A stretch of DNA of 64,000 nucleotides. Source: Olegusella massiliensis (GTDB lineage: Bacteria > Actinomycetota > Coriobacteriia > Coriobacteriales > Atopobiaceae). Positions 1 to 64,000 of the stretch are shown here, one piece after another (the first letter of the stretch is position 1; every line of letters starts with the position of its first letter). The stretch spans positions 744,001 to 808,000 of the forward strand of contig NZ_FLLS01000002.1 in the NCBI RefSeq assembly GCF_900078545.1, in the 5' to 3' direction. Position numbers and translations under genes: made by a program. The notes under the pieces were generated by a model. That model was not told the DNA's origin, did not search any database, and worked only from the letters and a program-made list of their open reading frames with translations.

Positions 1-539
1 TAGGAAATAAGCATACCAACCTACGCCAGATGGTGGAAAACGAGATCCGAAATGCGGGTAGGGCGGGTCTTGTACAAGAGATTCGTTTTAGAGAAATTTC
101 CCTCGACAAGATTAACTTGGCTGAACTCGTGCTGGATGATTTTACCTATGAAACCACCGTTACAAACGAGCACTTTTTACAGTGGGTTACCCCCGAAGGT
201 CGAATTGCAGGTTTTTGCCGTTTGTCTCTTCCTAAGTGGAAACTCCTTTGTGATGGAAATGTCGATGCCCGAGCAGATGAGCTACCTGTCGCACCAGGAC
301 AAGCAATGATTCGTGAAGTACACGTCTATGGTCAAGCAGTACGCCTTGGTCAAGCGGATGTTGCTACTCAGCACAAAGGCTTGGGCCGTCAGCTGGTTGA
401 ATGCGCATGCGATATTGCCCGCAGCGCAGGGTATGACAGTATCAACGTCATTAGCTCAGTAGGCACCCGCGCCTACTACCGGCGTCTCGGTTTTGAGGAT
501 GCAGGGCTCTATCAGCGCCGAAAACTCATAGCAGATTAA
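1..539 (+). CDS. Elp3-type tRNA U34 acetyltransferase, C-terminal part (5' end outside window)
   Basis: The frame is open from the first bases, so this is the end of a longer gene. The visible ~178 residues form a GNAT acetyltransferase domain with the acetyl-CoA loop QHKGLGR and the terminal motif VGTRAYYRRLGF. The stretch before it (HTNLRQMVENE) and the IREVHVYG segment match the C-terminal half of bacterial and archaeal Elp3 proteins, where a radical-SAM domain precedes the GNAT domain. Elp3 makes carboxymethyl-type uridine modifications at the tRNA wobble position. The radical-SAM half cannot be seen here, so the full-length identity is inferred. It converges on the ABC transporter pair, with 52 bp between. 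Confidence 0.8.
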   Translation, partial: GNKHTNLRQMVENEIRNAGRAGLVQEIRFREISLDKINLAELVLDDFTYETTVTNEHFLQWVTPEGRIAGFCRLSLPKWKLLCDGNVDARADELPVAPGQAMIREVHVYGQAVRLGQADVATQHKGLGRQLVECACDIARSAGYDSINVISSVGTRAYYRRLGFEDAGLYQRRKLIAD

Positions 540-591
540 AAAAGCATGCTGCGACATTACCTGTGCAATTAGCCTTAAGACATATCACACA

Positions 592-2250
592 TCAGGACAT
601 CCGGCCATTCTCAACAGAGTAGATATCATCGGCAATCCGCAGGGTGGATGCCCGATGAGAAACGAGCGCTATCGCCTTGCCATCAGACGACTCCTTGAGT
701 GCCTTGAGAACAACTGCTTCATTCAGGCTGTCTAAATTGCTCGTCGGCTCATCAAGAAGAACAAACGGCGCATCATGCAAAAATACCCGTGCAAGCCCAA
801 TCCGTTGCCGTTCCCCACCCGACAAGGTACTTCCCAGCTCACCGACCAGTGTGTCATATCCTTCAGGCAACGTCATGATGAACTCATCAAGTGAGGCCTT
901 TCGGCACGCCTCCCGAACCTCTTCGTCCGTTGCGTCAAGCCGTGCGATACGGACATTGTTCATAATCGAGTCATGGAATAGATCCGTATCTTGTGTCATG
1001 TAACTCTCCATGGCACGCAAATCCTTGGTATTTATCCTGTTGATGTACTTACCCGAAACGCTTACTGCGCCACCATCTGCTTCCCAAAACCGCATCAGCA
1101 ATTTGAGTAGCGTGGACTTGCCACTTCCGCTCTTACCGATAATCCCTACGATCTTACCTGGCTCGAAACGCATCGATATGTCCTTAAGTACCTGCGTTCC
1201 ACCATACGAGAAGGACAGCTTGTCGCAGCGCGCTTCGGTAAACGATGTGGATTCCTCTCCCACAACGTCTACAGTCTCTGGAACCTCATCGAGAATATCC
1301 AACACCCTGCTGCCAGCTGCAATCGTACTCTGAAGGGTTGTCCCCAAACCAGCCAATGCTGCAACAGGTCCATAGGAGGAAAGCAGGGCGAGGACAGAAA
1401 TGACAACACCAGAGAAATCTAAAGCACCTGTGTCATATAGATAAAGAGAACTGATAAGCATGAGCACGTCAAAGATCAAAATTACCGTATAAGAAATAGC
1501 CGTATTGCAACCAGTAATCTTACTCAACGTTCCTTGAACTGCTTCCAGTTCATCACTCATCACATCCATCTGCGCTCGGCGTCGTTTACCCTCACCAAAT
1601 TGAATTGTCTCATCAAGGCCACGGATGCTCTCGAGCACAAACGATGACAGCTCACCAGATTGATGGCGGATGTCATCACAGATAGCGCCACTGATCTTGG
1701 AGACAACAGCGGGCACCAGCACTCCAACCGCTAGAAACGCAACAAGTGCCAGTAGTCCCAGCAAAGGATTGAAGCTACCAATGAATAGGCACATTACGGT
1801 CTCAGTCAGAATAGCAATACATATCGGCGAGATGGTGTGTGCATAGAAAACCTCTAGGAGCTCCACGTCAGAGGTAATAAGTGAAACAAGGTTACCTTTA
1901 TCCCTACCCTCAAGTTTTGCTGGACACAGCCTCCTTAATGCCTGAAACACTTTGTCTCGTATGATCGCAAGTAGTGTAAAGGCAATGTAGTGATTCATCT
2001 TTTGCTCGATATAACGCAAAACGGCACGAAAAAGCGCCAGTAAGGGCAGAAGCACGAATATCGTGCCAAGGGGAAAGGGTGTTTTGTAACCAAGTGCGGC
2101 AAGTAGCGCATAGCCACCAAGCACTGATATAAATTGCACCGCTAAGAACGCAAATGTTCCTGCAATTACGGCGAGGCACATATGACCCGTCAGTGGTCTT
2201 ACCAGGCCAAGCATCTGTAGGAGAACCCCAACTTTGCTTCTCTTTTTCAT
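592..2250 (-). CDS. ABC exporter half-transporter, permease fused to ATPase (CydC-like second subunit)
   Basis: 552 residues: an N-terminal six-helix ABC exporter membrane domain (about residues 15-310) followed by an ATPase domain. Visible motifs are Walker A GKSGSGKST, Q-loop MTQDTDLF, signature LSGGERQR, Walker B FVLLDEPTSNLD and switch SHR. Its start overlaps the stop of the upstream half-transporter by 4 bp (ATGA), so the two are translationally coupled and probably form a heterodimer. Family resemblance is to CydDC, the exporter of glutathione/cysteine linked to cytochrome bd assembly, but no cydAB genes are nearby. The substrate is therefore unknown; lipid, peptide or drug export remain possible. 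Confidence 0.8.
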   Translation of the reverse strand: MKKRSKVGVLLQMLGLVRPLTGHMCLAVIAGTFAFLAVQFISVLGGYALLAALGYKTPFPLGTIFVLLPLLALFRAVLRYIEQKMNHYIAFTLLAIIRDKVFQALRRLCPAKLEGRDKGNLVSLITSDVELLEVFYAHTISPICIAILTETVMCLFIGSFNPLLGLLALVAFLAVGVLVPAVVSKISGAICDDIRHQSGELSSFVLESIRGLDETIQFGEGKRRRAQMDVMSDELEAVQGTLSKITGCNTAISYTVILIFDVLMLISSLYLYDTGALDFSGVVISVLALLSSYGPVAALAGLGTTLQSTIAAGSRVLDILDEVPETVDVVGEESTSFTEARCDKLSFSYGGTQVLKDISMRFEPGKIVGIIGKSGSGKSTLLKLLMRFWEADGGAVSVSGKYINRINTKDLRAMESYMTQDTDLFHDSIMNNVRIARLDATDEEVREACRKASLDEFIMTLPEGYDTLVGELGSTLSGGERQRIGLARVFLHDAPFVLLDEPTSNLDSLNEAVVLKALKESSDGKAIALVSHRASTLRIADDIYSVENGRMS

Positions 2251-3983
2251 TGTGTGGCCTCCAATCCATAGGATTCGAGTTCTAGTTGGGTACGCCAGAG
2301 ATGTTCATAGACATCGCATGTCTTTATAAGCTTTTCATGAATACCCGAGCCGACAAGATTGCCACCGTCCAGTACGTAAATACAGTCAGCATGTTTGATA
2401 TTTGCAAGTCGATGAGAAATCATGATGATGGTCTTGGTGTTCCGCATCGCAAAGACGCGTGACAAAACCACCTGCTCGCTTTCGATGTCAATGCTGCTAG
2501 TTGCCTCATCAAGTACCAAAACTGGCGCGTCATGCAATATTGCTCGCGCAAGAGCAAGTCTTTGGCGCTGTCCACCGGAAAGGTTCTTTGCTTCCTCAAG
2601 AATGAGTGTGTCCAAGCCCTGCTCACCTAAAAGAAATTCCTTGAGTTCGCATTCCTCGAGCACTTGCCACAATTCTGCGTCGGTTGCGGTACGTTTGGCC
2701 ACAAGAAGATTCTCTCGAACACTACCCTTGAACAACCTGCTGCTATGGCTAATGTACGTTAGGGTGCTCATAAGTGACGGGGTCACCACGTCAGTCACAA
2801 CTGTGCCCCCAATCGTCACGCTTCCTGTTTGAGGCACTGCTCGCCCCATCAACAGCGCCGCAAGCGTCGACTTTCCGGAGCCGCTCTCACCCACAATGCC
2901 GATAAAGCTGTTCTCAGGTGCGCGTAGACTAACCCCATGAAGAACTTCTCGCTCTGTGTTGTAGGAGAAATGTACCTTGTCAAAGACGACGGTATAGTCT
3001 TCACCGATTGTCTTTTCCGCCTGCTCGGGCTCGGACAGATCCAGGAAATGAAAGATCTTGTCGCTTGCAGCAAGTCCATTCATCGCCACATGAAAGTAGC
3101 TGCCCAACCTGCGCATGGGAAGAAAAAAGTCCGCGGAGAGCAGAATCATAAAGAGGCAGCTTGCCAATCCAATGCTGCCAGCCACGAATGCACGACAGAC
3201 GACGAGTATTCCAAGTGCAGCACCACCATACGCAAAGAAATCCATGATGATAATGGAGTTCAGCTGCATACTGAGCACTTTCATCGTTACAAAACGAAAG
3301 TGTTCGGACTCCTTGTTCATCTCCTGATTTTTACACTCGTCAGCTTGATAGACTTTGAGCGTAGTCATGCCCTGTAAGTTCTCAAGGAAGGTGTTGCCAA
3401 GCTGCGTATACTGTCCCCAGTACTTGGCAAGAAGCTTTTTTGCCAGCCTCTGCACCATCACGATGGCTCCAGGAATCAGCGGTACGCACACAAGAAGGAC
3501 TGTCGCCGCATACCAACTTCCTGCAAAACCAAACAGAAAGAACAGTGTGATTGGTGCGAGAAAGGCATAAAAGAACTGCGGCATGTACCGACCAAAATAG
3601 CTCTCCAGCTGGTCAACACCCTCTACGGACTCTTGGACTATCTCTGCAGTGCTCACCTGTTCTGCATAGCGACTGCCCAGCCTCAACAGCTTGTCATAGA
3701 TAAGGTCACGCAATCTGCGCTTAACTGTCTTTGACGCACGCCAACTTGCCTCTTCGGCAAGCTTGTCTGTAAAGAAACGCACGACAACGGTCACGGTGAT
3801 AAGTGCAAGGACTCTGGGCAGCGCCGCCATCCCCCACTCGTGTGCGTAAAAGCGCTCAATCGTAACCGCAAAAACAGCAATCATTGCAGCATTGCAAACC
3901 AAGGTCACCCACTGAAGCAGTACGTTAGCTACGATGTGTTTTCGACTCTCAGGACAGAGCTCAATCAATCTCTTATCGAACAT
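2247..3983 (-). CDS. ABC exporter half-transporter, permease fused to ATPase (CydD-like first subunit)
   Basis: 578 residues with an N-terminal exporter membrane domain (about 15-310) and an ATPase domain with Walker A GESGSGKST, signature LSGGQRQR, Walker B VLVLDEATSSID and switch SHR. The position normally held by the Q-loop glutamine reads H (YISHSSRLF), unlike the partner subunit, which keeps Q; asymmetric catalytic sites are common in heterodimeric exporters. The start has the ribosome site AAAAGG 7 bp upstream. It is the first gene of the two-gene unit. The GntR regulator lies 123 bp upstream on the same strand and could control it. The transported compound cannot be read from sequence. 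Confidence 0.8.
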   Translation of the reverse strand: MFDKRLIELCPESRKHIVANVLLQWVTLVCNAAMIAVFAVTIERFYAHEWGMAALPRVLALITVTVVVRFFTDKLAEEASWRASKTVKRRLRDLIYDKLLRLGSRYAEQVSTAEIVQESVEGVDQLESYFGRYMPQFFYAFLAPITLFFLFGFAGSWYAATVLLVCVPLIPGAIVMVQRLAKKLLAKYWGQYTQLGNTFLENLQGMTTLKVYQADECKNQEMNKESEHFRFVTMKVLSMQLNSIIIMDFFAYGGAALGILVVCRAFVAGSIGLASCLFMILLSADFFLPMRRLGSYFHVAMNGLAASDKIFHFLDLSEPEQAEKTIGEDYTVVFDKVHFSYNTEREVLHGVSLRAPENSFIGIVGESGSGKSTLAALLMGRAVPQTGSVTIGGTVVTDVVTPSLMSTLTYISHSSRLFKGSVRENLLVAKRTATDAELWQVLEECELKEFLLGEQGLDTLILEEAKNLSGGQRQRLALARAILHDAPVLVLDEATSSIDIESEQVVLSRVFAMRNTKTIIMISHRLANIKHADCIYVLDGGNLVGSGIHEKLIKTCDVYEHLWRTQLELESYGLEATQ

Positions 3984-4106
3984 GCATACCTTTTCCTATG
4001 CCAGCTTCAGTAGTTTTCTATACTGGCCTTACTATTAGCACCCACACTAAAAGCGACATCAACATTACAATAGCCAAAATTGCAGCAGCGCATGATACAA
4101 ATTGCT

Positions 4107-4829
4107 TTAGACAGGAAGTGAATCAGAATCTATCGTCTGATATTCAGAAAAATTACCTGGGAAGCGTGAAATTACGTACTCAAAAGGTCGCCCATCGTCA
4201 AGGTAGCCAACCTGCTCAACTTCAAGAAGGGGTTCGTTTTCCTTCATTCTTAAAATCTCACGCTCTTCCTCAGTGGGCATCACGGCGCGCAATGTTTTAT
4301 GGAAACTATCAGGCGTCACTTCATAATTGTCAGCAATCCAAGGACGTATGCTAGTCTCCGCCGAAGTCAAACGTATATCACGGAAAATCTCTACCGGATA
4401 GTATAAGTACTGCACATCAAGCGGCGAGCCCTGATACAAATGTGAGCGAGAAATATAGAAAGTAAAAGAGTATTCATGTAAGCCAAGCTCGCGAACGATG
4501 GTTGAATTAGGCTTGAGTACAGTAAACTCATGCACCTGACATTGAGGTTTCCCAGAGAGACCTTGGCCTAAATCGCGCGAAAGCGAAACCGTATTGAGGG
4601 GCTTCTCAAATACGGGTGTAGCAACTTTTTTAACGTAGACACCACTCCCACGCTTACGTGAAACAAGACCTCGCTTCTCAAGCTCATCAGTTGCCTGCTC
4701 AATCGTCGTGCGACTAACATGGTATTTCTTAGTCAATTCAACAACCGTAGGGAGCTGATCGAATGGACGAAGCTCTCCACGTTTTATTGATTCTTCAATT
4801 TCTTTGACGATTGTGTGGTATTTGGCCAC
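4107..4829 (-). CDS. GntR-family regulator with UTRA ligand domain (HutC/TreR subfamily)
   Basis: 240 residues. The N-terminal winged helix (about 1-70; LPTVVELTKKYHVSRTTIEQ, then GLVSRKRGSGVYV) is typical GntR, and the C-terminal ~150 residues are a UTRA domain, which binds sugars, sugar phosphates or amino-acid derivatives. The start is GTG with AGGAG nine bases upstream. The ABC exporter pair follows on the same strand after 123 bp and is the obvious candidate target, though UTRA regulators more often govern carbohydrate genes. The 5' leader can form a 10-bp perfect hairpin (separate entry). The effector is unknown. Confidence 0.85.
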   Translation of the reverse strand: MAKYHTIVKEIEESIKRGELRPFDQLPTVVELTKKYHVSRTTIEQATDELEKRGLVSRKRGSGVYVKKVATPVFEKPLNTVSLSRDLGQGLSGKPQCQVHEFTVLKPNSTIVRELGLHEYSFTFYISRSHLYQGSPLDVQYLYYPVEIFRDIRLTSAETSIRPWIADNYEVTPDSFHKTLRAVMPTEEEREILRMKENEPLLEVEQVGYLDDGRPFEYVISRFPGNFSEYQTIDSDSLPV

Positions 4830-4878
4830 AGGGCAACGCTCCTATCCAACCTCTACAGCTCGTTCATTATATATGAGC

Positions 4879-4907
4879 GTGGGTTCTGAGTGTTGCCCAG
4901 AACCCAC
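4879..4907. promoter_or_regulatory. 10-bp perfect hairpin in the gntR leader
   Basis: GTGGGTTCTG (4879-4888) and CAGAACCCAC (4898-4907) form a perfect stem with a 9-base loop, 50 bp upstream of the gntR start. It has no adjacent T-run on the gntR-sense strand, so it is not an obvious terminator. Just inside it lies an AT-rich near-palindrome (CTCAT-ATATA-ATGAA on the minus strand). Autoregulatory operator or leader structure are both possible. The rest of the 4830-5008 gap has scattered CTAGG/CCTAG copies but no gene. Confidence 0.45.
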
Positions 4908-5008
4908 ACACTTTGCCTTTTCACTATCTAGGAAAAACTTTTACCCAAGCGTCTTTACAATACTAGGTACGCATTTTGCTTGATGCCTAGAAATACCTCC
5001 TAGACAAC

Positions 5009-5035
5009 AAAAAAGTCATCGCACAAAGCGATGAC
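5009..5035 (-). terminator. Rho-independent terminator of tRNA-Pro
   Basis: Read on the minus strand, stem GTCATCGC/GCGATGAC with a 5-base loop is followed directly by a run of T. It lies 12 bp beyond the 3' end of tRNA-Pro. Confidence 0.85.
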
Positions 5036-5047
5036 CTAAAGTATCCA

Positions 5048-5124
<77 letters not shown>

Positions 5125-5141
5125 TTTGGCGAAAAGGTATT

Positions 5142-6044
5142 TTAGCAGACTTCTACCTTGCGCGGGGCAGCAAAGCTGGTCTCATAGGACCACCACCCTC
5201 GTTTTTCCGCATCAGCAGCAATTTGCTGTGCCGCCTCATGTGTCCTACAAGGCGCAAAAATACAACTCCCCGACCCTGTCACCAACGCCGTTATAACGCC
5301 TTCCTGCGCCAACAGCCACTCTTTTGCCAACGCATCTTCTGGTAAAAGCCGACGCGCCACCGGGTCCAAATTGTTGGCAAGTAGAGCCAACACGCGATTC
5401 ACATCCCCTGCCCGCAGTGCCATGAGCATACCCTCGAGATCCCCGCGCGCTGGTGGGTCGCGGTCAAAATCCGCATAGGCCTCAACTGTAGACACACCAT
5501 CTTTAGGCTTCACTAATACCACGGGTTGCGCTGGCAAATCCGCATAGCTCTCTTGCAGCACATCACCTGCACCAGCTAAATACGACGGCTGTGGATTCAA
5601 GAAAAACGGTACGTCTGCACCAATACGCCGCGCCACAGACACCACCCGCGGATCATCTACCGCAACACCCCAAAGTGCACAGAGTGCTCGCAGAGTGCCT
5701 CCCGCATCAGACGATGATCCACCCAGACCAGCTCGCATAGGAATTTCTCGCCAAACATGGACATCTACCAGCGGCTCCACACCAAGCGCTTCAGCCAGCA
5801 AAAGCACTGCTTTTCCAACATTACTTCGCTCGGCAGGCACGCCTACGCCAGGCTCTACAGTCACCGACAAAGTATCTGCCTGACGCACAAACACCTCGTC
5901 ATACAAAGCAAGCGCCGCCATTACCGAATCCGCGCGGTGATAGCGACGCTCATCTAACTCAGTATGCACACCCAAATGTAAGTTGACCTTGGCGGGCGTA
6001 AACACCCTCACGCAACTCTCGCTCGTGCGCGCCAAGTCATCCAT
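5142..6044 (-). CDS. ispE: 4-diphosphocytidyl-2-C-methyl-D-erythritol kinase
   Basis: 300 residues, normal length for IspE, the GHMP kinase that phosphorylates CDP-ME in the non-mevalonate (MEP) isoprenoid pathway. The substrate motif PAKVNLHL is at residues 18-25, and the glycine-rich GHMP ATP loop RAGLGGSSSDAGG spans about 104-116. The start has GAGGAAGAG upstream. It follows veg after 2 bp on the same strand, an order known from Firmicutes. It implies that isoprenoids here are made by the MEP route. Confidence 0.95.
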   Translation of the reverse strand: MDDLARTSESCVRVFTPAKVNLHLGVHTELDERRYHRADSVMAALALYDEVFVRQADTLSVTVEPGVGVPAERSNVGKAVLLLAEALGVEPLVDVHVWREIPMRAGLGGSSSDAGGTLRALCALWGVAVDDPRVVSVARRIGADVPFFLNPQPSYLAGAGDVLQESYADLPAQPVVLVKPKDGVSTVEAYADFDRDPPARGDLEGMLMALRAGDVNRVLALLANNLDPVARRLLPEDALAKEWLLAQEGVITALVTGSGSCIFAPCRTHEAAQQIAADAEKRGWWSYETSFAAPRKVEVC

Positions 6045-6046
6045 AG

Positions 6047-6346
6047 CTACTCTTCCTCAGGAAACATGTACTCCAAAAAACGCTCGCCAGAAATTGGATC
6101 ATACAACTCGACCGTTCCTGTTAACACATCAACATACTGATATGACTGGCGAGCAGTACGACCACGGCGCTCTTCAACTTCAATCACAAAAAGTGAAGGG
6201 TGCACGTGTAGCAAGATGCCCGTACGCTCAATAATGCGCGAACGGCCCATGTTGGCACGCACGCGCAGACGTTGCCCCTGCAATGTAGCAAGAGCTTCTT
6301 TGATATGATCGACCCTGTTTGCAGAAGGGACCTCGTTATCCACCAT
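6047..6346 (-). CDS. veg: Veg-family protein
   Basis: 99 residues matching the Veg (DUF1021) family of small beta-rich proteins; the N-terminal helix (VDHIKEALATLQGQ) and the segment RLRVRANMGRSRIIERTG are characteristic. In Bacillus, Veg is highly transcribed and has been linked to biofilm matrix gene expression and spore outgrowth; its biochemical role is unclear. A good ribosome site (GGAGGAG) precedes the ATG. It is first gene of the veg-ispE unit and diverges from the M24 peptidase across 206 bp that must hold both promoters. Confidence 0.85.
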   Translation of the reverse strand: MVDNEVPSANRVDHIKEALATLQGQRLRVRANMGRSRIIERTGILLHVHPSLFVIEVEERRGRTARQSYQYVDVLTGTVELYDPISGERFLEYMFPEEE

Positions 6347-6552
6347 GCTCCTCCATCAACGAAGACAGACGCCTTCGCATACTTTTAGCTATATACATGC
6401 GAATCTATATTTTACCGCGCTTTTAACATGTTCACGAAAAAGATGGACCGTAGACTACTTTTTTTCTACGTCACCACATGAGCTATCCACACCAACCAAC
6501 ATCATCGCCGCGCTATACTCAGCCCGACAGATTTTTATACGAAAGGACAACT

Positions 6553-7653
6553 ATGAATACGCTGCACGCAAAACGCATCGCCGCAGTCAAGCAGAACCTC
6601 GCTGCGATGAAGCTTTCCCAAGCACTCATTTGTGACCCACTTTCCATCTGGTATCTCACGGGTTACTATACCGAGCCTTTCGAACGCTTCTTGGCTCTCT
6701 ATCTGGGCACAGGCGAGCAGAACCAACGTCCTGATACGCTTTTTTGCAACGTACTCTTTCCCGATGCAAGCTCATACTTTGATCACGTTGTAACTTTCTC
6801 GGATACCGACAATCCCATCCCTTTAGTTGCTGATACATGCGATTCCACCCAGACGCTCGGTATAGACAAAATACTCACCGCTCGCTGGCTGTTACCACTC
6901 ATCGATACTCAAGCAGCCGCTGGTTTTTGCCTTGCATCTGAAGCCATCGATGCTGCGCGTTCCCTTAAGGATGCCTCCGAGCAGGATCTCATGCGCGAAG
7001 CATCTCGTGTCAACGATGAGGCAATGTCGTGGTTAGCGGCACAGGTGCGCCCCGGTGTCACCGAGCGCCAAATTGCCGATGGTCTACTTAAAGAATATCG
7101 ACGTCTCGGAGCTGAGGACCACTCGTTTACACCCATCGTGAGCTTCGGTGCAAATGCTGCAGATCCTCACCATGAGCCAGACGATACGTTTTTTCAGACT
7201 GGCGATATGGTACTTTTTGATGTGGGATGCAAGCGCAATTGCTACTGCTCAGATATGACACGTGTCTTTTTTACTGCCACGCCCAGCGAGCGCCAATTGC
7301 TGATATACAACACTGTGCGCCGCGCAAACGAGGCGGCAGCGGCCGTTGTCAAACCTGGCGTCACCTTTGCCGAAATTGACCTCACAGCACGTAAGGTTAT
7401 CGAAGACGCTGGCTTTGGCCCCTATTTCACGCATCGTCTGGGCCATCAGATTGGCCTACAGGATCACGAGCCGGGAGACGTTTCTGCATCTCACCACGAG
7501 CCAGTCCAAGTGGGCCAATGCTTCTCTATCGAGCCAGGCATTTATATTCCAGGCGAGATTGGTGTTCGCATAGAGGATTTGGTCATTGTCACTGAGGCTG
7601 GTTGCGAAGTTATCAACCACTATCCACATGACGTGCAGGTGCTTGCAGTCTAG
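6553..7653 (+). CDS. M24-family Xaa-Pro aminopeptidase (PepP/PepQ type)
   Basis: 366 residues from the ATG at 6553, chosen because GAAAGGA lies 8 bp before it; the frame extends further upstream without support. N-terminal creatinase-like domain (1-130) and C-terminal pita-bread domain. Metal ligands are visible: the Asp pair in FDVGCKRNCYCSDMTR, His in HRLGHQIG, Glu in SIEPGIY and Glu in VRIEDLV. It should be a cytosolic, probably manganese-dependent enzyme that removes residues N-terminal to proline. Aminopeptidase P versus prolidase cannot be separated here. Two hairpins follow the stop. Confidence 0.9.
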   Translation: MNTLHAKRIAAVKQNLAAMKLSQALICDPLSIWYLTGYYTEPFERFLALYLGTGEQNQRPDTLFCNVLFPDASSYFDHVVTFSDTDNPIPLVADTCDSTQTLGIDKILTARWLLPLIDTQAAAGFCLASEAIDAARSLKDASEQDLMREASRVNDEAMSWLAAQVRPGVTERQIADGLLKEYRRLGAEDHSFTPIVSFGANAADPHHEPDDTFFQTGDMVLFDVGCKRNCYCSDMTRVFFTATPSERQLLIYNTVRRANEAAAAVVKPGVTFAEIDLTARKVIEDAGFGPYFTHRLGHQIGLQDHEPGDVSASHHEPVQVGQCFSIEPGIYIPGEIGVRIEDLVIVTEAGCEVINHYPHDVQVLAV

Positions 7654-7760
7654 TTAAGCGCTTCTTTTTTTAAGCACCACAAGCGGATTTTCCAGCGTAT
7701 CGAACCTGCCTTCTTCGCATTGTTTGCGCAAAGACCCGAAGCGACGCGAAAACCGCCACC

Positions 7761-7793
7761 AAAAACGTTGCAACCTCAGGTTGCAACGTTTTT
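7761..7793. terminator. Bidirectional terminator, perfect 16-bp stem
   Basis: Arms AAAAACGTTGCAACCT and AGGTTGCAACGTTTTT are exact complements around a single C. With A5 on one side and T5 on the other it can stop transcription from the M24 peptidase (+) and from rdgB (-). The inner 9 bp recur in the second hairpin 55 bp away. Confidence 0.85.
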
Positions 7794-7848
7794 CTCTTGC
7801 CTCTATCTACCTGGACTTTTTCGAAGAGATGCAGGTAGGTGGGAGATA

Positions 7849-7875
7849 TTGCAACCTGAGGTTGCAACGTTTTTT
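7849..7875 (+). terminator. Second terminator sharing the same stem core
   Basis: TTGCAACCT-G-AGGTTGCAA followed by CG and six T. The 9-bp arms are identical to the core of the 7761-7793 hairpin but the central base is G instead of C. Between the two lies another possible stem (CTACCTG 7807-7813 with CAGGTAG 7832-7838). Confidence 0.7.
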
Positions 7876-7893
7876 GACCATGGAAATTTGCGC

Positions 7894-8532
7894 TTATAGC
7901 TGCGAAGCCAGATGATCTAGTGCGCGCCGCCGGTGTGAAATAGCGTTTTTCTCGTCGGCTGTAAGCTCAGCCATAGTTTTGCCTGGCGTATCATCTGGGA
8001 AGAAGAGCGGATCATAACCAAAACCGCCGTCACCACGTTCCTCATAACCCACCCAACCAGGACAATCACCGTCTCCTGATAAAATCTGACGGCGTCCATC
8101 ATCGGCATCTCTCACCAAAACAACCGTTGAGTGAAAATGAGCACGCCTGTTTTCATCGGAAACGTTTGCCAGTTCACGCAGCATCTTTGCATTGTTTGCT
8201 GCATCATCACCATGCACACCCGCCCAACGAGCCGAGTAAATACCAGGAGCTCCGCCGAGTGCATCCACACACAAACCCGAATCATCTGCCACAGCATACT
8301 CAAGGCCCGTCTCATCTAATGCCGCACGTGCCTTAATCATCGCGTTGTCAAAAAACGTATCTCCATCCTCAATAGGATCGGGAAAATCCCCCAAGTCTCC
8401 CAATGCCACAAAGCACATTCCTGGCATCATAGGTGAAAGAATTGCCTCTATCTCGGCCACCTTGTGCGCGTTTCCCGTCGCAACCACCACGGTTTTTGAC
8501 GAAGGTAGCTCAGAAATACGAATGCATGCCAT
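7894..8532 (-). CDS. rdgB: dITP/XTP pyrophosphatase (RdgB/HAM1 family)
   Basis: 212 residues from the ATG at 8532, chosen because GGAAGG lies 7 bp before it; 26 extra in-frame residues upstream lack a ribosome site. Motif TGNAHKVAEI at 19-28 and the DDSGLCVDALGGAPGIYSARW and FGYDPLFF blocks identify the family. The enzyme hydrolyses ITP, dITP and XTP to monophosphates, keeping deaminated purines out of DNA. It stands alone, converging on the M24 peptidase across a double terminator; tRNA-Val and its terminator lie upstream. Confidence 0.93.
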   Translation of the reverse strand: MACIRISELPSSKTVVVATGNAHKVAEIEAILSPMMPGMCFVALGDLGDFPDPIEDGDTFFDNAMIKARAALDETGLEYAVADDSGLCVDALGGAPGIYSARWAGVHGDDAANNAKMLRELANVSDENRRAHFHSTVVLVRDADDGRRQILSGDGDCPGWVGYEERGDGGFGYDPLFFPDDTPGKTMAELTADEKNAISHRRRALDHLASQL

Positions 8533-8626
8533 ATTTGCCCTTCCAGATCTAACAGCGCCATAGCGCCGCAAACAACCAACCATTAGTAGGGTTCTGCGCT
8601 GGCAGTCCACACAACAATCTGCCTAC

Positions 8627-8656
8627 AAAAAACCCGAGACCACAGAAGCCTCGGGT
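8627..8656 (-). terminator. Rho-independent terminator of tRNA-Val
   Basis: On the minus strand, ACCCGAG and CTCGGGT form a stem with an 11-base loop followed by six T. It begins 12 bp after the tRNA-Val 3' end. Confidence 0.85.
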
Positions 8657-8668
8657 ACACTAAGCATC

Positions 8669-8744
8669 TGGTGGGCGATGAGGGATTTGAACCCCCGACC
8701 TTGTGCGTGTAAAGCACCTGCGCTAGCCACTGCGCCAATCGCCC
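8669..8744 (-). tRNA. tRNA-Val (anticodon TAC)
   Basis: 76 nt with encoded CCA. Acceptor stem GGGCGAT/ATCGCCC. Anticodon loop TTTACAC gives TAC, on a stem with four good pairs and one outer mismatch. T-arm GGGGG-TTCAAAT-CCCTC. It is followed by a terminator and lies back to back with murE. Confidence 0.93.
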
Positions 8745-8782
8745 ATAACCCGCGTGTCCGCGAGTGCTCTCGAGAGTGTATC

Positions 8783-10375
8783 ATGAGATGCATGAATACT
8801 ACAGTGCTAAATATCGCCGAGTTACTAAAAACTCACGGACTCCTAACCGCGGGCACCCAGCTCTTTGACCAAGAAGAGCAGGTTATTACTAGTGCAGACT
8901 GCGATTCTCGTGTTGTGAAAGCACATCATCTTTTCATTTGTAAAGGTTTAGCCTTCCGCACAGCATATCTAACATCAGCCCTAAAAAAGGGTGCGGTCGC
9001 TTATCTTTGCGACGAAAGTTACGCCTCGAAGCTGGCAGCTATCGCGCCAGGAGTTCCCGTACTTGTCACTACAGACAGCGGCCTTCGTCGCGCAATGGCA
9101 CTTGTTGCAGCAGAAGCCTGGGGACACCCTGACCGCAATTTGAACATTGTGGGTATCACAGGCACCAAAGGTAAATCAACCACTGCCTACATGTTGCGTT
9201 ATATCCTTGACGCTGGTGCCGATGGCAAAGGTGAACTGGGGTCGACCGCATCAGTCATTGGCTCTATTGCCACCTATGATGGCGTGGTTAATGAGGAGAG
9301 CCACAACACCACGCCCGAGGCCCCTGACCTATGGCGTTACCTGCACAACGCATTAACAACTCAGCACAACCCCATGGTGATGGAGGTTTCAAGCCAAGCA
9401 CTAAAATATGATCGTGTTGACGGATTGAACCTCAATATTGCCTGCTTCCTCAACATAGGTCGCGATCATATCTCCCCACGTGAGCACCCAAATTTCGAGG
9501 ACTATTTTTCCAGCAAGCTGCGTATTTTTGAGCATGCAAAAACAGCGGTCGTAGGGTTGGGAACTGATCATTTACCTGAGGTGCTCACTGCTGCTGCACC
9601 TTGCACCAAGCTTGTCAGCTTTGGCGTTGCCCACACAGACGCAGCCGCTCCCAGCGCCGCTGGCATCACCGCCGACATTTGGGCTGACCACATTACGTCA
9701 AGCGAAGGCACGGTAGATTTCGCTGTGCACACACCTGCCTGGACCGCAATTATGCATCTTGGCATGCCTGGCCTCTTTAATGTCGATAATGCTTTATGCG
9801 CAATTGCTGTAGCCCAACTGTTGGGCATCAGCCGCAATCAAATTCGTGCTGGCCTTGCCCGCTGTCGTGTACCGGGTCGTATGGAGCTTTTGGACTCGCC
9901 TGACGCACGCCACGTAGCCGCCATTGTTGACTATGCACACAACAAACTCTCCTACCAGCGCTTCTTTGCTTCTGTAAGCAAAGAATTTCCTGGTCGCCGC
10001 ATTATTGCGGTCTTTGGAGCACCAGGCGGAAAAGCTCAAGAACGCCGCCAGGAATTACCCCTTGAAGCGTCAAAATGGGCAGATGTTCTCATTTATACTG
10101 AAGAAGATCCCGCACATGAACGCGTTGAAGATATCAATGCGGCGCTGCTTGCGGCAACTCCAGCCACACAGCATGCCGAGTCGATTCCCAGTCGCCCTGA
10201 TGCCATCGCCCGCGCAGTCGAGCTTGCTTATGCAGAAAAAACACCTGCCCTGCTTTGCTTGCTCGCTAAAGGAGATGAGACCCGTCAACACGTAGGCGAC
10301 GAATTTGTGCCCTGCGAGACCGACGAGACTCTTTTTTTACGTGCTATGCATGCACATCTAAGCCAACAATCCTAG
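8783..10375 (+). CDS. murE: UDP-N-acetylmuramyl-tripeptide synthetase (MurE)
   Basis: About 530 residues. The start is uncertain: ATG 8783 has GAGAG six bases upstream, ATG 8792 is the alternative. Mur ligase motifs are present: ATP loop GITGTKGKSTTAYML, TTPEAPDLWR, MEVSSQALKYDRV, the SSKLRIF lysine region that is carbamylated in the family, and the C-terminal domain with IVDYAHN. MurE adds the third amino acid to UDP-MurNAc-Ala-Glu. At the site that reads DNPR in meso-diaminopimelate enzymes this protein has EDPA (about 441-444), which argues against DAP and for lysine or ornithine (inference). A HAD phosphatase follows after 34 bp. Confidence 0.88.
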   Translation: MRCMNTTVLNIAELLKTHGLLTAGTQLFDQEEQVITSADCDSRVVKAHHLFICKGLAFRTAYLTSALKKGAVAYLCDESYASKLAAIAPGVPVLVTTDSGLRRAMALVAAEAWGHPDRNLNIVGITGTKGKSTTAYMLRYILDAGADGKGELGSTASVIGSIATYDGVVNEESHNTTPEAPDLWRYLHNALTTQHNPMVMEVSSQALKYDRVDGLNLNIACFLNIGRDHISPREHPNFEDYFSSKLRIFEHAKTAVVGLGTDHLPEVLTAAAPCTKLVSFGVAHTDAAAPSAAGITADIWADHITSSEGTVDFAVHTPAWTAIMHLGMPGLFNVDNALCAIAVAQLLGISRNQIRAGLARCRVPGRMELLDSPDARHVAAIVDYAHNKLSYQRFFASVSKEFPGRRIIAVFGAPGGKAQERRQELPLEASKWADVLIYTEEDPAHERVEDINAALLAATPATQHAESIPSRPDAIARAVELAYAEKTPALLCLLAKGDETRQHVGDEFVPCETDETLFLRAMHAHLSQQS

Positions 10376-10409
10376 TGCTACCGTCCGTTGTGTCCTAAAG
10401 GAGAAATGT

Positions 10410-11342
10410 ATGCCAGCTCTGTCTCTGCCGACGTTCCCCTCTACTCCTGCTTTGCTTCCTGATTTTTTGCAAGAGCGCTTTGGACGCATCAAGCACATTT
10501 TTAGTGACACAGACGCCACCATGGTTACCCATGGTTCAGCGCTCTGTGACTCAGCAGGCAATCCATCTGTCGCACTACCGCAAGCTCTTGTTGCTTTGCA
10601 GCGTATGGGTATTGACGTAATCCCCTGCACTGGTCGCAGCCGCGCCATGATTCGCGAGGTTATACGCATGCTAGGGCTCCCCGGCTGGATTGGTGAGATG
10701 GGCGGCATTCTTTGCTTGCATGAAGGCACCACCAGCGATTGGCAGTACTTCACCGCAGACATGACCTTTGATCCTCGCTGCGGGAAAACCCCGCATGAGA
10801 TCATCTTAGAGACAGGCATTGTTGAGCGCATGCAAAAGCGCTGGTTTGACTCTCTGGAGCTCTACAATGACAACGGTATCGGCTACCAATATCGCGAGGT
10901 ATCAGTCGCGTTCCGCGGTGCTGTGATGGAAGATGAAGTTCGCCAGATGATGGATGAGACGGGATTGCCTCTCTACCTTGCAGATAATGGTATGGTCACG
11001 CGCATTACTGGCGATACCATCTTGCCTACCGTTGCAGGTGAGCGCCTTGAAGACGTGCATACCTACCACATTACACCGCGCGGACTCGACAAAGGTTCAG
11101 CTGTCGCGCGCTACATCGAACTGATGGGTTGGAATCCTGAGGAATGTCTTGCCTGCGGTGACTCTCCGGCAGACTGCGAAATGGCAAAACAGGTAGGCAC
11201 CTTTGTGCTCATGCGCAATGGCATCCATAATCCCAAATCACAGGCCGTGCTTGCAGATGCAACAAACGCTTTTGTATCTGCTCGTCCAGCAACAGACGGT
11301 TGGTGTGATATGGCACATCTGCTCGCCGCGCTTCATTCATAG
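10410..11342 (+). CDS. HAD-superfamily phosphatase (class IIB/Cof-like)
   Basis: 310 residues with a full HAD set: nucleophile motif SDTDATM near residue 30 (DxDxT), motif II in CTGRSRA, motif III lysine in GLDKGSAVARYI and motif IV GDSPADCEMA. The long insert between motifs II and III is the class IIB cap typical of sugar-phosphate phosphatases. A ribosome site AAAGGAG lies 6 bp upstream. It follows murE by 34 bp and is probably co-transcribed, but no wall-linked substrate can be deduced. Substrate unknown. Confidence 0.8.
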   Translation: MPALSLPTFPSTPALLPDFLQERFGRIKHIFSDTDATMVTHGSALCDSAGNPSVALPQALVALQRMGIDVIPCTGRSRAMIREVIRMLGLPGWIGEMGGILCLHEGTTSDWQYFTADMTFDPRCGKTPHEIILETGIVERMQKRWFDSLELYNDNGIGYQYREVSVAFRGAVMEDEVRQMMDETGLPLYLADNGMVTRITGDTILPTVAGERLEDVHTYHITPRGLDKGSAVARYIELMGWNPEECLACGDSPADCEMAKQVGTFVLMRNGIHNPKSQAVLADATNAFVSARPATDGWCDMAHLLAALHS

Positions 11343-11359
11343 CTCGCGACTTCCTAACC

Positions 11360-11379
11360 AAGCAGAGCATGCTTTTTGT
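11360..11379 (+). terminator. Possible weak terminator after the HAD gene
   Basis: AAGCA/TGCTT stem with a 5-base loop running into a short T tract, 18 bp after the stop at 11342. The stem is only 5 bp, so strength is doubtful. Confidence 0.35.
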
Positions 11380-11531
11380 TGGAGTTTTGCTTCTTTCATT
11401 TAAACTTATGAGGTCATTTTCTGCTGGTTGTGCTTAATAAGCTCAACTGCCATAAAATAAAAGCAACGCGTCATAGTGACGCAACCAGTTCACAATTTAC
11501 GCCAGCTTCGCTGACGACACAAAGAGGGACT

Positions 11532-12791
11532 ATGACCAACAAGCAGCCTTTCGATCAAGAAACGCCAACTTACGAAACGCCAGGCCCTGGCTATCCACCT
11601 CCTCCTGATGTGCTTGATAGCCTCAATGACCTAGGCTCAACCGTTATGGGCAAGGTGAACGAGGCAGTCGAAGCTGCCGACTTTGCTGGCCTTTCGGCCT
11701 CCGTTTCAAAGTCAATCAAATCTGCAAGTACCTCATTTTCTCAAGCATTGGCAGGTCCTAGCCCCTACATAGTACGTGCACGCGGCAAAAAGACCACCGC
11801 TATGGCAAAAATGCTGGGCTTTGGCTACTTAGCGCTTATGAATGGAACGATAACTTTCGCCCAAATCCTTAGTTTGCCAGAGGAGCCCTTCATTTCAACC
11901 TTTTGTGCCGTCGCTACTTTTGGTGGCCTTACGTATTTGTTTGGCAAGCTCACAAGAAACGCCCATCGCGACCGTAAGCTCCTTCAATATCTTGAAAGAC
12001 TTGCGCGCATTGCTAGTACGCGGCAAGCATTGACACTTGAAGAAATTGCCTTCCGAATGGGAAGTTCTCTCGATGAAGTCACAAACATGGTGCAGGCAGG
12101 TATTTCTCAGGGCTATATCCCTCATGGCCGTATTCGCCAGTCTCTTGATGGAAAAACCGTTTTATATTTGACCGACTACGCCTTTAAAGAAGCGGGCGGC
12201 ACTGATTTGCCAAAAACCAAACAAAAGACTTCTGAGCGTATTGCTGCACGTAACAAAACTGCAGCTCCTGCTCCTGAAACTGCTGCTGGGAATGATACGA
12301 GTGATGCTACAGAGATTGCAAGCGAGACTCCTATCAATCCAAAAGTGACCGATGCGGTAGCAAAAGGTAAGGATTATATTCAACGCATTCGTTTAGCGAA
12401 TAACATCATCCAAGAAAAGGAGATGTCGGACAAACTGGATGTGCTTGAAAAAAATGTACGCCGTATTACCGCACGCGTTAATGAGCGTCCCGATACGGTC
12501 GACCAGCTCACACAGTTCCTCAACTATTATTTGCCCACTACCGGCAAGCTTGTGGATGCCTATGCCGACCTCGACAAGCATGACGAGCATGGCCCTAATG
12601 CTGAGGCTACGCGCAGGGAAATAAAGACGACCCTTGATGTTATTAACGAGTCTTTCAATAAGCTTGCAGATGACCTGTTGCAGGATGCGGCATGGGATTT
12701 ACAGGGCGACATGCATGTACTGCGTACTATGTTGACCCAAGACGGTCTTGCTGATGACCACGGACCCCGTGCTGATTCACGCCCTCTCTAG
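11532..12791 (+). CDS. XpaC-like membrane protein
   Basis: 419 residues from the ATG at 11532, supported by AGAGGGA seven bases upstream. Layout: proline-rich N-terminus (PGPGYPPPPD), amphipathic region, a hydrophobic pair at about 100-145, a small winged-helix-like segment (TLEEIAFRMGSSLDEVTNMV), an Ala/Thr-rich linker, and a C-terminal alpha-helical domain resembling the XpaC/5-bromo-4-chloroindolyl phosphate hydrolysis family (FLNYYLPTTGKLVDAYADLD). The family name comes from an old plate phenotype; the activity is unknown. In many bacteria xpaC sits beside a telA-like gene; here the telA-like gene is directly downstream but convergent. Confidence 0.75.
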   Translation: MTNKQPFDQETPTYETPGPGYPPPPDVLDSLNDLGSTVMGKVNEAVEAADFAGLSASVSKSIKSASTSFSQALAGPSPYIVRARGKKTTAMAKMLGFGYLALMNGTITFAQILSLPEEPFISTFCAVATFGGLTYLFGKLTRNAHRDRKLLQYLERLARIASTRQALTLEEIAFRMGSSLDEVTNMVQAGISQGYIPHGRIRQSLDGKTVLYLTDYAFKEAGGTDLPKTKQKTSERIAARNKTAAPAPETAAGNDTSDATEIASETPINPKVTDAVAKGKDYIQRIRLANNIIQEKEMSDKLDVLEKNVRRITARVNERPDTVDQLTQFLNYYLPTTGKLVDAYADLDKHDEHGPNAEATRREIKTTLDVINESFNKLADDLLQDAAWDLQGDMHVLRTMLTQDGLADDHGPRADSRPL

Positions 12792-12843
12792 GGCTGCGGC
12801 AAGACCAAGCAGTTCAAACGGTTCAAGCAACAGAGCAACATAT

Positions 12844-12873
12844 AAAGCTGGGCACTCAAAAGCGCCCAGCTTT
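12844..12873. terminator. Terminator-like hairpin between the convergent xpaC-like and telA-like genes
   Basis: AAAGCTGGGC (12844-12853) pairs perfectly with GCCCAGCTTT (12864-12873), 10-base loop. Only short T tracts flank it on either strand. Its position between two converging stops fits a shared terminator. Confidence 0.65.
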
Positions 12874-12913
12874 GTCTTTCAGTACAAACGTCTATTGCTC
12901 TTGTGCCAAGAAT

Positions 12914-14104
12914 CTAGTGTGAAGAAGCCTCAAGGAGCTTTTGTTTGAGCGCGCCTTCAATCTGGGCAAGCTCGGTCTCAGCAGCGATACGCTTCTCGTG
13001 ACCTTCCTTTTGGATGGCCATAACCTCATCAAGTGTCGACATGAGTTGTTCGTTGGTGTGGCGTAGTGTCTCGAGATCAACGATGCCGCGCTCGGACTCT
13101 TTGGCCGCTTCTACGGTAGCGACTTTGAGCTGATCAGCATTATGCTTGAGCAGATCATTGGTCATCTCGGACACGGCACGCTGAGCCTGTGCCGCCTGAG
13201 TGGCATGTTGCACACCCAAAGCGATAACCATCTGGTTTTTCCACAAGGGGATGGTGTTGACAATGGTCGATTGAATCTTTTCAGCCATGACAGCGTTTGA
13301 GTTTTGCACCAAACGAATCTGCGGGAAGGTCTGCAAAGCCACTTGGCGCGTAAGTTCCAAGTCGTAGACACGCTTCTCAAAACGGTCACACTGCTGCGCC
13401 AAATCGCGCGCTGCCTGGGCATCTTCTGCCAAGCCACTTGCCTGCGCCTTTGCCTGCGCTGCGGGCAAATCCTCCGTGCGAACCTTTTCTAGCTTCTGCT
13501 TACCTGCAAGTACATACATTGTTAGCTCTTTGAAGTAGATGACATTGTAGTCATACATGTGATCGAGTTGGTCAACATCTTTAAGCAGCTGAATCTGATG
13601 CTTTTGCAATTCGTTCGAGATGCGCTCCACATTATTTTCTACGGTGGCATAACGAGCCTTGAGCTCCTGTAACTTGTTGCCTTGCTTTTTAAAAAAGCCT
13701 AAGAAACCTTTTTGGTCGGTCTCCTCAGGGTCAAAGCCCTTGAGATCAACGATGAGCTGGGTAATCTCGTTGCCTACACTTCCCAAGTCCTTGGTACGGA
13801 CGGACTCCAGAGTACGATCAGAGAAGTCGGCCATCTTTTTCTGCGTGCCCACTCCATATTGCAAAATTGCGCCAGATTGAGCAAGGTCAATTTTGCCTGC
13901 AAACTCATCGACCTGCTTGCGCTCAGAATCAGACAGCATCGAATCATCGACATTAACGGTTGAAAGCGGTGTCACTGCAGGAGCCGGCTGGCTCAGATCG
14001 GTGCCAAACTCAAGCGTAGGCGCACTTGGTTTTGGAATTGTTGTCGAGGGAGCCTGACTCGGCTCATTGCCAAAATCAAGGATGGGGCTTTCGTCCACTG
14101 CCAT
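12914..14104 (-). CDS. Toxic-anion resistance (TelA/YaaN) family protein
   Basis: 396 residues from the ATG at 14104 (AAAGG nine bases upstream); an upstream in-frame extension lacks support. After a short acidic/proline N-terminus with a repeated [IL][LE]DFGNE/EFGTD motif, the rest is predicted long alpha-helical coiled coil, with family landmarks GFFKKQGNKLQELKARY and the LQTFPQIRLVQNSNAVMAEKI/PLWKNQM block. TelA proteins are cytosolic and associate with tellurite and cell-envelope stress phenotypes; mechanism unknown. It faces the XpaC-like gene, a known functional partner in other genomes. Confidence 0.85.
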   Translation of the reverse strand: MAVDESPILDFGNEPSQAPSTTIPKPSAPTLEFGTDLSQPAPAVTPLSTVNVDDSMLSDSERKQVDEFAGKIDLAQSGAILQYGVGTQKKMADFSDRTLESVRTKDLGSVGNEITQLIVDLKGFDPEETDQKGFLGFFKKQGNKLQELKARYATVENNVERISNELQKHQIQLLKDVDQLDHMYDYNVIYFKELTMYVLAGKQKLEKVRTEDLPAAQAKAQASGLAEDAQAARDLAQQCDRFEKRVYDLELTRQVALQTFPQIRLVQNSNAVMAEKIQSTIVNTIPLWKNQMVIALGVQHATQAAQAQRAVSEMTNDLLKHNADQLKVATVEAAKESERGIVDLETLRHTNEQLMSTLDEVMAIQKEGHEKRIAAETELAQIEGALKQKLLEASSH

Positions 14105-14339
14105 ATCGGAACCTTTCTCTGAGAGACTCAAAGCAAAAATCACGTGGATTGTGCTGGATACAGTATGCCCCGTTCGGCAACTTTTTTGCGCCTCAACTTG
14201 GTAGATGGGATACATTTTTAACGCTGGTGCCTGCCAGCTTGCCGCAACGCCCCTCGCAACAAAAACCAGCCGCACCCACAACGAATACGGCTGGCACAAT
14301 TACGCGCAACTTCGTGCATCACACAACATGACGAGTGGC

Positions 14340-15554
14340 TTAGAACTCCACAGGCTGGTCGTAGTAGACACACTTGAGGAGCTGCTCCATCTCCTCCTGG
14401 GATGGCTGACGGGGGTTGGAGCCAGTGCAAGCATCGCCGATTGCGTTTTTGGCAACCTCGGGGAGCTTCTCAAGGAACTCGTTTTCATCGATGATGGAGG
14501 TCTCAGCCTTGACGCCACCCTGGCCATAGTTCTTGATGGCCTGGGGGATGTCGAGCTTGTCATTCAGGTCGCGGATGTACTGCACGAGAGCGGCAACGAG
14601 CTCTTCGTTGGTCTCACCCTTAAGGTGCAGGATTTCCTTTGCCACAAATGCATAACGCTCAGCAGCACGCTCGTCCTTAGCGTTGAACTGGATAACCTTG
14701 CCAAGATACATTGCATTTGCGCAACCATGGATGATGTGGCCACCAGAGAAAGCAGCACCGGTCTTGTGAGCCATGGAGTGAACGATGCCAAGCAGACCAG
14801 AGGAGAATGCGATACCTGCGATGCACTGGGCGTCGTGCATGTGCTGACGTGCCTCTTTGTCACCCGTGTAAGAGACGGGCAGCCAGCTGGTGATCTCACG
14901 GATACCGTGCAGAGCGTTGCCGTCAGTGTAGCAAGAAGCAACGGTAGAAACGTAGGCCTCAATGCAGTGGGTCAGAGCGTCCATACCGGTGTGTGCACAA
15001 AGCTTTGCAGGCATGCTGTAGGTGAGCTCAGGGTCAACAATTGCGACATCGGGGGTAATCTCGAAGTCAGCGATGGGGTACTTAATGCCCTTATGGTAGT
15101 CGGTAATGATCGAGAATGCGGTAACCTCGGTCGCGGTACCAGACGTGGAGCTAATTGCACAGAAGCGAGCCTTAGTGCGCAGAGTAGGTAGGCCAAAGAT
15201 CTTGCACATGTCCTCAAAGGTGCACTCGGGATACTCGTACTTGATCCACATTGCCTTTGCAGCGTCGATGGGGCTACCACCGCCAACAGCGATAATCCAG
15301 TCGGGGCCAAACTCGGACATAGCCGCAGCGCCCTTCATCACGGTCTCGACAGAGGGGTCAGACTCAACACCCTCAAAGAAAGCGACCTCAAAGCCAGCCT
15401 CTTTAAGGTCGGCCTCGATGTCCTGCAGGAAGCCACCGCGACGCATGGAGCTACCACCAGAGACGATTATTGCCTTAGAACCCTTGAAGTTCTTGACCTC
15501 GTGACGAGCGCCCTCGCCAAAGTAAAGGTCGCGGGGATTCGTAAACCTACCCAT
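14340..15554 (-). CDS. Iron-containing alcohol dehydrogenase
   Basis: 404 residues from the ATG at 15554, preceded by AAAAGGAGAGG. A family III dehydrogenase: cofactor loop VGGGSPIDAAKA, substrate-side STSGTATEVTAF, and metal ligands in DALTHCIEAY, then H in SMAHKTGAAF and H in GGHIIHGCANAMYL. It most resembles NAD(P)H butanol dehydrogenases, which reduce aldehydes to alcohols to reoxidise cofactor during fermentation. It stands alone. The 260-bp upstream gap contains a 6+6 bp inverted repeat (separate entry). Exact substrate unknown. Confidence 0.9.
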   Translation of the reverse strand: MGRFTNPRDLYFGEGARHEVKNFKGSKAIIVSGGSSMRRGGFLQDIEADLKEAGFEVAFFEGVESDPSVETVMKGAAAMSEFGPDWIIAVGGGSPIDAAKAMWIKYEYPECTFEDMCKIFGLPTLRTKARFCAISSTSGTATEVTAFSIITDYHKGIKYPIADFEITPDVAIVDPELTYSMPAKLCAHTGMDALTHCIEAYVSTVASCYTDGNALHGIREITSWLPVSYTGDKEARQHMHDAQCIAGIAFSSGLLGIVHSMAHKTGAAFSGGHIIHGCANAMYLGKVIQFNAKDERAAERYAFVAKEILHLKGETNEELVAALVQYIRDLNDKLDIPQAIKNYGQGGVKAETSIIDENEFLEKLPEVAKNAIGDACTGSNPRQPSQEEMEQLLKCVYYDQPVEF

Positions 15555-15632
15555 TGTTGTTCCTCTCCTTTTGGCCGCATGTAACGCGGCAAATATACCT
15601 GCAATCCATATCATTTTTGCTACGGATTGTTG

Positions 15633-15654
15633 TGCGGAAACCCATAAATCCGCA
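15633..15654. promoter_or_regulatory. Inverted repeat upstream of the alcohol dehydrogenase
   Basis: TGCGGA and TCCGCA, exact complements, are separated by 10 bp, 79 bp before the dehydrogenase start. Candidate operator; it does not resemble the usual Rex consensus. The rest of the gap is AT-rich and must also hold the promoter of the plus-strand gene at 15815. Confidence 0.4.
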
Positions 15655-15814
15655 TGTACTTATAGTCTAGCCTGTCTCTGATATTTTCAGAATCATTGCA
15701 TAATTTTGCGCGTTTACAGAAAAATATGCTTTTCTACCGAATACTTCTTGATTTATATAAATGTACAAGGAATAGTAGTCATGTTGACTAGAATTTGCAT
15801 CTGAGAGGGCGGAA

Positions 15815-16960
15815 ATGTCATTTGATGCCCATGCCGAAGACTACCAGAGATTAAAGCTGCGCTTGGCACAAACACTCGATTCTGCAACTCCTACAGAACT
15901 GCAACAAGCATACGACAACTTTGACAAGCAGTTCGTGCAATCGCGAGATACTATTCCCCAAACTGACAATGACCGTGCCTTTAATCTTGTGGCACGCGCA
16001 GCAACGTTGATTGACCGTCAGCTCCCTTTTTCGGAAGAACAGCGTGCGCGCGAGATTATCGACCGCGCACACGGCCTGCTTGCCGAAGCGGTGTTACTAG
16101 ATCCGCACAACGCTGATGCTCGTCGTATGATTGCCGCCTCTGAACAACCAGGATTTGCTGCCTATTACCAGTGGCTTGATGCTGGAGAAGCTCAGGTGCG
16201 TGAGCAATGTCACAAGCAGCGTATACACGCTGGGGACAACTTGCCCAAACATTTGCGTGAGCTTGCAGAACACTTGGCGATGCGACCGTATTTCCGCTGG
16301 CTCGCAACCATGGCATCCCAGGCGGTCATCTGTGGGCGTAATCGTGAGGCACTAAAGCTTTGTGCTAAAGCACTGGATGCCGACCCGCTCGATATGGGAG
16401 ACGTGCGCTGCACTGCAGCTATCGCTTTTGCAAAGCTTGAGGATTCTAGAGGCTTTGCTGCACTTGAACAAAGTTTTATCACCACACCCCGTAACGCTGG
16501 TGGACCCAACGCGTGGCTCTCCCTTGGTCGAATGGCACTCGCATACAAGCAGTGCGACTTTGAAACAGCTGAATCCAACCTTCAACATGTCATAACTACC
16601 TATCCGCATGCAGCAGCAACCTTTATTCGTCAGCATGAATTGCCCGATGGTGTATTTGCACGACTGCCCGTAGCTCCTGGCAGTGAGGATGAGCTGATTG
16701 TGGCGCTATCCGAGGCAACCGTACTTCTACAAGAAGGACGCGAGCAGGGCGCACGCGGACCCTTTGGTTTGTGGCTCGCTGAAACAGCCACCGAAATGGC
16801 CCCCTCCTGTGAGGCTGCAGAAATTGCCCAAGCGCGACAGCAGGCAGAAGAGCGTTTCCGCATACTGAGCGATCTTGCTCATAACCAAGGCAACTCCAAT
16901 AAGAACAATTCGAGTGAGGATAATGACAGCTCGCCTACACCCGAAGGAGGCTTGCTGTGA
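15815..16960 (+). CDS. Helical TPR-like protein of unknown function, paralogue 1
   Basis: 381 residues; ribosome site GAGAGGGCGG before the ATG. No recognised catalytic motif. The protein is predicted all-helical and soluble, with degenerate TPR-type segments (for example NREALKLCAKALDADPLDMGDVRCTAA shortened as ALKLCAKALDADPLDM) in the middle and an Asn/Ser/Glu-rich disordered tail. Its last 4 bp overlap the next gene (GTGA). The two proteins align over their second halves (LD-x-x-P-x-DM...LEDxxxFxxLE...SEAT), so they are tandem paralogues. Function unknown; a scaffold role is only suggested by the fold. Confidence 0.75.
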   Translation: MSFDAHAEDYQRLKLRLAQTLDSATPTELQQAYDNFDKQFVQSRDTIPQTDNDRAFNLVARAATLIDRQLPFSEEQRAREIIDRAHGLLAEAVLLDPHNADARRMIAASEQPGFAAYYQWLDAGEAQVREQCHKQRIHAGDNLPKHLRELAEHLAMRPYFRWLATMASQAVICGRNREALKLCAKALDADPLDMGDVRCTAAIAFAKLEDSRGFAALEQSFITTPRNAGGPNAWLSLGRMALAYKQCDFETAESNLQHVITTYPHAAATFIRQHELPDGVFARLPVAPGSEDELIVALSEATVLLQEGREQGARGPFGLWLAETATEMAPSCEAAEIAQARQQAEERFRILSDLAHNQGNSNKNNSSEDNDSSPTPEGGLL

Positions 16961-17946
16961 AGACCCATGAAGAACTGATTGCGCGTCTTGCTCAAAGACG
17001 CAGTGCCAAGCTTGGAAACCTCTCAAAAAGTGGATTTGAAGAGCTGCTGCGTGCCGTCCAAGCAAAGCCCAAGTCTTTTATAGATGATCCCCGCGATGAA
17101 GCATTTTCCGTATTTATCGATGCCCTTGAGCGCTATGAAAAATCTGCTGAGAATGCTGATTTTATTGATGCGGATGATGCGTTCTTTGCTGCGCGCAGCC
17201 GTAGGCTCAATCGCCTTATCGCCGACTGTGATCGTGCGCTCGCCCTTGATGAAAACTGCGCAGACGCCTCTTTGTGCAAGCTGCTTGCACAAGACTTAGC
17301 GGGTGATGATCTCATCGAGCAGCTCTTCACATTGCGCCAGAATCTAGCGCATAACATAGAGTCCGAACCACTTCTTAGCCCTCATGATGATAGTGAGGAT
17401 GTCTGGGACGACGTGTTTACGCATGGTATGTTGAGGGTTCAATCGGCCCTTAGTCGTGCGCTTTTTGATACCGCACGCTACCGCATGGCTGAAGATGCCT
17501 GTAGACAATTGCTCGATATGGCACCGAGCGATATGCTTGGCGCACGCCATACCTGCGCGCTAATCCTTGCCCGGCTCGAAGATGAGGATGCGTTTGAGGA
17601 GCTTGATGTTCACTATGGTCGCCATGGCGATTCATGGTCACATCTTGCCCGCGTGATATTGCTCTTTAAGCTCAATCGAATTTCTGCAGCAAAACGCGCG
17701 TTGCTTGGTTACTCAAACCTCGTTGAGGGTGGTGCTTATGCGCTTTTGCGCCCTGTGCTGGTAGATACCTACATTCCTGACCGTCCCGGGCTTCCTGCCT
17801 GCAGCTTTTCGGAGGCAACACTAGCCACACACGAAGCAGATCCCATCATTGTAGATACACCAGATTTAGTACCTTGGGCAGAAGAAATCCCGCAGATAAA
17901 CTCTGCCGCTCGTAATTGGGCTGAGCAAAACGATTTTGACTGGTGA
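16957..17946 (+). CDS. Helical TPR-like protein of unknown function, paralogue 2
   Basis: 329 residues, GTG start overlapping the previous stop by 4 bp with GAAGGAGG six bases upstream, so translation is coupled. All-helical and soluble, without signal peptide. The middle (YRMAEDACRQLLDMAPSDM, then LARLEDEDAFEELD) aligns with paralogue 1, and both end with a SEAT block followed by a variable tail. It is clearly expressed as a unit with its neighbour. No function can be assigned. Confidence 0.75.
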   Translation: MKTHEELIARLAQRRSAKLGNLSKSGFEELLRAVQAKPKSFIDDPRDEAFSVFIDALERYEKSAENADFIDADDAFFAARSRRLNRLIADCDRALALDENCADASLCKLLAQDLAGDDLIEQLFTLRQNLAHNIESEPLLSPHDDSEDVWDDVFTHGMLRVQSALSRALFDTARYRMAEDACRQLLDMAPSDMLGARHTCALILARLEDEDAFEELDVHYGRHGDSWSHLARVILLFKLNRISAAKRALLGYSNLVEGGAYALLRPVLVDTYIPDRPGLPACSFSEATLATHEADPIIVDTPDLVPWAEEIPQINSAARNWAEQNDFDW

Positions 17947-17996
17947 GTATTTACACAAGCAGTGGCGCCCAAACAGGAAGTTTACTACCCCTAAAT

Positions 17997-18248
17997 TTAC
18001 ATTCCCGTGCGTTTTCGCCACTCTTCACGGAACTCCTCAACCTCTTCATCTGTCGTGCGGTGGGTTGGAGTTAATCCTTCTTTGCGGAATTGCTCGCGGA
18101 TTCTTGCTTGGTTTTCCTTGTTTTGCTCATCTACCATTCGATTAAAACGATAACTCTGGATTGCCCTATATATGAAATAGGGGCTAATTAAAATCACGCC
18201 GACGATTCCAAGAATGCCCATCCATGCAAGATACGATACATATGACAT
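17997..18248 (-). CDS. Small single-pass membrane protein
   Basis: 83 residues with AAAGGTG nine bases before the ATG. Residues about 5-30 form one hydrophobic segment (LAWMGILGIVGVILISPYF), followed by a highly charged helical tail rich in Glu, Arg and Lys. No family recognised. Coding is supported by the ribosome site and the clean membrane-plus-charged-tail layout. It converges on the TPR-like pair and lies upstream of tRNA-Glu on the opposite strand. Confidence 0.6.
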   Translation of the reverse strand: MSYVSYLAWMGILGIVGVILISPYFIYRAIQSYRFNRMVDEQNKENQARIREQFRKEGLTPTHRTTDEEVEEFREEWRKRTGM

Positions 18249-18402
18249 AAGAAATCACACCTTTAAAAATCAGTGCTTATTCGTAAAATCATTTTAGTCA
18301 ATCTACACAAATGGTAAAACTCACATTGAAACTGGTGGGATAAAAAATCTTTTATTCCTGCACTACCAGTAGAGCGATGTGCATGGTATACTCTTTGACC
18401 GC

Positions 18403-18477
18403 GTCCCCATCGTCTAGCGGTTAGGACACCGCCCTTTCAAGGCGGCGACACGAGTTCGAGTCTCGTTGGGGGCACCA
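18403..18477 (+). tRNA. tRNA-Glu (anticodon TTC)
   Basis: 75 nt with encoded CCA. Acceptor GTCCCCA/TGGGGGC, anticodon stem CCGCC/GGCGG around CTTTCAA, anticodon TTC. A TATACT -10-like hexamer lies 10 bp upstream. Confidence 0.95.
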
Positions 18478-18491
18478 TTTTTGCATTACTG

Positions 18492-18515
18492 ACCGCCTTC
18501 GGGCGGTTTTTTCTT
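18492..18515 (+). terminator. Terminator of tRNA-Glu (UUCG tetraloop)
   Basis: ACCGCC-TTCG-GGCGGT followed by a T-rich tail, 14 bp after the tRNA. The UUCG loop is unusually stable. Confidence 0.9.
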
Positions 18516-18533
18516 TTAGAGTGTGTTTTAGAC

Positions 18534-18618
18534 TGGTAGGGGCGGTGGGACTCGAACCCACAAGACCAAGGTCGGCGGATTTTAAGTCCGCTGCGTATGC
18601 CAATTCCGCCACGCCCCC
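18534..18618 (-). tRNA. tRNA-Leu (anticodon TAA)
   Basis: 85 nt with encoded CCA and the long variable arm of class II tRNAs. Acceptor GGGGGCG/CGCCCCT. Anticodon stem GCGGA/TCCGC around CTTAAAA gives TAA. It converges on tRNA-Glu; the UUCG hairpin between them lies 18 bp beyond its 3' end but has its T-run only on the plus strand. Confidence 0.95.
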
Positions 18619-18709
18619 ATATATACAAGAACAACGCATGAGCGAAAGTTGTGTGGCAGATATTATAACAAGCCAAATCACAGAGTGAGTTCCAACTTTG
18701 CACAGATTT

Positions 18710-19720
18710 TTAGTCGAAATGAGTAAAGTTGGGTCTCCAACCCACAACTGTCGTCTCTTTTCGAATAGCTGCGTCCAGCGTCAAGGACATGCCAACGAGC
18801 AAATCTGATTCACTTACTGTCAGTGTCTCACAGCCCGTCTGTTTCATAAGCTCGCTTATAGCAACGCTTCCCGCAAGAATAACTGGCGCACGCTTTGCTT
18901 GCAGACCAGGAAGCTTTGCTCGCTCCTCTACAGTCAGACCTGCAAGTTTTTCTTCTAAAGCACAAACCTGCTGATAGTCAAGCTCGCTCAAATGTACGCG
19001 CGCACTATCGTAGGGTTCCAATTCAAGTGTCATAGCCACGAGCGAAGTTGCCGTACCACCACAGGCAAGCAATTTTTCTGCCTGCAAGTGCAAGCTATGT
19101 GCCTCAGCAATTACGGGTGCAAATTGTTCTGCTGCAAACTCATGTGCTGCACGCAAATCCTCCACACAAACCCGCTTTTGCTGGGAAAAATAACGATCGG
19201 TCAACCTGCGACAACCCACGTTGGTTGAGCGCACCAGCCCCATATCAAGCCCTGCTGCCGACAACATGCCCCAAGCAAGCTCGGTTGAGCCGCCCCCATT
19301 GTCTGCTACCAATAATTTGTGAGCAAAAAAATCCTGTGCAACACCCAAGAAGGTTAGTTGCCCCTCAACTTCACCAGGAATCACTTGGGGAAGAAGACCT
19401 AAGGCCTGCAGACGATATAACAGCTCATCAGAGTTTTCCGCATCACGAGCAGCACTCGTAAGTGTGCACACCGCCCACTCTGCCCCAGCCTCTTGAGCTG
19501 TCGCAACATAGGCAGCAATACACTCACTTACGCGATTGATAGCTGCAGAATCTAGCCTACCTGTCTTATCCACACCTGCACCAAGGTTGACAATGGTAGA
19601 TTGCTTGGTGAGCGCAACCACACGCCCCTTGTGCACTCGAGACAAAGCCAGACGCGCTGTCACCGTACCAATATCAATAACTGCCAACAGGCAATCAGCA
19701 GCATCCCCATCTGTAGCCAT
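18710..19720 (-). CDS. Ppx/GppA-family phosphatase
   Basis: 336 residues with the actin-like fold motifs of exopolyphosphatase/ppGppA phosphatase: LAVIDIGTVTARLAL near 12-26, TSAARDAENS, the phosphate loop VADNGGGSTELAWG and GGTATSLVAMTL. It hydrolyses polyphosphate or pppGpp; the short length (no C-terminal HD domain) is usual in actinobacteria. Its ATG overlaps the stop of the FtsB-like gene by one base (TAATG), so it is last gene of mfd-mazG-ftsB-ppx. This order is common in actinobacteria. Confidence 0.9.
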   Translation of the reverse strand: MATDGDAADCLLAVIDIGTVTARLALSRVHKGRVVALTKQSTIVNLGAGVDKTGRLDSAAINRVSECIAAYVATAQEAGAEWAVCTLTSAARDAENSDELLYRLQALGLLPQVIPGEVEGQLTFLGVAQDFFAHKLLVADNGGGSTELAWGMLSAAGLDMGLVRSTNVGCRRLTDRYFSQQKRVCVEDLRAAHEFAAEQFAPVIAEAHSLHLQAEKLLACGGTATSLVAMTLELEPYDSARVHLSELDYQQVCALEEKLAGLTVEERAKLPGLQAKRAPVILAGSVAISELMKQTGCETLTVSESDLLVGMSLTLDAAIRKETTVVGWRPNFTHFD

Positions 19721-20568
19721 TAGCCTAAATCCTCCCTGTGATACTGGAAGATAAAGTCGAGAAGTTTTTGCTGAAAAGACCCCGTATTGATGGTTTTGGT
19801 CTCCTCAGTTGGCTTGCGCGCATCCTGAGAACTTACGGTCTCGTTGCTTTTTTTGCTATCGCCACTGCCATCTAGGCCCTCAACCACAACACCCGTTTCG
19901 CCCTGATTGACATAGCCACGTTTACGCGCTTCGTCCTCAATGCCTTCGCTCGTTTGTAGGCGCTCAATATCACCCAACAGCTCACCATTTTTATCTTTGA
20001 GCTGAGTGTAGTGTGCTTTGAGATCCTCCTGAGTACGACGAGCCACATAATAATCGCGCAGGGGAGGATATACCGCAAAGACAAGCAAAGCCACGATTGC
20101 AAGCGCAATACAACCTTTGATGCGGCCAGGTGTTGCCGTCACAAAACCAACAATACGCGCAGGAATGCTCTGTCTCGCAGACGCATGTTCTCGGCGCTTT
20201 TCTTGCCTCAAACTCTGCTCTGCCCTCACGCTACGACGCACAGGCACACGCTTATCGCCCTTGGAGCTCATGTCTGCAACACCCGAATGAGGCGCATCCG
20301 TCTTGTGTTTATGAAAAGAAAAAGAAGGCTTAAAACCCGCACCAGAACGTTTGGAGCGTTTTGGCTGAGGCACATTAACAACCTCACCAGGCAAAATACG
20401 ACGCGGACCCTCGGGCGGAAGCTCATCGAGAGGGCTTGGATTGTTACGTGTAGCAGTTTTTGCAGCCTCAGCCTCACGCTTCACCGCTGTGCGGCGCGCG
20501 CGATCACGCTCGTCGGTATTCGAACTGCTATAACGCAATCCGGGTAGCTCAATGTTGCCCTGGCTCAT
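19720..20568 (-). CDS. FtsB/DivIC-type septum formation initiator with long N-terminal extension
   Basis: About 282 residues from ATG 20568; none of the candidate starts (20637, 20607, 20568) has a clear ribosome site. Roughly the first 130 residues are charged and disordered (many Arg, Lys, Ser, Pro). Then comes one membrane helix (IALAIVALLVFAVYPP), a short coiled coil (RTQEDLKAHYTQLKDKNGEL) and the family motif EDEARKRGYVNQGE. FtsB/DivIC proteins link late divisome parts outside the membrane. The cytoplasmic extension is much longer than in E. coli FtsB. Gene order with mazG and ppx supports the call. Confidence 0.82.
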   Translation of the reverse strand: MSQGNIELPGLRYSSSNTDERDRARRTAVKREAEAAKTATRNNPSPLDELPPEGPRRILPGEVVNVPQPKRSKRSGAGFKPSFSFHKHKTDAPHSGVADMSSKGDKRVPVRRSVRAEQSLRQEKRREHASARQSIPARIVGFVTATPGRIKGCIALAIVALLVFAVYPPLRDYYVARRTQEDLKAHYTQLKDKNGELLGDIERLQTSEGIEDEARKRGYVNQGETGVVVEGLDGSGDSKKSNETVSSQDARKPTEETKTINTGSFQQKLLDFIFQYHREDLG

Positions 20569-20740
20569 GTCTGCTGCTTCGTTTCTGCATCGTATTTGAC
20601 CAGCCATCGCGAAATCCGTAACTCGCGATACATTCATTATGCCGCAGCCACACGCTGTATTGTGACAAGGTTGAAAGACTAGACCATTTTTCCAAGCTCA
20701 CATCAAATCAATAGTACCCACGAGGCACAGCAAAACCATG

Positions 20741-21676
20741 CTATGCACGCTCTTCTTGTTTGCTCTGCAGCCAAAAATCTTCAAGTTGAGCAGTAGAAAG
20801 ATCAGAAATATCCTTATCATTGGCCGCTGCAAGTTCTTCCATGCGCGCCCAACGACGACGAAACTTACGATTAGAAGCTGCAAGGGCTGACTCAGCATCA
20901 ATGCCCTGCCAACGCGCAACGTTTACCAATGCAAAAAGCAAATCACCAAATTCCTCAGCAGCAGCATCACTTCCCTGCTCTTCTGCCTCAAACTCTGCGC
21001 GCTCTTCAGCAACCTTATCCCAGACGCCTGCTAAATCATTCCATTCAAAGCCAGCCTTTGCTGCTCGTTTTGAAATCTTTTGAGCTTGCGCAAGTGCCGG
21101 CAAGCTCATCGGTACAGAGTCAAGGAGACCTTGCTTATCGTCAGCGTCCCCGGCTGCTGCGCGCTCATCTTGCTTTACGCGATCCCAGATATCGAGTACT
21201 TTTCCTGCAGAATCAACCGCACCCAGCGCCGCTGCATCGCCAAAGATATGAGGATGACGACGTATCAATTTTTCGTTGAGCTCACGACACACATCATCAA
21301 TATCAAAAAGACCACCACGACCACCCGATATACCGCCATCCGCGGCAATCTGTGAGTGAAGCAACACTTGTTCAAGCACATCACCCAGCTCTTCGCGCAG
21401 ATGAAGCTCATCGTTGTCCTCGATGCATTGCACTGCCTCGTAAGCCTCTTCAATCATGTTGCGCGTAATGGAATGATGCGTTTGTACCTTGTCCCAAGGA
21501 CAGCCATCGGGCTGGCGCAATCGCCAAATCATGCGCACAAGACGGTCGAATTGTGGATGCATTGTGGGAGCGCCTTCACGTGCAGCAATCTGTTCATCAA
21601 TAGTTCTTGCAAGACTGGCACTATCATCAGGGATAAGAGATGGCCTTTGCGTACCCTCAATGTTTTGCTTTGTCAT
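20741..21676 (-). CDS. mazG: Nucleoside triphosphate pyrophosphohydrolase MazG
   Basis: 311 residues; GAGAGG lies before the ATG. Two MazG folds: the first (about 45-135) has WDKVQTHHSI, then the metal-binding EEAYEAVQCIE and EELGDVLEQVLLHSQIA; the second (about 200-285) includes WDKVAEERAEFE and EEFGDLLFALVNVARW. It cleaves (d)NTPs to monophosphates and is a housekeeping enzyme linked to nucleotide-pool cleaning. It follows mfd after 35 bp and precedes the ftsB-like gene, a frequent actinobacterial arrangement. Confidence 0.93.
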   Translation of the reverse strand: MTKQNIEGTQRPSLIPDDSASLARTIDEQIAAREGAPTMHPQFDRLVRMIWRLRQPDGCPWDKVQTHHSITRNMIEEAYEAVQCIEDNDELHLREELGDVLEQVLLHSQIAADGGISGGRGGLFDIDDVCRELNEKLIRRHPHIFGDAAALGAVDSAGKVLDIWDRVKQDERAAAGDADDKQGLLDSVPMSLPALAQAQKISKRAAKAGFEWNDLAGVWDKVAEERAEFEAEEQGSDAAAEEFGDLLFALVNVARWQGIDAESALAASNRKFRRRWARMEELAAANDKDISDLSTAQLEDFWLQSKQEERA

Positions 21677-21711
21677 AGCTACCTCTCTATACGCGGATGC
21701 GACACGTGATG

Positions 21712-24700
21712 CTATTGCTCATCTTCTTCTACATCATCATTGCCGCCAACCGCTTCAAGTACACCGAGTGCAGCAGGCATGACCTGTTCTTCCGACTTGT
21801 GGAAGGGGTAGATGAGTTTGTTCGTCTGGGGATAATACAGTCCGCGACGCTCACGCACACGCAGTGACAGCTCACGGCTCAGCTTGATACCAATATAAGT
21901 CAGCCTACTTGCTGCCAAAGAAACCGACGCTACGCCCAAGCGCGATGCGCGGATGCGAATGCGCGCACGGTCAAAAAGATTTTTTGCTGCCAGCGGCATC
22001 GCGCCGTAGCGCTCCTCAAGCTCAATTTGCAGCTTATCGACCTCAGCTAATTCTTCAGCGCCTGCCAGCTTGCGGTAGGTCAGTACACGACGATCAACCT
22101 CAGGCAAATATTCTTCTGCCAAGAAGTAATCTGCAGGTAAATTGATAGCAACGTCGGGTTGAGCAAGATTCTCTTCGCTCGTCTCGCCTCGTGCTTCAGC
22201 AACTGCCTGACTGAGCATCTGTGTAAAGAGATCAAAACCAACGCTCGATAAATTACCATGCTGCTCTGCACCCACAAGCGACCCCGCACCGCGAATCTCC
22301 AAGTCACGCATAGCAATTTTCATGCCGCTGCCGAGTTCTTGATACTCATTGATAGCGGTGAGGCGGTCAGTCGCCTCGGGCGTGAGGGGCTGCTCAGGAG
22401 GAAACATAAAGTAGGCATACGCCTGAGTATGTCCACGCCCTACACGGCCCTTGAGTTGGTACAACTGTGCCAAGCCTAGGCGCTGTGAGTCTTCGATAAT
22501 CAAGGTATTGGTATGTGGATTATCAATACCACTTTCGATGATAGTTGTCGCGATAAGAACATCAATGTCATGCGCTTCAAACTCCATCATGACATCTTCA
22601 ACCTTAGAAGCTGTCATCTTGCCATGCGCCACGCCAATGCGCGCCTCGGGCGCTGCTTCCATCACGCGAGCAACCGCATCGTCAATAGTATGTACGCGGT
22701 TTGATACGTAATATACCTGTCCCTTGCGTGCCATTTCCTCACGTATCGCCGCTGATACCACGTCAGGATCATACTCCCCTACACTCACCATAACAGGCAG
22801 CCTACCTGGAGGAGGTGTCATGATAAGACTCATATCACGCACGCCACTCATCGCCATTTGCATCGTACGTGGAATGGGCGTAGCCGAAAGCGTGAGTACA
22901 TCAACTTGCTCTCGCAGGTTTTTGAGCTGCTCTTTGTGTTGGACGCCAAAGCGCTGCTCCTCGTCAATGATAACAAGGCCAAGGTCATGGGGATTAACAT
23001 CTGCCGATAGCAGACGATGCGTACCGATAAGCACGTTGACTTTGCCCTCTGCAAAGTCTGCTATGGCACGGCGTGTCTTTGCGGGAGTCACAAAGCGCGA
23101 TAGCACGCACACATTCAGATCAAAGGGAGCAAAGCGAGCAAAGAAGGTCTCATAGTGCTGTTGCGCCAAAATCGTCGTAGGACACAACACCATGACCTGC
23201 TTGCCATCTTGACAGCACTTAAATGCAGCTCGCAAAGCAACTTCGGTTTTGCCAAAACCTACATCACCACACAGCAGGCGGTCCATCGGACGATTGCTTT
23301 CCATATCCGCTTTGATGTCAATGATGGCAGATCTTTGATCAGCTGTCAGCTCATAGGGAAAATTGGCTTCCATATCAAGCTGCGCTGGCGTATCTGGTGC
23401 AAAGGAATAGCCCGCAACTGTTGCGCGACGCGTATAGAGATCCACCAAGTCAAAAGCGAGCTTTTTTGCTGAAGCGCGCGCCTTGTTGGTCGCACGACTC
23501 CAGTCAGCGGTATTAAGTCTTGTCAAACGTGGAGATGCGCCGTCGGCACCTACATAGCGTGTCAGACGATCAGCTTGCTCTATAGGCACAAACAACAAAT
23601 CGCCTGCTGCATATTCCAGGCGGAAGAAGTCCGATGGTGCGCCAAAGTCGCTTCTGCGCTCAATTGCAGCAAAAAGCGCAATACCATGGGTTTCATGCAC
23701 CACATAGTCCCCTGGCTTAAAGGGAAAGCTCACTTCAGTAGGATCGATATGCCGGCTGCGATGACGTTTGCGTTTGGCTATACGCGAAGTTAAATCAGAC
23801 ACAGAAAGCAGTGCAAGACGAGCCGAAGGCAAGACAACACCCGCAGGCACAGGTGCATCAATAAAATTCACCATACCTGCCTTGAGCGGACGAGCGGACG
23901 CATTGGCATCAGGCGACTCTATGGGCACTTGATTTTCGGGGTCAGCGCCAAGCGTTTCGCAAAAAGCAATATGCTCTGCCGAGAAAGTCTGCTTCAACGC
24001 TTCACGCGCACGGCGATCGGGCATAGCAAAAAGCACCGTGCTACCGTTGTTGAGCAACTCGCGAACACGACCAAGCAAACGTGTATCTGTACCGGCGATG
24101 CCAGGCTGCTTAACTTCAATCTGGGCGGTTACCGTACCTCCCGTACGAAGAATAGACGAGAGCGACAAGCGTTGTTGCTTACCAAAATCTAGATTGCGTG
24201 GCGCGGTATAGAGTTCGGAAATATCAATACGCTTGGCATTGGCTGTGGCACTCACCTCTTCATAGCTACGCATGCAATCATCAAATAACGCGCGAGGCTC
24301 CGCAAGAACAACCAGCATATCTTTGCTCATATGCTCCAGCGGACTGCTCGTTTTGCCGTAAAGCTGAGGGAGATAACGTTCAAGCGTTGGATCAGCTGCA
24401 CGTTGCTGAATCAGCTCCACATCAGCAGCAATATCGGTTGAATCTTGTGCAGCGTTATAGAGTGCGCGACTCGCATTGGCAACGGTACGGTCGGTAAGCG
24501 CCAACTCGCGGCATGGTACTACCGTCACGCCCTCGAGCTCACCAATGGTTTGCCCTGTTGAGGCCACCATGCGACGCACGCGGTCAATCTCATCACCAAA
24601 AAATTCAATACGCACAGGGCTTGTAGCTTGGGCTGGAAACACATCAATCGCATCACCATGCGCATAAAAGAGACCGGGGGTGTCGACTTGTCCTGCTTCT

Positions 24701-25197
24701 CCCGCATCGGAATAACCCATGCTCACAAGCACGCGCGCGGCATCACTAAACTCGACTTCATCGCCGATATCAAATCGTTTGCTCGCAAAATAATCCGTAC
24801 CATATGGTGGTACGCGACGAAGTAAGGCATGGGCGCTCGCTACCACAAGGACCTGCTCGCCCACAGAAAGTTTGGCTACTGCTTGGCAGCGCGCACCAAT
24901 TACTGCTTGATTGGGCTGCTTGTCAGACCAGGGGTAATCCCGCCGATCGGGATAACGCAAAACGCGCTCTTGCCCCAACCAAGCAGCAAGCGAGCGAGCG
25001 GCAAGGTCAGCCGCATCCTCACCTGGCACTACAAAAAGACAGGGTCGTGGATTTTGCGCCCATAGTGCAGCCACCATCAAGGGGCGTGCAGACTGCGCAA
25101 GCGCAAGCGTCGCGTCTTTACCAGCGCACAACTCCTGCAAGAGAGGTTTTAATTCGGGGGCAGCCAACAGGCGCCGAGCAACACGATTTATTAGCAT
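21712..25197 (-). CDS. mfd: Transcription-repair coupling factor
   Basis: 1161 residues from the ATG at 25197, whose product starts at the normal family position; an in-frame start at 25275 would run into the divergent gene. Order: UvrB-like N-terminal domains that recruit UvrA (to about 340), the RNA-polymerase-interacting Tudor-like domain (PGDYVVHETHGIALF near 490), then the RecG-type translocase with Walker A CGDVGFGKTEVALRA near 640, DEEQRFG near 742, and LSATPIPRTMQ. Mfd releases stalled RNA polymerase and starts nucleotide-excision repair. First gene of the mfd-mazG-ftsB-ppx unit. Confidence 0.96.
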   Translation of the reverse strand: MLINRVARRLLAAPELKPLLQELCAGKDATLALAQSARPLMVAALWAQNPRPCLFVVPGEDAADLAARSLAAWLGQERVLRYPDRRDYPWSDKQPNQAVIGARCQAVAKLSVGEQVLVVASAHALLRRVPPYGTDYFASKRFDIGDEVEFSDAARVLVSMGYSDAGEAGQVDTPGLFYAHGDAIDVFPAQATSPVRIEFFGDEIDRVRRMVASTGQTIGELEGVTVVPCRELALTDRTVANASRALYNAAQDSTDIAADVELIQQRAADPTLERYLPQLYGKTSSPLEHMSKDMLVVLAEPRALFDDCMRSYEEVSATANAKRIDISELYTAPRNLDFGKQQRLSLSSILRTGGTVTAQIEVKQPGIAGTDTRLLGRVRELLNNGSTVLFAMPDRRAREALKQTFSAEHIAFCETLGADPENQVPIESPDANASARPLKAGMVNFIDAPVPAGVVLPSARLALLSVSDLTSRIAKRKRHRSRHIDPTEVSFPFKPGDYVVHETHGIALFAAIERRSDFGAPSDFFRLEYAAGDLLFVPIEQADRLTRYVGADGASPRLTRLNTADWSRATNKARASAKKLAFDLVDLYTRRATVAGYSFAPDTPAQLDMEANFPYELTADQRSAIIDIKADMESNRPMDRLLCGDVGFGKTEVALRAAFKCCQDGKQVMVLCPTTILAQQHYETFFARFAPFDLNVCVLSRFVTPAKTRRAIADFAEGKVNVLIGTHRLLSADVNPHDLGLVIIDEEQRFGVQHKEQLKNLREQVDVLTLSATPIPRTMQMAMSGVRDMSLIMTPPPGRLPVMVSVGEYDPDVVSAAIREEMARKGQVYYVSNRVHTIDDAVARVMEAAPEARIGVAHGKMTASKVEDVMMEFEAHDIDVLIATTIIESGIDNPHTNTLIIEDSQRLGLAQLYQLKGRVGRGHTQAYAYFMFPPEQPLTPEATDRLTAINEYQELGSGMKIAMRDLEIRGAGSLVGAEQHGNLSSVGFDLFTQMLSQAVAEARGETSEENLAQPDVAINLPADYFLAEEYLPEVDRRVLTYRKLAGAEELAEVDKLQIELEERYGAMPLAAKNLFDRARIRIRASRLGVASVSLAASRLTYIGIKLSRELSLRVRERRGLYYPQTNKLIYPFHKSEEQVMPAALGVLEAVGGNDDVEEDEQ

Positions 25198-25228
25198 AAG
25201 AACATGGTACCATTCAACGAAGTCAGCG

Positions 25229-26206
25229 ATGGGTGGGGCAACAGAAAGGGATGCTATTTTGAGCGGTAAGCTCACCGATAAGGCACTGGAATTTGCGCGC
25301 TACCGAAGCGTACGCAGAATAGTCACCAGCATTGCTGTTGTATGTTCTGCTCTACTTCAGGCATTTGTATTACAAGTATTTATCCGACCTTCGGGCCTTC
25401 TGTCCAGTGGCTTTACAGGACTTGCAATTCTCATAGACCGCATTGCTTCCTTGGGCGGTCTTTCCTTTCCAACTTTTGCGGGTATGATTGCGCTCAATAT
25501 ACCCGTGGCACTTGTATGCTGGCGACACATTTCACATCGTTTTGTTATTTTTTCAAGTATACAAGTCGTCCTTGCATCAATGTTTTTGCAATTGCTGCAC
25601 TTTCAGCCATTGATGAACGAAACCATACTCAATGTTGTTTTTGGCGGCGTGCTATACGGTCTCTCTATCGCGGTTGCCCTGAAAGGTGGCGCATCTACTG
25701 GCGGTACTGATTTTATTTCTATGCTTGTGGCCAAACGTACCGGCAAGACCATTTGGTCGTATGTTTTTGCTGGTAATTGCCTTATGTTGGTGGTTTTTGG
25801 ATGGCTTTTTGGCTGGGAAAACGCTGCGTGGTCCATCATTTTTCAGTATCTCTCAACTCATACAATTTCGGCTTTTTATCATCGCTATGAACGTGTGACG
25901 TTACAAATTACCACGCAATTGCCCATGCAGATTCTTACTGCCTACCAATCACGCTATCGCCATGGCGCTTGCGTGGTGAATGGTTACGGTGGTTATTCAC
26001 ATAAAAAGATGTGGATGATTACCACCGTCATTTCCGCCTATGAGCAGGACGAAATCATACACCTCATCCGAACAGTCGATTCGCGTGCCGTCATCAACGT
26101 TATGCGCACTGAGACCTTTGTTGGCGGTTTTTATCGTGGTTCAATTGACGAACCCGTACCGACCGCATTGCCTCGCGATGATGGTGAAGTCACCATTGAG
26201 GGTTAA
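25229..26206 (+). CDS. YitT-family membrane protein (DUF161/DUF2179)
   Basis: 325 residues: five to six membrane helices (about 30-215) with the family motif GGVLYGLSIAVALKGGASTGGTDF, then a soluble DUF2179 domain (ITTQLPMQIL...TVISAYEQDEIIHLIRTVD). YitT proteins are widespread in Firmicutes and Actinobacteria; their transport role is unproven. The start is ambiguous: ATG 25229 has no ribosome site, while an in-frame TTG at 25259 has AGAAAGGG eight bases upstream. It diverges from mfd with only 31 bp between starts. A terminator follows. Confidence 0.85.
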   Translation: MGGATERDAILSGKLTDKALEFARYRSVRRIVTSIAVVCSALLQAFVLQVFIRPSGLLSSGFTGLAILIDRIASLGGLSFPTFAGMIALNIPVALVCWRHISHRFVIFSSIQVVLASMFLQLLHFQPLMNETILNVVFGGVLYGLSIAVALKGGASTGGTDFISMLVAKRTGKTIWSYVFAGNCLMLVVFGWLFGWENAAWSIIFQYLSTHTISAFYHRYERVTLQITTQLPMQILTAYQSRYRHGACVVNGYGGYSHKKMWMITTVISAYEQDEIIHLIRTVDSRAVINVMRTETFVGGFYRGSIDEPVPTALPRDDGEVTIEG

Positions 26207-26215
26207 GGGCAATCA

Positions 26216-26256
26216 GGGATTGCGAGTCTCGCTGCCTCACAATCCCCAAATTTTTT
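26216..26256 (+). terminator. Terminator of the yitT-like gene
   Basis: GGGATTG (26216-26222) pairs with CAATCCC (26240-26246), followed by CAAA and six T, 10 bp after the stop. Confidence 0.7.
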
Positions 26257-26320
26257 GCTTAATGCCACTCTGACAGGCTTATCGTTTATTTCTATAGTGC
26301 TGCCTTGGCCTCAGCCTCTT

Positions 26321-27163
26321 TTATGCAGGCGGAATAATGGTGCCTGCCAATGCAAGGCCCGCATCACTTAATGCCTGCTCAAAGACTTTGGCTGAACGTG
26401 TTGCAATTAAGTCAGCTGGAAAATCAATCTCATCTAAAAGCAGAGGAGCCTGCTGCAGACGACCCACGTTATAGGATATATGTGCATCAGTATTGACCGC
26501 AATCTGCACGCCCATCTCAGCGCAACGCTCAGCAATCTTGCGGCAATTATCGCGCACATGAGGGTCGTAATACTCAGCAAAGCTATGCTCATTAATTTCA
26601 ATGACCTTGTGCAAATCGCGTGCCACCGTCAGCAGCTCGTCAACATCAAACGGTACTCCTGAACGGCCGGTATGTCCTAAAATGAAGACTTTGGGATCTT
26701 CAAGTGCGTGTACATACATTTCTGTGGTCTCTACGATACTCGCGTTGTTGGTAAAGACTTTGCCATGTACGCTGGCGATAACGTAATCGCACTCCTCAAA
26801 GACATATTCCTTAAGTGTTATTGGCTTAATAGGGGTATCAACGATATTTTTGTCATAGGTCGTATCCCAACCAAACAAGTGACCGTCAAGATCAACAATA
26901 TCTGCCTCACAGCCATGCAACAAACGCACACCATGCCAGTCACGCGGCCAGCAATGAAAATTAGCAAAGTACTGGAAATTGCGCATATTGCGGCTCTCAA
27001 ACAGCATGTCCGAAAAGTGCTCGCTGATGCCTAGTAGTTCCAAGCCACAATCAGCTGCTGCACGTACATTTTCCTCGACTGTCGAATAGGCATGACGGGA
27101 ATAAACGGTATGCGTGTGCACATCACAAGCATAGCGTCGCTCCTGCGTAGATAAAGCTGTCAT
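26321..27163 (-). CDS. PHP-domain phosphoesterase (YcdX/histidinol-phosphatase-like)
   Basis: 280 residues from the ATG at 27163, which has AAGGGGGGAG seven bases upstream. Metal-binding PHP motifs are visible: DVHTHTVYS near 13-21, GISEHF, a central YVIASVHGK, HTGRSG and the C-terminal NTDAHIS. PHP enzymes are metal-dependent phosphoesterases; this shape is close to YcdX and to class II histidinol phosphatases, but no his genes are nearby. It follows the aminotransferase after 41 bp and is probably co-transcribed. Substrate unknown. Confidence 0.85.
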   Translation of the reverse strand: MTALSTQERRYACDVHTHTVYSRHAYSTVEENVRAAADCGLELLGISEHFSDMLFESRNMRNFQYFANFHCWPRDWHGVRLLHGCEADIVDLDGHLFGWDTTYDKNIVDTPIKPITLKEYVFEECDYVIASVHGKVFTNNASIVETTEMYVHALEDPKVFILGHTGRSGVPFDVDELLTVARDLHKVIEINEHSFAEYYDPHVRDNCRKIAERCAEMGVQIAVNTDAHISYNVGRLQQAPLLLDEIDFPADLIATRSAKVFEQALSDAGLALAGTIIPPA

Positions 27164-27204
27164 ACGTACTCCCCCCTTATCTTGTTTGCATGACAATCGC
27201 TGAC

Positions 27205-28395
27205 TTATCTGTCCTGCTCGTAACTTTCCTTGAGCTGCTTCCAAGCGGGCATCGAATTAACAATAGTCTCATAGCTAACGCAATAACCTAAACGCACCCA
27301 GCCTTTGCAACCAAAACTGGTGGAAGGCACTGGCAGAAGTTCAAAGGATTTGGCACGCTCAAAGAAGGCTTCATCATCAGGTTCAAGCGCCTGAACCCAT
27401 AGATAGAAAGCTCCTTGCGGCTCAATAAAGTGATAGCCCAGCTTGGAAAGACCTGAGGTAAGAGCAGCGCAATTCTTTGTATAAGCATCGACATCCGCAG
27501 GCAGTTCAACACAATCTGCAAGCACACGTTGGAAAAGCGATGGCGCGCAGACAAAACCCAACTTACGGCCAGCCCCGGCTACTGCAGACACAAGACAATC
27601 GTGATCGGGGTTTGATTGAGGCACATACACCCAACCAATACGCTCACCTGGCAGTGATAACGCTTTGGAATAGCTATAGGCCACAATAGTGCGATCATAA
27701 TAGCCAGGGACCCAAGGCACCATTGCACCGTAAACAATTTCGCGATAGGGCTCATCAGAAATCAGATATATTGTGCTGTCGTACTCCTTCTCTTTGCGCT
27801 GGAGTACATCTGCAAGATCGGCAAGATTATTGGCAGAATAAACGGAACCCACAGGGTTATTGGGAGAGTTGATAAGTATTGCTTTGGTACGAGGTGTAAT
27901 AGCTGCACCAACTGCTTCTGTATCAATTTGGAAGTCTTTTTGGTTTGCAGGAACCTCGATACACGTAGCACCTGCAGTCTCAATCCACACGCGGTATTCG
28001 GGAAAATAAGGAGTAATTACGATAACCTCATCACCCGCGTTGACCACGGCATGCAAACTGAGTGTTATTGAGGCTGCAGCACCGCAGGTTAGATAAAGAT
28101 CATCAGCGTCAACCGTGCATTCGTAGCGACGCGCAAGAAACTCAGCAACTTTTTTTCTCACAGACGGCAGACCATTGCTCGGAGTATAACCATGCAGCTG
28201 CATGCTTGGGAGCTCTAGTGCGCGTTCAATCGAGGCTCGTACCTCAATGGGAGCGGGAGCTGACGGATTGCCAAGCGAAAAATCAAAGACTTTTTCGGCG
28301 CCAATCTTTGCTTTACGGGCAGCACCATATGCAGCAATTTCACGGATAGAAGATTTGGAGGCACCAAACGAGTAGCTTTGTTGGTTGATAGACAT
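27205..28395 (-). CDS. Pyridoxal-phosphate aminotransferase, class I/II
   Basis: 396 residues from ATG 28395, with AGAAGGGAT before it. Fold-type I features: SLGNPSAPAP near the N-terminus, HGYTPSNGLPSVR, NSPNNPVGSVY, DEPYREIVYG and the cofactor-binding lysine in YSYSKALSLPGERIGW. It probably transfers amino groups between an amino acid (aspartate or aromatic type) and 2-oxoglutarate in the cytosol; the exact substrate cannot be told. It lies between the ftsH terminator and the PHP gene, forming a two-gene unit with the latter. Confidence 0.88.
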   Translation of the reverse strand: MSINQQSYSFGASKSSIREIAAYGAARKAKIGAEKVFDFSLGNPSAPAPIEVRASIERALELPSMQLHGYTPSNGLPSVRKKVAEFLARRYECTVDADDLYLTCGAAASITLSLHAVVNAGDEVIVITPYFPEYRVWIETAGATCIEVPANQKDFQIDTEAVGAAITPRTKAILINSPNNPVGSVYSANNLADLADVLQRKEKEYDSTIYLISDEPYREIVYGAMVPWVPGYYDRTIVAYSYSKALSLPGERIGWVYVPQSNPDHDCLVSAVAGAGRKLGFVCAPSLFQRVLADCVELPADVDAYTKNCAALTSGLSKLGYHFIEPQGAFYLWVQALEPDDEAFFERAKSFELLPVPSTSFGCKGWVRLGYCVSYETIVNSMPAWKQLKESYEQDR

Positions 28396-28532
28396 GCAAA
28401 TCCCTTCTGACGACGCATGTACTACCATTGTAGCCCCTTTACTTTGCACCACCGTCTGCCTTGATTTTGTGCGTAATACCCTCACGAAGCTGGGATTACT
28501 TATGTAGACACAAGTGTGCTTTTCACCGCAAT

Positions 28533-28590
28533 AAAACTACCCCCAAAAATCCGCAATGAAAACGCTTGCAGATTTTTAGGGGTAGTTTTT
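28533..28590 (-). terminator. Strong terminator downstream of ftsH
   Basis: A long hairpin: AAAACTACCCC (28533-28543) with GGGGTAGTTTT (28579-28589), then AAAAATC (28545-28551) with GATTTTT (28571-28577), and three more pairs further in. Runs of A and T on both ends make it work in either direction. It starts 27 bp after the ftsH stop. Confidence 0.85.
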
Positions 28591-28616
28591 TAGTTCCCTG
28601 ATACGGCTCTACCTCG

Positions 28617-30683
28617 TTACACATCAGACCCGAGATTGGGCTCTGCCTCATGTGTATTGTCATCAGACAAAGCGTTGTTTTCAGGTTCGAGAGAATCATT
28701 TATGCTGGGTCCAAGATCACAATCAGAGTTTGAAGGGATTGCGGTAGTCGCCTCCTGAGCGGAGTACTCATCCCAAGTCCCTGCCAAAAGCGCATCCAAT
28801 ACGGGACCCTCAACTGTCTCACGCTCCAACAAAACCTCAGCCATTTGATCCATCTGTTTGCGGCGAGCACTTAGCACCGACGTTGCACGATCATGTGCTT
28901 CGCGCATGATGCGCTCCACCTCGTCATCAATACGCTTAGCTGTTTCCGCAGAGTAGTCCTGCTTGTCAGCTAAATCGCGACCAAGGAATACCTCATGTTG
29001 AGCCTCGCCAAATACCTGAATACCGAGCGAATCGCTCATGCCATAACGCGTTACCATGCTGCGTGCAAGCTTGGTTGCGCGTTCAATATCATTGCTCGCG
29101 CCTGTCGTGATGTCATCACAGAACAGTTCCTCAGCGGTACGACCGCCAAGCAGCGTTGCCAAGTCATCCAGCATGGCATTGCGCGTCTGCAGGAAATGGT
29201 CTTCCTCAGGAAGCTGCATCGTATAACCCAGCGCCTGACCACGGGGAATAATCGTAATCTTGTGCACAGGATTAGAGTTTTCCAGTACATGACCAACCAG
29301 CGCGTGTCCAGACTCATGATAGGCAATGGTTTTACGCTCTTGTTCGGTCATTACGCGCGTACGGCGCTCGGGACCAGCAATAACACGCTCCATAGCTTCC
29401 TGAATTTCTGACATACTCACCTGCTCTTTATGTAAACGAGCAGCAAGCAAAGCAGCTTCATTCATCAGGTTGGCCAAATCAGCGCCCGAAAAACCAGGGG
29501 TCAGCTTTGCGATGCGTTTGTAATCAACATCTTGAGCTAAGGGCTTATTGGCACCATGTACCCGCAGAATTTTTTCACGGCCAACGACATCGGGTCTGTC
29601 CACCGTCACCGTACGATCAAAACGCCCTGGGCGCAATAAAGCGGGATCCAAGACATCGGGGCGATTGGTCGCAGCAATCAAAATAACTGCGGTGTTGTCC
29701 TCAAAGCCATCCATTGCCACCAACAGCTGATTTAACGTCTGTTCGCGTTCGTCGTGTCCGCCGCCCAAACCAGCACCGCGCTGACGTCCTACCGCATCAA
29801 TCTCGTCGATGAATACAATGGCAGGAGCTGCAGCTTTTGCCTGTTTAAATAAGTCGCGTACGCGGCTCGCTCCAACACCCACAAACATCTCAACAAAGTC
29901 CGAACCTGAGATGGAAAAGAAAGGTACGCCCGCCTCACCAGCAACTGCCTTGGCAAGCAGGGTCTTGCCTGTTCCTGGAGGTCCCACCAGCAGTACACCG
30001 TGAGGAATCTTGGCTCCCATTTTTTGATAGCGCTCTGGTTCCTTGAGGAAGTCACGAACCTCTTTTAGCTCCTCCACAGCCTCATCAATGCCTGCAACAT
30101 CACTAAACTTCGTCTTGGGCCGTGACTCTTCTGTAGTGAGCGCTTTGGTCTGGCCAAATTGCATTGATTTGCTATTCTGGCTGGCAATTTGCCTCATGAA
30201 GTACACAAAAACTAGCACAAGCGCAGCCGTTGGCAACGCTGACACCAAAATCGTCTGAAACAGGGAGCCATCACTTGTATCAACCTTAAACTCCACTTTG
30301 GGATGCTTTTCCAGCAGATTGTTTAGGCTGTCAGCACCCACGTAGTAACTCTTAAACTGCCTCAGTTCCTTGGTGTTGCCTTTAGACTTTTTGCTGGAAT
30401 GATACTTGCCAGACAGGCTACCGTCTTCTGTCTTGTAGGTAACCTCAACTACACGCCCATCCTTGACCGCAGCCACAAACTGACTGGTAGAAAGTGTTTC
30501 TTCTTTTGCTGCGGACCTCAGATTATTAAACATGCCAAAAGCAAGATATGCGCAAAAGGCCAACGCAACAATAAGATACGCGGGACTAATGCGACGACCA
30601 TGGTGTGGGTCAGGCGTCCCATTAAACGGATCTTCTGGAAGGTTTGGCTCACGCGGATCGTCGGGGAAGTGATTTTCGGACAC
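28617..30683 (-). CDS. ftsH: ATP-dependent membrane metalloprotease FtsH
   Basis: 688 residues. Two membrane helices (about 34-52 and 148-168) flank a periplasmic-side domain. The AAA module has Walker [14 protein letters not shown] near 233 and Walker [12 protein letters not shown], and the second region of homology is present. The zinc protease motif [10 protein letters not shown] lies near 457. It degrades damaged membrane proteins and selected regulators. The Asp/Glu/Asn-rich tail is longer than usual. Last gene of tilS-hpt-ftsH, an order conserved in Gram-positives. No heat-shock element like that of hsp20 is seen before it. Confidence 0.97.
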
Positions 30684-30744
30684 GAATAAATCTCCTTACT
30701 AAAACGCACCTGGGACTTTGTAGCAGCGCGTCCCAATGGTAAAG

Positions 30745-31296
30745 CTAATCGCCATAAACCTCGGGTTTGAGTACACCAATATAAGGAAGGTTACGATAGC
30801 GCTCAGCAAAATCGAGGCCATAACCAACAATAAATGAATCGGGCACATGGGTGCCTACATAGGTCGGAGCAACCGCAGGCTTTTTGCCCTCAATATCCTT
30901 AACCGCAAAGGTGGCAACACGCACTGATGCTGGATTGCGCGACTGCAACATACGAATCAGGTAGCTCAGCGTCAAACCAGAATCCAAAATATCCTCAACA
31001 ATAAGGATATCCCGACCTTCAATCTTGGTATCAAGGTCCTTAACAATGCGCACAACGCCAGAGGACTTCACGCCATCGCCGTAACTTGACACAGCCATAA
31101 AGTCGACTGACAGCGGACACTCTATTGCACGAATCAAATCGGCGGTAAAAACAACCGCTCCACGCAGCACGGCCACCAACAAGGGGTTTTTGCCCTCATA
31201 GTCTTTGGTAATCTCGGCGCCCATGCGGGATACGATAGTACGAATATCATCCTCAGAAAGCAGAACGCTCTCGATATCAGGATGTTGCTCTGCCAT
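30745..31296 (-). CDS. hpt: Hypoxanthine phosphoribosyltransferase
   Basis: 183 residues from the ATG at 31296, with a near-perfect ribosome site AAAGGAGGAAATC. The PRPP-binding motif VEDILDSGLTL is at 100-110; the early motif LRGAVVFTADL and the MAVSSYG loop are in place. It salvages hypoxanthine and guanine to IMP and GMP. Middle gene of tilS-hpt-ftsH, 32 bp after tilS and 61 bp before ftsH. Confidence 0.95.
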   Translation of the reverse strand: MAEQHPDIESVLLSEDDIRTIVSRMGAEITKDYEGKNPLLVAVLRGAVVFTADLIRAIECPLSVDFMAVSSYGDGVKSSGVVRIVKDLDTKIEGRDILIVEDILDSGLTLSYLIRMLQSRNPASVRVATFAVKDIEGKKPAVAPTYVGTHVPDSFIVGYGLDFAERYRNLPYIGVLKPEVYGD

Positions 31297-31328
31297 GATT
31301 TCCTCCTTTGGCATGTGGTACTGCCACA

Positions 31329-32909
31329 CTAAACCTGACTGCTCGGCAGGTCATCTGTTGCAATAATGTCCAATTCTAGCAGCTCACGCGTATGAGACGT
31401 GCAACGGACACGCTCATCCGCCCGTATACCCGCAATCCAAACAATCTGCCCTCTTGGACCTGTGCGCAAAATCGGCACGCTCGCTCGATCTGCAGCTGGA
31501 ATCTTTGCTTCATTGAGCAGGTCAGAAAGCTTTTTTGACTGTCCATGCATTCCCAAAGGACAAAGCACATCCCCCGCGCTTGGAGCATCTACCCAAAGGC
31601 GTCCTCCCCGCTCAGGATCGACCCCACAGGCAGCAGCATCTAGCAGCACCGATGCACCAGCCCATTCTTTACCATGCGCACGCGCTAAGGCAACAGGATC
31701 CGCACCGCGCGGAACTGTGGCAAGTCGAGCCACCAGCGTACGCCCATCTGACACGTTCAAGATGCCACGCGCATCAGGCGCTGTTTTGATGACATGAGGA
31801 GAAGGAACCTCCAGCCAGGCAGCAAGCTCACCAGCCGCCTTAATACGACGCGTTCTCACAAAAAGCAGACCATATTCCACGCGAGCGTCAATGCCTTCTA
31901 TCACCTGAACAGAGCCACTACCCGCAGCAACCAACTGTAGCAGCGCACTAATATGTCGCGCTTCAACACGTGCGCTTGGCGCTAAACGCACGATAAGCTG
32001 CTTGACCACACGGCGCGCAATCACCACTTCAGATGCCGCAAGTCTTCCTGCATCAAGCGCAATCATTCCATCAGCCTGCCTTCGCGTCAGTTCGCGCAAC
32101 GCTCGTGCAGCCAGCTGGGACAAATATGCATCCTCATCAGACAAAATATCGCAGGTCGCAGCCAAAGTAGTACTCAGGCGCACATTCCGCTCCTTTGCTA
32201 TAGGCAATAGCTTGTGGCGTACATAGGAACGCAAATAGCGCGTGTCTGCATTAGTCTTATCCTCGCGCCACAAAATCCCTTGCATAGTCAACAGATTGCA
32301 AAGCTCATCATGCTCAAAATCCAATAACGGGCGCACAATGCGGTTACGTCTGCGCGGAATAGAAGCAAGCCCTGCAGGGCCCGTTCCGCGCAATGCATTC
32401 ATAAAGAATGTTTCAGCGCGGTCATCTGCGGTATGGGCCGTTAAAATTCGAGCAGCCGACCGAGGAGTTCCAGCCTTATCCGAAAGCATATTGGCAAGCT
32501 CTGCCGCTGCTGCATAACGCAACTCGCGCCCCGCATTTTCTACGTTGCCATCCCCCGCTGCAGCGAGCGCTGCAACATCAGCACGTCGCACCGTACAAGG
32601 AATCCCATAACGCAAGGCCAACTCGCAAACAAACTCTTCGTCCTCCTGTGCATCAATACCGCGCAATTGATGATTGACATGCAGCACATGGAGACGTTCC
32701 CGCGCAATATGCGCTTTGCCACGTCCATCAGCTATATCAAGTGTAGAGTTTGCCGCCAACACAAGCAGAGCAGTCGAGTCGGCACCGCCCGAGACCATGA
32801 GCACCACTGGTGCCTTTAAGTCGCTGAGCTCATCTTTCGGCATAGGTATCCCTTGCACAGCACTCCGCTTTGGGGTGATATCTGCATATCTGCTCGCAAC
32901 GCTTGGCAT
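31329..32909 (-). CDS. tilS: tRNA(Ile)-lysidine synthase
   Basis: 526 residues from ATG 32909, with AAAGAAAGG eight bases upstream. N-terminal PP-loop ATP pyrophosphatase motif SGGADS at 40-45, followed by HVNHQLRG and the HTADDRAETFFMNALRGTG block typical of TilS, then central and C-terminal substrate-binding domains. It converts wobble cytidine of tRNA-Ile(CAU) to lysidine so that it reads AUA; essential. First gene of the tilS-hpt-ftsH operon. Confidence 0.93.
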   Translation of the reverse strand: MPSVASRYADITPKRSAVQGIPMPKDELSDLKAPVVLMVSGGADSTALLVLAANSTLDIADGRGKAHIARERLHVLHVNHQLRGIDAQEDEEFVCELALRYGIPCTVRRADVAALAAAGDGNVENAGRELRYAAAAELANMLSDKAGTPRSAARILTAHTADDRAETFFMNALRGTGPAGLASIPRRRNRIVRPLLDFEHDELCNLLTMQGILWREDKTNADTRYLRSYVRHKLLPIAKERNVRLSTTLAATCDILSDEDAYLSQLAARALRELTRRQADGMIALDAGRLAASEVVIARRVVKQLIVRLAPSARVEARHISALLQLVAAGSGSVQVIEGIDARVEYGLLFVRTRRIKAAGELAAWLEVPSPHVIKTAPDARGILNVSDGRTLVARLATVPRGADPVALARAHGKEWAGASVLLDAAACGVDPERGGRLWVDAPSAGDVLCPLGMHGQSKKLSDLLNEAKIPAADRASVPILRTGPRGQIVWIAGIRADERVRCTSHTRELLELDIIATDDLPSSQV

Positions 32910-32984
32910 CAACTCAACCTTTCTTTGCGTGGAAGTCCTAGTCTACTGAACTCGCCGCACACAAAAAACTCCACGCAAAAGAAA

Positions 32985-33011
32985 ACGGCCCGAGACCAAA
33001 TCTCGGGCCGT
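32985..33011 (-). terminator. Terminator of hsp20
   Basis: ACGGCCCGAG (32985-32994) and CTCGGGCCGT (33002-33011) form a perfect GC-rich 10-bp stem with a 7-base loop; on the minus strand it is followed by TTTTCTTTT. Located 28 bp after the hsp20 stop and before the tilS promoter region. Confidence 0.88.
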
Positions 33012-33039
33012 CCAACCACATTCAGTACACAATAAACAT

Positions 33040-33465
33040 TTAGTCAATCGAAACTTTAGTGACGTTGTTTTGCTCGACCTGCTTGGGCACATTAATGGTC
33101 AATACGCCCTCGGCAAGCTTGGCACTAATACCTGCGGTAGCTGCGTCCTTAAGATATACCCCACGGGTTGCATGCCATTCGCTCGTTTCCTTGTGCAGAT
33201 AATTCTTGGTCTTTTGCTCATCAGACTCTACATGGTTTACCGAAACCGAGAGGCGTCCTTCATTGAGCTCGACATCCACCTCGTCCTTCTTTACACCAGG
33301 TACATGAGCAGTTACAACGTACGCCTCGCCGGCATCCTCAACGTCCATCTTGAACACGCCATCATCGGAAGTTGTGGGCATCTTAAAGAGCTCATCCCAA
33401 TCAGCAAACGGCCACATCGATCGAGCGAGTCTGTTGTAATTGTTGTAAGGAATCATGTTCGTCAT
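33040..33465 (-). CDS. Small heat-shock protein (Hsp20/alpha-crystallin)
   Basis: 141 residues from ATG 33465, preceded by AAAAAGGAGTG. An alpha-crystallin domain occupies about 40-130, with YVVTAHVPGVKKDEVDVEL and the ending AKLAEGVLTINVPK. It should bind unfolding proteins without ATP and hand them to DnaK/ClpB, both encoded nearby. It has its own terminator. Its 260-bp upstream region carries the same element as clpB and dnaK, 126 bp before the start, so heat-shock control by HspR is likely (inference). Confidence 0.92.
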   Translation of the reverse strand: MTNMIPYNNYNRLARSMWPFADWDELFKMPTTSDDGVFKMDVEDAGEAYVVTAHVPGVKKDEVDVELNEGRLSVSVNHVESDEQKTKNYLHKETSEWHATRGVYLKDAATAGISAKLAEGVLTINVPKQVEQNNVTKVSID

Positions 33466-33591
33466 GACAATCACTCCTTTTTACGTGCGACACAACACTT
33501 GCTGTGTCTTTGCTTGTCGTTATTAAGTATTCCCAGAACTGAAGTCTTTATACATCTAGACAAAGGTTTTCTTATCTACACATACGCAACA

Positions 33592-33615
33592 AATCTAAGT
33601 CTCTCTATATAAGAT
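33592..33615 (-). promoter_or_regulatory. Shared heat-shock element upstream of hsp20
   Basis: On the minus strand this reads ATCTTATATAGAGAG then ACTTAGATT. The core TATAnAGAGACTTAGAT is shared with the clpB site and mostly with the dnaK site. The near-palindromic ends ATCTTA/TTAGAT suggest a dimeric regulator. Edge to start codon: 126 bp. HspR binding is inferred. Confidence 0.65.
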
Positions 33616-33725
33616 ATCAAAATCTATCTTCTGAGAGCTTTATGCGGAGCAAGAATTTTGACTCAGAACTGCGCTAAAATGACGATGAATCAGCAACATC
33701 GGAATTCACAGCAAGAAGGGCGCAT

Positions 33726-34178
33726 ATGAGCGACCTCAAACAGATTTCCACCAATACATCTACTCCTGCTGGCAAGCAACCGCCCACTCCTGTTGCAGCA
33801 AACAGGCAGACCTCTGCACATCCTGCCTATGTCCGCCCCCATAAGCCTCATATCACTCAAGACGCTATCGATGATCTCAGCCAAGACGATGGTTTTAATG
33901 GGAATCGCAGCTATACGCACGACTCAAATATCACCGTGAGCGGTGCAACACCTTTTGCAGGCCGTTCTTATCGACGCTCACGCGCTGATATTGGCAAACT
34001 CAAGCAGGACTCACATTATGGTCAGTACCTACAAATTCCCAAAGGCAAGCGCTCAATTTTTGTATCACGTGAACAGGCTCGTCGTCGCAATTCAATCATT
34101 GCGATGGCCCTCATTGTGCTGGCCTTATTGGCTGTCATTGCCTTTGCCATCAAACTAATTGTGAGCAGCGTCCACTAA
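33726..34178 (+). CDS. Hypothetical protein with C-terminal membrane anchor
   Basis: 150 residues; AGAAGG lies 7 bp before the ATG. The first ~115 residues are polar and probably disordered (Thr, Pro, Ser, Arg), with a segment KLKQDSHYGQYLQIPKGKRSIF before an Arg-rich stop-transfer region and a single C-terminal helix (IIAMALIVLALLAVIAFAIKLIV). Tail-anchored layout with the bulk of the protein in the cytoplasm. No family recognised. It diverges from hsp20 and faces the small acidic gene at 34250. Confidence 0.65.
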   Translation: MSDLKQISTNTSTPAGKQPPTPVAANRQTSAHPAYVRPHKPHITQDAIDDLSQDDGFNGNRSYTHDSNITVSGATPFAGRSYRRSRADIGKLKQDSHYGQYLQIPKGKRSIFVSREQARRRNSIIAMALIVLALLAVIAFAIKLIVSSVH

Positions 34179-34249
34179 GCCAATCCTTCGCTGTCAGTGG
34201 TTAAGTAAGCACCCTGAAAGAGATAGGAGTGTAGCGCTCTTTCGACCTG

Positions 34250-34492
34250 CTAGCGCCATGGATCGCTTTGGAAGAGTGGTTCGGGTTCAGCTGGCCTATC
34301 TGAAAAGGGATCATATCCGTCATCATCTTCGTTTTCCGCACGTAGATAGCAAGAATTTTGCTCTTGAGGTAAGGATTCGGTGGCCTGAGAAGCAGGTTTT
34401 ACAACGGAGTTTGCCATGCGTTTTGATATCGCTTCAGTGTTCGCAGTTTCAGGCTGTATCCCAGCTGATCCAGGTTCTTTTTCGCCTGTCAT
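34250..34492 (-). CDS. Small acidic hypothetical protein
   Basis: 80 residues, polar and mostly disordered, ending in an Asp/Pro-rich tail (DDDGYDPFSDRPAEPEPLF). AGGAGG before the ATG lies inside the end of the upstream PASTA gene, 12 bp after whose stop it starts, so the two are probably co-transcribed. No domain recognised and no membrane segment. Coding is supported by the ribosome site and spacing. Confidence 0.55.
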   Translation of the reverse strand: MTGEKEPGSAGIQPETANTEAISKRMANSVVKPASQATESLPQEQNSCYLRAENEDDDGYDPFSDRPAEPEPLFQSDPWR

Positions 34493-34504
34493 TTGCCAGT
34501 CCTC

Positions 34505-35926
34505 CTATGTATACATATCGACATAGGCTGCAAAGTCACAAATATTGCCGCCATTACCCGACATGTCATAATCACCATACAGACTCGTGGGTGCATACGT
34601 GACAACTACACGCACTTCATCGGAATCTTTCTTAACCTGAGCAATCAACACCGTCCAGGTATAATCGCCCTCGGTACCACTCATACAACTAAATTTACGG
34701 CCGTCCTTTTTTGGTAAGTCTTTAGCCTTAGATGGCAGGGTTATCGTATCTTCGGTGCAACTTGCACTAGCACTGCTCAGTCCACATTCAGACATGACTG
34801 CATAGATTGCATCACTATCCAAGCTCTTTGCCGAGCTTGGAATCTCCGAAGAGGCATACTCGTAGCGCACGCCACTAAAGTCTGCACCGCCCGAAACGAC
34901 ATCTCCTTTCGAGACATGGTTTTTATTGACGCTACCAGCCTCGCCGTGCCCACCGTCTTTGGAACCAGACGCATCAAGGTTATGGTCAAAAGGATCGGAA
35001 CACAGTCTCAGATTTGACTGTCCATTGGAATACAGTGCCTGCGCATCACCACGAGCATCTATGTAACCGCCCTTATAAGCAAACCCCTGCATACCTAAAA
35101 ACTCTGCAACATCACTCGGGCGATGGCGGAAATACTCCGCAAATTGCTTGATGCCTGAGGGATAAGGATAAGACACACTCAGTGTAACCTTGGTATCTTC
35201 TTTAATCTCGCTGCCTGCTTTAGGCTCAGTGGCAACAACACTGTGACCGTCTTTGTCTGATTTGACATAGTCTTTCTTATAAGAAATACCCATGTCATCA
35301 AGGGCCTTCATGGCCTGCTGTTCGGTTTTACCTACAAGGTCGGGCAGCGTACGTACCGTCGCGACAGTCAACTTAATCTCCTGATCGGAGGTAAAAGTTG
35401 TTCCTGCCTTTGGCTCAACCGCCAATACCCTACCTGCTTCTTTTGTAGAGGGTTGACGTAAAACTTTTATGTTGTTTGCACCAGCATCTTTAAGCTTTTG
35501 CTGCGCATCTTCCAGCCTCATGTCCACAAGCTCGGGCATCACGCGAGCTTCGCCAACCCAGATAGTCACCTCTGTGCCTTTTGCATGACGCTCGCCCGCA
35601 GGGGGCGTCTGCTCTACAACTAAACCAACGCCCGTATCGGTAACTTTTGTTTTTTCGTTTACCTTAAATCCCAAGTCAGCAAGCTGTTTTTTTGCTTTGT
35701 CTACTTTTTCATGGCGCACCGAAGGAATGGTATGGCCACCCCAAAGCTCTGCTCCATACGAAACAAAAGCGACAGTTGCAGCCAAAAGAACAGCAAGGAG
35801 CGAAAAAGCCACGGCCAAACGCTTGTGAGACTTTGTTCGCTGACGCTTGGCTTCGGCCTCAACCGTAATGTTGTTTACCTCGCGAATATGGGGGCGCACT
35901 GTTGTCTCATCATTGCTGTTATTCAT
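34505..35926 (-). CDS. Membrane-anchored PASTA-domain protein without a kinase
   Basis: 473 residues. A short cytoplasmic N-terminus and one helix (RLAVAFSLLAVLLAATVAFVS, about 37-57, quoted in part) precede three PASTA repeats, each ending in VEQTPPAGE, AVEPKAGT or ATEPKAGS (about 65-270). A C-terminal extracellular domain of ~200 residues with five cysteines follows (LRLC, SEC, SASC, FSC, NIC); I do not recognise it. PASTA domains bind muropeptides and normally form the outside of Ser/Thr kinases such as PknB. Here the kinase is absent, so the protein may sense or bind cell wall. Ribosome site GAAGGC. Confidence 0.8.
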   Translation of the reverse strand: MNNSNDETTVRPHIREVNNITVEAEAKRQRTKSHKRLAVAFSLLAVLLAATVAFVSYGAELWGGHTIPSVRHEKVDKAKKQLADLGFKVNEKTKVTDTGVGLVVEQTPPAGERHAKGTEVTIWVGEARVMPELVDMRLEDAQQKLKDAGANNIKVLRQPSTKEAGRVLAVEPKAGTTFTSDQEIKLTVATVRTLPDLVGKTEQQAMKALDDMGISYKKDYVKSDKDGHSVVATEPKAGSEIKEDTKVTLSVSYPYPSGIKQFAEYFRHRPSDVAEFLGMQGFAYKGGYIDARGDAQALYSNGQSNLRLCSDPFDHNLDASGSKDGGHGEAGSVNKNHVSKGDVVSGGADFSGVRYEYASSEIPSSAKSLDSDAIYAVMSECGLSSASASCTEDTITLPSKAKDLPKKDGRKFSCMSGTEGDYTWTVLIAQVKKDSDEVRVVVTYAPTSLYGDYDMSGNGGNICDFAAYVDMYT

Positions 35927-36033
35927 TTTGTGCCTTCACAAATCGAGCCGCAGTTCGAATAGCTGCCATTTGACAACTATAACCGAGCTGCGGCTTTATC
36001 GCATAGCAGAGCATAACTAGAACAACACAGAAC

Positions 36034-38640
36034 TTAAGATTTTGCGCTATCTCCCAACTTCTGTGCGACCAGTTTATCGCCCTCACCCACATCTATTTGC
36101 ACGGTATCGCCCTCATGGAGCTCGCCTGCAATAATAAGGTTTGCAACGTTATCAACTACCTGTCGTTGAATCAAACGCTTCAGGGGACGCGCTCCGTAAA
36201 TCGGATCCAGACCATCAAGAGCGAGCGACCCAACAGCGCGTGGAGTCAGTTGCAGTGTAATGCGCTCGTTGGCCAAACGCTCACGCACATCAGCCAGTTG
36301 GATATCAACAATTTTTTCAATATCGTCCAAGCCAAGCGCATGGAACATCACCACGTCGTCAATACGATTGAGGAACTCTGGCCTAAAGGTGGCACGCAAA
36401 GCCTCATTAACCTGACGTTGTGTCTCCTTGGGATCAGTAGTCGCATTTGCCTCTGCAATAAACTGGCTGCCCACGTTACTTGTCATGATAATGATGGTGT
36501 TTTTAAAGCTCACCACACGACCTTGTCCATCAGTTAGACGCCCATCATCAAGCACCTGCAACAACACATTAAAGACATCGGGATGGGCTTTTTCCATCTC
36601 ATCGAGCAAGATAACCGAGTATGGCCGACGACGTACTGCTTCGGTAAGCTGTCCACCCTCGTCATATCCCACATATCCAGGAGGAGCACCAATCAAGCGC
36701 TGGACTGAGAACTTCTCCATATACTCGGACATGTCGATACGAATAAGCGCGCGCTCATCATCAAAGAGATTTTTTGCAAGCGCCTTTGCTAGCTCGGTTT
36801 TACCCACACCTGTCGGCCCAAGGAAGAAGAAACTGCCAATAGGCCTATTAGGATCAGCTAGACCCGCACGGCTACGACGCACTGCCGCGGCAACCGCAGA
36901 TACTGCTTCATCTTGACCAACAACGCTCTTATGCAGTTCATCTTCTAGATGCTTGAGCTTATCCATCTCGCCTTGCATCATCTTGGATACTGGTACGCCA
37001 GTCCAGTTGGAAACCACCTCAGCAATCTCGTCAGTAGTAACTTCCTCTTTAAGCAGACCACCGGATTCTTGCTTGGAGGCAAGTGCTTGCTCTGCTTCTT
37101 CGTATTGGGCTTGGAGCTGCGGAATCGTGGAGTAACGCAGTTCGGATGCACGTGCCAAGTCACCCTCACGGGTTACCCGCTCCATCTCGCTGCGCGTAGA
37201 TTCAATTTGTGCTTTGAGGTCCTGCACGCGGTCAATCGCCACGCGCTCGTTTTGCCAATCTGCTTTGACACTATCAAGTTTCTCACGTGCCTCAGCAATC
37301 TCGCGACGCAGGGTTTCCAGACGCTCTTTGGAAGCAGCGTCCTCTTCTTTCATTAACGCCTGTTCCTCGATTTGCATCTGAGTAAGCTGACGTTCCTGTG
37401 CATCAATATCTGCCGGCATACTGTCGAGCTCCATACGCAGGCGACTTGCAGCCTCATCTACGAGGTCAATTGCCTTGTCGGGCAGGAAACGCTCTGATAT
37501 GTAGCGGTTAGACAAATCTGCTGCTGCAACTAAAGCTGCATCGGTAATACGCACACGGTGATGCTGCTCGTAACGCTCTTTGATGCCACGCAAAATCGAG
37601 ATGGTATCTTCCACAGTTGGCTCGGACACCAACACTGGCTGAAAACGACGTGCTAGCGCTTGGTCCTTCTCGATGTACTTACGATACTCATCAAGTGTGG
37701 TTGCCCCGATAGCATGAAGTTCACCACGGGCAAGAGCGGGCTTCAGAATATTGCCCGCATCCATTGAACCTTCGGTCGCACCAGCACCCACAATGGTGTG
37801 CAGCTCATCGATAAAGAGAATGACCTTTCCATCACTCTTCTGTACCTCTTTGAGAACAGACTTCAAGCGGTCTTCGAACTCACCACGATATTTTGCACCT
37901 GCTACCAGCGCAGACATATCAAGCTCAACAAGATCTTTGTCCTTGAGAGTCGAAGGCACATCGCCCGTAACGATACGTTGGGCCAAACCCTCAACAATGG
38001 CGGTTTTACCAACACCAGGCTCACCAATGAGCACAGGGTTGTTCTTGGAGCGGCGGCTCAGCACTTGAATCGTGCGGCGAATCTCCTCAACACGACCAAT
38101 CACGGGATCAAGTTTGCCCTGACGAGCAAGGTCGGTCACATTGCGTCCAAACTGCTCGAGCGCCTTAAGTTGGGGTTTTGAATCCTGCGAAGTCACTCGC
38201 TCATCCCCCCGAAGCTCATCGTACGCAGCCCGTACACGCTTGGCTGTTACTCCTGCTGTCTTGAGCACAGAACCAGCCGCATCCCGGTCATCACAAAGTG
38301 CAATGAGTAGGTGCTCAGTTGTTACATAAGAGTCACCCATTTGAGAGGCAAGCTTCTCAGCAGCGTCAAGTACTTTAAGCAGATTATTACCAATACTCAT
38401 TTGACCGCCAGCACCAGTCACCTTGGGCTGACGTGCGATAGCGTCACTAACCACAGATTCAAGTTGTGTCGGATCAACGCCAATGCGCTCAACAATTGCT
38501 CTTAAATTTTGTTCATTGGAGTCCAGTAAAGCCTTCAGCAGATGAATCGACTCCATCTGACCTGCATCTGCATCCGCCGCGATACCCATCGCTGCCTGCA
38601 GCGCTTCTTGTGCGCTGACTGCCCATTTATCGATTCTCAT
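36034..38640 (-). CDS. clpB: Protein disaggregase ClpB
   Basis: 868 residues from ATG 38640, with GGGAGG upstream. Layout: N-terminal Clp domain (1-150), AAA-1 with Walker [14 protein letters not shown] near 207, a coiled-coil M domain (about 405-525), and AAA-2 with [13 protein letters not shown] near 608. The M domain separates ClpB from ClpA/ClpC. It extracts proteins from aggregates together with DnaK. It is alone in its unit, diverges from manA over 317 bp, and has the shared heat-shock element 132 bp before its start. Confidence 0.97.
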
Positions 38641-38772
38641 ATGAGCCTCCCTTTTGCCTTGCACCTGCCTCAGCTGCGACTTTTTTCGAGCTTACGTCAG
38701 CTCTTGGCACGTGCTTGAGCACCTCTCTGTTTATCGATGACAGTCTTCCCACTCAGACAGCATCCTAATCAT

Positions 38773-38795
38773 ATCTAAGTCTCTTTATATAAGAT
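38773..38795 (-). promoter_or_regulatory. Shared heat-shock element upstream of clpB
   Basis: On the minus strand ATCTTATATAAAGAG then ACTTAGAT, identical to the hsp20 site at all but one position of the 23-bp core. Edge to start codon: 132 bp. The remaining 317-bp clpB-manA gap holds no gene; GTGCT-TG-AGCAC at 38710-38721 is a second, smaller palindrome. Confidence 0.65.
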
Positions 38796-38957
38796 TTTCT
38801 AAACTTAATAATTTAGCTTTATGGATTCCGTCTTGAGCATATTTCTGCTTTTTATAAAATGCGCTACCGTGAAGAGGGAACGTGCAAATGAGCGGCAAGT
38901 CCCTTGGCAAGCAAAGCTCTGTGGCTCAGTTTTGACACGGCTGATAAGGAGTAAGCG

Positions 38958-39932
38958 ATGCAGGAAATGATTCGTCTAAAACCGGCACTGGTAAGCAAAA
39001 TCTGGGGCGGCACACGCCTTGGTAGTCCTGCGGCTGGACAGGACAATTATGGAGAAGCATGGACTCTTTCTGCCCGCGATGATTATCCCAGCATCGTGGA
39101 CACAGGCAGCGATGCTGGCAAAACCTTGGTCGAACATCTTGTTGCACACCCAAGCGCTGCTGGTAGTAATGCTCATGTTATGGAAGCCTTCCCCACGCTC
39201 ATCAAATTCATTGATGCCGCAAGCCCTCTGTCAATTCAGGTGCATCCTGATGATTCCTATGCCCATAGTCACGGTATGCCCTATGGCAAAACCGAAATGT
39301 GGGTCATTGTTGATGCCGACCCTGGTTCCTTTCTCTACCTAGGTCTTCGTGAGGACATGACCCCGAACGAGTTTGCTGCAGCTATTGCCGATAACAGCAT
39401 CGAAGAAAAACTCAACCAGGTACCCGTCAAACCAGGTGATGTCTTCTTTATCCGTGCGGGCCTACTCCATGCAATTGGTGGTGGCATTTTGCTTGCGGAA
39501 GTGCAGCAAAATTCCGATACCACGTATCGCGTTTATGACTTTGGTCGTGTTGATTCCCACGGCAAGACGCGAGAACTCCATATCGAACAGGCAAAAGAAG
39601 TTGCTTTGCTCGAGCAACCCGGCTATTTAGGTGCACCTGTGCACCCCAGTGAAGTTGCTGGAGGTACCCGGCAACTCCTAGGCCAAGGCACGTGCTTTCG
39701 CACGGAACGCTGGATTTTAAACGATACAGCAGAGCTTCCCATAACCGATAAAAGCTATGTTGCATTGATGATGCTTAATGGCAACGCTCAGGCCAAGCTG
39801 GGTGAGCAGATTGAGCACATAAAGACTGGCGAAACCTGGTTTATACCTGCAGGTAATGCAACTGTGCACGTCACGCCTACAGATGGTGTCTGCACTCTCC
39901 TGTATGTATGTGTCCCCTCACAAGAGGCATAG
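38958..39932 (+). CDS. manA: Mannose-6-phosphate isomerase, class I
   Basis: 324 residues; AAGGAG seven bases before the ATG. Cupin fold with zinc ligands visible: His96 in QVHPDD, Glu113 in GKTEMW and His171 in LLHAIGGG. It interconverts mannose-6-phosphate and fructose-6-phosphate, feeding mannose into glycolysis or supplying mannose-6-phosphate for glycans. Its single-gene placement beside clpB carries no pathway information. Confidence 0.93.
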   Translation: MQEMIRLKPALVSKIWGGTRLGSPAAGQDNYGEAWTLSARDDYPSIVDTGSDAGKTLVEHLVAHPSAAGSNAHVMEAFPTLIKFIDAASPLSIQVHPDDSYAHSHGMPYGKTEMWVIVDADPGSFLYLGLREDMTPNEFAAAIADNSIEEKLNQVPVKPGDVFFIRAGLLHAIGGGILLAEVQQNSDTTYRVYDFGRVDSHGKTRELHIEQAKEVALLEQPGYLGAPVHPSEVAGGTRQLLGQGTCFRTERWILNDTAELPITDKSYVALMMLNGNAQAKLGEQIEHIKTGETWFIPAGNATVHVTPTDGVCTLLYVCVPSQEA

Positions 39933-39961
39933 TTCTGCTTGCTGGCGAAAAACTCTAGGCA

Positions 39962-40576
39962 CTAGTATGCGATACCAAGTGTTGTGCTGACATAGTTTTC
40001 AAAGGCAGCTACATCGCCGTTATATACATAGCCCGTCATGCCGGCAACTTCTGCACCTGCGCAGTTGTCGGCATTGTCATCAATAAAGAGACAGGTTGTG
40101 GGCTCTAATTGATAACGCTCACATAAGGTCGTAAAGATAAGTGGATCAGGCTTCATAATGCGCTCAAACGCCGATACTACAAAGCCATCCATCAGGGGCA
40201 TACAGGGAATGAGCTCACGAATCTTCCACCAACGAACGCCCGCATTAGACAGTAGAAAGCAGCCATACCCAGCAGCATGCAAGCGTTCTACCTGCTGATT
40301 CATAAGCGGTAGAGGCGTATGATGTTCATGCCAGTGCATGCAAGTTTGATGTAGGGGTTCCCACAGTCGCTCGGGCAACTGACGCTGAGCAATCATTTCC
40401 ATCGTGGCATCACTGATAGTACCCGAATCAAGCAAAGCCCAGCTTGGGTGTAAAAATAGAGCATTACGAATAAGCAGAGCATCCTGATCGTTGTCAACAT
40501 AGAGATGAGAGTACAGCTCAGGATTAAAATCCATGAGCACGCCTCCCATATCAAAGACAAAGTTTGTGATGCTCAC
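39962..40576 (-). CDS. HAD-superfamily hydrolase (class IA, YihX-like)
   Basis: 204 residues. The GTG start shares one base with the hspR stop (TAGTG), so it is coupled to the heat-shock operon. Motifs: nucleophile FDMGGVLMDF near 8-17, motif II LLSNAG, lysine in RIMKPDPLIF and FIDDNADNCAGAE. The DxGGV variant of motif I occurs in YihX-type phosphatases acting on sugar phosphates such as alpha-glucose-1-phosphate. Why it is linked to hspR is not known. Confidence 0.83.
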   Translation of the reverse strand: MSITNFVFDMGGVLMDFNPELYSHLYVDNDQDALLIRNALFLHPSWALLDSGTISDATMEMIAQRQLPERLWEPLHQTCMHWHEHHTPLPLMNQQVERLHAAGYGCFLLSNAGVRWWKIRELIPCMPLMDGFVVSAFERIMKPDPLIFTTLCERYQLEPTTCLFIDDNADNCAGAEVAGMTGYVYNGDVAAFENYVSTTLGIAY

Positions 40577-40998
40577 TACCAGTCCTTTCGCTCCCCATCG
40601 TCTAGCAAACCACGCATGACTTGTTCGGGGCTACCTCCATCATAGCGAGCGAGTGCTACGATACGCTCTTGCATGCGGAATTCATGTACCTCATCCTCAA
40701 GCTCTCGAATACGTGCGCGCATCTCATCGTTTTCATTCGTGAGTGCTTCGGTGCGTTCACGCATGTCGAGGATGCGCACAACGCCCGCCAGATTGATACC
40801 CTCATCAGTCAGCTTGCTAATAAGGTTAAGCCGCTCAATATCATGCTGCGAATACAGACGTGTGTTGCCGCGTGAGCGACCAGGATTCACCAAACCCTTT
40901 TGTTCGTACACACGGAGGGTCTGGGGGTGCATGCCCGTCAATTCAGCAGCAACGCTAATCATGTAGAGGGGCTTATTTTTGCCGTCACTACGAGACAT
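40576..40998 (-). CDS. hspR: Heat-shock repressor HspR (MerR family)
   Basis: 140 residues from ATG 40998; this start overlaps the end of dnaJ by 11 bp, with GAAAGG upstream. The MerR-type helix-turn-helix ([20 protein letters not shown], then [17 protein letters not shown]) and a coiled-coil tail define HspR, the actinobacterial repressor of dnaK and clpB, which uses DnaK as corepressor. Family operators (HAIR) read CTTGAGT-N7-ACTCAAG; that exact site is not seen here, but a different element is shared by hsp20, clpB and dnaK. Being in the dnaK operon, it should repress its own synthesis. Confidence 0.92.
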
Positions 40999-41941
40999 AG
41001 CGCTCAACATCCTTTCGGTATTCACGGTGGTCAGCATCGCGCAAATTCGAAAGTGCTTTGCGCTCATCAGCAGACAAACTTGTCGGAACCTTGATGCGCA
41101 CGGTCACATAGAGAGCGCCCTTATTATTTTTGCTTTTGACATCAGGTGCACCCATACCACGGAAGCGGAAGGTTTTACCGTCCTGTGTTCCCGCAGGAAC
41201 CTTAAGACGCACAGTCTCACCTGCCGGAGTGGGAACTTCAACCTGTGCGCCAAGCGCTGCTTCAAAGATAGAAATCGACAGCTCCATGCGCACGTCGGCG
41301 CCATCACGCTTCCAAAGCGGATGTTCTGCCACACGCGTTGTCACTACAAGATCGCCACGGGCGCCACCATTGGCGCCAAATTCGCCACGACCGCGATACC
41401 GCAATTTCCCGCCATCAACTGCCCCGGCAGGCACTTTAACCGTAAGACTTTGTCGTTCTCCCGTTGAAGGAATGGTATAGCTTACTTTGCGTTGAGTGCC
41501 CACAAAAGCTTCTTCTGCGGTCACGCTTACATCTAGCGTAAGGTCACTGCCTTTGGATGGACGATTTTGCGCACGGCCTGCACCCTGTCCATTAAAGATT
41601 GAACTAAAGTCAAAGCCGCCAAAAGCGCCATCGCCACCGCGCATGCTGCCAAGAATATCTTCCCAGTTCATGCCGCCGCCATAGCTATAGCTACCTGCAG
41701 CGCCCGCACCGCCAAATCCAGCTCCTGGAATACCACCAAAGGTCAAAAGCTGATCATATTCCTTGCGTTTTTGAGGATTGGACAGGGTGGTATATGCCTC
41801 GCTGACTTCTTTATATTTAGCCTCATCGCCACCGCGATCAGGATGGTATTTGGCTGCGAGCTTACGGAATGCCTTCTTGATTTCGGCGTCGGAGGCATTT
41901 TTGCTCACGCCCAAAACGTCGTAATAATTCTTTTCTGCCAT
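40988..41941 (-). CDS. dnaJ: DnaJ-family co-chaperone lacking the zinc finger (CbpA/class B type)
   Basis: 317 residues. The J domain (1-70) has the HPD tripeptide at 33-35. A Gly/Phe-rich linker (about 70-130) leads directly to the two beta-barrel substrate domains ([22 protein letters not shown]). There is no cysteine-rich zinc-finger region and in fact no cysteine at all, so it is a class B J-protein like CbpA rather than canonical DnaJ. It stimulates the DnaK ATPase. Third gene of dnaK-grpE-dnaJ-hspR; a 9-bp hairpin lies between grpE and this gene. Confidence 0.92.
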
Positions 41942-42009
41942 GGCGGAAGCCGCCTCCTTTCATTACATCGTGCTTGCTTGTGCACTGCGCATCTGAAAGA
42001 TGCCAAATA

Positions 42010-42035
42010 TCGGACACCCGCAAGCAGGTGTCCGA
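42010..42035 (-). promoter_or_regulatory. Intra-operon hairpin between grpE and dnaJ
   Basis: TCGGACACC (42010-42018) and GGTGTCCGA (42027-42035) are perfect 9-bp arms with an 8-base loop, 12 bp after the grpE stop. It lacks a T-run on the operon strand, so it could be a partial terminator, a processing site or an mRNA-stabilising end that lowers dnaJ-hspR relative to dnaK-grpE. Confidence 0.5.
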
Positions 42036-42046
42036 CAAAATAAAAT

Positions 42047-42886
42047 CTAAGCCTCACGAGACTCTGCAGCGTCTACATCCACATCAGTCGCCGCATTATC
42101 TTCCTTAGCAGAGTCAGGACGTTTAGGGCCACCAAAGGTTACCTGCACCATTGCCTCGCGAATAACCTTGCCACCCATGCGATAGCCGCGTAGATACACT
42201 GCAGAAACTGACTCATCGTAGGCCTCTGTATCCTCCACGCGACCCACCGCCTGATGTTCTAACGGATTAAAAGCATCACCTAGAGGGTTAATGACCTCAA
42301 CACCTGCCTTACCCAAGATGGATACCATCTTGTCGTGGACAGCCTGCACACCAGCAACAAACTGATCAAACTGGTTGTCCTCGGCGTCCTCCTGCGCAGC
42401 CTTAGCAGCATGCTCAATAGCACGCTCCATATCGTCTAACACAGGAAGCAGGGAAACCACCAACTTTTCACCTGCACGATCACGCTCGTTAAGTCGCTCC
42501 TGAGCAGTGCGACGGCGGAAATTATCCCAGTCTGCCTGAAGTCGCAGCAAGCGTTCAGTGGCATCCGCTGCTTCTTTTTTTGCAGCGTCGATTTCATCTT
42601 GGGCGCCATCCAACTTATCCTGCAACTCACTGTGCGCTGCCTCAGCAGCTTTGGCGCGCTCGGCCTCCTTAACGGCAATTTCTTCTTCTGCCGCCTGAGT
42701 GCCTGCACGCTTTGCTGCTTCAACGAGAGCCTCTTCGTCCAGCTCGGCCTCGGCGCCCATCTGGTCGTCGTCGACCTCGACTGGAACTTTCACGCCGTTC
42801 TCCTTTAGGTCCTGCCCGTTGGGGGCGGGGGCGGAAGTAGTCTCATCGACTACTTCCTCTACCCTCTTTTTTTCCTTCTCGGACAT
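42047..42886 (-). CDS. grpE: Nucleotide exchange factor GrpE
   Basis: 279 residues from ATG 42886, spaced 5 bases from AGGTGG; a GTG at 42895 is the alternative. A long acidic, Ala/Glu-rich coiled-coil N-terminus (to about 125) is followed by the conserved RLQADWDNFRRR and the beta-wing domain with INPLGDAFNPLEHQAVG and VYLRGYRMGGKVIREAMVQV. It promotes ADP release from DnaK. Its N-terminal extension is longer than in E. coli (about 197 residues in total there). It follows dnaK after 12 bp. Confidence 0.96.
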   Translation of the reverse strand: MSEKEKKRVEEVVDETTSAPAPNGQDLKENGVKVPVEVDDDQMGAEAELDEEALVEAAKRAGTQAAEEEIAVKEAERAKAAEAAHSELQDKLDGAQDEIDAAKKEAADATERLLRLQADWDNFRRRTAQERLNERDRAGEKLVVSLLPVLDDMERAIEHAAKAAQEDAEDNQFDQFVAGVQAVHDKMVSILGKAGVEVINPLGDAFNPLEHQAVGRVEDTEAYDESVSAVYLRGYRMGGKVIREAMVQVTFGGPKRPDSAKEDNAATDVDVDAAESREA

Positions 42887-42898
42887 GTTGGCCACCTA

Positions 42899-44806
42899 CT
42901 AGTTCTGCTTGTTGTCGTCATCGACAACCTCATAGTCAGCATCAACTACGTCGTCAGCACTTCCACCGTCGGTAGGCGCACCCTGCGCTGTCTGAGCATC
43001 AGTTGCGGAGTACACAACCTGAGCCAGATCCTGAGCTGCTGTCTGGAGCTGCTCGCTTGCGGACTTAATTGCATCAATATCAGTACCATCCAAAGCCTTG
43101 CGAACAGCGGCGATGCCATCTTCGGCCTTCTGCTTGGTGTCAGCAGGCACCTTATCGCCAAGCTCCTTTAAGGTCTGCTCGGTAGAGTAGGCAAGGGAAT
43201 CGGCCTGATTGCGTACCTCAATCTCGTCCTTCTTGGCCTTGTCCTCCTCAGCGTGGGACTCTGCATCCTTGACCATGCGGTCAACTTCCTCGTCAGACAG
43301 TGCCGTCGAGCCGGAAATGGTGATTTGCTGCTGCTTGCCCGTGCCGCGATCCTTTGCGGTGACCTTGACAATGCCGTTGGCATCGATATCAAAGGTAACC
43401 TCAATCTGAGGCACACCACGGCGAGCCATGGGGATACCCGTAAGCTGGAACTTGCCCAAGCTCTTGTTGTCGCGAGCCATCTCGCGCTCGCCCTGCAACA
43501 CGTTAATCTCAACGGAAGGTTGATTATCTGCTGCGGTGGAGTAGACCTCGGTCTTGCTGGTAGGAATGGTGGTATTGCGATCAATCATCTTGGTCATGAT
43601 ACCGCCCATGGTCTCAACACCCAAAGAAAGCGGGGTAACGTCGAGCAGCAAGATATCGGAAGCACCAGAAGCACCAGAAAGCACGCCACCCTGGACTGCA
43701 GCACCATCGGCTACAACCTCGTCAGGGTTAACGGACATGTTGGGCTGCTTGCCTGTCATCTGACGGACAAGCTCCTGAACAGCGGGCATACGAGTAGAGC
43801 CACCAACGAGAATAACCTCATTGACCTGAGAGATCTGCAACCCGGCATCCTGAAGCGCCTTGGTAACAGGAGCCTTGCAACGGTCGAGCAGGTCGCGAGT
43901 GATCTTTTCAAACTCTGCGCGGGTCAGGGAGTAGTTGAGGTGCTTGGGGCCAGTAGCATCAGCAGTAATAAAGGGGAGATTAATCTCGGCCTGCTGAGCA
44001 GAAGAAAGCTCCTTCTTTGCATTCTCAGCTGCATCCTTAAGACGCTGAAGAGCCATGGGGTCATTGCGGAGGTCAATACCGTTATCCTGCTGGAACTTGT
44101 CAGCCATCCAGTCAATCACGCGCTGATCCCAGTCATCGCCACCGAGGTGGTTGTCGCCGTTGGTTGCAAGAACCTCAACGACACCGTCGGCAAGGTCGAG
44201 CAGGGAAACGTCGAAGGTACCGCCACCTAGGTCAAAGACTAGAATCTTCTGATCGATGTTCTTCTTGTCAAAACCATATGCGAGAGCTGCGGCTGTGGGC
44301 TCGTTGACAATGCGCTGCACGTTAAGGCCCGCAATCTTACCTGCATCCTTAGTCGCCTGACGCTGAGCGTCATTGAAGTAGGCGGGGACGGTAATGACAG
44401 CGTCGGTGACGGTCTCGCCGAGGGCTTTCTCAGCGTCAGCCTTCATCTTGCCGAGAACCATAGCGGAAACCTGCTCGGGGGTGAAATCCTCACCGTTGAT
44501 CTCAACAACAGCACGCTGGCCAGCACCAGCTTTAACCTTGTAAGGAACGGTCTTGAGCTCGGAGCCAACCTCGTCATAGCGACGACCCATGAAACGCTTA
44601 ATGGAAAAGACCGTGTTGGTAGGGTTGGTAACAGCTTGGTTTTTTGCAGCCTTACCGACAATACGGTCTCCGTCGGCACGGAAACCCACGACGGACGGAG
44701 TAGTGCGATCGCCCTCGGCGTTCACAATAATAGAAGGCTCGCCACCTTCAAACACTGCCATTGCTGAGTTAGTGGTACCAAGGTCGATGCCAAGAATTTT
44801 GCTCAT
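42899..44806 (-). CDS. dnaK: Chaperone DnaK (Hsp70)
   Basis: 635 residues, normal length. ATPase domain begins with [19 protein letters not shown], and contains [13 protein letters not shown] and the [10 protein letters not shown] segment; the substrate-binding domain has the [13 protein letters not shown] linker and NTTIPTSK. The tail ends with an acidic [12 protein letters not shown] motif. Ribosome site GGAAAGGAAG. First gene of dnaK-grpE-dnaJ-hspR-HAD. The shared heat-shock element lies 123 bp before the start, leaving a long untranslated leader. Confidence 0.98.
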
Positions 44807-44929
44807 AATACTTCCTTTCCTTCTCTCTCTGCCTAAAGACCGAGAGTTTTAATACATTTTGGTGTCGCCGAGTCGCCGACGCCTTTGCCATACAAGGCAA
44901 TTGTTCCCGCGTTATCTAATTTTATACAT

Positions 44930-44954
44930 AATCTAAGTCTCTACACATTAGATT
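44930..44954 (-). promoter_or_regulatory. Shared heat-shock element upstream of dnaK
   Basis: Perfect 7-bp inverted repeat AATCTAA-N11-TTAGATT; on the minus strand the spacer includes GTAGAGAC, aligning with AGAGACTTAGAT of the hsp20 and clpB sites. Edge to the dnaK start: 123 bp. The rest of the 44807-45268 gap holds the long dnaK leader and the yfcE-like promoter region; no gene is convincing. Confidence 0.68.
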
Positions 44955-45268
44955 TTTTGTATTCATCAATTTAAGAATTCTTAAGCCTCATTTGCTTAAG
45001 AAAATATAGCGTTCATTACTCAAAGACAGTCATATTCACGACGCCCCATAATCAAACGACGTCTTACACAAAGGATGCTCGAGTACATGTCTCAAGCGTT
45101 CGAAGGACATTCCACTTGCAGGTAAACTACATCTCGCGCAAAGAACGCCCGAAGCCGGGGTAATGGCCTGCAGAAAAAAGGCCGCGCTCAGTTCAAAAGA
45201 TTGGCTGAGGGATGGGGCTGATTGATGCATACTGAGTAGGACTACTTAAAAGAGAAGGGACACCCACG

Positions 45269-45826
45269 ATGAAGCTTCTCATTGCGTCTGATATTCACGG
45301 GGCTGCGGCTTGGTGTAGGAAGTTGATGTCTGCCATTGAACAAGAACAGCCCGACCGTATAGTACTGTTGGGCGACTTGCTTTATCATGGACCACGCAAT
45401 AACGTGCCCACCGATTATGCTCCGCGCGAGGTTATTGCAATGCTTAACTCCATTGCGACGCAGGTTGTGGCGGTCCGCGGTAATTGCGAGGCCGAGGTCG
45501 ACCAGATGGTGCTGGATTTTCCCTGTCTTGCTGAAAGTGCTGTGATTTTGGATAGTACCGCCGAGGGTAACTTACATGAGCTATTCCTCACCCACGGCCA
45601 CATTTGGGGCGCTGGACGAGATAATTCTATCGACCGCCTCCCACCTCTGCCGGCACACACCAGTCTCGTCTATGGCCACACCCACATTAAAGCAAACGAA
45701 GCCAGTGCAAAACGTCCCGATCTATGGCTATTTAATCCCGGCAGCATTGGTATCCCCAAAGACGGAAGCCACAGCTATGGTCTCTACGCAAATGGACACT
45801 TTGAACACCGTATTTTGAACGACTAG
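45269..45826 (+). CDS. YfcE-type metallophosphoesterase
   Basis: 185 residues; GAGAAGGGAC precedes the ATG. Calcineurin-like fold motifs: SDIHGAA near 8-14, LLGDLLYHGP, RGNCEAE, FLTHGHIWG and YGHTHIKA, a complete two-metal site. YfcE/MJ0936-type enzymes are manganese-dependent phosphodiesterases with uncertain physiological substrates. It stands alone; a 1-kb gene-free gap with repeats follows and no clear terminator is visible right after the stop. Confidence 0.88.
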   Translation: MKLLIASDIHGAAAWCRKLMSAIEQEQPDRIVLLGDLLYHGPRNNVPTDYAPREVIAMLNSIATQVVAVRGNCEAEVDQMVLDFPCLAESAVILDSTAEGNLHELFLTHGHIWGAGRDNSIDRLPPLPAHTSLVYGHTHIKANEASAKRPDLWLFNPGSIGIPKDGSHSYGLYANGHFEHRILND

Positions 45827-45831
45827 TTAAA

Positions 45832-45952
45832 TTCCAGGCCTGCAGCAGGCCCACCCTTCCAAACCTGCAACAGATCCAACCTTCCAAACCTGCGGAAGAC
45901 CAACCCTTCCACACTTGCAGAAAGTCCAACCTTCCAAAGCTGCAACATCCCC
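45832..45952. repeat. Degenerate tandem repeat, about 25-bp unit, five copies
   Basis: Units of roughly CCAACCTTCCAAACCTGC plus 6-8 variable bases start near 45832, 45851, 45877, 45901 and 45926. Spacing (24-26 bp) and divergence are too irregular for CRISPR. No protein frame is convincing. It begins 5 bp after the yfcE-like stop. Confidence 0.75.
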
Positions 45953-46096
45953 AATCGCGAGACTGAAAAAATAGAGACGCTCAGAGGCCGTTTGAGGCGT
46001 CTAAAAATACTTGTGTGATGTTTAGTACCTCAACACAAAAAGCTTTAAAGGTGGCCTAACACCACGGTAGAGAAATTTGACTCAAAAACACCCCTT

Positions 46097-46126
46097 TTGA
46101 ACTGCAGTTTTACACGTGCTTATACT
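46097..46126 (+). promoter_or_regulatory. Orphan sigma70-like promoter in the 45.8-46.9 kb gap
   Basis: TTGAAC (46097-46102), 18-bp spacer, TATACT (46121-46126). This is a close match to the housekeeping consensus, yet no open reading frame follows for 740 bp. It points at the structured segment ending at 46307. Confidence 0.5.
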
Positions 46127-46132
46127 CAGCAG

Positions 46133-46307
46133 GATACAAACGAGACAAAATATTGCATGGCTAAGCAGCGCTTTCTTGGGTCCTGATAAAAGCTGTTTTC
46201 ATTTTTTAGCCCCAAAAACATCCACACTATTCTTATTTAAGTTTATAAAACTGCAGGTTGAGATATAAATATATAAATAAACACTAGAATAGTGTGGATG
46301 TTTTTTT
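46133..46307 (+). ncRNA. Candidate small RNA ending in a 20-bp perfect hairpin
   Basis: From the predicted start near 46133 the transcript could form GGCTAA/TTAGCC (46158-46163 with 46206-46211) enclosing CAGC/GCTG, and then a large hairpin whose 20-bp arms (46214-46233 and 46286-46305) are exact complements, with TTATTT/AAATAA pairing further inside and a T7 run at the end. Promoter, structure and terminator-like end together suggest a ~175-nt RNA. Alternatively the arms are terminal repeats of a 92-bp MITE-like relic; no target-site duplication was seen. Not matched to any known RNA family. Confidence 0.4.
46214..46305. repeat. Inverted repeat with perfect 20-bp arms around 52 AT-rich bases
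   Basis: Left arm begins AAAAACATCCACAC, right arm ends GTGTGGATGTTTTT. The interior is mostly A and T. The remaining gap to 46870 shows only a small stem CGTGGA/TCCACG (46503-46524), a GTTGGTTGGTTAGTT tract near 46470 and the LacI-type operator at 46779. Confidence 0.85.
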
Positions 46308-46778
46308 ACTCGTTTATCGTGATTAAAGCTATATCCTCTTTGTCACATGCATCTCGTCTGCATATGACTTCCCCACACACTTCCAAAACACGCATTTCAC
46401 CCTCGCACATCTAGACTTTACACAGTTAAGCCCTCCATACCTAAACACCCTACACTTAAGGAATAGTTAGTTTGTTGGTTGGTTAGTTAATATTTTTGGC
46501 CCCGTGGAGTCCTTTTTGTCCACGTTCCTACCAAAAAGAGCTCCTCGGGGATTGTGCGCGATGCACGCGGTGAGCGAATGCACACGATTGACATCGTCCC
46601 TATGATTCGCGCCATCTATGCCGTTTGCGACACCCTTGCGCTTCGTAGCACATATGTGGTGTCTTCTACCTGTGCGCCCTACAGCATTTACGTGGTTTAC
46701 GCTGACCACTTTATTTATTCAATGCGAGCTTCTAACCACTCGCACAATCTAGGTACCATTCACCGTCATTTGCCTTAA

Positions 46779-46796
46779 TATGGAATCGTTCTCAGA
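46779..46796. promoter_or_regulatory. LacI-type operator upstream of the plus-strand GH32 operon
   Basis: The 18-mer with core GGAATCGTTCTCAG matches the site before the PTS gene at 15 of 18 positions and has the central CG typical of LacI/GalR operators. It lies 74 bp before the first GH32 start. The likely ligand-binding partner is the LacI protein at 57910-58902 (inference). Confidence 0.6.
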
Positions 46797-46870
46797 TAGG
46801 ATTGTGTGCAAGTATATCGATAAGTCGCCAATGCCCCTAAAGCTCGGCGGCACATGGAAAGGACCCCCGC

Positions 46871-48355
46871 ATGAGTGATGAATCTTGGCGTCCCAAACTC
46901 CACCTTGCCCCCTATAAAGGCTCAATCAGCGACCCCAACGGTCTCTGTCAATTTCGCGGAACCTACCATATCTGCTGCCAGAACGCCCCTGAGTATCCTG
47001 GCAACTTCGATAGCCCTCATGGCTGGGGACACTACGTCAGCCGCGACCTCATAAACTGGGTCTTCCTCGGCTGCCAAGTCATGCCCGATTGCCCTTCTGA
47101 CAAAGACGGATCCTATTCTGGTGGCGCATATATCGCCACACCCGCAGATGGTGCCGAGCACGACGGCGAAGTCTGGTACTACTACACTGGCAACGTCCGT
47201 CTACCCGAAGGTGATGGCACACTCTCGGGTCGCCTTGCCAACCAAACGCGCATGCGTAGTTACAACGGCATCCACATGGGTCCCAAGGAAGTCATCCTCG
47301 ACAACTCTGACTACCCTGCCTATTGCTCCAATCACGTTCGCGATCCCAAAGTTTGGAAGCAGAACGACTCCCTTCATATGCTCCTTGGCGCGCGCACGTG
47401 CAATGATAGCCGCGGTGCCGTGTTGTGTTATCACTCCGATAATGGCGTACATTGGGAACTCGAAGGCTCTGTCACCAATACCGACAGTGAACCATTTGGC
47501 TATATGTGGGAGTGCCCCGACCGCATTACTCTGACCGACACGCAGGGCACGGTTCACGAGTTTCTTGCCACGTGCCCACAGGGCACAGACGAGCTTGGCC
47601 TGCCCTACATGCTTCAAAATGTGCACGGCAATGGCTACTTCCCTATTGATGGATCGCTCTTGGATCTGTTACACCAAGACCATGAGCTCATGCGTGCACA
47701 GGCACCACACCCTGCTATCGATCAAACCACTTTTGTCGAATGGGACCACGGTTTTGACTACTATGCGTGTCAAAGCTTCATCGATGACAAGAACCGCACA
47801 CTCCTCATAGGTTGGATGAGTCTCCCTCACGACAAAAATGATGTTCGCCCCTACGACAACCCCACGGATACGTGGCGCGGCTGCCTAACGGTTCCCCGCG
47901 AACTCACGCTCAATGCCGAGGGGCACATCCTACAAAATCCTGTTGCTGAAATCGACTCTCTCCGCGGTGAATTTGTCCCCTTTGATGGTGCAAGCGCAAC
48001 CATCCCCAAAGTTTCCGACCTCGTAATCTCCTCTATTGCAGGCGATGGCACACTCCGCTTTGATGAGGCACTCGAGCTGCGCTTTTCCAACGGCGAAGCG
48101 GAGCTCATCTTTACTGACGACACCGTGGGCCAAGGTCGCAAAGTCCGCCGCACCAAGGTTGACGCCCTCCATGACATCCGAGTCATCATGGATACTTCCG
48201 TCTTTGAAATCTTTATCAATGGTGGCGAGACTGTTTTTGGCACCCGCTACTTCACCGAAGCAGACAGTGTCCACGTCAGCATGGATTTTCCTGAGGCTCA
48301 AGCCTGCTGGTATCCCATGTCTCCCATCAGCATTAATTACGTCGTAGACCGTTAG
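46871..48355 (+). CDS. GH32 beta-fructosidase 1 (sucrose/sucrose-6-phosphate hydrolase type)
   Basis: 494 residues; GGAAAGGA precedes the ATG. Five-bladed propeller with the catalytic set: nucleophile Asp21 in SDPNG, transition-state Asp158 in RDPK and acid/base Glu214 in WECPD, followed by a C-terminal beta-sandwich with the DTSVFEIFINGG motif. No signal peptide, so it acts in the cytosol on imported sugar. The N-terminal motif is SDPNG rather than the usual NDPNG. It shares long stretches (DYPAYCSNHVRDPKVW in part, MLLGART) with the third GH32 at 52958, so these two are close paralogues. First gene of the plus-strand arm. Confidence 0.9.
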   Translation: MSDESWRPKLHLAPYKGSISDPNGLCQFRGTYHICCQNAPEYPGNFDSPHGWGHYVSRDLINWVFLGCQVMPDCPSDKDGSYSGGAYIATPADGAEHDGEVWYYYTGNVRLPEGDGTLSGRLANQTRMRSYNGIHMGPKEVILDNSDYPAYCSNHVRDPKVWKQNDSLHMLLGARTCNDSRGAVLCYHSDNGVHWELEGSVTNTDSEPFGYMWECPDRITLTDTQGTVHEFLATCPQGTDELGLPYMLQNVHGNGYFPIDGSLLDLLHQDHELMRAQAPHPAIDQTTFVEWDHGFDYYACQSFIDDKNRTLLIGWMSLPHDKNDVRPYDNPTDTWRGCLTVPRELTLNAEGHILQNPVAEIDSLRGEFVPFDGASATIPKVSDLVISSIAGDGTLRFDEALELRFSNGEAELIFTDDTVGQGRKVRRTKVDALHDIRVIMDTSVFEIFINGGETVFGTRYFTEADSVHVSMDFPEAQACWYPMSPISINYVVDR

Positions 48356-48378
48356 ACATTAAAGTTTAGAGGGCTCAC

Positions 48379-49677
48379 ATGCAAAGCATCAACTTTCATA
48401 CGCAGCGTGGTTGGATAAACGACCCCAACGGTTTCATCTACTACAAGGGTGAGTACCATCTCTTTTACCAATACTTTCCCCATGCAACACAGTGGGGCAC
48501 CATTTGCTGGGGTCATGCCATTAGCCCCGATCTCGTCAATTGGGAACAAAAAGATATTGCACTCTTTCCTTCAAAGCCTGCTGATCAAAACGGTTGTTTT
48601 TCGGGCAGCGCCGTCGAGAGTGGTGGCAAACTACGCCTCTTTTATACTGGTGTGCACTACGATGAGTTTGATCCCGAGAATATCAATAAATGTATTCCTG
48701 ATTGTTTCACCTCAGCACAACTCACCATTGAGTCATCCGACGGGCAAACCTTCAACAACTTTGATGACAAGCATGTCATCATCCCGCCCATTGATGACCC
48801 CGAACTCGGAGACGCCACTCATACGCGTGACCCAAAAGTATGGCAAGGCACGGATGGTTGGTATCTCATACTGGGCAGTAATGTACATCGCAAACAGGGA
48901 GAAGTCCTTTTTTACAAGAGTCGCGACCTTATGAACTGGGAGTATGTGGGTCGCACGCTTATGGATCCCCAGCTAGGCTGGATGTGCGAGTGTCCCGACC
49001 TCTTTGAGGTTGAGGGTGGCACCGTATTACTTGCATCATTAATGGGCTATGAGGGTGGCAAGGACGACCAAAGCGTTTGCTTTGTTGTTGATTACAACAA
49101 AGACGATTGCTCAATTAACTTTACGGGAGAGCGCCGTCTTACCGATTATGGCCATGATTTCTATGCCCCCCAAACCACTACTGATGCTACAGGTCGTCGC
49201 GTAATGGTGGGCTGGATGCGCATGCCCGAACCCATCGACAATCAGTGGATTGGCATGTTCACCGCTCCACGTGTCGTCGAGGTTATCGATGGTCACACAT
49301 ACTTCCGCCTGCACCCCAATATCCGTCGTGCACTAACGCAGCGCACCAATGCACCCGCGTGTCACCGCCCCTACCTTTTTGGTACGACCCTGCGCGAAGG
49401 CGATCATATCGACATTGGTGGCTTGCGCGTATGGCAAGATAAAAACCGCATTCACGTTGACCGTAGCAAGGTGTATCGCCCACGTGAAAACTTTATGCAC
49501 ATGCACTCCGAAACGCCCGAGGTTGGCCCCGAGAACAAGATTGAGATGCTGTTACATGGCCATATTGTTGAGATATATGTTAACGACGGCGAATATGTCA
49601 TCAGCAACATGGTCTACGGATTAGGAAATTCGCTGTCAACCAACTCGTCAGCTGACTTCACCATTTTGGGTCTTTAG
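48379..49677 (+). CDS. GH32 beta-fructosidase 2 (canonical WINDPNG type)
   Basis: 432 residues; start 23 bp after the previous stop with AGAGGG upstream. Catalytic residues: Asp15 in WINDPNG, the RDPK aspartate in THTRDPKVW and the glutamate in CECPDLF. Shorter than the other two GH32 proteins, with a compact C-terminal sandwich. No signal peptide. It is the most sucrose-6-phosphate-hydrolase-like of the three, but fructo-oligosaccharides are also possible substrates. Sits between GH32-1 and the sucrose phosphorylase. Confidence 0.9.
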   Translation: MQSINFHTQRGWINDPNGFIYYKGEYHLFYQYFPHATQWGTICWGHAISPDLVNWEQKDIALFPSKPADQNGCFSGSAVESGGKLRLFYTGVHYDEFDPENINKCIPDCFTSAQLTIESSDGQTFNNFDDKHVIIPPIDDPELGDATHTRDPKVWQGTDGWYLILGSNVHRKQGEVLFYKSRDLMNWEYVGRTLMDPQLGWMCECPDLFEVEGGTVLLASLMGYEGGKDDQSVCFVVDYNKDDCSINFTGERRLTDYGHDFYAPQTTTDATGRRVMVGWMRMPEPIDNQWIGMFTAPRVVEVIDGHTYFRLHPNIRRALTQRTNAPACHRPYLFGTTLREGDHIDIGGLRVWQDKNRIHVDRSKVYRPRENFMHMHSETPEVGPENKIEMLLHGHIVEIYVNDGEYVISNMVYGLGNSLSTNSSADFTILGL

Positions 49678-49705
49678 GATAAGCAAAACAGCTATAGGGA
49701 GTCCT

Positions 49706-51121
49706 ATGAAGTTCGAAAACAAAATCATGCTCATCACCTACGCCGATAGTCTCGGTGAAAATCTCCAAGATCTTGAGCATGTGCTTACTCAGTATTTTGA
49801 CAAGGCTGTTGGCGGGGTGCATATCTTGCCCTTCTTCCCCAGCTCTGCTGACCGTGGTTTTGCGCCTATGCGCTACGACATCGTCGATCCTAAGTTTGGT
49901 AGCTGGGATGATGTGCGCCGTATAGGCGAGAGTCGGTATTTGATGTTTGACTTTATGATTAACCACATCTCCCGCCAGTCGCCCTATTTCCAAGACTTTT
50001 TGGAGAAGAAAGACGACTCGGAGTTTGCCGATTTCTTCATCCGCTACAAAGACTTTTGGCCAGGAGGAGCCCCTACCCAGGAGCAGATTGATGCCATTTA
50101 CAAACGCAAGCCTAAAGCTCCAAGCATCGTGGCAGAATTTGCTGACTGCAGCAAAGAGGATGTCTGGTGCACGTTTGGCGAGGAGCAAATTGACATCAAC
50201 ATTCGCTCTGAGCGCGCTCAGCGCTTTTTCCGCGAAACCCTCGTACATATGGCCCAAAATAATGCATCCATCATTCGCTTAGATGCCTTTGCATATGCCG
50301 CCAAACAAGCAGGAAGTAACTGCTTTTTTGTTGAGCCTGACACCACTAGACTGCTTCAAAGCATGCAAGAGGTGCTTGACCCATACCAAGTCATGGTGCT
50401 GCCTGAAATTCATGAGCACTACAGCATTCAGATGCAAGTTGCCGATAAGGGATACTGGATTTACGACTTTGCTCTACCCGTACTGACTCTGCATGCTCTC
50501 TACTCCGGCAAGGGTAACTATCTTGCTAATTGGCTCAAAATGACTCCCAAGCACCAGTTCACCACCCTTGATACCCATGATGGCCTTGGCATTGTTGATG
50601 TCAAGGACCTGCTTCCTGACGAGGCAGTTGACTACACCAAAGAAAAGATGTTCTCCGAAGGTGCCAATGTAAAGAAGGTATACAACACCGAGGCGTACAA
50701 CAATCTTGACATTTATCAGATCAATACCACCTACTATTCGGCGCTGGGTAACGATGATGATGCGTATCTGCTTGCACGCGCAATTCAGTTCTTTGCACGT
50801 GGCGTACCCATGGTCTACTACGTAGGTCTCCTTGCAGGTAGTAATGATATCGAGCTACTCGAATCTACCAAGGAAGGTCGCAATATCAATCGCCACTATT
50901 ACCGCGTCGGTGAGATTGAACATGAGGTAGAGCGCCCTGTTGTACGCAAACTGCTCGAGATGATGGAACTGCGCAATACTCATCCCGCTTTTGATATCGA
51001 AGGTGAACTCGAAGTGAGTGCAACGGAGGATAAGCTTTGCATCCGCCGCAGCTCAGGCGATGCTTGGGCTCAACTTACTGCCAACTTGACCACGCACAGC
51101 TTTGAGATTTCGCATTCTTAG
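49706..51121 (+). CDS. gtfA: Sucrose phosphorylase (GH13_18, GtfA type)
   Basis: 471 residues, typical length. Catalytic nucleophile Asp193 in RLDAFAY, acid/base Glu234 in LPEIHEH, and the third aspartate at 289 in TLDTHDG. The LITYADSLGENL start, GVHILPFFPSSADRGFAP and ESTKEGRNINRHYY segments are very close to streptococcal GtfA from memory. It splits sucrose with phosphate into glucose-1-phosphate and fructose; some relatives prefer sucrose-6'-phosphate, which would fit the PTS product. Cytosolic. It follows GH32-2 by 28 bp and precedes a HAD phosphatase by 14 bp. Confidence 0.92.
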   Translation: MKFENKIMLITYADSLGENLQDLEHVLTQYFDKAVGGVHILPFFPSSADRGFAPMRYDIVDPKFGSWDDVRRIGESRYLMFDFMINHISRQSPYFQDFLEKKDDSEFADFFIRYKDFWPGGAPTQEQIDAIYKRKPKAPSIVAEFADCSKEDVWCTFGEEQIDINIRSERAQRFFRETLVHMAQNNASIIRLDAFAYAAKQAGSNCFFVEPDTTRLLQSMQEVLDPYQVMVLPEIHEHYSIQMQVADKGYWIYDFALPVLTLHALYSGKGNYLANWLKMTPKHQFTTLDTHDGLGIVDVKDLLPDEAVDYTKEKMFSEGANVKKVYNTEAYNNLDIYQINTTYYSALGNDDDAYLLARAIQFFARGVPMVYYVGLLAGSNDIELLESTKEGRNINRHYYRVGEIEHEVERPVVRKLLEMMELRNTHPAFDIEGELEVSATEDKLCIRRSSGDAWAQLTANLTTHSFEISHS

Positions 51122-51135
51122 CAAAGGAGCAGTAC

Positions 51136-52035
51136 ATGCTACCCGCAAACTCGCACAATCTCCAAGGTATTGGTGCGGCATTTTACGACCTAGATGGCAC
51201 TATTTTGGATTTAACCTACATCTCTCAGCGCACCATTGCTGCAATGGAAGCAGTGCATGCGGCAGGTTGTGTCAACGTGATCTCCACGGGTCGTAACTTT
51301 CCCATCGTGCCCGATGTGGTTAAACTTCCCTGCATTGACTACTACGTCACCGTCAATGGTGGGCAAATTCTTGATGCGGATGGCAATCACCTGCTAAGCA
51401 AAGCAATTCCCCGCACTATGGCACTTGAGCTGACACATTGGCTACATTCCCGCGGTGCGGGCCTCAATGCGCTCACCTCAACAGGAGCTTATTTTGAAAA
51501 TCGCCTCGTATCCTACATGACCCAAGCGGTACATCGCATCGACAGCGAAAGTACCTTAAGCGATGAGGGTCTTAGCGATGAAATCACAAGCCAGCCCAAT
51601 CGTTTTACCGTCGAAGACATCGAAGCTCAAATCCTGGCAGTTGATGACAAGACGAACTTTGTCGAAAAAATGGGAGCCTGCTTTGACACAGCAACAGAAC
51701 TTGCTTGCAATGTGGCCGAGCTCGAGAAGCGCGGTGATTTGCAGATTGCCACGGTAACTCCCACAGAAATTGAGATTACGCTCAAAGGTGTTGAAAAGGG
51801 TTCTGGCATCGAATGGATACGCAAGGAGCTTGGCCTCAACAAGTCCCAACTTGTAGCTTTTGGTGACTCGGGCAATGATTTGCCTATGGTGCCTTATGTA
51901 GGTACCTTTGTGGCGGTACGCAATGCTTCTGATGAAGTCAAAGCTCAGGCCACGTGTATCGTCGATAGCATGTGGGAAGACGGCGTTGCCAAATGGCTCG
52001 AGCACGCGCTTGAAGGCAAGTGGTACGAAGTCTAG
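51136..52035 (+). CDS. Cof-type HAD phosphatase at the end of the sucrose phosphorylase operon
   Basis: 299 residues; AAAGGAG before the ATG. HAD motifs: FYDLDGTILDL near 17-27, ISTGRNF, lysine in LKGVEKGSGIEW and GDSGNDLPM. The class IIB cap has an acidic insert. Cof proteins dephosphorylate sugar phosphates and cofactors. Its place 14 bp after gtfA suggests a substrate such as sucrose-6-phosphate or a hexose phosphate (inference). A terminator follows the stop. Confidence 0.85.
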   Translation: MLPANSHNLQGIGAAFYDLDGTILDLTYISQRTIAAMEAVHAAGCVNVISTGRNFPIVPDVVKLPCIDYYVTVNGGQILDADGNHLLSKAIPRTMALELTHWLHSRGAGLNALTSTGAYFENRLVSYMTQAVHRIDSESTLSDEGLSDEITSQPNRFTVEDIEAQILAVDDKTNFVEKMGACFDTATELACNVAELEKRGDLQIATVTPTEIEITLKGVEKGSGIEWIRKELGLNKSQLVAFGDSGNDLPMVPYVGTFVAVRNASDEVKAQATCIVDSMWEDGVAKWLEHALEGKWYEV

Positions 52036-52054
52036 CATCACCATACATAACGAT

Positions 52055-52093
52055 AAGAAGGGTGCTGCATATTTCTGCGACACCCTTCTTTTT
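52055..52093 (+). terminator. Terminator of the plus-strand sucrose operon
   Basis: AAGAAGGGTG (52055-52064) pairs with CACCCTTCTT (52081-52090), followed by further T. Lies 19 bp after the HAD stop and between the two converging arms. Confidence 0.85.
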
Positions 52094-52110
52094 ACGGTTA
52101 AATTGAGAGA

Positions 52111-52917
52111 TTAAAGTTCAAAAAGTTTAGCAAGGGTACGCGCGACACCGGACTCATCATTGGTCCACTCGATGACATCAGTCGCCGCTGCCTTTACTGC
52201 AGGCACCGCATTTGCCATAGCAAAACTTCTGCCAACAGCCCCAATCATATCCAAATCGTTATAGCCATCACCAAAAGCAACTGCGTCATCAGAAAGCAGG
52301 TCAAAATGCTCACACAAACGAGCAACACCTGCTGATTTCGATGCGCGCTTGCTCATGATTTCACAAAGCGTCTCACTAGAGCGAACCACATTGAGATCGG
52401 GATAATGCTCGCCCACACTCTGCTCTGCTGCGCAGATATTATCAGGGTCGCCCATCAACAAAAACTTATGGACGCCTGTAGCAGAAAATATCCCCTCGAT
52501 ATCGGTCGATGCACGTGCACAAGCATGTATGAGTTTTTCTTCGTGTTTCACACGAGGATCGTCAGGATTGGCCACAACCCACTCATCAAATCCGTAGGTA
52601 TTTACGCATATATTCGGTAAGCTCTCCGTAAGATAGGCATAAATCTCCCGTGCTTCGTCTATAGGGATGATTTCACTCGCAAGAGTGCGCCCCATCTCGT
52701 CCAACACATACGCCCCTGAATAACACACAATCGGTCCTTCAAAACCCAAGCTCCGTTGAAAAGGACGGAGGCCCTGAGGTGGACGAGCAGACACCAAACA
52801 CACAGGTACACCCATAGCAACGAGCGCTTGAACAACAGGCGCATCTGCTGCTATGGGCTGATGATCTTTATCTGCGAAAGTACCGTCAACATCAGAAAAA
52901 ACAATTTTTGGCTTCAC
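52111..52917 (-). CDS. Cof-type HAD phosphatase at the end of the PTS operon
   Basis: 268 residues; GTG start with AAGGAGC seven bases upstream. Motifs: FSDVDGTFADK near 6-16, VSARPP, lysine in SKRASKSAGVARL and GDGYNDLDM. Same family as the HAD at 51136 but only distantly alike, so they are not recent duplicates. Last gene of the scrA-scrK-GH32-HAD arm, 40 bp after GH32-3. Substrate unknown; sugar phosphates are likely from context. Confidence 0.85.
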   Translation of the reverse strand: MKPKIVFSDVDGTFADKDHQPIAADAPVVQALVAMGVPVCLVSARPPQGLRPFQRSLGFEGPIVCYSGAYVLDEMGRTLASEIIPIDEAREIYAYLTESLPNICVNTYGFDEWVVANPDDPRVKHEEKLIHACARASTDIEGIFSATGVHKFLLMGDPDNICAAEQSVGEHYPDLNVVRSSETLCEIMSKRASKSAGVARLCEHFDLLSDDAVAFGDGYNDLDMIGAVGRSFAMANAVPAVKAAATDVIEWTNDESGVARTLAKLFEL

Positions 52918-52957
52918 GGCTTAGCTCCTTATAGCGCAAACCTTAGCTATCTGGAGC

Positions 52958-54481
52958 TTACCCAACATTTGCAAAGCCAAAAGCACCCATCTCCCACGCC
53001 GAGTACTGGGCCTGTAAAGTTGATGTCACGTATAGGTTTTTAATATCGAGGGGATACCAGCGCGTAGTCATGGTCTTTTCCCCACCATTGATATAAATCT
53101 CAATGACCGAGGTATCCACCAAAATACGCAAATCGGTAACACGACCCGCACTGAGGGCAGAAAGTGGTAGACGACGGTTGGTGCGCCAGCGCCCCGACGG
53201 ACTTTGGAAGTCCAGCTCAAGCATATCCCCATGCAAGAAAAGTTCCAAATCAGAGCCAATAATCACACGACCCTCACCTTGGATAGCTTCAATTAACACA
53301 TCGGCTGTGCCATTGGGGAAGTATGCAGCTTGTGCACCTGTTACATCAAACATATCGCAAACCGTCTGCGAACCAACATAGCCCGTAGCCCCAGGAGCTG
53401 CTTCTGCACTAAATTCCACAGGATCCTCGCGCAGTGCCTCAGTTTCCTTAACAGGCCAAAAGCACACCCGACCTGCTTCATTCAGCGAAAGTTCACGTGG
53501 TAGAGTCAGCGTATGCATCCACTCGCGCGTTGGCGTCTCATACTGAAACTCGATGTCTGGCAGGCCAATCCAGCCTACGTAGAGCACGCGCCCCTGTTCA
53601 TCTTCAAAAATCTGTGGACAATAAAAATCAAAACCATAATCCGTTTCGACAAAATCATTCTCATCAAAGCAGGCATACGGTTCCGTTGCATCCATCTTGT
53701 CCGCATCTTGGCTAAGCAAATCAATGACCTTGCCATCCACAGAGAAGTAACCGCAGTTGTGAATGTTTTGATACTTAAAAGGCTGCTTGGGGACACCTTG
53801 AGGGCAAACGAAAAGAAACTCGCGATTCCCTAGACGCGCTACATTAGGGCACTCCCACATGTAGCCAAAACCACTTTTGCTATAGGCCGTTGCTGAGCCT
53901 TCTAGCTCCCATGTATAACCATCGCTTGAACGATAAAGCAAAACCGCTCCACGGCTGTCCATTGTGCGCGCACCCAGCAACATGTGCAAAAAACCGTCCT
54001 GTTCCCACACTTTGGGATCACGCACATGATTGGAACAATAGGCAGGATAGCCCGCGTTGTCGAGCACACAGACCTTCTTGCTAAAATTATTACCGTCCTC
54101 AGAAATGACGAGATTCTCGTTGGCTAGACGTCCGGCAAAGTCATAGTCATAATCGCCAGGCTCAAGCACGTTGCCTGTGTAGTAGCACCAAAGCTTACCG
54201 TCTTTGACGAGTGCAGAGCCAGAATAGGCACCATTGCGGTCAAGCTCGCAATCGGGGCGAATCACCTCACCATGGAAGGTCCAATTAATGAGATCCGTGC
54301 TTGTCCAATGACCCCAACCGTGGCCGACTGCGGGCCACCTTGGTGTGTATTGGTGAAACCAATGATATACACCATTGAGCTGTGACAAGCCATTAGGATC
54401 AGTTAAACCGCCTGTAGGAGTTTGCAGATGGAATCTCAAACGCCAATTATGCTTAGGGTTCCAGTTGATATCTACAGCCAT
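52958..54481 (-). CDS. GH32 beta-fructosidase 3
   Basis: 507 residues; GAGGGC before the ATG. Catalytic set: Asp28 in LTDPNG, the aspartate of HVRDPKVW and the glutamate of MWECPN, then the beta-sandwich with LVDTSVIEIYINGG. No signal peptide. Paralogue of GH32-1 (46871), sharing the YPAYCSNHVRDPKVW and MLLGART blocks, but encoded in the other arm of the locus. Likely hydrolyses sucrose-6-phosphate or phosphorylated fructosides delivered by the PTS. It follows the fructokinase by 57 bp. Confidence 0.9.
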   Translation of the reverse strand: MAVDINWNPKHNWRLRFHLQTPTGGLTDPNGLSQLNGVYHWFHQYTPRWPAVGHGWGHWTSTDLINWTFHGEVIRPDCELDRNGAYSGSALVKDGKLWCYYTGNVLEPGDYDYDFAGRLANENLVISEDGNNFSKKVCVLDNAGYPAYCSNHVRDPKVWEQDGFLHMLLGARTMDSRGAVLLYRSSDGYTWELEGSATAYSKSGFGYMWECPNVARLGNREFLFVCPQGVPKQPFKYQNIHNCGYFSVDGKVIDLLSQDADKMDATEPYACFDENDFVETDYGFDFYCPQIFEDEQGRVLYVGWIGLPDIEFQYETPTREWMHTLTLPRELSLNEAGRVCFWPVKETEALREDPVEFSAEAAPGATGYVGSQTVCDMFDVTGAQAAYFPNGTADVLIEAIQGEGRVIIGSDLELFLHGDMLELDFQSPSGRWRTNRRLPLSALSAGRVTDLRILVDTSVIEIYINGGEKTMTTRWYPLDIKNLYVTSTLQAQYSAWEMGAFGFANVG

Positions 54482-54538
54482 GGTGCGCCCTCGATTCGGA
54501 TATAGCGTATATACAAAAGTGCTGGTACTCCATAGAGC

Positions 54539-55489
54539 TTAGGTAAGCACCTCAAGCACTTCGGCACGCTCAGGCATCGCAGGGATACCACCACGCTTGC
54601 GAACACAAAGTGAAGCTACCGCATTGCCCATACGAGCCATCTTCTTTGCATCGTCGAGCATAACGTCTGCAGGAGTCAAACCACTCTCTAAGAAGGCAGC
54701 AAGGAAGCCTCCCCAGAATGAATCCCCCGCTCCTGTGGTGTCCACAGCTTCGGTTTTGAATGGAGGAACCGTAGCTACACCGTCTTTGGTGCATACCAAT
54801 GCACCTTCAGAACCTAGGGTTACACAGCATACGTCAACATTGCCTGACACAATCTTTTTTGCGGCCTCCGCAGGGTCAGCAATATCGGTTAATAGTTCGC
54901 ACTCGTTGTCACTCATTTTCATAATGTCCATGTAGGGCAACACAGCACGCATCTGCTCTATAGCAGCAGAAACACCAGGCCAAAGGTTGGCGCGATAATT
55001 AGGATCGTAGCTCATCACACAACCAGTAGCCTTGGCAGTCTCCAGCGCTGCAAAGGTGGCAGCACGAGCGGGTTCGTCGGTCAGTGAGAGCGATCCGATA
55101 TGAAAGATTTTGCTCTCTTCGATAATCTGAGAATGCACCTCTTCTGCAGAAATTTGCGTATCTGCCCCGGGCTTACGCGCAAAGGAAAAAGAGCGGTCTC
55201 CTTGCTCATCAAGCGCAACAAAAGCCAGCGTCGTGAAGTAATGAGGGTCCACCAAAAGACCGTGTACATCAATATTGTTGGCTACCATCGTAGCGCGCAA
55301 AAACTCGCCATGCATATCGGCGCCAACTTTGCCCAAAAAGGCGGTCTGATGTCCTAGACGCTGTAGTGCTACTAGCACATTTGCAGGAGCGCCGCCAGGA
55401 TTGCGTTCAAAGAGTTTTTGACCAGCGTCAGAAATACCTGCGTCCGTAAAGTCAATAAGTACTTCACCGAGGGCAGTAACATCAATCAT
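54539..55489 (-). CDS. scrK: Fructokinase (PfkB family)
   Basis: 316 residues from ATG 55489, with AAAAAAGGAGC upstream. PfkB signatures: NPGGAPANVLVALQRLG near 34-50 and DTTGAGDSFWGGFLAAFL near 255-272 with the catalytic Asp. It phosphorylates the fructose set free by the GH32 enzymes and sucrose phosphorylase to fructose-6-phosphate. Second gene of the PTS operon. A strong hairpin lies between it and scrA. Confidence 0.9.
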   Translation of the reverse strand: MIDVTALGEVLIDFTDAGISDAGQKLFERNPGGAPANVLVALQRLGHQTAFLGKVGADMHGEFLRATMVANNIDVHGLLVDPHYFTTLAFVALDEQGDRSFSFARKPGADTQISAEEVHSQIIEESKIFHIGSLSLTDEPARAATFAALETAKATGCVMSYDPNYRANLWPGVSAAIEQMRAVLPYMDIMKMSDNECELLTDIADPAEAAKKIVSGNVDVCCVTLGSEGALVCTKDGVATVPPFKTEAVDTTGAGDSFWGGFLAAFLESGLTPADVMLDDAKKMARMGNAVASLCVRKRGGIPAMPERAEVLEVLT

Positions 55490-55526
55490 GACGTGCTCCT
55501 TTTTTAAGAGTTCTTCATTCCAAGAA

Positions 55527-55553
55527 GGGGCAGTCGCACGCAGCGACCGCCCC
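55527..55553 (-). promoter_or_regulatory. Intra-operon hairpin between the PTS gene and fructokinase
   Basis: GGGGCAGTCGC (55527-55537) and GCGACCGCCCC (55543-55553) form an 11-bp GC-rich stem with one A-C mismatch and a 5-base loop. No clean T-run follows, so it probably tunes message levels between scrA and downstream genes rather than ending them. Confidence 0.55.
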
Positions 55554-55581
55554 AACAGTTGCTCATTCTTAGCCAAGCACC

Positions 55582-57546
55582 TTACGTGAGCTCAATAAGC
55601 GGGGCACCAGCTTTAACCGTGCCACCGGTATGAGTATTGATCTGTTTGTATTCATCGGTGTTGGTAATAATGACCATGGTCATCGTATCAAGGTTAGCTG
55701 CCTTAATAGCGCCAAGGTCAACGTCCATCAGCAGGTCGCCCTTCTTGACTGCTGCACCCACGGTAGTATGCGGCGTAAAGGGAGCACCCTTGAGGTTGAC
55801 GGTGTCAATGCCAATGTGAATCAAAATTTCTGCACCCTCATCGGAAAGCAGGCCGATTGCATGGCCAGTTTCAGCAAGGACGGTAATGGTGCCAGACACA
55901 GGGGCATATATTTTGCCATTGCTAGGAAGTACTGCGGCGCCATCGCCCATTGCCTTGCTAGCAAAAACAGGGTCAGATACCTGGTCGAGAGCGACTGCCT
56001 GGCCTGCACAAGGAGTATAAATAACCTCAGCATCGGTGAGAGCAGCGACACCTTGGTTAGACTGGGCAACACTTGCAGCAACTACTGCGGTCTGGTTGGC
56101 AGCAGCCTGAGTGGAAGCTATAGCCTGCTCGGGCAGATTTTTGCCCTGCTTCTTTACATCAGCGTCATCAGAGTAGATGGTCCAGGTGATACCAAAGGCA
56201 ACTGCAAAGGCGGCAGCAAACATGATGATGTAGCCCACGGGATTTGCAATGCAAAGCAGAATACCAAAGATACCCGTAACACCGGTGCCAGCTGCGGAAA
56301 GGTTGGTGAAGTAGCAAATCACGCAACCAACTGCAGAACCAACCATGCCTGCGGCAAAAGGCTTGACCTTGGGCAGGTTAACACCGAAGATGGCAGGCTC
56401 AGTAATACCAAGCAGGCAGGAGATGCCTGAAGGAATGGCTAACGCCTTGGTCTTGTCAGACCTCGTCTTAAGTGCAACAGCTAGGCAGGCACCGCCCTGT
56501 GCGATGTTTGCCGCAGAGGCAAGAGGTAGCCAGTAGGTAACGCCATGCTGGGCAATCATCGAAACGTCAATAGCGGTATACATCTGGTGCAAACCAGTAA
56601 CAACTGAGGGGCTGTAGATAAGGCCGATAATTGCATTACCAATACCTAAGGGCATAGCGAGCAAAGCCATCAGCAAACCAAGGATTGCATTCTCAAGGTA
56701 TACAAAGATTGGGCCGATGAAAAGAATGGTGATATAGGCAGCTGCAGCAACAGAGAGCAGTGGTGTCAGGAAGAGGTCAAACATCTCGGGAACAATCTTG
56801 TGAAGACGCTTCTCAAAGAAGCAAAGAATCCAGACGCCCACAAGAATGGGGATAACGTGACCCTGATAGCCAACCCAATCGATGTTATAGACGCCAGGGA
56901 TAACATCAAAGCGAATCATCGAGCCATCAGCGATTGCAGACGACGCGGCATATGCGTTGATGAAGTCACCGCTAATAAGCAAGGCACCCAGTGATGCGCC
57001 GAGATAAGGATTGCCACCAAAGACGGTAGCAGCAGAAAAACCGAGAAGAATCTGCAGGTTTGCAAGTGCGCACGCATTAATCAAGCCTGCAATCTTCCAG
57101 TACACATTGCCTGAAAGGTCAACGCCTGGGAAGAGGAAGGGAATTGCTCCCATGATTCCCATGAGCATACCAGAGGCGACGATTGCAGGGATGATGGGTA
57201 CAAATACGTCAGAGAGAACCTTGATGGCCGCCATAAACTTGTTTTGATTCTGGGCAGCAGCCGCCTTCACGTCAGCCTTGCTGGCTGCAGAGATGCCACC
57301 TTGGCTGGTAAATTCGTCATAGACTTTATCGACGGTGCCTGTACCAAAGATAATCTGCAGCTGACCAGAAGCCTCAAAGTTACCCTTTGCACCAGGGATA
57401 TCTTCGAGTTTCTCCTTGTCAATTTTGCCGTTATCGGCAATTACGAGACGCAGACGGGTGGCGCAGTGAGCAGCAGACACGACATTTGACGCGCCTCCTA
57501 TCGCCTCCAACGTAGCCCTTGCAGCCTCTTTGTAATCCAACGCCAT
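55582..57546 (-). CDS. scrA: PTS transporter EIIBCA, sucrose/beta-glucoside class
   Basis: 654 residues from ATG 57546, with AAAGGGAGG upstream. EIIB domain first (1-90) with the phosphorylated Cys28 in AAHCATRLRL, then a ~10-helix EIIC domain (about 105-465) with GITEPAIFGVNLP, an Ala/Gln-rich linker and a C-terminal EIIA domain (about 510-650) with the active His near 575 in ILIHIGIDTVNLKG. It takes up a disaccharide while phosphorylating it. Sucrose is inferred from fructokinase and GH32 neighbours; trehalose- or beta-glucoside-type transporters share this layout. First gene of the minus arm. Confidence 0.9.
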   Translation of the reverse strand: MALDYKEAARATLEAIGGASNVVSAAHCATRLRLVIADNGKIDKEKLEDIPGAKGNFEASGQLQIIFGTGTVDKVYDEFTSQGGISAASKADVKAAAAQNQNKFMAAIKVLSDVFVPIIPAIVASGMLMGIMGAIPFLFPGVDLSGNVYWKIAGLINACALANLQILLGFSAATVFGGNPYLGASLGALLISGDFINAYAASSAIADGSMIRFDVIPGVYNIDWVGYQGHVIPILVGVWILCFFEKRLHKIVPEMFDLFLTPLLSVAAAAYITILFIGPIFVYLENAILGLLMALLAMPLGIGNAIIGLIYSPSVVTGLHQMYTAIDVSMIAQHGVTYWLPLASAANIAQGGACLAVALKTRSDKTKALAIPSGISCLLGITEPAIFGVNLPKVKPFAAGMVGSAVGCVICYFTNLSAAGTGVTGIFGILLCIANPVGYIIMFAAAFAVAFGITWTIYSDDADVKKQGKNLPEQAIASTQAAANQTAVVAASVAQSNQGVAALTDAEVIYTPCAGQAVALDQVSDPVFASKAMGDGAAVLPSNGKIYAPVSGTITVLAETGHAIGLLSDEGAEILIHIGIDTVNLKGAPFTPHTTVGAAVKKGDLLMDVDLGAIKAANLDTMTMVIITNTDEYKQINTHTGGTVKAGAPLIELT

Positions 57547-57588
57547 AGTTCCTCCCTTTTCCTTCAACAGAAAACTGTCTTAGGCTTG

Positions 57589-57606
57589 TGTGAAATCGTT
57601 CTCACA
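57589..57606. promoter_or_regulatory. LacI-type operator upstream of the PTS operon
   Basis: TGTGAAATCGTTCTCACA is an imperfect palindrome (6 of 8 pairs) centred on CG, 42 bp before scrA, close to where RNA polymerase must bind. It is the better of two near-identical sites. A weaker partial match (GGGCGTTCTCGC) lies near 57697. The 57547-57909 gap otherwise has no gene apart from a doubtful 12-codon frame at 57860. Confidence 0.65.
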
Positions 57607-57909
57607 ACTCCTTACCAGAGTAAACTGATGTCTTCACAAAGTGCACACCATTTGCCGAGCGCGTACGAACGGTAGTATTTTTTCGGCGAATGGTAGGGCG
57701 TTCTCGCTTATCTCTTGTCAGAGCAGCAGAACTTACACCGCGACTCCTTGTTGTAAAAATGTTGATGTCTATATGTTGCTAGCATCTAGCTCCCCGGAAA
57801 GAAAGGATTACTTTTATAACTAAGATGCAGCTCCTGAGCGTTTTTAAAAGGTGGGACCTATGAACACACATGCGAACGGCATTTTACGCCGATTTTAAGA
57901 ACCCATCCC

Positions 57910-58902
57910 TCAATCAGGACGCTGGGTGGAGTCCCCCAGAACAAGCTTGAAACCCATCTTGGTTTCGCGCGGAGCTGCTTCGCCTTGCTCCATTGCCTCA
58001 AGCAACATGCGAGCTGCCTCAACGCCGCTCGTGCGATAGTAGTAATGAGCCGTGGTCAAACTGGGGCTCACTACTTTAGCGAGGGTAGAGTCTCCCAGAC
58101 CGGTCACGCGGATATCGTCTGGCACCCTGTAGCCCTTGTTGCGCAAATAGGTCAGAGCGCCGGCGGCGATCTCGTCGGTTGCACACACAATTGCATCGGT
58201 TTCGGGATGGGCTTCCATGATTTTGGTGGCACAGGTATAACCAGACCACGCGTTAAATTTTCCCTGTTCAATCGGCGCTGCTGCCGCATCAAAACCCTGA
58301 TGTTCAATCGCATCAAGAAAGGCTTTGCGGCGCAAATAGCCTGTCGCATAGTCCCGCTCGGGAACCGCAATATAGGCAGGGTGACTACTTCCTACCGTGC
58401 AGCACAAAGTGAGATCGTAGACACTGTTGTAATCATCAAAGTAAATGCAGTTAACGCCTGTAACGCACTGTCCTAACACCACCAAGGGTAATTGGAGATC
58501 TTTAAAAAGTTTCTTATGTTCATCAGTAATAACCGTACCAATGAGAATGATGCCGTCGCTTTGACCTTGCTCAATAAAGGACTTGAGATAGGATAGTTCG
58601 CTATCCACATCACCATCGGTATTAGCAAGCACAGTACTGTAACCCGAAGCGCTAAGAATAGAGGTAATGCCCGCAACTTCACGTCCAATGGATTCGGAGC
58701 TAATCTTGGGAATGATGACATCTACAAAATGCGTCTTGCCCGTGCGTAGAGTACGCGCCTGTCGCGAGGGTACATATCCTGTCTGCTCGATAACACGAGC
58801 GATGCGTTCGCGCTTTTCCTCACTAACATAACCATCATTGAGGTAGCGCGATACCGTGGCTCGCGAAACATTTGCCATCTGGGCAATCTCATTGATGGTC
58901 AT
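57910..58902 (-). CDS. LacI-family regulator of the sucrose locus
   Basis: 330 residues; AAGGAGC before the ATG. N-terminal helix-turn-helix and hinge (TINEIAQMANVSRATVSRYL, then RQARTLRTGKT) followed by a periplasmic-binding-protein-like effector domain. The gene starts only 10 bp after the metA stop on the same strand, so it may be read from the metA promoter. Its likely operators are the two CG-centred sites at 46779 and 57589. Effector probably fructose, a fructose phosphate or sucrose-6-phosphate (inference). Confidence 0.88.
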   Translation of the reverse strand: MTINEIAQMANVSRATVSRYLNDGYVSEEKRERIARVIEQTGYVPSRQARTLRTGKTHFVDVIIPKISSESIGREVAGITSILSASGYSTVLANTDGDVDSELSYLKSFIEQGQSDGIILIGTVITDEHKKLFKDLQLPLVVLGQCVTGVNCIYFDDYNSVYDLTLCCTVGSSHPAYIAVPERDYATGYLRRKAFLDAIEHQGFDAAAAPIEQGKFNAWSGYTCATKIMEAHPETDAIVCATDEIAAGALTYLRNKGYRVPDDIRVTGLGDSTLAKVVSPSLTTAHYYYRTSGVEAARMLLEAMEQGEAAPRETKMGFKLVLGDSTQRPD

Positions 58903-58912
58903 ACCCTGCTCC

Positions 58913-59869
58913 TTAGAACTTCTCGGTATGCTGCACCTGGAGCTCGCGGATTACCTCAGGAATACGCTCAGGCTCATATGGCGTCATCTGATAGACCCAG
59001 TTGAGCCAGTTACGGTACAGCAAATTGGCATGAGCGCGCCAAGTAAAGATGGGTTGCTGCTCGGGATCATCGTCAGGAAAGTAGTTCTCGGGCAGACGAA
59101 TAGGCAATCCTTGATGGAAGTCACGCCAATACTCATCAGCTAGCGTATCACGACCGTACTCAAAGTGACCTGTGACATAAATCTCATGAAAGCTTGGCGA
59201 AGCAATAAGAGCAGGGCCCGAGCTAAACCCCTCAGAGAGTACGTGAAGTTCAGGATGCTGAGCCAACTCGCCCACATCGATAGCGGCATGACGAGAGTGT
59301 GGCATATGATGCACCTCATCAAAACCATTAGTAAGGAAGCTATATTCATCACAAAGTCGCTGTGGGAACACACCAAAAAGTTTGGCACCTAGCTGGCGCT
59401 TGGGAATTTTATAGAGATGATAGAGGCCTGCCAGTGCACCCCAACATAAATAGAGGGTGGAAAAGACGTGCTCCTGACTCCAATCGATGATTTCGCAGAG
59501 CTCATCCCAGTAGTCCACTTCTTCGTAGGCCATCTGCTCCACGGGGGCGCCTGTAATAATAAGACCGTCGTAGTTTTTATCCCGAAAAGCATCAAAGGTA
59601 TCGTAAAACTTGACCAGGTGATCCGCTGAAACGTGTGTGGACTTATGAGTCGACACGCGCATAAAATCACAGTCTACCTGGAGGGGTGTCTTTGAGATGA
59701 GGCGAAGAATTTGCGTCTCGGTCTCAATCTTGGTGGGCATAAGATTGAGGATGGCCACCTTAAGCGGACGAATATGCTGAGCGTCTGCAATCTCTTCTTC
59801 CAACGCAAAAATATGCTCTTCGTGCAAGGTCTTTTTGGCCGGAAGACCGTCTGGAATATTAATAGGCAT
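58913..59869 (-). CDS. metA: Homoserine O-acetyltransferase (MetA family)
   Basis: 318 residues from ATG 59869, preceded by GAGGGGAAC. Nucleophile Cys142 in YLCWGALAGLYH, with HFEYGRDTLADEYWRD further on. Residue 111, which sets acyl-CoA choice in MetA, is Glu (GAPVE), the residue linked to acetyl-CoA use; succinyl-CoA enzymes have Gly there. So it should make O-acetylhomoserine for methionine synthesis despite the usual succinyltransferase name. Followed after 10 bp by the LacI gene. No S-box or T-box was seen in the 120-bp upstream gap. Confidence 0.93.
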   Translation of the reverse strand: MPINIPDGLPAKKTLHEEHIFALEEEIADAQHIRPLKVAILNLMPTKIETETQILRLISKTPLQVDCDFMRVSTHKSTHVSADHLVKFYDTFDAFRDKNYDGLIITGAPVEQMAYEEVDYWDELCEIIDWSQEHVFSTLYLCWGALAGLYHLYKIPKRQLGAKLFGVFPQRLCDEYSFLTNGFDEVHHMPHSRHAAIDVGELAQHPELHVLSEGFSSGPALIASPSFHEIYVTGHFEYGRDTLADEYWRDFHQGLPIRLPENYFPDDDPEQQPIFTWRAHANLLYRNWLNWVYQMTPYEPERIPEVIRELQVQHTEKF

Positions 59870-59989
59870 GGGTGGTTCCCCTCGCAATGTACAAAATATC
59901 AGCAATCATCAGCCCGTACACAACGCACGAGCTGTCACACTGTAACGCAAACGCGTGACTTTTATAAGACGGAACTTCCATTTTGAAGC

Positions 59990-61603
59990 TTAAAAAAGGC
60001 CTTTCTTCAAGCTTCCCAGCAAACCCCGAGTCAAAGTTGTTGCAGCAGTACGAGCAACAGAGACGCCAATACTTGCAATTTGCCGCTGGCGTCGCTCAGC
60101 CTCGCGTTCTGCCTTGGCTGCTGCCTTCTCCGCCGCCTTTTTCGCTTCTCGAGCCTCGCGCTCTGCCTCTCGCTGAGCTTCTCGAGCTTGGCGCTCTGCT
60201 TCGCGTGCTGCTTCACGCTCTTGTCGCGCCTCTTCTTTTTCTTGTTCACGCGCGGCTTTTGCCTCTTGGGCAGCAGCAAGCTTTTCTTTTTGCGCATCTT
60301 CTGCTGCTTGGGCCTCAGCTGCTATTTTGGCGTTAAGCAATTCATAGGCGCTTTCGCGATCAACAGTTGTGCCATACTTCGTGGCAAAAGGTGAATTTGC
60401 GGTCAGATAACTATGGTCGGCAGCGGGAGCCGCCGCCATTGAGCACCCTGGCGCAACAATATAGGCACGCTCGACAACCTCAGGAATACCTTTGGCATCC
60501 AAAACGCTCAGCAGAGCTTCGCCTGTACCAAGCTCACCGATAGCTTTTGAGGTATCGAATGCTGCGTTTACACGGAAGCTTTCAGCCGCAGCCTTAACCG
60601 CTCGTTGCTCGGCAGGAGTGTATGCCCTAAGTGCATGTTGTATACGATTTCCCAGTTGCGCTAGCACTGCCTCAGGAATATCAGCGGGGCTTTGAGTAAT
60701 CATCCATACGCCTACACCCTTGGAGCGGATGAGCTTAACTACCTGCTCCACTTTTTGAACAAGCGCGCGCGGTGCATCATTAAAAAGCAGATGTGCCTCA
60801 TCAAAGAAAAAGACCATTTTGGGCAGAGGAGCATCCCCAACCTCGGGGAGACGTTCATAGAGTTCGGAGAGCATCCAAAGTAAGAAGGTCGAATACAGCA
60901 ATGGGGACTGCACAAGACGCACGGCATCTAAAATGTTGACAAAACCATGCCCGTCAGCATCAGTGCCAATCCAATCAGCAATATCAATAGCTGGTTCACC
61001 AAAGAAGCTTGTACCACCCGCATCTTCTAGCTGCAGCAACGCGCGCTGAATAGCACCCACGCTTGCACTGGATACATTTCCGTAGGCAAGTTTGAGCTCG
61101 TCTGCATGTTCGCCCACCCAGCCAACCATAGCGCGTAGATCTTTGAGATCAAGCAGGAGTAACCCACGGTCATCAGCCACATGAAAGACAATATTGAGCA
61201 CGCCTTCCTGCACATCGGTAAGCCCCAGCAAGCGTGAAAGCAAGAGGGGGCCCATCTCGCTGATAGTAGTGCGCACGGGCACGCCCTGCTCACCATAGAT
61301 ATCCCAAAAATGCACGGGGCTTGCGTGAAAATCGGGAGTCGGGACACCCGTTTGTTTAAAGTGCTCAGCAAGCTTATCGCTCATCTGCCCTGCCATCGCC
61401 ATTCCAGAAACATCACCTTTGATATCAGCCAAAAACACTGAAACACCTGCATCGGAGAGGCTCTGAGCGACTGCTTTGAGAGTTACTGTCTTACCTGTGC
61501 CTGTAGCTCCTGTAATGAGGCCATGGCGATTGCACATCTCGGGAAGCAGGTAGACAGGTCGAGTGCCTTGTGCGAGCAAAATTTTGCCTTCGCTGGTATA
61601 CAT
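59990..61603 (-). CDS. HerA/VirB4-like ATPase (DUF853 family)
   Basis: 537 residues from ATG 61603, with AAAGGAAGC upstream. Walker [16 protein letters not shown] at about 30-44, Walker B-like [13 protein letters not shown], and the DUF853 landmarks [10 protein letters not shown] and [28 protein letters not shown]. The last ~110 residues are a highly charged Ala/Glu/Arg/Lys coiled coil ending in a hydrophobic [20 protein letters not shown] tail. The family (E. coli YjgR) has no firm function; relation to HerA suggests a hexameric DNA-linked motor. Single-gene unit with 304 bp upstream containing three CTCGAAC-like direct repeats near 61690-61730. Confidence 0.88.
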
Positions 61604-61872
61604 AGTGCTTCCTTTCATCTTTCAAACCCGTGCATTCCTTGTGGCCATATGCAGCTCAGATCCGCGTCTCATACAATCTTGTGTGCTACTCGAACCTGCG
61701 TGCTGCTCGAACTCGCTCTTCATTCGAACCGATTTATCGCCTAGCGCAATGGCTACTGACGCATATGATTCAACCAAAGCTGCGTTCAAAACTAAGAATA
61801 TAGTAAAGAGTGTATATCTAGTTGCGCTTTCTCGGTGCAAGAGCACTTGTATGCCTAGATGCAACGGGCTAT

Positions 61873-61899
61873 AAAAAACCCCGCCAGGTAGACGGGGTT
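61873..61899 (-). terminator. Terminator of tRNA-Ser
   Basis: On the minus strand AACCCCG and CGGGGTT form a 7-bp stem with a 9-base loop followed by T6, 8 bp after the tRNA 3' end. Confidence 0.85.
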
Positions 61900-61907
61900 G
61901 AACATGC

Positions 61908-61997
61908 TGGCGGAGGGAGAGAGATTCGAACTCTCGGGACGCGAACGCGCCCGACGGTTTTCAAGACCGTTGCATTCAACCGCTCTGCCATCCCTCC
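61908..61997 (-). tRNA. tRNA-Ser (anticodon TGA)
   Basis: 90 nt with encoded CCA and a long variable arm. Acceptor GGAGGGA/TCCCTCC, anticodon stem ACGGT/ACCGT around CTTGAAA, anticodon TGA. Confidence 0.95.
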
Positions 61998-62135
61998 AAA
62001 GGATGTGCACTATCCTAGCGCAAGAGCTTTTTGCGTGTGCGCGACATCATAGTAGTACTGATAATTGCTGCACAGAGAGCGCATTAGCTACATTAGGAAA
62101 CATAATAAATTGCGCGTAGCAACGTAGGAGCAAAG

Positions 62136-62597
62136 ATGAGCGAGATCGACGAATACTGGATGCACATTGCACTTGAAGAAGCTGCTGTGGCAGCAAAAGA
62201 AGGCGAGGTGCCTATCGGTGCCTGTCTCGTCGCAGATGGCAAGCTCATTTCACGCGCTCACAATCGCCGAGAGACAGATGCAGACCCTGCAGCACATGCA
62301 GAATTTCTTGCTATGGAAGAAGCGGCGCATAAACTTGGCTGTTGGCGTCTCACGGGTTGTACCGTCTATGTAACTTTAGAACCTTGTTTTATGTGTGCTG
62401 GTCTGATGATTAACGCTCGTATTGACCGTTGCGTCTATGGAGCTGTTGACCCCAAAGGCGGCGCCCTTGGCACGCTATACGATCTGAGTAATGATGCACG
62501 TCTCAATCATGCTTTTACTGTAACTGCTGGTATCTGCGCAGAAGAATCGGCACAGATACTCAGAAATTTTTTTCGAGACAGGCGAAAAAAGAACTAA
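62136..62597 (+). CDS. tadA: tRNA-specific adenosine deaminase TadA
   Basis: 153 residues; GTAGGAGC before the ATG. Zinc site complete: His54 and Glu56 in HAEF, Cys84 and Cys87 in PCFMC. It deaminates adenosine 34 to inosine in tRNA-Arg(ACG) so that one tRNA reads CGU, CGC and CGA; essential in most bacteria. The conserved NARIDRCVYGAVDPKGGALG block supports TadA over cytidine deaminases. Single gene between tRNA-Ser and the MgtE-like leader. Confidence 0.94.
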   Translation: MSEIDEYWMHIALEEAAVAAKEGEVPIGACLVADGKLISRAHNRRETDADPAAHAEFLAMEEAAHKLGCWRLTGCTVYVTLEPCFMCAGLMINARIDRCVYGAVDPKGGALGTLYDLSNDARLNHAFTVTAGICAEESAQILRNFFRDRRKKN

Positions 62598-62700
62598 GCT
62601 GCATTGCAAAGCTAGCTGCCCAACTTCTGCCATATCCAATTTTTTTTGCATGCATGCGCGGTAAACGCCCATTTTGCGCTAACGGTCTAAAATCGGCGTG

Positions 62701-62878
62701 TACAATATTTTATGGAAAGCAATTTGCGCCGTCGTGCGCACACATAGAAAGGCCATCGATGAAACCTCGACCTCACAGTCGATGACCCCAGGGTGTCCTT
62801 GCTGGTCACATCTTGGGGTGCCACTCGTCGGCAGCCGCAGCTGAGCTTTACTGCCCTAACCAGCCAAGGAGTCCCTTT
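62701..62878 (+). promoter_or_regulatory. Structured mRNA leader with possible SD-sequestering pseudoknot
   Basis: A TACAAT -10-like hexamer (62701-62706) starts a ~165-nt leader. Stems: TGCGC/GCGCA (62725/62736), CATCGA/TCGATG (62754/62779), ACCCCA/TGGGGT (62785/62814) and GGCAG/CTGCC (62830/62851). CCTTGCTGGT (62797-62806), inside the loop of the third stem, can pair over 10 bp with ACCAGCCAAGG (62859-62869, one bulged C). That last strand contains most of the ribosome site AAGGAG. Such an H-type pseudoknot is the layout of several translation-controlling riboswitches. It does not look like the M-box or yybP-ykoY types. Confidence 0.5.
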
Positions 62879-64000
62879 ATGATTTATCTCTCTCAAATGG
62901 TAGGAAACCCTGTATACGACCTCGAAGGTGAGCAGATTGGTCGAGTCAACGACCTTGGAATCGCTACGGGTGAGGTGTTTCCTCGCGTTACCAGCCTTGC
63001 AATCGTTGGACCAGGCAAAACGCCTTTCATGATTTCCTGGCGCAAGTATGTTGATACCTTTGATGAATCCGAAGTACGTCTGAGGGTTATCAAAACAGAT
63101 ATTCGTTTCTCGTATCTCCAGCCCAATGAGGTTCTTATTGCACGTGATCTCTTGGATAAACAAATTGTAGATACCCGCGGCATGCGTGTTGTTCGCGTCA
63201 ACGATCTTAAGTTTTCAGATACCAGCTCCTCCCAGCTACGGCTGCTGGGTGCTGAGGTAGGCGTGCGCGGTCTTTTGCGTACCCTCTCCCCTCACCTCGA
63301 GACTATAGCCCTTAAACTCGCAAAAACCTTTGGCAAGTCCTTACCCGAGCGTATCATCGCTTGGAACTACATGAACCTGCTTGACCGCGACTTATCGGAT
63401 GTAAAACTTTCGGTATCTCACAAGACGCTTGACGATATGCATCCCGCCGATATCGCAGACATTATCGAGCGTCTCGATCCACGCTTGCGTGGTCAAGTTT
63501 TTGCTCAGCTGGATGATGAGCAGGCCGCCGATGCAATGGCAGAAATTGATGAGGACAAGGCTGCTGAGATTATGGGGGACCTGGACGAACGTTCAGCATC
63601 TCGCATGCTATCCGAGATGGACCCTGATGACGCAGCTGAACTTGTAAGCGAACTTGATTACGATAAGGCAGAAAAACTTCTTGCCTTGATGGGCATCAAA
63701 GAACAAAAGGCGGTACGTCAGCTGTTGGGATATCGCGAGGATACCGCTGGACGTATCATGACCTCAGAGTTTCTCTCGCTGCCTGAGGATGCAACCGTTG
63801 CTGATGCAGTAGAGGCGATGCGCGGACTTGACGAGGACTTTGAAACCATTCGCTATCTTTATGTCGAGGATGAGGAAGGTTTGGTCACAGGCGCCATCTC
63901 GCTCAACGATCTCATTGTTGCAACAGAGGGTACTCATCTCAAAGATCTCGCTTCCGATGAGCTCATCACCGCCAACCCCGATGACGACCAGGAAGATGTT
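62879..64000 (+). CDS. PRC-barrel / MgtE-N / CBS protein, 3' end outside window
   Basis: 374 codons are visible with no stop. AAGGAG lies 7 bases before ATG 62879. Order: PRC barrel (about 1-75, YDLEGEQIGRVND), a second PRC-like segment (85-145), the helical MgtE N domain (about 185-290, HPADIADIIERLDP and repeats of DD-AA-x-x-x-x-L/M-x-E-[LM]D), then the start of a CBS domain (from about 293). MgtE magnesium channels carry the same N and CBS sensor domains before a membrane pore. Whether a pore follows cannot be seen; versions lacking it exist. A regulatory or transport role in magnesium homeostasis is inferred. Confidence 0.8.
   Translation, partial: MIYLSQMVGNPVYDLEGEQIGRVNDLGIATGEVFPRVTSLAIVGPGKTPFMISWRKYVDTFDESEVRLRVIKTDIRFSYLQPNEVLIARDLLDKQIVDTRGMRVVRVNDLKFSDTSSSQLRLLGAEVGVRGLLRTLSPHLETIALKLAKTFGKSLPERIIAWNYMNLLDRDLSDVKLSVSHKTLDDMHPADIADIIERLDPRLRGQVFAQLDDEQAADAMAEIDEDKAAEIMGDLDERSASRMLSEMDPDDAAELVSELDYDKAEKLLALMGIKEQKAVRQLLGYREDTAGRIMTSEFLSLPEDATVADAVEAMRGLDEDFETIRYLYVEDEEGLVTGAISLNDLIVATEGTHLKDLASDELITANPDDDQEDV

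Follow-up and report, generated by a model that had tools for sequence, protein, structure and literature searches.

The leader described here lies within a 64,000-nt stretch of the Olegusella massiliensis genome (the window), between a gene ending at 62597, which we take from its sequence to be deaminase-like, and a gene whose ATG start is at 62879 in the sequence and its list of open reading frames (Table 1). The product of the second gene resembles MgtE up to residue 524, with a TIGR00400 score of 217.5 bits that falls below the cut-off of 232.75. Its closest named relative is that of Atopobium sp. oral taxon 810 (98%). The next gene 3' of it encodes an NRAMP/NRMT transporter. The best solved relative of this transporter is 7qia, presumably EleNRMT, at an E value of 1.4e-135 versus 1.8e-23 for the next NRAMP, and by sequence the gene appears closer to EleNRMT than to other NRAMPs. 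EleNRMT is a Mg2+ transporter of Eggerthella lenta, according to the accessible part of its description (PMC8806188). The operon is predicted to code for a MgtE-like protein and an NRMT-type Mg2+ transporter. The NRMT neighbor is kept at 80 of 80 named loci of the window's family (Atopobiaceae) and in 40 of the 41 genomes from other families and orders, one of them with the locus divided between contigs; G141 has no NRMT.

Two side observations concern the genes themselves. In many of the f2 loci L075-L092, the match to the MgtE-like protein spans only about residues 1-415, so the membrane part appears to be absent, and the NRMT gene is still present; in these loci the soluble MgtE-like part may regulate NRMT. 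A contig titled Alloscardovia omnicolens DSM 21503 (L246, NZ_ATVB01000014.1) carries the operon, with 72% protein identity, among the Atopobiaceae relatives. Alloscardovia lies outside Atopobiaceae, and the assembly is possibly contaminated or mislabelled.

Table 1. Features in and around the leader, in window coordinates
Feature	Position	Strand	Description and basis
tRNA-Ser(TGA)	61908-61997	-	just upstream of the leader
-10-like hexamer TACAAT	62701..62706	+	conservation in family leaders
uORF Shine-Dalgarno (SD) AGAAAGG	62746..62752	+	sequence; similar sites ahead of relatives' uORFs
Helix P1	62751..62787	+	62751-62759 with 62779-62787; one C.A mismatch in the window
Putative uORF	62759..62785	+	ATG AAA CCT CGA CCT CAC AGT CGA TGA, MKPRPHSR-stop; comparison across leaders
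Hairpin P2	62786..62818	+	62786-62796 with 62808-62818, 11 bp; covariation, folding
Anti-RBS (P2 loop, P3 5' strand)	62797..62806	+	covariation; cognate versus swapped pairing
P3 3' strand and SD of the MgtE-like gene	62859..62871	+	P3 strand 62859-62869, SD AAGGAG 62866-62871; sequence, covariation
MgtE-like gene	62879..64000	+	PRC, MgtE_N, two CBS, membrane part; 611 aa, extends beyond the window end; Pfam and NCBIfam

The most conserved stretch of the leader among relatives is not the pseudoknot but a short upstream open reading frame (uORF) with its ribosome-binding site, AGAAAGG-(6 nt)-uORF, at 62746-62785. This frame was absent from the initial annotation, which had described four short stems and a pseudoknot over the ribosome site of the MgtE-like gene and had proposed a riboswitch. 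In 104 of 108 family leaders, the uORF is preceded, at a median distance of 57 nt, by a -10-like hexamer that is mostly TACAAT. TACAAT is found no more than 150 nt 5' of the uORF in 89 of the 108 and its reversed form in 4. A generic promoter scan called no promoter at 62701..62706, so the -10 assignment rests on conservation. The transcript would start at about 62713, and position 62701, given earlier as the beginning of the leader, is that of the -10-like box, not of the transcript.

Among 297 genomes of the order, 67 have the pattern ATGAARCCNCGNCCNNNNAGYCGNTRA, all within the window's family, with no match for the backwards control; every listed match that was compared with gene positions lies directly 5' of the mgtE-like gene. 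A scoring finder identified a uORF in 156 of the 166 leaders examined, made up of 108 of 111 from the family, 26 of 30 from the order's remaining families, and 22 of 25 from the remaining orders of the class. The corresponding control values were 2/111, 4/30, and 1/25 on the reverse strand and 84/2220 (family f1), 32/600, and 12/500 for shuffled sequences. A second finder, blind to AGT and ranking open reading frames by SD and P1 pairing, placed AGT two codons before the stop in 96/111, 19/30, and 22/25 of the same groups. The family leaders come from 111 of 121 matching genomes, the other 10 being fragments or remote paralogues from which no leader was taken; elsewhere, leaders were read in 30 of 48 matching genomes of the order and 25 of 31 of the class. 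Three family genomes (G010, G017, G030) have no uORF. The uORFs of G143, G191, and G346, longer or degenerate by eye, were scored as misses, and in G352 and G394 the start was placed one codon early in the rescored set.

Outside the family, the uORF starts with GTG or TTG, and the peptides read MKSKPRPHS(R/C), MKVRKPKPHS(S/N), MKPHSP, and MTPSSP; the common core is Pro-x-Ser-x-stop. A loose class-wide pattern for this core matched about as often as its reversed control and was uninformative. Outside the class, none of seven full-length homologue loci had a uORF by eye. The leader appears to have one element of a leader-peptide attenuator, a short frame with an SD and a conserved peptide. The drosocin-like sequence KPRPYS resembles this peptide but plays no part in the interpretation.

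All 108 family uORFs are eight codons long. Codon 3 is CCT in 78 and CCC in 27, with the remaining 3 being non-Pro; Pro5 is encoded by CCT, CCG, or CCA and Arg8 by CGA, CGC, or CGG, with 2 non-Arg at the latter; the residue at codon 6 is unconstrained; and the stop is TGA in 93, TAG in 9, and TAA in 6. With a single frame, a retained start and stop, synonymous changes, and stop exchanges, the conserved segment acts, on this comparative evidence, as coding sequence. Two codons are conserved beyond the residue they encode. Codon 4 is CGA in 108 of 108, with CGA making up 3.1% of Arg codons when the genes downstream are counted in 80 relatives. Codon 7 is AGT in all 100 Ser cases of the 108, with AGT making up 1.3% of Ser codons in the same background. 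The eight exceptions, all in genus g33 (G088, G091, G092, G094, G095, G105, G108, and G089), have CGT (7) or TGT (1), so GT is retained as Ser becomes Arg or Cys. Our preferred guess is that the fixed AGT reflects slow decoding of rare codons. A role as part of a helix was also considered: where P1 is long, the GT can base-pair with the start codon, but many genera have no such pairing, and such a role therefore fails to account for the constancy. The tRNA-Ser(TGA) gene just upstream of the leader should not decode AGT in the uORF.

Downstream of the uORF, hairpin P2 alone folds at -18.3 kcal/mol (z -3.3), with 0 of 200 shuffles as good. The folding of the whole leader is not unusual (z -1.07, equalled or bettered by 29 of 200 shuffles). 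P3 is formed by 62797-62806 (CCTTGCTGGT) and 62859-62869 (ACCAGCCAAGG), with 62859-62864 and 62866-62869 paired around a bulged C at 62865. Because its 5' strand is the loop of P2, the structure is an H-type pseudoknot, and the pairing extends into AAGGAG, the ribosome site for the start codon at 62879. In alignment A2, which comprises 23 of the 108 sequences picked for one form of P3, eight pairs change on both sides (6 of 11 in P2, 2 of 10 in P3), and 88.5% of cells are paired (0 of 500 shuffles; slid controls at most 4 pairs). Across 75 genera, the cognate duplex of loop and ribosome site averages -23.5 kcal/mol versus -19.0 when swapped and -16.2 when reversed (0 of 5000 permutations), a comparison inflated by shared base composition and, in some short leaders, by segment overlap. 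In many species of genus g33, a loop of GTGCTCC or GCGCTCC matches a ribosome site of GGAGCAC or GGAGCGC; several members are mismatched.

Helix P1 joins the SD region and start of the uORF with its last codon, its stop, and the following CC. On alignment A6 (35 f1 sequences, the 59 rows of A5 minus 24 with a differing SD-to-start spacing), it changes on both sides in 3 pairs and in 9 cells, with shuffles doing as well in 0 of 500 cases on cells and 124 of 500 on pairs; A2 alone has no covariation in P1. In the clearest compensation, GGGTC and a TGA stop are replaced by GGGCT and a TAG stop. P1 ranges from 3 to 12 bp across genera and is only 3-5 bp in some. It competes with P2, sharing 62786-62787 in the window and more nucleotides in other genera. 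The covariation thus points to mutually exclusive structures under a translating ribosome, as in a leader-peptide attenuator. In the window, P3 can still fold when P2 is absent, and the distance from the uORF stop to the anti-RBS is 11 nt, the extreme edge of a ribosome halted at the stop. Across the 75 genera, the mgtE start region has a predicted access of 0.38 with 4 nt past the stop withdrawn, which increases to 0.50 with 12 nt and then plateaus, a modest change from a nested folding model in which the pseudoknot is not represented.

These results bear out much of the structure in the initial annotation. The 10-bp pairing over AAGGAG is present and covaries in relatives, a pseudoknot that covers the ribosome site fits the translation-off architecture it had suggested, and the check it had proposed, covariation and presence in relatives, left the structure standing, with compensatory changes in P1, P2, and P3 alike. 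The P2 hairpin holds up, and the 5' stem near 62725-62740 does not, being common by eye only to the closest congener among the rows read.

A search of the window with Rfam 15 returned five tRNAs only, with no riboswitch above its gathering score. The best weak matches of the leader are to snoRNA and sRNA families far under the cut-off, and the M-box (RF00380) has no gathering-score match in the window or in G000. This agrees with the earlier view that the leader is unlike known riboswitch classes. The MgtE-N and CBS domains read by the initial annotation were found by Pfam, together with PRC, and its link to Mg2+ gains from the NRMT gene in the operon and from the M-box that precedes this gene in other orders. 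The proposal of a riboswitch proper found no support: in alignments A2-A5, no conserved unpaired nucleotides of a ligand-binding type are evident outside the uORF, where mainly the complementarity of loop and ribosome site is retained, and the conserved segment behaves as coding sequence.

Searches for the M-box gave matches in 2 of 40 relatives and in 23 genomes of a further set of 48, G154 belonging to both sets, and in none of the 25 family genomes searched. It lies just 5' of the mgtE-like gene in 19 of the 23 searched genomes that carry the full-length gene and belong to other orders, as well as in two genomes of the window's order (G153 and G147). Outside the class, 3 of 7 full-length homologue loci have it. 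The order in 21 M-box leaders is M-box, intrinsic-terminator-like hairpin (19 of 21), uORF, and gene, with 109-194 nt from the end of the M-box to the start of the uORF. These data therefore mark the gene as a Mg2+ gene and the uORF module as widespread in the class and independent of the M-box. In the other orders (L153-L174), two control layers stand in tandem within the same leader, the M-box with a terminator-like hairpin and then the uORF. In one f2 genome, the sole M-box found (L305, G227:C2:86700-89500) precedes a gene that by eye encodes an MgtA-like P-type ATPase, with a frame that appears split into two overlapping open reading frames.

Comparison across genomes supports a uORF conserved as coding, competing helices, pairing at the ribosome site, and an operon for Mg2+. 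Because a conserved uORF is followed by a pseudoknot hiding the ribosome site, Mg2+ uptake is probably switched by a ribosome on the uORF and not by a ligand-binding riboswitch. We give a probability of roughly two in three to the leader being a leader-peptide attenuator that controls a Mg2+ uptake operon at the level of translation. In such a scheme, a ribosome would read the eight-codon uORF. With no ribosome on the uORF, P1 would form, competing with P2 for nucleotides at the stop; with prompt completion of the uORF, P2 and P3 would form and mgtE-NRMT would be off. A ribosome at a stop codon covers about 10 nt beyond it. One lingering at the uORF end, on Pro-x-Ser(AGU)-x-stop with its rare codons, would cover about 8-12 nt beyond the stop, taking up the 5' side of P2 and in many cases some of the anti-RBS, and so allow the operon to be translated. 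As for the signal and the sign of the switch, we infer that the likely trigger would be low Mg2+, through slower translation and a weaker pseudoknot. Where an M-box is present, it alone could give Mg2+ control, and the uORF may therefore sense something else. A more far-reaching version can be offered only tentatively: a class-wide sensor of Mg2+, specific for peptide and codon, that would pause on Pro-x-Ser(AGU)-x-stop at low Mg2+ without drop-off at acidic residues, having been a second layer beneath the M-box in an ancestral leader, with the riboswitch wholly replaced in the window's family.

The same observations can be set against other explanations. A riboswitch proper, in which Mg2+ or a nucleotide would bind directly to the pseudoknot that hides the ribosome site and the uORF would be incidental, would suit a covarying H-type pseudoknot placed over that site, and Mg2+ generally stabilizes pseudoknots. 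We regard it as improbable, as few unpaired nucleotides of P2 and P3 are conserved apart from the ribosome-site complementarity, the strongest conservation is that of a frame with codon-type variation, and no Rfam riboswitch matches. Similarly poor odds attach to uORF traffic as such opening the leader, with ribosomes melting P1 and P2 and tying mgtE to translation in general, or to reinitiation, and no specific pause signal involved. The good SD and ATG of the family uORFs and their stop directly before P2 speak for such traffic; however, the 50-185 nt (median 91) from uORF stop to mgtE start in the family is long for reinitiation, and simple passage needs no fixed codons, yet CGA is found in 108 of 108 uORFs and AGT in 100 of 108.

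A uORF of the MgtL/MgtQ type, in which low Mg2+ destabilizes the ribosome within the uORF, would involve the same gene class and a similar uORF size, and the 8-aa mgtQ of Salmonella is described, in the text available, as freeing the mgtB ribosome site (PMC8092293). It is nonetheless the least probable of these explanations: the acidic residues that the available accounts give as required (Asp2 and Glu5; EPDP in MgtL, PMC11282234) are missing from MKPRPHSR and nearly all of its relatives. The peptide in the window has no acidic residue at all; the relatives whose uORFs have one are G047, G049, G142, G143, G151, and G253.

Mg2+-responsive leader peptides are known in enterobacteria, and the sequences suggest that the leader-peptide attenuator described here is probably a form of such control of Mg2+ transport unrelated to the enterobacterial ones. 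Searches of the open-access literature found nothing on this leader in the class Coriobacteriia and, in the portions of papers covered, no description of NRMT regulation. If the attenuator reading is true, an unrelated Mg2+ leader peptide stands ahead of NRMT across a whole actinobacterial class, including common gut and mouth genera. Leaders with an aptamer riboswitch and a uORF, together with those of the window's family in which the aptamer is absent, would form a natural series for learning how ribosomes report Mg2+. The invariant AGU and CGA codons pose a sharp puzzle that is open to testing.

Several known systems share features with this leader. TnaC has Pro as its last codon, as the uORFs of other orders often do, and it is longer than the uORF here, depends on Trp, and acts on transcription termination. 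The M-box (ykoK, RF00380) controls homologues of the mgtE-like gene and stands 5' of the same kind of uORF in other orders and in two families of the window's order, but it is absent from the window and the 25 family genomes, and the uORF element is a separate module 3' of the M-box and the terminator-like hairpin. The remaining comparisons draw on the accessible parts of the papers cited. TnaC termination arrest (PMC8429421) offers a parallel for a possible pause at the uORF stop. In the actinobacterium Mycobacterium tuberculosis, the pe20 M-box is likewise followed by a small conserved uORF (uORF2/Rv1805A), but there the uORF is translated under M-box control and its peptide is reported to be mycobacteria-specific (PMC12810186), whereas the uORF here sits 3' of a terminator-like hairpin and ahead of the transporter's ribosome site. 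MgtL of mgtA is also a proline-containing leader peptide that ties translation to expression of a Mg2+ importer, although it uses EPDP drop-off and Rho-dependent transcription termination (PMC11282234), in contrast to a leader with no EPDP and a pseudoknot at the ribosome site. In mgtQ of Salmonella mgtCBRU, an 8-residue uORF precedes a Mg2+ transporter gene, with alternative stems and release of a ribosome site at the level of translation; it differs in its place between two genes, in destabilization through Asp2 and Glu5, in having a stem-loop versus the pseudoknot here, and in an unrelated peptide (PMC8092293). Because its acidic residues are missing here, mgtQ is not of the same family, yet by analogy it is the system that appears to work most alike.
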